Source: Prevotella sp. (GTDB lineage: Bacteria; Bacteroidota; Bacteroidia; Bacteroidales; Bacteroidaceae). Taken from it: DNA of 11,455 bases. The stretch spans positions 1,531 to 12,985 of the forward strand of contig JAJPYV010000285.1 in the NCBI GenBank assembly GCA_021204735.1, written 5' to 3'. How positions within the stretch are numbered: position 1 is the stretch's first letter; each line of letters opens with the position of its first letter. Both the position numbers and the translations under genes were made by a program. Below the pieces are notes generated by a model, which was given only the letters and a program-made list of their open reading frames with translations, ran no database searches and had not been told where the DNA came from. This document shows, piece by piece, positions 1 through 11,455 of the stretch.

Positions 1-5
1 TGTGT

Positions 6-49
6 CGTTTCTCCGAAACGAGCGGACTCAATAAATTGTGTCCCTACAT
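6..49 (-). repeat. REP-like element, copy 1 (upstream of hisC)
   Basis: Read on the - strand this starts with ATGTAG, whose GTAG (44-47) is followed at once by an imperfect palindrome at 24-43. That palindrome has 9-base arms, one T:T mismatch and an AA centre. After a short linker comes a second hairpin at 6-20, with a 6-bp stem CGTTTC/GAAACG and a 3-base loop. A GTAG or GGAG tetranucleotide at the foot of an imperfect hairpin is the hallmark of REP sequences mobilised by RAYT (IS200-like) transposases. Bases 17-49 match 1252-1284 exactly over 33 bp. No RAYT gene is in the window, so the REP assignment rests on structure only. The element may continue beyond the left edge. Confidence 0.65.
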
Positions 50-80
50 TAGCTGTGAGCTACTTGCGATTTGAGGATGA

Positions 81-115
81 AGTTAGAAGTTTACTTTTGC
101 TTGTGTATTTTCTTG
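81..115 (+). repeat. Composite 7-mer / TGCTTG repeat, copy 1 (degenerate)
   Basis: This is the weakest of five related intergenic repeats. A degenerate 7-mer part (AGTT then AGAAGTT, 81-91) is followed by TGCTTG at 98-103 and TTCTTG at 110-115, spaced 12 bp start to start. It occupies most of the hisC leader. I see no convincing TAnnTTTG promoter between it and the hisC start. Confidence 0.5.
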
Positions 116-142
116 AAATTGTGAATTAACAGTTGGGGATTG

Positions 143-1186
143 ATGAAAGGATTAGAAGAACTTACGAGGGGGAATATATGGAAGTTGGAGCCATATAGTA
201 GTGCACGGAATGAGTATAGCGGGCACAAGGCGACCGTGTTTTTGGATGCCAATGAAAACCCATACAACAGTCCGTATAACCGCTACCCCGACCCATTGCA
301 GTTGGAATTGAAAGCCCGCATATCGAAGGTGAAAGGAGTGAGGGCAGAGAACATATTCCTTGGGAACGGATCAGATGAGGCAATAGACTTGGTATATCGT
401 TGTTTTGCCTGTCCCAGAACGGACAATGTGGTAGCTATGGAACCAACATACGGCATGTATAAAGTATGTGCCGACATAAACGATGTGGAATACAGACCAG
501 TATTGCTCGATGACCATTACCAGATAACGGCAGAAAAATTGTTGGGTGCATGCGACAATAAAACTAAGATTATTTGGATATGTTCACCGAACAATCCAAC
601 AGGTAATAGTATCAACAGGGAAGAAGTAATAAAGACGATAACAGGTTTTGAGGGCTTGGTGGTGGTTGACGAGGCATATATCGACTTCTCGCGATTGAGT
701 TCGTTGCGCTATGAGCTCGACAGATACCCAAATCTTATAGTGCTCAACACATTCAGTAAGGCATGGGGTTGCGCTGCCATCAGATTAGGCATGGCATTCG
801 CCCAAAAAGAAATCATCGACATATTTAATAAGGTGAAATACCCGTACAATATCAATCTGCTGACGCAAGAGCAAGCGATGAAAGCGTTGAAAGACCCATT
901 TGAGGTAGAAAAGTGGGTGCGCTTGCTGTTGCAGGAGCGTGGAAACATGATGGAAGCATTCAGTATGCTGCCATTCTGTGAGAAAGTATATCCGTCGGAT
1001 GCGAATTTCTTTCTCGTGAAAGTGAAAGACGCACAAACCATTTATGATTATCTTGTGAGTATGGGGATAATCGTTAGGAACAGGACAAAAGTAAAATTGT
1101 GCGGCAATTGCCTGAGAATAACTGTGGGAAGAAAGAGCGAAAACACGGAGGTGCTTGCGGCGCTGCGCCGCTGGGGGCGGAATTAA
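143..1186 (+). CDS. hisC: Histidinol-phosphate aminotransferase
   Basis: This is a PLP-dependent fold-type I aminotransferase (347 aa, normal length for HisC). It converts imidazole acetol phosphate and glutamate to histidinol phosphate and 2-oxoglutarate in cytoplasmic histidine synthesis. HisC hallmarks are LDANENP (34-40), RYPDP (47-51), CSPNNPTG (147-154), DEAY (176-179), the PLP lysine K206 in TFSKAWG, R214 in AIRLGM, and R325 near the C-terminus in LRITVG, which fits the substrate-carboxylate arginine. The whole protein reads like the Bacteroidetes HisC type. I chose the ATG at 143; a TTG directly before it (140) keeps the frame but is less likely. It is the only + strand gene here. hisB does not follow, since the next gene is convergent, and hisD, if present, lies beyond the left edge. 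A REP-like element lies on each side. The function call is firm; its separation from the other his genes is unusual. Confidence 0.95.
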
Positions 1187-1231
1187 GAATTAAGAATTCT
1201 TTTTTGCTTGGCACCTTGCTTGCGTTGCTTG
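1181..1231 (+). repeat. Composite 7-mer / TGCTTG repeat, copy 2
   Basis: A tandem 7-mer part with unit AAGAATT (1181-1198) overlaps the last codons of hisC. It is followed by TGCTTG at 1205-1210, 1217-1222 and 1226-1231, spaced 12 and then 9 bp start to start. A further isolated TGCTTG lies at 1295-1300. The repeat runs almost directly into REP-like copy 2. Confidence 0.7.
1185..1205 (+). terminator. hisC: Weak candidate terminator of hisC
   Basis: AAGAATT (1185-1191) can pair with AATTCTT (1195-1201) across a 3-base loop, and the T run extends to 1205. The stem starts inside the hisC stop codon. It has only one G:C pair, so termination would be weak. The same bases form the 7-mer part of the composite repeat, so the hairpin may be incidental. 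Confidence 0.3.
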
Positions 1232-1240
1232 ATAGAAATT

Positions 1241-1284
1241 CGTTCTTTCAGAACGAGCGGACTCAATAAATTGTGTCCCTACAT
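1241..1284 (-). repeat. REP-like element, copy 2 (between hisC and the convergent permease gene)
   Basis: This has the same architecture and orientation as the copy at 6-49. GTAG on the - strand (1279-1282) abuts the imperfect palindrome 1259-1278, and a second hairpin lies at 1241-1255 (stem CGTTCT/AGAACG, loop TTC). Compared with copy 1, the second hairpin has two stem pairs changed on both arms (T:A to C:G and C:G to T:A), so pairing is kept. It sits in the 121-nt gap between two convergent genes and could act as a bidirectional 3' hairpin, although neither stem is followed by a T run. Confidence 0.7.
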
Positions 1285-1307
1285 AGGATAACGTTGCTTG
1301 ACAAATT

Positions 1308-2555
1308 TTACTCGTACTTCATGGACTTGGCGGGGTGGATGTGAGAGATGAGGTAGCTGGGGGCGATGAGTACAAAGACGCTGATGAGGAAAGTGGCGAT
1401 GTTGAGGAGAATTATTATCGGGATGTTTATTTCCACAGGTACCACCTTAACATAATAAGTAGAAGGGTCAAGTGTTACTAATCCTGTGTATTTCTGGATT
1501 AACATAAGAGCAATAGCGATTATATCGCCAAGAAGCATCCCACGACCGATGATGAACACAGCAAACCACAGGAATGTTTTACGCACTAACTTGTTGCCGG
1601 CACCCAAAGCTTTCAAAATACCAATCATGTTAGTACGTTCAAGGATGATAATAAGCAGACCAGAAATCATTGTGAAGCCAGCCACGCAAAGCATCAAGAT
1701 GAGGATAATCCACACATTCAAGTCAAGCAAGTCGAGCCAGGCAAAGATTTGCGGATTAGACTGCTGAATAGTTTCCGAAGAATACGTCTCATTATACCTA
1801 TCGAGTCTGCGGTTCACCTTTTGGATCAGGACATCCTCAACATCATTTAGTTTATTGAAATCATTTACGGTAAGTTCTGCACCGCTTATTTGGTCATTTT
1901 CCCAACTATTCAAACGGACGGCAGAATAAAGGTCAGTGAAACACACAGCTTTGTCGTATTGTGTAAGGTTAGTTTCATACACCCCCGCGACAGTAAATCT
2001 ACGAGTGCGCACATCATTCTTATCAAAGAAATAAGCGAATACCCTATCTCCTGTGTCTAATTTCAGTAAGTTAGCCATAATCTTCGAGATAAGAATCTTG
2101 TTTTGGCTGACCGAATCGCTGAAAACCGGAATGCTGCCGCTCACCAAGTTGTTGTGAATAAAAGTAGTGTCGTATTCAGGTCCGACGCCCTTGAACATCA
2201 CACCGAGGAAATCGCTGTCAGTCTTGAGAATACCCTGTTTCATGGCAAAACGTTGCACGTGGTTCACCCCATTGATAGTCCTTAGAACATCGAGCATACT
2301 ATCAGGCATGCAGATAGGCGACTGAATATTGTTGTGCAAGTAATAGAAGTTAGCCACCGTGATATGACTTCCGAAGCCGATAACTTTGTCACGGATGCCA
2401 TGCTTAAAACCGAGTATGATACACACAGAGATAAGCATTACCGCCAAACCGATGGCGACACCAGCCGTAGCGATACGGATAGCCGGGCGACTGACCTCCT
2501 GTTTGTCGCTGTTGTCCGAATAGATACGTTTTGCTATGAAAAGCGGTAAGTTCAT
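1308..2555 (-). CDS. LolC/LolE-type ABC transporter permease (FtsX-like), orphan
   Basis: This is a 415-aa inner-membrane protein with the LolC/E layout. It has a short cytoplasmic N-terminus (SRPAIRIATAGVAIGLAVML, 22-41), TM1 at about 28-50, a periplasmic domain of about 225 residues, and TM2-4 at about 280-305, 328-353 and 376-402. The coupling-helix motif ERTNMIGILKALGAG (306-320) and the C-terminal ending HPAKSMKYE are typical. LolCDE releases lipoproteins from the inner membrane to LolA. Bacteroidetes often encode one or two such permeases without an adjacent LolD ATPase, and none is adjacent here. The gene follows the aminotransferase gene by 39 nt and is probably co-transcribed with it. 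It converges on hisC across REP-like copy 2. The family call is firm. A lipoprotein-release role is inferred from the family; a MacB-like export role is the alternative. Confidence 0.88.
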   Translation of the reverse strand: MNLPLFIAKRIYSDNSDKQEVSRPAIRIATAGVAIGLAVMLISVCIILGFKHGIRDKVIGFGSHITVANFYYLHNNIQSPICMPDSMLDVLRTINGVNHVQRFAMKQGILKTDSDFLGVMFKGVGPEYDTTFIHNNLVSGSIPVFSDSVSQNKILISKIMANLLKLDTGDRVFAYFFDKNDVRTRRFTVAGVYETNLTQYDKAVCFTDLYSAVRLNSWENDQISGAELTVNDFNKLNDVEDVLIQKVNRRLDRYNETYSSETIQQSNPQIFAWLDLLDLNVWIILILMLCVAGFTMISGLLIIILERTNMIGILKALGAGNKLVRKTFLWFAVFIIGRGMLLGDIIAIALMLIQKYTGLVTLDPSTYYVKVVPVEINIPIIILLNIATFLISVFVLIAPSYLISHIHPAKSMKYE

Positions 2556-2594
2556 GTAAAAAATACCAGATGCCAGAATAGTTGGCTTTTAAGA

Positions 2595-3797
2595 TTAGTC
2601 CTCGACCCTGCCAGGATAAGCCTCAAGAGCCTTGCGAAGGACATGCAAGGCACGGATTAAGTCCTCTTTTTTAAGCACGTATGCGATACGCACCTCGTTG
2701 ATGCCCGTGTTAGGAGTGGTATAGAAACCAGAGGCAGGTGACATCATCACCGTCTCTCCCTCATAGTTAAACTCCTCGAGGCACCAGCGGCAGAAATCGT
2801 CGCTATTGTCGACAGGTAGTTTGGCAACCGTATAGAAAGCCCCCATAGGGATAGGCGAATACACGCCAGGTATGCGGTTTAGTCCATCGATAAGGCACTT
2901 ACGCCGCTCCACATACTCATCATAGACATTGCGGAGATACTCCTCGTCAGCATCAAGAGACGCTTCAGCAGCAATTTGACCGATAAGAGGAGGCGATAAG
3001 CGAGCCTGGCAGAATTTCATCACAGCCTTGCGTACATCTTTATTCTTTGTGATAAGAGCACCGATGCGGATGCCACACTCACTGTAACGTTTGCTGACAG
3101 AGTCGATAAGAACCACATTCTGTTCGATACCCTCAAGGTGGCAGGCACTGATGTAAGGAGAGCCTGTGTAGATAAACTCACGGTACACTTCATCAGAGAA
3201 TAGATAAAGGTCATATTTCTTCACGAGGTCACGGATTTGGTGCATCTCACGTCGGGTATAAAGGTAACCGGTAGGGTTATTAGGGTTGCAGATGAGTATT
3301 GCACGGGTACGCTCGTTGATAAGTTCCTCAAACTTCTCAACTTTCGGAAGTGAGAAGCCCTCCTCGATAGTAGTGGTGATAGTGCGGATAGTAGCACCGG
3401 CAGAGATAGCGAACGCCATATAGTTGGCGTATGCTGGTTCAGGAACGATAATCTCGTCGCCAGGGTTGAGGCATGACATGAAAGCAAAGAGCACCGCCTC
3501 GCTACCCCCGCAAGTAATTATAATGTCATCAGGCTCAACGTTGATGTTGAATTTCTCATAATAACTAACGAGTTTCTCACGGTAGCTCAAGTTGCCTTGA
3601 GAGGGAGAATACTCCAATATATCCCTGTCGATATTACGAATAGCGTCGAGAGCCACTTGCGGAGTGGGCAAGTCAGGTTGTCCGATATTGAGGTGATACA
3701 CTTTGATTCCGCGTTTTTTAGCGGCAGCTGCGAGCGGGGCGAGTTTCCTGATAGGAGACTCAGGCATTTCCAGACCGCGAACAGAAATTTGAGGCAT
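2595..3797 (-). CDS. Pyridoxal phosphate-dependent class I/II aminotransferase (AspC-like)
   Basis: This is a 400-aa fold-type I aminotransferase, probably cytoplasmic. Visible landmarks are HLNIGQPDLPTP (35-46), TCGGSEA (95-101), NPNNPTGY (171-178), SDEVYREF (201-208; D202 and Y205 contact PLP), the Schiff-base lysine K236 in SVSKRYSECG, R244 in GIRIGAL and R370 in NEVRIAYV, which should bind the substrate carboxylate. The set is complete, so the enzyme should be active. The family includes aspartate, aromatic and alanine-type transaminases, and the sequence alone does not settle the substrate. It is the first gene of a likely two-gene unit with the LolE-like permease. Its start at ATG 3797 lies about 27 nt from a good -7 box. 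No catalytic residue is missing, and composition looks like the neighbours. Confidence 0.9.
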   Translation of the reverse strand: MPQISVRGLEMPESPIRKLAPLAAAAKKRGIKVYHLNIGQPDLPTPQVALDAIRNIDRDILEYSPSQGNLSYREKLVSYYEKFNINVEPDDIIITCGGSEAVLFAFMSCLNPGDEIIVPEPAYANYMAFAISAGATIRTITTTIEEGFSLPKVEKFEELINERTRAILICNPNNPTGYLYTRREMHQIRDLVKKYDLYLFSDEVYREFIYTGSPYISACHLEGIEQNVVLIDSVSKRYSECGIRIGALITKNKDVRKAVMKFCQARLSPPLIGQIAAEASLDADEEYLRNVYDEYVERRKCLIDGLNRIPGVYSPIPMGAFYTVAKLPVDNSDDFCRWCLEEFNYEGETVMMSPASGFYTTPNTGINEVRIAYVLKKEDLIRALHVLRKALEAYPGRVED

Positions 3798-3823
3798 AAT
3801 GCTAAACTTTACGTTTCAACCTG

Positions 3824-3831
3824 CAAAGGTA
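3824..3831 (-). promoter_or_regulatory. Bacteroidetes -7 box (TACCTTTG) of the aminotransferase gene
   Basis: The - strand reads TTTTTCAC-TACCTTTG-CAGG, matching the TAnnTTTG -7 element of Bacteroidetes promoters. Transcription would begin a few bases downstream, giving a leader of about 20 nt. No TTTG -33 element lies at the usual 19-21 nt; the 7-mer tract 3841-3874 occupies that position. The same TTTTTCACTAYCTTTGCA string occurs at the nucleoside transporter promoter (11339-11346). Confidence 0.65.
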
Positions 3832-3840
3832 GTGAAAAAT

Positions 3841-3898
3841 AAAATTAAAAATTAAAAATTAAAAATTAAAAATTCACTTTTGCTTGAGAGATTGCTTG
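3841..3898 (+). repeat. Composite 7-mer / TGCTTG repeat, copy 3
   Basis: Nearly five perfect units of AAAAATT (3841-3874) are followed by CACTT and then TGCTTG at 3881-3886 and 3893-3898, exactly 12 bp apart. The 7-mer part covers the -33 region of the aminotransferase promoter on the - strand. The rest of the 173-nt gap up to the GH53 stop codon holds no other clear element. Confidence 0.8.
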
Positions 3899-3970
3899 AG
3901 GGAGGTGAAAATACCAGAATTTTCTTTTTTTGCAGTTAAGATTGAAAATGTTGTATTAAGATTATACACA

Positions 3971-5347
3971 TCATTTAACTACAACTTTCTTGCCATTGAT
4001 GATATACAATCCTTTGCGTGAGGTATCTTTGACACGCATACCCTGGATGTTGTAAATGGAGGTGGAGATGGTTGGAGATGTGGTTACAGAGCTAATGCCT
4101 GTATCATTTAATTTTGTGTGATTAAAGTTCTGCACATTCATCAAAGCATCACTACTAATTAGTTGGTGAGATTCACTTTTCCATGATAATTCCCAAAAGC
4201 CACGATAGTCCCAACTTCCTTTAATTCTGTTGTTACCATCAGCATCAGCACCATTGCCGCACTCTTCCGGTTGCCAATAATAGAGGCCAGTGACATTAGA
4301 ATAATTATTGAGTGTGGAGGTAAGGTCAGATATGAAATTTGCCTGTGCAGACGTGCCATAGCCCCAAGTACAATATTGTTGTTCAGAGCTTGACAGCCAA
4401 TTCTCAACGTCAGGATAACTGTAATATCCAGTCTCCACTATTTGTATCTCTTTGTCAGGATATGCGGAAGTCAATGTAGATAAAGTGCTTTCAAGATTAG
4501 ATAAAGAGCCCTGCCAAGCAGGATAATAGCTAAGACCGATAACATCATAGTCGGTAAAACCACCTTGCTCTACCCAGTCATAGAAATTTTTAGTTTGTGT
4601 ACTGTTACTGGTGCGCTCGCTATGAAGTACAATCTTTGCCGTAGGAGCGTTGGATTGGCGCACACCCTCTGCACCAGCATTAAGCAATGTAGCAAAGCGG
4701 TCAATCTTCGTTTGTTGAGCAGAATAGGAACTTGACAGATTGAAGAAGTGAGAGGAATTGTTTTTACCACTGAAAGAATCCCACAGCATGCCATAGCTTA
4801 CCTCATTGCCAAGTTGTACATAATCAGGGGCAGCACCGTAATCAACGAGTTGGTTGATTACGTCAGTGGTGTAGCTTTTGACTTGAGCGGCAAGAATTTC
4901 TGTATCCGTACTTTTGTCCATGCCCCAACTTTCCGGTATCCACTGTTTGGAGACATCAGTCCATGTGTCACTATAGAAAATGTCAAGGAGAAAATACATG
5001 CCTGCATCCTTGATACGCTTGCCCAACGCCTTTACATAGTCTAAATCTTGACAAGTGGCGAGATACTCATCATATTGTTCTTTATCGTCTAATGTCGGGT
5101 CAACAAGCAGGCGCACACGGATTGCGGTCCAACCAGCGACATCACGGAGGTAGCCAAGCATGCCATCGCTGTAATTGTTGGTGATAGAATTGCCGTTGGC
5201 ATCCAACCAATCATCGCCAGCTGTCTCGTAAGCAGGAACAAGACTTATATCACCACCGACAACACGAACTATATCATCAGAAACGGCAGCAGATAGTTGC
5301 AGCACAGAGATTAATATAACGGTTAAAGTAAAAGTCAGCTTTTTCAT
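3971..5347 (-). CDS. Secreted GH53 endo-beta-1,4-galactanase with C-terminal sorting-type tail
   Basis: This 458-aa clan GH-A glycosidase is predicted to cut internal beta-1,4-galactosyl bonds in type I arabinogalactan and pectic RG-I side chains. An N-terminal Sec signal peptide (about 1-21, no lipobox Cys) precedes GGDISLVPAYETAGDDW (31-47), a start typical of GH53. IRVRLLVDP (76-84), VQLGNEVS (177-184, acid/base E182), GLSYYPAWQG (271-280), IQIVETGYYS (301-310, nucleophile E305) and LYYWQPEE (355-362) follow. Both catalytic glutamates are present. The last 43 residues, including IYNIQGMRV and KGLYIINGKK, match the short tails of Prevotella exported proteins and resemble type IX sorting domains, which suggests surface or secreted delivery. 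No SusC/SusD, regulator or beta-galactosidase gene is adjacent, although such genes usually accompany GH53 in a utilisation locus. Repeat tracts flank the gene on both sides, which may mark a separate acquisition. Confidence 0.9.
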   Translation of the reverse strand: MKKLTFTLTVILISVLQLSAAVSDDIVRVVGGDISLVPAYETAGDDWLDANGNSITNNYSDGMLGYLRDVAGWTAIRVRLLVDPTLDDKEQYDEYLATCQDLDYVKALGKRIKDAGMYFLLDIFYSDTWTDVSKQWIPESWGMDKSTDTEILAAQVKSYTTDVINQLVDYGAAPDYVQLGNEVSYGMLWDSFSGKNNSSHFFNLSSSYSAQQTKIDRFATLLNAGAEGVRQSNAPTAKIVLHSERTSNSTQTKNFYDWVEQGGFTDYDVIGLSYYPAWQGSLSNLESTLSTLTSAYPDKEIQIVETGYYSYPDVENWLSSSEQQYCTWGYGTSAQANFISDLTSTLNNYSNVTGLYYWQPEECGNGADADGNNRIKGSWDYRGFWELSWKSESHQLISSDALMNVQNFNHTKLNDTGISSVTTSPTISTSIYNIQGMRVKDTSRKGLYIINGKKVVVK

Positions 5348-5356
5348 TGTATGTCT

Positions 5357-5387
5357 ATTTTTTAGAGTGAATGCAGCAGTGCTGCAA
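5357..5387 (-). promoter_or_regulatory. Candidate GH53 promoter with a 15-bp palindrome in its spacer
   Basis: On the - strand TTG (5385-5387) and TAAAAAAT (5357-5364) are 20 nt apart, a correct spacing with a poor -7 box. The spacer holds TGCAGCA-G-TGCTGCA (5372-5386), a perfect inverted repeat with 7-base arms around one base. The single-base centre suits a dimeric DNA-binding protein better than an RNA hairpin, so an operator for a sugar-responsive regulator is possible. The palindrome is seen; its role is inferred. Confidence 0.4.
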
Positions 5388-5458
5388 GTTAAAAGTTAAA
5401 AATTAAAAATGCGATATTGCTTGCGTTGCCACTTGTAGATAGCTTGCGTATTAGCTTG
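5386..5458 (+). repeat. Composite 7-mer / TGCTTG repeat, copy 4
   Basis: Units of AAAAGTT and AAAAATT are mixed in one tract (5386-5410). They are followed by TGCTTG (5418-5423), CACTTG (5430-5435), AGCTTG (5441-5446) and AGCTTG (5453-5458), spaced 12, 11 and 12 bp. The last motif overlaps the stop end of the FtsX-like permease gene. On the other side the tract touches the palindrome and possible -33 element of the GH53 gene. Confidence 0.7.
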
Positions 5459-6656
5459 TTTCTTTTCTGTTCCAGATAGCCATGACTTTGCGATAGATGG
5501 CGAGTTGGTTGATGATGGAAACGAGGATGAAGAGGATGATACCCAACAAGATTGAGGGGAACATGGAAGAATAGTCCATTTCAGGGAAAAGGTTCTCTAT
5601 GATACCCATGTAATAGTTGCGGATGAAAGATATTATGACCAACGCAATGATCAGAACGAAAGCATTAAGGCACAAAGTTAGGAGTTCGTAGGGGAGAGCC
5701 ACACGGAAAGGACTATAACCGATTAAGAGGAGATTCTCCAATTTCGTGGTGTTCTTCTGTACGAGCAAGTAGATGCTAAGCATGAGGATATAGAAACTCA
5801 GGATGCTTATTATGATGCCAACAACCATTACGACAGACACCAGCATACGCAAGAAATAAGTAGTTTTCTCACTCTGCAACTTATCATCATCCACCTCATA
5901 ACCCTTACGGTCAAAATATTTCATGATATTCTCATCAGCAGGGTTAGCAACCTCAACGATAAGTCGGGTAGGTTCAGAATTGCTTTCAGGAGCATAAAAA
6001 CTGTTAGCCCAGTCCATGAAAGTCTGTGGAACAAGGATAGTGTTAAGACGGTTGGAAAAGCCGATGACCCTCCCCTTAAACTCATCCTGATGACCATTGC
6101 CATGGATGAAGATATTGAAATCAATCATACCCACGAGACCATCGCTGATTTTCGGTAGAGAGTGCGACTGTGCGAAACCGAAGTTGTACATATTTATATA
6201 AGAGCGAGGAAGGATGATAGGCACCTCACGACTGCCCTCTGTGTAATTCCAATCCTTGAGAGATACATCAACAAAATCATTAGGCACACTCTCAAAAAAC
6301 AGTTCAGAGTTAATGACAGGCGTACCGTTGATCCCCATGTTCGCACTCACCTTATACTCAGTAGAAGTGAATTTTCCGACATTTTTCACGAAATCCTGTG
6401 ATGCCAGTTCGTCAATTTCAGCATTGTTGAACGAGTTAGAACGCCCGGTGATAGAATTGGCAGCCCCAATACTCTTGCTCACGATAAGAAAGTCAGACTT
6501 CATGAAACTGTCCTGTGATGTAAATATAGGAAGCACGTCACGGTAAAACTGGTAGCCAAGAAGGACGATAAGCATACCGAAGAGGTTAGCCAATGCGAAC
6601 CCCGCAAACTGCGGAACGCTGATATGTCGGCGCAATAATTTCCAGACTAATGTCAT
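5451..6656 (-). CDS. FtsX-like ABC transporter permease
   Basis: This is a 401-aa membrane protein with the four-helix FtsX/MacB layout: TM1 at about 15-35, a periplasmic domain of about 230 residues, and TM2-4 at about 268-298, 322-346 and 364-386. The segment after TM2, KLENLLLIGYSPFRVA (305-320), corresponds to the ERxxEIGILKALGAS coupling motif of the family, but the acidic/basic ER pair is not conserved. Its ATG overlaps the ATPase stop codon by 4 nt (ATGA), so the two are translationally coupled and should form one transporter. Together with the upstream lipoprotein gene they make a three-gene module. Such permeases usually do mechanotransmission or lipoprotein/peptide export and not solute import. 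The substrate is unknown. It is the last gene of the long - strand unit and ends inside repeat copy 4. Confidence 0.82.
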   Translation of the reverse strand: MTLVWKLLRRHISVPQFAGFALANLFGMLIVLLGYQFYRDVLPIFTSQDSFMKSDFLIVSKSIGAANSITGRSNSFNNAEIDELASQDFVKNVGKFTSTEYKVSANMGINGTPVINSELFFESVPNDFVDVSLKDWNYTEGSREVPIILPRSYINMYNFGFAQSHSLPKISDGLVGMIDFNIFIHGNGHQDEFKGRVIGFSNRLNTILVPQTFMDWANSFYAPESNSEPTRLIVEVANPADENIMKYFDRKGYEVDDDKLQSEKTTYFLRMLVSVVMVVGIIISILSFYILMLSIYLLVQKNTTKLENLLLIGYSPFRVALPYELLTLCLNAFVLIIALVIISFIRNYYMGIIENLFPEMDYSSMFPSILLGIILFILVSIINQLAIYRKVMAIWNRKETS

Positions 6657-7297
6657 AACTTAAAAACCTTTTGGTAGTTCAGGGCAATATGTTTTCCGAT
6701 ACTCGTGATGATAACCCCAGCCCCTTGAGCAAGAGCCTCCTCCATCATAATCTCCCCCATGACCTTAGAATTGCCATCATCAAGATGACTAATCGGTTCA
6801 TCAGCAAGGAGGAAGTCGAATGGTTGTACCAAAGCACGAATCAATGCGACACGCTGCTGTTGCCCGAACGACATGCGCCCCACAAGCGAGTTGAGTTTAT
6901 CCCCGATGCCAAGTAATTCAAACCAATCAACAATCTGTTTGTGCGATTTAAAATTAGTTAGCTTGTTTTTTATCTCCACGTTTTCGAGGGCCGTGAGTTC
7001 AGGGAATAGGCGCAGTTCCTGAAAGAGGTAACTGATATGCAGTTTGCGGATGTCCACCCAATCAGATACCCTAAGATTTTTGGTAGGAACATTATCAAAC
7101 GTTACGCTACCACTGAAATCATGACGGTAGCCGAGGACATAACTACAGAACGTACTCTTACCCTTACCACTATCAGCCTCCACGAGGTAGAGACCGCCCT
7201 TGTCTAACTGAACTACTTGATTCCAAATATCAGAAGATAGTTCCCCGTTTTGAGAGAACACGTTAGGAACGACAGAGTTAAAACCAATACAATTCAT
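6653..7297 (-). CDS. ABC transporter ATP-binding protein, FtsE/LolD-like, with altered motifs
   Basis: This is a single-domain ATPase (214 aa from the ATG at 7297). It starts one base inside the lipoprotein stop codon (TGATG); a GTG at 7300 would add one residue. The Walker A is ADSGKGKST (41-49, K47), with Ala in place of the usual first Gly. The Q-loop is LFQELRLFPELTALENV (Q93), the signature is SFGQQ (143-147) in place of LSGGQ, Walker B is FDFLLADEP (D166, E167) and the D-loop is SHLD. Where the H-loop normally reads ITHD it reads ITSIGKH, so the switch histidine is Ser199 unless His202 substitutes. Length and Q-loop place it with the FtsE/LolD/MacB group, which fits its FtsX-like partner. 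ATP binding looks likely, but the missing switch histidine may slow or change hydrolysis. Confidence 0.88.
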   Translation of the reverse strand: MNCIGFNSVVPNVFSQNGELSSDIWNQVVQLDKGGLYLVEADSGKGKSTFCSYVLGYRHDFSGSVTFDNVPTKNLRVSDWVDIRKLHISYLFQELRLFPELTALENVEIKNKLTNFKSHKQIVDWFELLGIGDKLNSLVGRMSFGQQQRVALIRALVQPFDFLLADEPISHLDDGNSKVMGEIMMEEALAQGAGVIITSIGKHIALNYQKVFKL

Positions 7298-8652
7298 CAC
7301 TTAATACTATAAACGACAGTAGAGATATCCCCGAACAGAGGTTGTATGAAATCACTGACCATACCTAAGGAACCGATGTTGAACACTATGCACATACGCT
7401 GTCCGATTATCCTTTTTTGCAATTCTTCAGGTAATGCGTTGGGAACCTTGTTGATAGACTGAAGGGCATCATCAGGCGAGCCACCAGAGAAATACTGCAT
7501 ATCATCAGAAACGCCGAAATAGTAAGAAATATTGCCATCAGTGTAAAAATAACAATCCTTGCCCCAATCACCGATTCTGCTACCATTCGGGCACGACTCT
7601 TTCCAATAGTCAACATCATTGAGAAAATCCTTGTTGGCGAGTTGAGCCGCAAGCCGCAGATTAGCAGAGTTTTGGGAAAGTTCAGGAATAACAACAGACA
7701 AGTCGCCATCAACACTCTTGATAATATTATCCATATCAATTACAGAGTTCATGCCAGCGAGCAAAGTATAGAAATACGCACTTGAATGAAGTATTTCGAT
7801 AAATCTCTTACCATTGATGTTCATAAAAACGCCCGCCATGGCAGACGATGGCATACAACCGACATATTTTTCTGTTATCGGACGGAAAGATTCTGCCGAC
7901 TCTTTGATTGCACTGTCAATTGTCTTATTGAAAGAAAACGCTTCACCCTTAATTTCAAAGCAAACATGAGGCACGAGACTCAATTCAGCAGCGAGTAATA
8001 TTTGCGAGGCATCAGCATCCTTCGGAGCACCCAAGATGAAAGGAGCGACAAACTTATCAGGGAGAGCGGAAGCCTGAGCCACCAAAGCGACCTGACCTTC
8101 AAGAGTTGCAAGTTTCTCAAAAATAGGAGACCCCTTTATGCTCTTATCCTCATCTTGTTCCAAGTAAGTTGCGATACGCTTCTGTGTTTCCGCTTGATGA
8201 AAAGGAAGGACAGGTCCCATAGCAACCAAAGCATTCTTAGAGAAGCCAGCCACGACCAGATTCCTAATCACCGTGAAGCGGAAGTCCTTACGTTTGGAAG
8301 TAGTCTTGCAATAACCCTTGTCAGCCAACTGATTGAGCCAGGAGTCAAGTTTTTTATCATCCGAAACCTTTGCAACACACCCGATGTTGCCGTCATCTGT
8401 CTCAAACACATACAGTTTTTCAGAAACATCGATGCCGCAATCCTCAACATTCTCCACCAAGATTAGCCCTTTCAGAAAATCCAAGTTATCATCACCATTA
8501 CCCAAGAGAGACTGTAAATCGACAGCCACCACAGCGATACTATTTTCAGGGATAGCATTTACATAATCGTTGTTAGAACAAGAAGACAGAAACACCGTCA
8601 GTGAGAAACACAAGGTCACCGACAAAACAAGTTTACTTACAATCCTTTTCAT
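7297..8652 (-). CDS. DUF4836-like lipoprotein of unknown function
   Basis: This 451-aa protein has a lipoprotein signal peptide (MKRIVSKLVLSVTLCFSLTV) and lipobox FLSSC, giving a lipidated Cys25. The start of the mature protein, NDYVNAIPENSIAVVAVDLQSLL, resembles the DUF4836 family of Bacteroidetes lipoproteins, which typically begin with a YTNVIPADATAV...DL-type segment. That resemblance is from memory and no function is known. The rest is a mixed alpha/beta protein without further membrane segments or enzyme motifs that I recognise. It lies 61 nt after rsmE and its stop overlaps the ATPase start, so it is probably the envelope partner of the ABC pair, perhaps a substrate or sensor in the outer or inner membrane. 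A weak promoter-like pair lies in the 61-nt gap, but read-through from upstream is equally possible. Confidence 0.7.
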   Translation of the reverse strand: MKRIVSKLVLSVTLCFSLTVFLSSCSNNDYVNAIPENSIAVVAVDLQSLLGNGDDNLDFLKGLILVENVEDCGIDVSEKLYVFETDDGNIGCVAKVSDDKKLDSWLNQLADKGYCKTTSKRKDFRFTVIRNLVVAGFSKNALVAMGPVLPFHQAETQKRIATYLEQDEDKSIKGSPIFEKLATLEGQVALVAQASALPDKFVAPFILGAPKDADASQILLAAELSLVPHVCFEIKGEAFSFNKTIDSAIKESAESFRPITEKYVGCMPSSAMAGVFMNINGKRFIEILHSSAYFYTLLAGMNSVIDMDNIIKSVDGDLSVVIPELSQNSANLRLAAQLANKDFLNDVDYWKESCPNGSRIGDWGKDCYFYTDGNISYYFGVSDDMQYFSGGSPDDALQSINKVPNALPEELQKRIIGQRMCIVFNIGSLGMVSDFIQPLFGDISTVVYSIK

Positions 8653-8713
8653 TATCCAAGAAACACCTATTATTAAAGAAAACTATAAAATAGCCAAATA
8701 AAGACATACTTAC

Positions 8714-9445
8714 TTATTTTCTCAGAGCTAAATGAGCGATAGACGTAGCAAAAAGAGCCGCCGTTTCGGTACGCAACCTGCTTTTTCCGAGAGAGATAGA
8801 CTCGAAGCCATTATCCATAGCGAGATTAACCTCCTCCATAGAGAAATCGCCCTCTGGCCCGATTATAACAGTAATTTGTTCACCCTCAGAAGAATCAATT
8901 AAAGGCAACAGTTCGTTAAACAAATCCTTTTGAGGAATTTCCTCATGGCAATGTGCAATGAATTTCCGTCCAGGGAACGGTATTTTCACGAAATCCTTAA
9001 AGGCAGTCATAGGATTGAGTTTCGGTTTCCATGCCTTGCGGCTTTGCTTAACAGCAGAAATGATGATTTTCTCGAGGCGGACAGTGCGGAGCACCTTACG
9101 TTCCGACTGTTTGCAATTGAGGAAAGTAATTTCATCGATGCCCACCTCAGTTGCTTTCTCGCAAAACCATTCTATCTTGTCCATCACCTTTGTAGGAGCG
9201 ACGGCGATATGGATTTTTCCTTTCCACGCTCTTTCCTGGGGCAGCGTTTCTACTATCTCGTACATGCAACGTTTAGTTGCAGCGATAGTAACATTCGCCC
9301 GATAGAAAGTACCACAGCCATCCATGAGGAACATTTCATCCCCACTTTTCAGTCGAAGCACCCGCAGAGCATGCATAGCCTCGTCCATCGGCAATTCTGT
9401 GAGTTTGTCGGCATTAGGAACATAAAAAAAACGCATTTCTTTCAT
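8714..9445 (-). CDS. rsmE: 16S rRNA (uracil(1498)-N3)-methyltransferase
   Basis: RsmE methylates N3 of U1498 in 16S rRNA of the 30S subunit, using S-adenosylmethionine. The 243-aa protein has the expected length and two-part build: an N-terminal PUA-like RNA-binding part (about 1-70) and a C-terminal SPOUT knot domain. Visible family marks are KATEVGIDEI (97-106), SERK (114-117), AVKQSRKAW (131-139), the SAM-binding loop IIGPEGDF (194-201, usually GPEGGF) and LGKSRLRTETA (219-229). A second in-frame ATG at codon 4 is an alternative start and would give the more usual MRFFYVPN beginning. It follows the BFN-like gene by 12 nt, in a run that starts with the nucleoside transporter. Nothing suggests it is inactive. 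Confidence 0.95.
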   Translation of the reverse strand: MKEMRFFYVPNADKLTELPMDEAMHALRVLRLKSGDEMFLMDGCGTFYRANVTIAATKRCMYEIVETLPQERAWKGKIHIAVAPTKVMDKIEWFCEKATEVGIDEITFLNCKQSERKVLRTVRLEKIIISAVKQSRKAWKPKLNPMTAFKDFVKIPFPGRKFIAHCHEEIPQKDLFNELLPLIDSSEGEQITVIIGPEGDFSMEEVNLAMDNGFESISLGKSRLRTETAALFATSIAHLALRK

Positions 9446-9457
9446 AACGTTATCAAC

Positions 9458-10018
9458 TTAATCCAACGCTTTATCATTGTGCTTATCGCGCCGCTTCAAC
9501 TCATCCCTAAGATGAGACGCTAATTCATAATTCTCATCCTCAATCGCCTTATTGAGAGCCGATTGAAGCATTTCATCACTTATCGTATTGACAGGTAGAG
9601 ACACGCCCCTTGAACTAATAGAATAGCGTACCGACTGTCTTTTCATCAAGTTATAATCAATATAAAGAGGGATATCCCCCACAATAGAAAGAAGAACCGC
9701 ATCAGAAGCACGGATTAGCAACGGTATTATAGATTCGGCATTGTAAAGGATGGTGCGATACTGCCCGTCGACCAAATCATCAATAACCAATTCCAATTGT
9801 AAGTCCTGCATTTTAATAATCTTGCAAAGCACTTCTGGAAGCATGATTTCAGCGATGGGCACCTTTTTCATTCTGAGTTCGATTTGCACTGCCATAGCCC
9901 TGTCGCAGACAATAGAGATTTGTCTTTCCTTCTCCTCATCAGAGAGAATCAGCAAACCGAGATTGTCAGTTCCGAGAATTTCAGAAACGCCTCTAAAGAA
10001 CAATTGTATCCGTGGCAT
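9458..10018 (-). CDS. Divergent bifunctional nuclease (BFN, DUF151)-like protein with C-terminal UVR motif
   Basis: This is 186 aa from the ATG at 10018; an in-frame TTG at 10024 would add two residues. Residues about 1-130 follow the BFN/DUF151 plan. The GISxS-like start is FRGVSEI, the segment matching the PIxIG..EA.AIA core is QISIVCDRAMAVQIEL (33-48), VIDDLVDGQYRTILY (78-92) matches the usual dL.dGtFyA.L, and IRASDAVLLSI (102-112) matches aRPSDAIALA. The C-terminal SALNKAIEDENYELASHLRDELKRR (153-177) is a UVR motif, as in UvrB/UvrC, and BFN proteins of many Bacteroidetes carry one. The core Gly and Glu (IG..EA) and the TH.D that follow in typical members are not found here, so nuclease activity is doubtful. 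It lies 16 nt after the transporter gene and 12 nt before rsmE. The family call is by pattern only. Confidence 0.72.
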   Translation of the reverse strand: MPRIQLFFRGVSEILGTDNLGLLILSDEEKERQISIVCDRAMAVQIELRMKKVPIAEIMLPEVLCKIIKMQDLQLELVIDDLVDGQYRTILYNAESIIPLLIRASDAVLLSIVGDIPLYIDYNLMKRQSVRYSISSRGVSLPVNTISDEMLQSALNKAIEDENYELASHLRDELKRRDKHNDKALD

Positions 10019-10034
10019 AATCAACTATATTAAA

Positions 10035-11306
10035 TCATACATTAACATGTTCCTTTTTCGGATGGAATATCAGGGCGAACAGCACGCCTATAATCAAGGC
10101 GTATGTTGCGAAGATAAACCAGCACTCCTGCCAATTGCCTACCGTATAACACTCCTCGCCTACCTGTTTTGAGCAAGTGAAAGAGTTGATCACCGCCTGT
10201 GCGCTAAGAGTACCGATAGTAGCCCCGACACCGTTGGTCATCAACATAAACAAGCCCTGTGCGCTTGAGCGGATGGAATCATCAGTGCTTTTGTCAACGA
10301 ACAGCGAACCGCTTATGTTGAAGAAGTCGAAAGCCACTCCATAGACAATCATCGAGAGGATGAACAGCCAGACCCCAGAACCAGGGTTACCGAAGCCGAA
10401 GAAACCGAACCTGAGAGTCCAGGCGAACATCGCAATAAGCATCACATTCTTGATACCGTAACGTTTCATGAAGAATGGGATCATGAGAATGCAGAGCGTC
10501 TCACTGATTTGAGAGAGCGATATGAGGATATTGGCATGCTGCACACCAAAAGTATCAGCATATTCAGGGAAAGCAGCAAAACTGCTGATGTAAGGGTTGG
10601 CGAAGCCGTTAGTTATCTGCAAACTGACACCGAGCAGCATAGAGAAAATGAAGAAAATAGCCATTTCCTTTTTCTTGAAGAGCGTGAAAGCCCTAAGACC
10701 GAGAGCCTCGACAAAACTTTTCTTGTCGCTTGCCGAAGAAGTAGGGCATTTAGGAACGGTGAAAGTATAAAGGAAGAGCAAGAAGCTCAGTACTCCAGAG
10801 ACGATAAACTGGTTTTGGTTAGACTGAAAGCCCATGATATCGACGAACCACATAGAGCAGATGAAGCCGACAGTACCGAACACCCGGACAGGCGGAAAAT
10901 TTTTTACGGTGTCCAAGCCCGCCTTTGTAAGAGCGTTGTAAGATACCGAATTAGACAGAGCCAATGTCGGCATATAGAACGCTACAGAAAGGGAATAGAG
11001 CGTGAACAAGACAGAGAAGTGCGAGTCTTCTCCCTGTGTCATGCTGTATATAGCCACAAGGATAATGAACACACCAGCCGTAAGGTGGCAGAGACCGAGT
11101 AGTTTTTGAGCCTGTATCCACCTATCAGCAACGATACCCATAAGAGCAGGCATGAAAATAGAAACGATGCCCTGCATTGCATAGAAAAGACCAATGTTAG
11201 TGCCCATGCCGACATTGCACAGGTAGCGACCCATTGACGTAAGATAAGCGCCCCAAACTGCAAATTCGAGAAAGCTCAAAATGGCAAGGCGAACTTTAAG
11301 ATTCAT
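10035..11306 (-). CDS. MFS nucleoside:H+ symporter (NupG/XapB type)
   Basis: This 423-aa inner-membrane protein has about 12 hydrophobic helices and is of normal length for the NHS family of the major facilitator superfamily. It starts MNLKVRLAILSFLEFAVWGAY, typical of the family's TM1. It carries the loop 2-3 motif GIVADRW (57-63) and the strongly family-specific region FDFFNISGSLFVD (326-338) followed by SSAQGLFMLMTNGVG (347-361). The predicted role is uptake of nucleosides, possibly also xanthosine, driven by the proton gradient. The specificity cannot be read from the sequence. It is the first gene of the long - strand unit, with a good promoter about 33 nt upstream. The next gene follows after 16 nt. 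It is the only salvage-type gene in the window; no nucleosidase or phosphorylase gene accompanies it. Confidence 0.92.
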   Translation of the reverse strand: MNLKVRLAILSFLEFAVWGAYLTSMGRYLCNVGMGTNIGLFYAMQGIVSIFMPALMGIVADRWIQAQKLLGLCHLTAGVFIILVAIYSMTQGEDSHFSVLFTLYSLSVAFYMPTLALSNSVSYNALTKAGLDTVKNFPPVRVFGTVGFICSMWFVDIMGFQSNQNQFIVSGVLSFLLFLYTFTVPKCPTSSASDKKSFVEALGLRAFTLFKKKEMAIFFIFSMLLGVSLQITNGFANPYISSFAAFPEYADTFGVQHANILISLSQISETLCILMIPFFMKRYGIKNVMLIAMFAWTLRFGFFGFGNPGSGVWLFILSMIVYGVAFDFFNISGSLFVDKSTDDSIRSSAQGLFMLMTNGVGATIGTLSAQAVINSFTCSKQVGEECYTVGNWQECWFIFATYALIIGVLFALIFHPKKEHVNV

Positions 11307-11338
11307 CGGTAGTAGATTTTAGTTTAACTATATCCGTG

Positions 11339-11368
11339 CAAAGATAGTGAAAAATCGGAGATTTTCAA
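11339..11368 (-). promoter_or_regulatory. Bacteroidetes promoter of the nucleoside transporter unit
   Basis: On the - strand the -33 element TTG (11366-11368, in CTTG) and the -7 element TATCTTTG (11339-11346) are 19 nt apart, the expected Bacteroidetes spacing. A start site a few bases downstream would leave a leader of about 25-28 nt before the ATG at 11306. It is the best promoter in the window and may serve six genes down to 5451. The 7-mer repeat tract lies directly upstream of the -33 element. Confidence 0.75.
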
Positions 11369-11423
11369 GTTAAAAGTTAAAAGTTAAAAGTTAAAAGTTC
11401 ATTTTTGCTTGCGAAACTGCTTG
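11367..11423 (+). repeat. Composite 7-mer / TGCTTG repeat, copy 5
   Basis: Nearly five units of AAAAGTT (11367-11399) are followed by CATTT and then TGCTTG at 11406-11411 and 11418-11423, again exactly 12 bp apart. Its first bases double as the -33 element of the nucleoside transporter promoter. The remaining 32 bases to the window edge show nothing recognisable. Confidence 0.8.
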
Positions 11424-11455
11424 AGAAGGTAGAAAAAACGGAGATATTTAAAGTT

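What the first reader, a model, noticed from the sequence alone, without database searches (positions are those of the whole stretch)
6..1284. Two REP-like elements with a GTAG foot and a covarying second hairpin bracket hisC
The copies at 6-49 and 1241-1284 share 33 identical bases and the order GTAG, imperfect 20-base palindrome, linker, short hairpin (read on the - strand). The short hairpin differs by paired changes: T10:A16 corresponds to C1245:G1251, and C11:G15 to T1246:A1250. Base pairing is thus kept while the sequence changes, which points to selection for structure in DNA or RNA. The GTAG tetranucleotide at the foot of a hairpin is what RAYT transposases recognise in known REP systems. 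REPs are best studied in Gammaproteobacteria, so a Bacteroidales family with a two-hairpin unit could be new.
Basis: partly seen in the sequence, partly recalled or inferred. Interest (0 to 1): 0.7.

Follow-up and report, generated by a model that had tools for sequence, protein, structure and literature searches.

The report
Two-hairpin REP repeats of RAYT type
The two short repeats beside hisC belong to a scattered family of hairpin-forming DNA repeats that related species carry next to a dedicated transposase gene; each repeat has an unusual second hairpin, and the paired repeats examined combine two different kinds of it.

Summary
In detail: two copies of GTAG + imperfect hairpin (hp1) + 2-nt linker + second hairpin (hp2). 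It is not chance. A covariance model finds 38 copies (E<=0.01) in the host's 81%-complete assembly and at least 140, 70, 27, 14 and 6 in five congeners, and both helices covary. In three congeners (G052, G335, G064) one ~175-aa Y1/HuH transposase of REP-associated type lies between the same two genes, and an inverted pair (REPIN) of this unit starts 31-33 nt after its stop codon. So this is a REP/REPIN family of a RAYT system. No RAYT was found in the window's own genome; the syntenic site lacks it but holds one REP of matching type and orientation. The position beside hisC is not special: no copy was found beside hisC in 9 congeners. The unusual part is the architecture. hp2 comes in two main kinds, and all 72 REPINs examined, plus 5 in the own genome, combine one of each; common descent could explain this. 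Two-hairpin units recur beside RAYTs of other lineages in the genus. REP heterodimers, spacer stem-loops and Bacteroidetes RAYTs are already published, so I call it a new variant of a known kind. The role of hp2 is inferred.

The parts
5..49 (-). REP copy 1: GTAG foot at 44-47, hp1 at 24-43 (4 bp, A.A mismatch, 3 bp, 4-nt loop), linker 22-23, hp2 at 5-21 of the CGTT kind (CGTTTC/GAAACG)
   Evidence: C344:1535-1577, 67.4 bits
1240..1284 (-). REP copy 2: GTAG foot at 1279-1282, hp1 at 1259-1278, linker 1257-1258, hp2 at 1240-1256 of the CGTT kind (CGTTCT/AGAACG)
   Evidence: C344:2769-2812, 70.6 bits
140..1186 (+). hisC-like aminotransferase gene between the two copies; a neighbour, not part of the element

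Best explanation
The repeats are REP elements, solo members of a REPIN family served by a RAYT. Shown: the unit is GTAG-hp1-2 nt-hp2; in relatives it mostly forms inverted pairs of about 111 nt; three congeners carry an intact RAYT-like gene with such a pair directly downstream. Inferred: the RAYT binds GTAG plus the mismatched hp1 on single-stranded DNA, cuts nearby and moves or copies the REPIN. The two unlike hp2s cap the folded REPIN's stem of about 29 bp as two separate ears, which stops the inverted repeat from zipping further and may mark a left and a right end. Also inferred: the window's lineage has lost its RAYT (or the assembly misses it) and now holds mostly solo, probably immobile copies.
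For: Copy numbers: 38 own matches at E<=0.01; 140, 70, 27, 14 and 6 in G064, G052, G067, G124 and G004, 150 candidates scored in each, so lower bounds at least for G064. Covariation score against shuffles: 0.470 vs 0.223 (15 own copies), 0.248 vs 0.134 (94 distinct rows from relatives), 0.363 vs 0.169 (58 distinct rows of own genome and G067); 0 of 500 shuffles reach it each time. RAYT: Pfam Y1_Tnp 50.1 and 49.5 bits, cut-off 23; NCBIfam REP-associated tyrosine transposase is the best family, 76.0 and 68.3 bits, under its cut-off of 80; E. coli TnpAREP 4er8 is the best PDB match of the profile, E 1e-7; HuH, LWQ and Y..(x)NP.RW motifs invariant in 8 sequences. REPIN 32, 33 and 31 nt after the RAYT stop in G052, G064 and G335, same neighbours, G-kind half nearer the gene each time. 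In the own genome the same two neighbours enclose one reverse CGTT-kind REP and no RAYT, matching the distal REPIN half. Fold of whole REPINs as DNA: z -6.4 to -14.5 in 4 of 4.
Against: No RAYT in the own genome, nor found by these searches in G124 (97% complete) and G004 (99%), which still hold copies. No excision or insertion was observed; the hisC comparison with G067 gave no clean empty site. In the shuffle controls the number of further pair types is not raised, and pairs with two-sided change are reached by 24 of 500 shuffles. Alignments A3 and A4 are fitted to the model and lean towards its structure. The family score of the RAYT lies under NCBI's curated cut-off.
Confidence: 0.82

Rival explanations
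1. The unit acts mainly in RNA at gene ends, as a terminator, processing or stability element; its spread is a by-product.
For: Hairpins with compensatory changes; of 72 REPINs 21 lie between tandem and 16 between convergent ORFs, 9 between divergent ones (18 undecided, 8 overlap an ORF of >=100 aa). One terminator-like site in window 1-1500 is hp2 of copy 2.
Against: One terminator-like site is what shuffles give (mean 1.1). The GTAG foot, the inverted pairing and the link to the RAYT are not explained.
Confidence: 0.08
2. They are ends or short derivatives of an ordinary IS200/IS605 insertion sequence rather than REPs.
For: The RAYT shares the Y1 fold family with IS200 transposases.
Against: One gene of this close kind per genome at one shared locus while the repeats number up to 140; the second hit in G052 is only 35% identical. 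NCBIfam scores the REP-associated family above IS200.
Confidence: 0.05
3. About hp2 only: the unlike pairing is inherited from one founding REPIN and has no function.
For: hp2 subtypes travel together and outer flanks are shared within subfamilies. In two other two-hairpin lineages of the genus like-with-like pairs occur (L424 168/325, L149 2115/2257).
Against: 54 distinct hp2 combinations among 72 pairs; the base pair at the foot of the CGTT-kind hp2 and several hp1 pairs differ between the own clade and the G052 clade, yet no like pair was seen in 77.
Confidence: 0.5

Closest known systems
REPINs of Pseudomonas fluorescens and their RAYTs (PMC3116915; passages read)
   Same: Inverted REP pairs of about 100 nt that can fold as one hairpin, compensatory changes, single RAYT gene nearby, singlets beside doublets
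   Different: Described there as symmetrical (palindromic); here each half has a second hairpin and the two second hairpins differ
E. coli BIMEs: y with z1 or z2 REPs (PMC8266576, passages read)
   Same: GTAG foot, mismatch inside the REP stem, unlike REPs combined in inverted pairs, RAYT
   Different: In E. coli the REP itself differs between partners; here hp1 is alike and an added hairpin differs
Agrobacterium CGTC-3 REP dimers (PMC3733652, section 14 read)
   Same: Inverted dimer with two distinct stem-loops at the spacer ends, 20-23 bp apart; here 22-25 nt in 65 of 72 pairs
   Different: CGTC foot and no associated transposase there; GTAG and a RAYT here
Bacteroidetes RAYT subclasses 2.4 and 2.6 (PMC6006769; sections 13, 23, 25 and passages read)
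   Same: RAYT-like proteins in Bacteroidetes with repeats beside the gene and elsewhere in the genome; 2.6 has 'atypical secondary structures'
   Different: The subclass of these RAYTs was not assigned here, and the figures and supplement showing the 2.6 repeats were not available, so identity with them is not excluded

Membership tests
REP element (GTAG superfamily) | GTAG at the foot of a short imperfect palindrome | tested here: met
   Read in the listed copies; a few carry variants such as ATAG, GTAT or GTGC (L250, L254, L281, L290; L382)
REP element (GTAG superfamily) | many dispersed copies, mostly outside genes | tested here: met
   Counts; 8 of 72 REPINs overlap a mechanical ORF of >=100 aa
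REPIN-RAYT system | inverted REP pairs as the main unit | tested here: met
   144 of 157 units in 82 loci of G064, G052, G124 and G004 lie in pairs; but only 5 pairs were seen in the own genome, and 0 of 20 units of G067 has a partner matched by the model
REPIN-RAYT system | single RAYT gene flanked by the cognate REP | tested here: met
   3 of 3 RAYTs above 50% identity; not met in the own genome, where no RAYT was found
REPIN-RAYT system | RAYT binds and cuts the REP as single-stranded DNA | not testable with these tools
   known for E. coli TnpAREP (PMC8266576, passages)
IS200/IS605 insertion sequence | several gene-bearing copies bounded by the end structures | tested here: not met
   one gene of this close kind per genome at one shared locus
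Rfam RNA family | match above gathering score | tested here: not met
   0 matches in the window; 3 sub-threshold microRNA matches in 9 loci at E<=1

The most novel reading that the evidence does not exclude
A REP subclass in which every mobile REPIN needs two unlike second hairpins: the pair acts as left and right end signals for the RAYT, or as a lock that stops the inverted repeat from extending, and has been kept while both stems were re-paired between species.
Probability: 0.3. Interest if true: 0.62.

Novelty: new variant of a known kind. Interest (0 to 1): 0.46.

Why it matters
It adds a REPIN-RAYT system in a probably Prevotella-like genus, with intact genes in three species and copies persisting in relatives without a detected RAYT, which suits tests of what keeps REPINs alive. 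The unlike pairing of second hairpins turns the open question of why REP dimers are so often heterodimers into a simple swap experiment.

Tried and rejected
Rfam: 0 matches in the window; 3 sub-threshold microRNA matches in 9 element-bearing loci. Viral contigs: 0 exact matches to a 27-nt REP pattern. Outer-flank complementarity as a sign of target palindromes: the excess over shuffled pairings was weak and uneven. Flanks are conserved by subfamily instead, strongest within 20 nt and fading by about 40-75 nt, so the true ends of the moving unit were not fixed. Empty-site alignment at hisC against G067: too diverged. The two copies as ends of a composite transposon carrying hisC: rejected (same orientation, close pairs expected, absent beside hisC in 9 relatives).

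Selection of rows: the 80 stretches were picked from the listed, higher-scoring matches, not from all 140/70/14/6. With L136 and L137 they gave 157 hits; 72 pairs were formed and 13 hits were unpaired and not typed. Typing was done twice: 71 unlike and 1 undecided (L234); 70 unlike and 2 undecided (L212, L230); no like pair in either, and each undecided one was called unlike by the other script. The script anchored on hp1 by mistake and its counts were discarded. The five own-genome pairs were typed by eye, and two of them (C38, C125) include an interrupted half. The labels two/one/none of the 26 RAYT loci were set by eye, and the group 'one' there also holds the rows labelled 'none'.

Full report
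Observation. Copies at 5-49 and 1240-1284 are as described. Read from GTAG the unit is hp1 (4 bp, A.A mismatch, 3 bp, 4-nt loop), a 2-nt linker and hp2 (7 bp, 3-nt loop); single-strand DNA folding reproduces both hairpins.

Family. The window lies in G000, an 81%-complete assembly of 438 contigs. hp1 with up to 3 mismatches occurs at 22 distinct places, 16 exact; control 0. hp2 follows hp1 in discrete kinds: CGTTTC/GAAACG, CGTTCT/AGAACG, CGCCCC/GGGGCG (or with a mismatch), TTGCCC/GGGCAA and TTGTCC/GGACAA; three of the 21 loci shown there lack a clear hp2 (L004, L015 cut by the contig end, L019). A covariance model from 15 own copies gives 38 own matches at E<=0.01. Of 159 genomes, the own one included, 16 have a match at E<=0.01, seven of them a single one (G012, G020, G021, G030, G130, G118) or two to three weak ones (G132, G091). 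With deeper scoring (150 candidates each) G064 has 140, G052 70, G067 27, G124 14 and G004 6; G011 (88) and G071 (52) match only weakly, best E about 1e-5 to 1e-4, and carry other GTAG repeats beside their own RAYTs.

Selection for structure. Covariation scores are 0.470 vs 0.223 shuffled, 0.248 vs 0.134 and 0.363 vs 0.169, 0 of 500 shuffles each time. Two-sided changes occur at 11, 6 and 14 of 15 pairs (shuffles reaching that: 1, 24 and 1 of 500). Sliding the partners drops paired cells from 89-96% to 27-51%. Against: the number of further pair types is not above shuffles in any of the three, shuffles ignore relatedness, and the last two alignments were fitted to the model. Within hp1 the inner stem is re-paired in G067 (CAAT/ATTG, CAGT/ACTG, CGAT/ATCG).

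The transposase. The own genome has no Y1 transposase hit and no hit to the G052 protein. G052 and G064 each carry one ~175-aa gene of this kind between a membrane-protein gene and a flippase-like gene (both names are recalled from sequence type, not tested), and a REPIN starts 32 and 33 nt after its stop. A wider scan of 398 genus genomes found 24 with a relative at E<=1e-25; the only new one above 50% identity is G335 at 61%. It lies between the same two genes (94.5% and 91.1% identical to those of G052) and has a REPIN 31 nt downstream, the G-kind half nearer the gene, as in the other two. So 3 of 3 close RAYTs agree. At the same site the own genome has the two neighbours with one CGTT-kind REP in the orientation of the distal REPIN half and no RAYT; G124 and G004 have other sequence there and G045 a short gap, all without a model match; G067 gave no hit to the first neighbour. 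This suggests, but does not prove, deletion of the RAYT with half of its REPIN.

REPIN architecture. In 82 loci (80 picked stretches plus L136 and L137) 157 units give 72 inverted pairs: 37 in G064, 28 in G052, 6 in G124, 1 in G004. 59 of 72 span 109-113 nt, and 65 of 72 have 22-25 nt between the two matches. All combine one CGTT-kind with one CGCC/CGCT-kind hp2: 71 and 1 undecided, 70 and 2 undecided, no like pair in either, 54 distinct combinations. The five own-genome pairs (C11, C32, C93, C38, C125), typed by eye, are also unlike. None of the 20 fetched G067 loci shows a second match. Four REPINs folded as DNA form a long stem (GTAG with CTAC, hp1 with hp1', about 29 bp in the best three) capped by separate hairpins, hp2 among them. 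Like hp2s would let the stem run on; unlike ones stop it. Whether this is selected or inherited is open.

Generality. In 26 RAYT loci GTAG-hairpin-linker-hairpin occurs at 35 of 579 GTAG sites against 29 of 2828 sites of four control tetranucleotides (chance folds are in both). By eye nine of the 26 loci carry clear two-hairpin units, six of them with other sequence; in five of those hp1 has the form GGGC-A-GGC...GCC-A-GCCC, with the A.A mismatch at the same place. On a RAYT tree the nine need three changes against 7.7 on shuffling, 0 of 500 as low. In two of these other loci like-with-like pairs occur, so unlike pairing is shown for the window's family only.

Literature. PMC8266576 (passages): E. 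coli RAYT needs GTAG and a mismatch bulge in the REP stem, acts on one strand only, and cuts at CT; the A.A mismatch here is a plausible counterpart (inference). PMC8049555 (passages): REPINs are more common in E. coli genomes that have the RAYT. PMC3116915 (passages): REPINs are symmetrical and singlets are taken for decayed doublets. PMC3733652 (abstract, sections 7, 14, 16, passages): GTAG repeats were listed for Proteobacteria, Cyanobacteria, Chloroflexi and the PVC group, not Bacteroidetes; heterodimers, their suggested protection from SbcCD, and stem-loops at spacer ends are described. PMC6006769 (sections 13, 23, 25, passages): RAYTs of Bacteroidetes are known. Listings showed no paper on this family; subscription journals and preprints are not held.

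Verdict. A real RAYT-linked REP/REPIN family with a second hairpin that differs between the halves: a new variant of a known kind, of moderate interest. The two copies beside hisC are ordinary solo members.

Noticed in passing
L059, L064, L069, L078 (same orientation) and L007 1313-1430 (opposite); further copies in L188, L190, L191, L193, L196: A second, unrelated structured repeat of about 65-70 nt (TCGATTAAGCGAG - variable hairpin - GCCGAGCGTGAG - TTCAC) sits in the hp1 loop of five REP copies of the own genome, with AAT or AATTT on both sides; the core pattern occurs 10 times in the own genome (one probably inside a gene), control 0. It looks like a small mobile element that uses REP hairpin tips as targets.
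   Followed up: partly
L219, L221, L235, L257, L260, L266, L290: Seven of 157 units in G064, G052 and G004 carry another insert of about 20 nt (AGCTT..CGCTGACC.TTGGTT) in the hp1 loop.
   Followed up: no
G-kind hp2, for example in L215, L238, L252: The G-kind hp2 often has an A.G or G.A mismatch near its loop in place of a base pair; 29 of 94 distinct rows are unpaired at that position.
   Followed up: no
window 1181-1222, 3842-3914, 5394-5435, 11367-11439: AT-rich tracts of repeated AAATT/AAGTT words followed by TTGCTTG words recur between genes and also lie near many REP copies in the own genome and G067.
   Followed up: no
L003, L009, L059, L065: Tandem partial copies of the 5' end of the unit (CCAATGTAGGGACACA repeated at about 19-34 nt) precede some complete units.
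   Followed up: no
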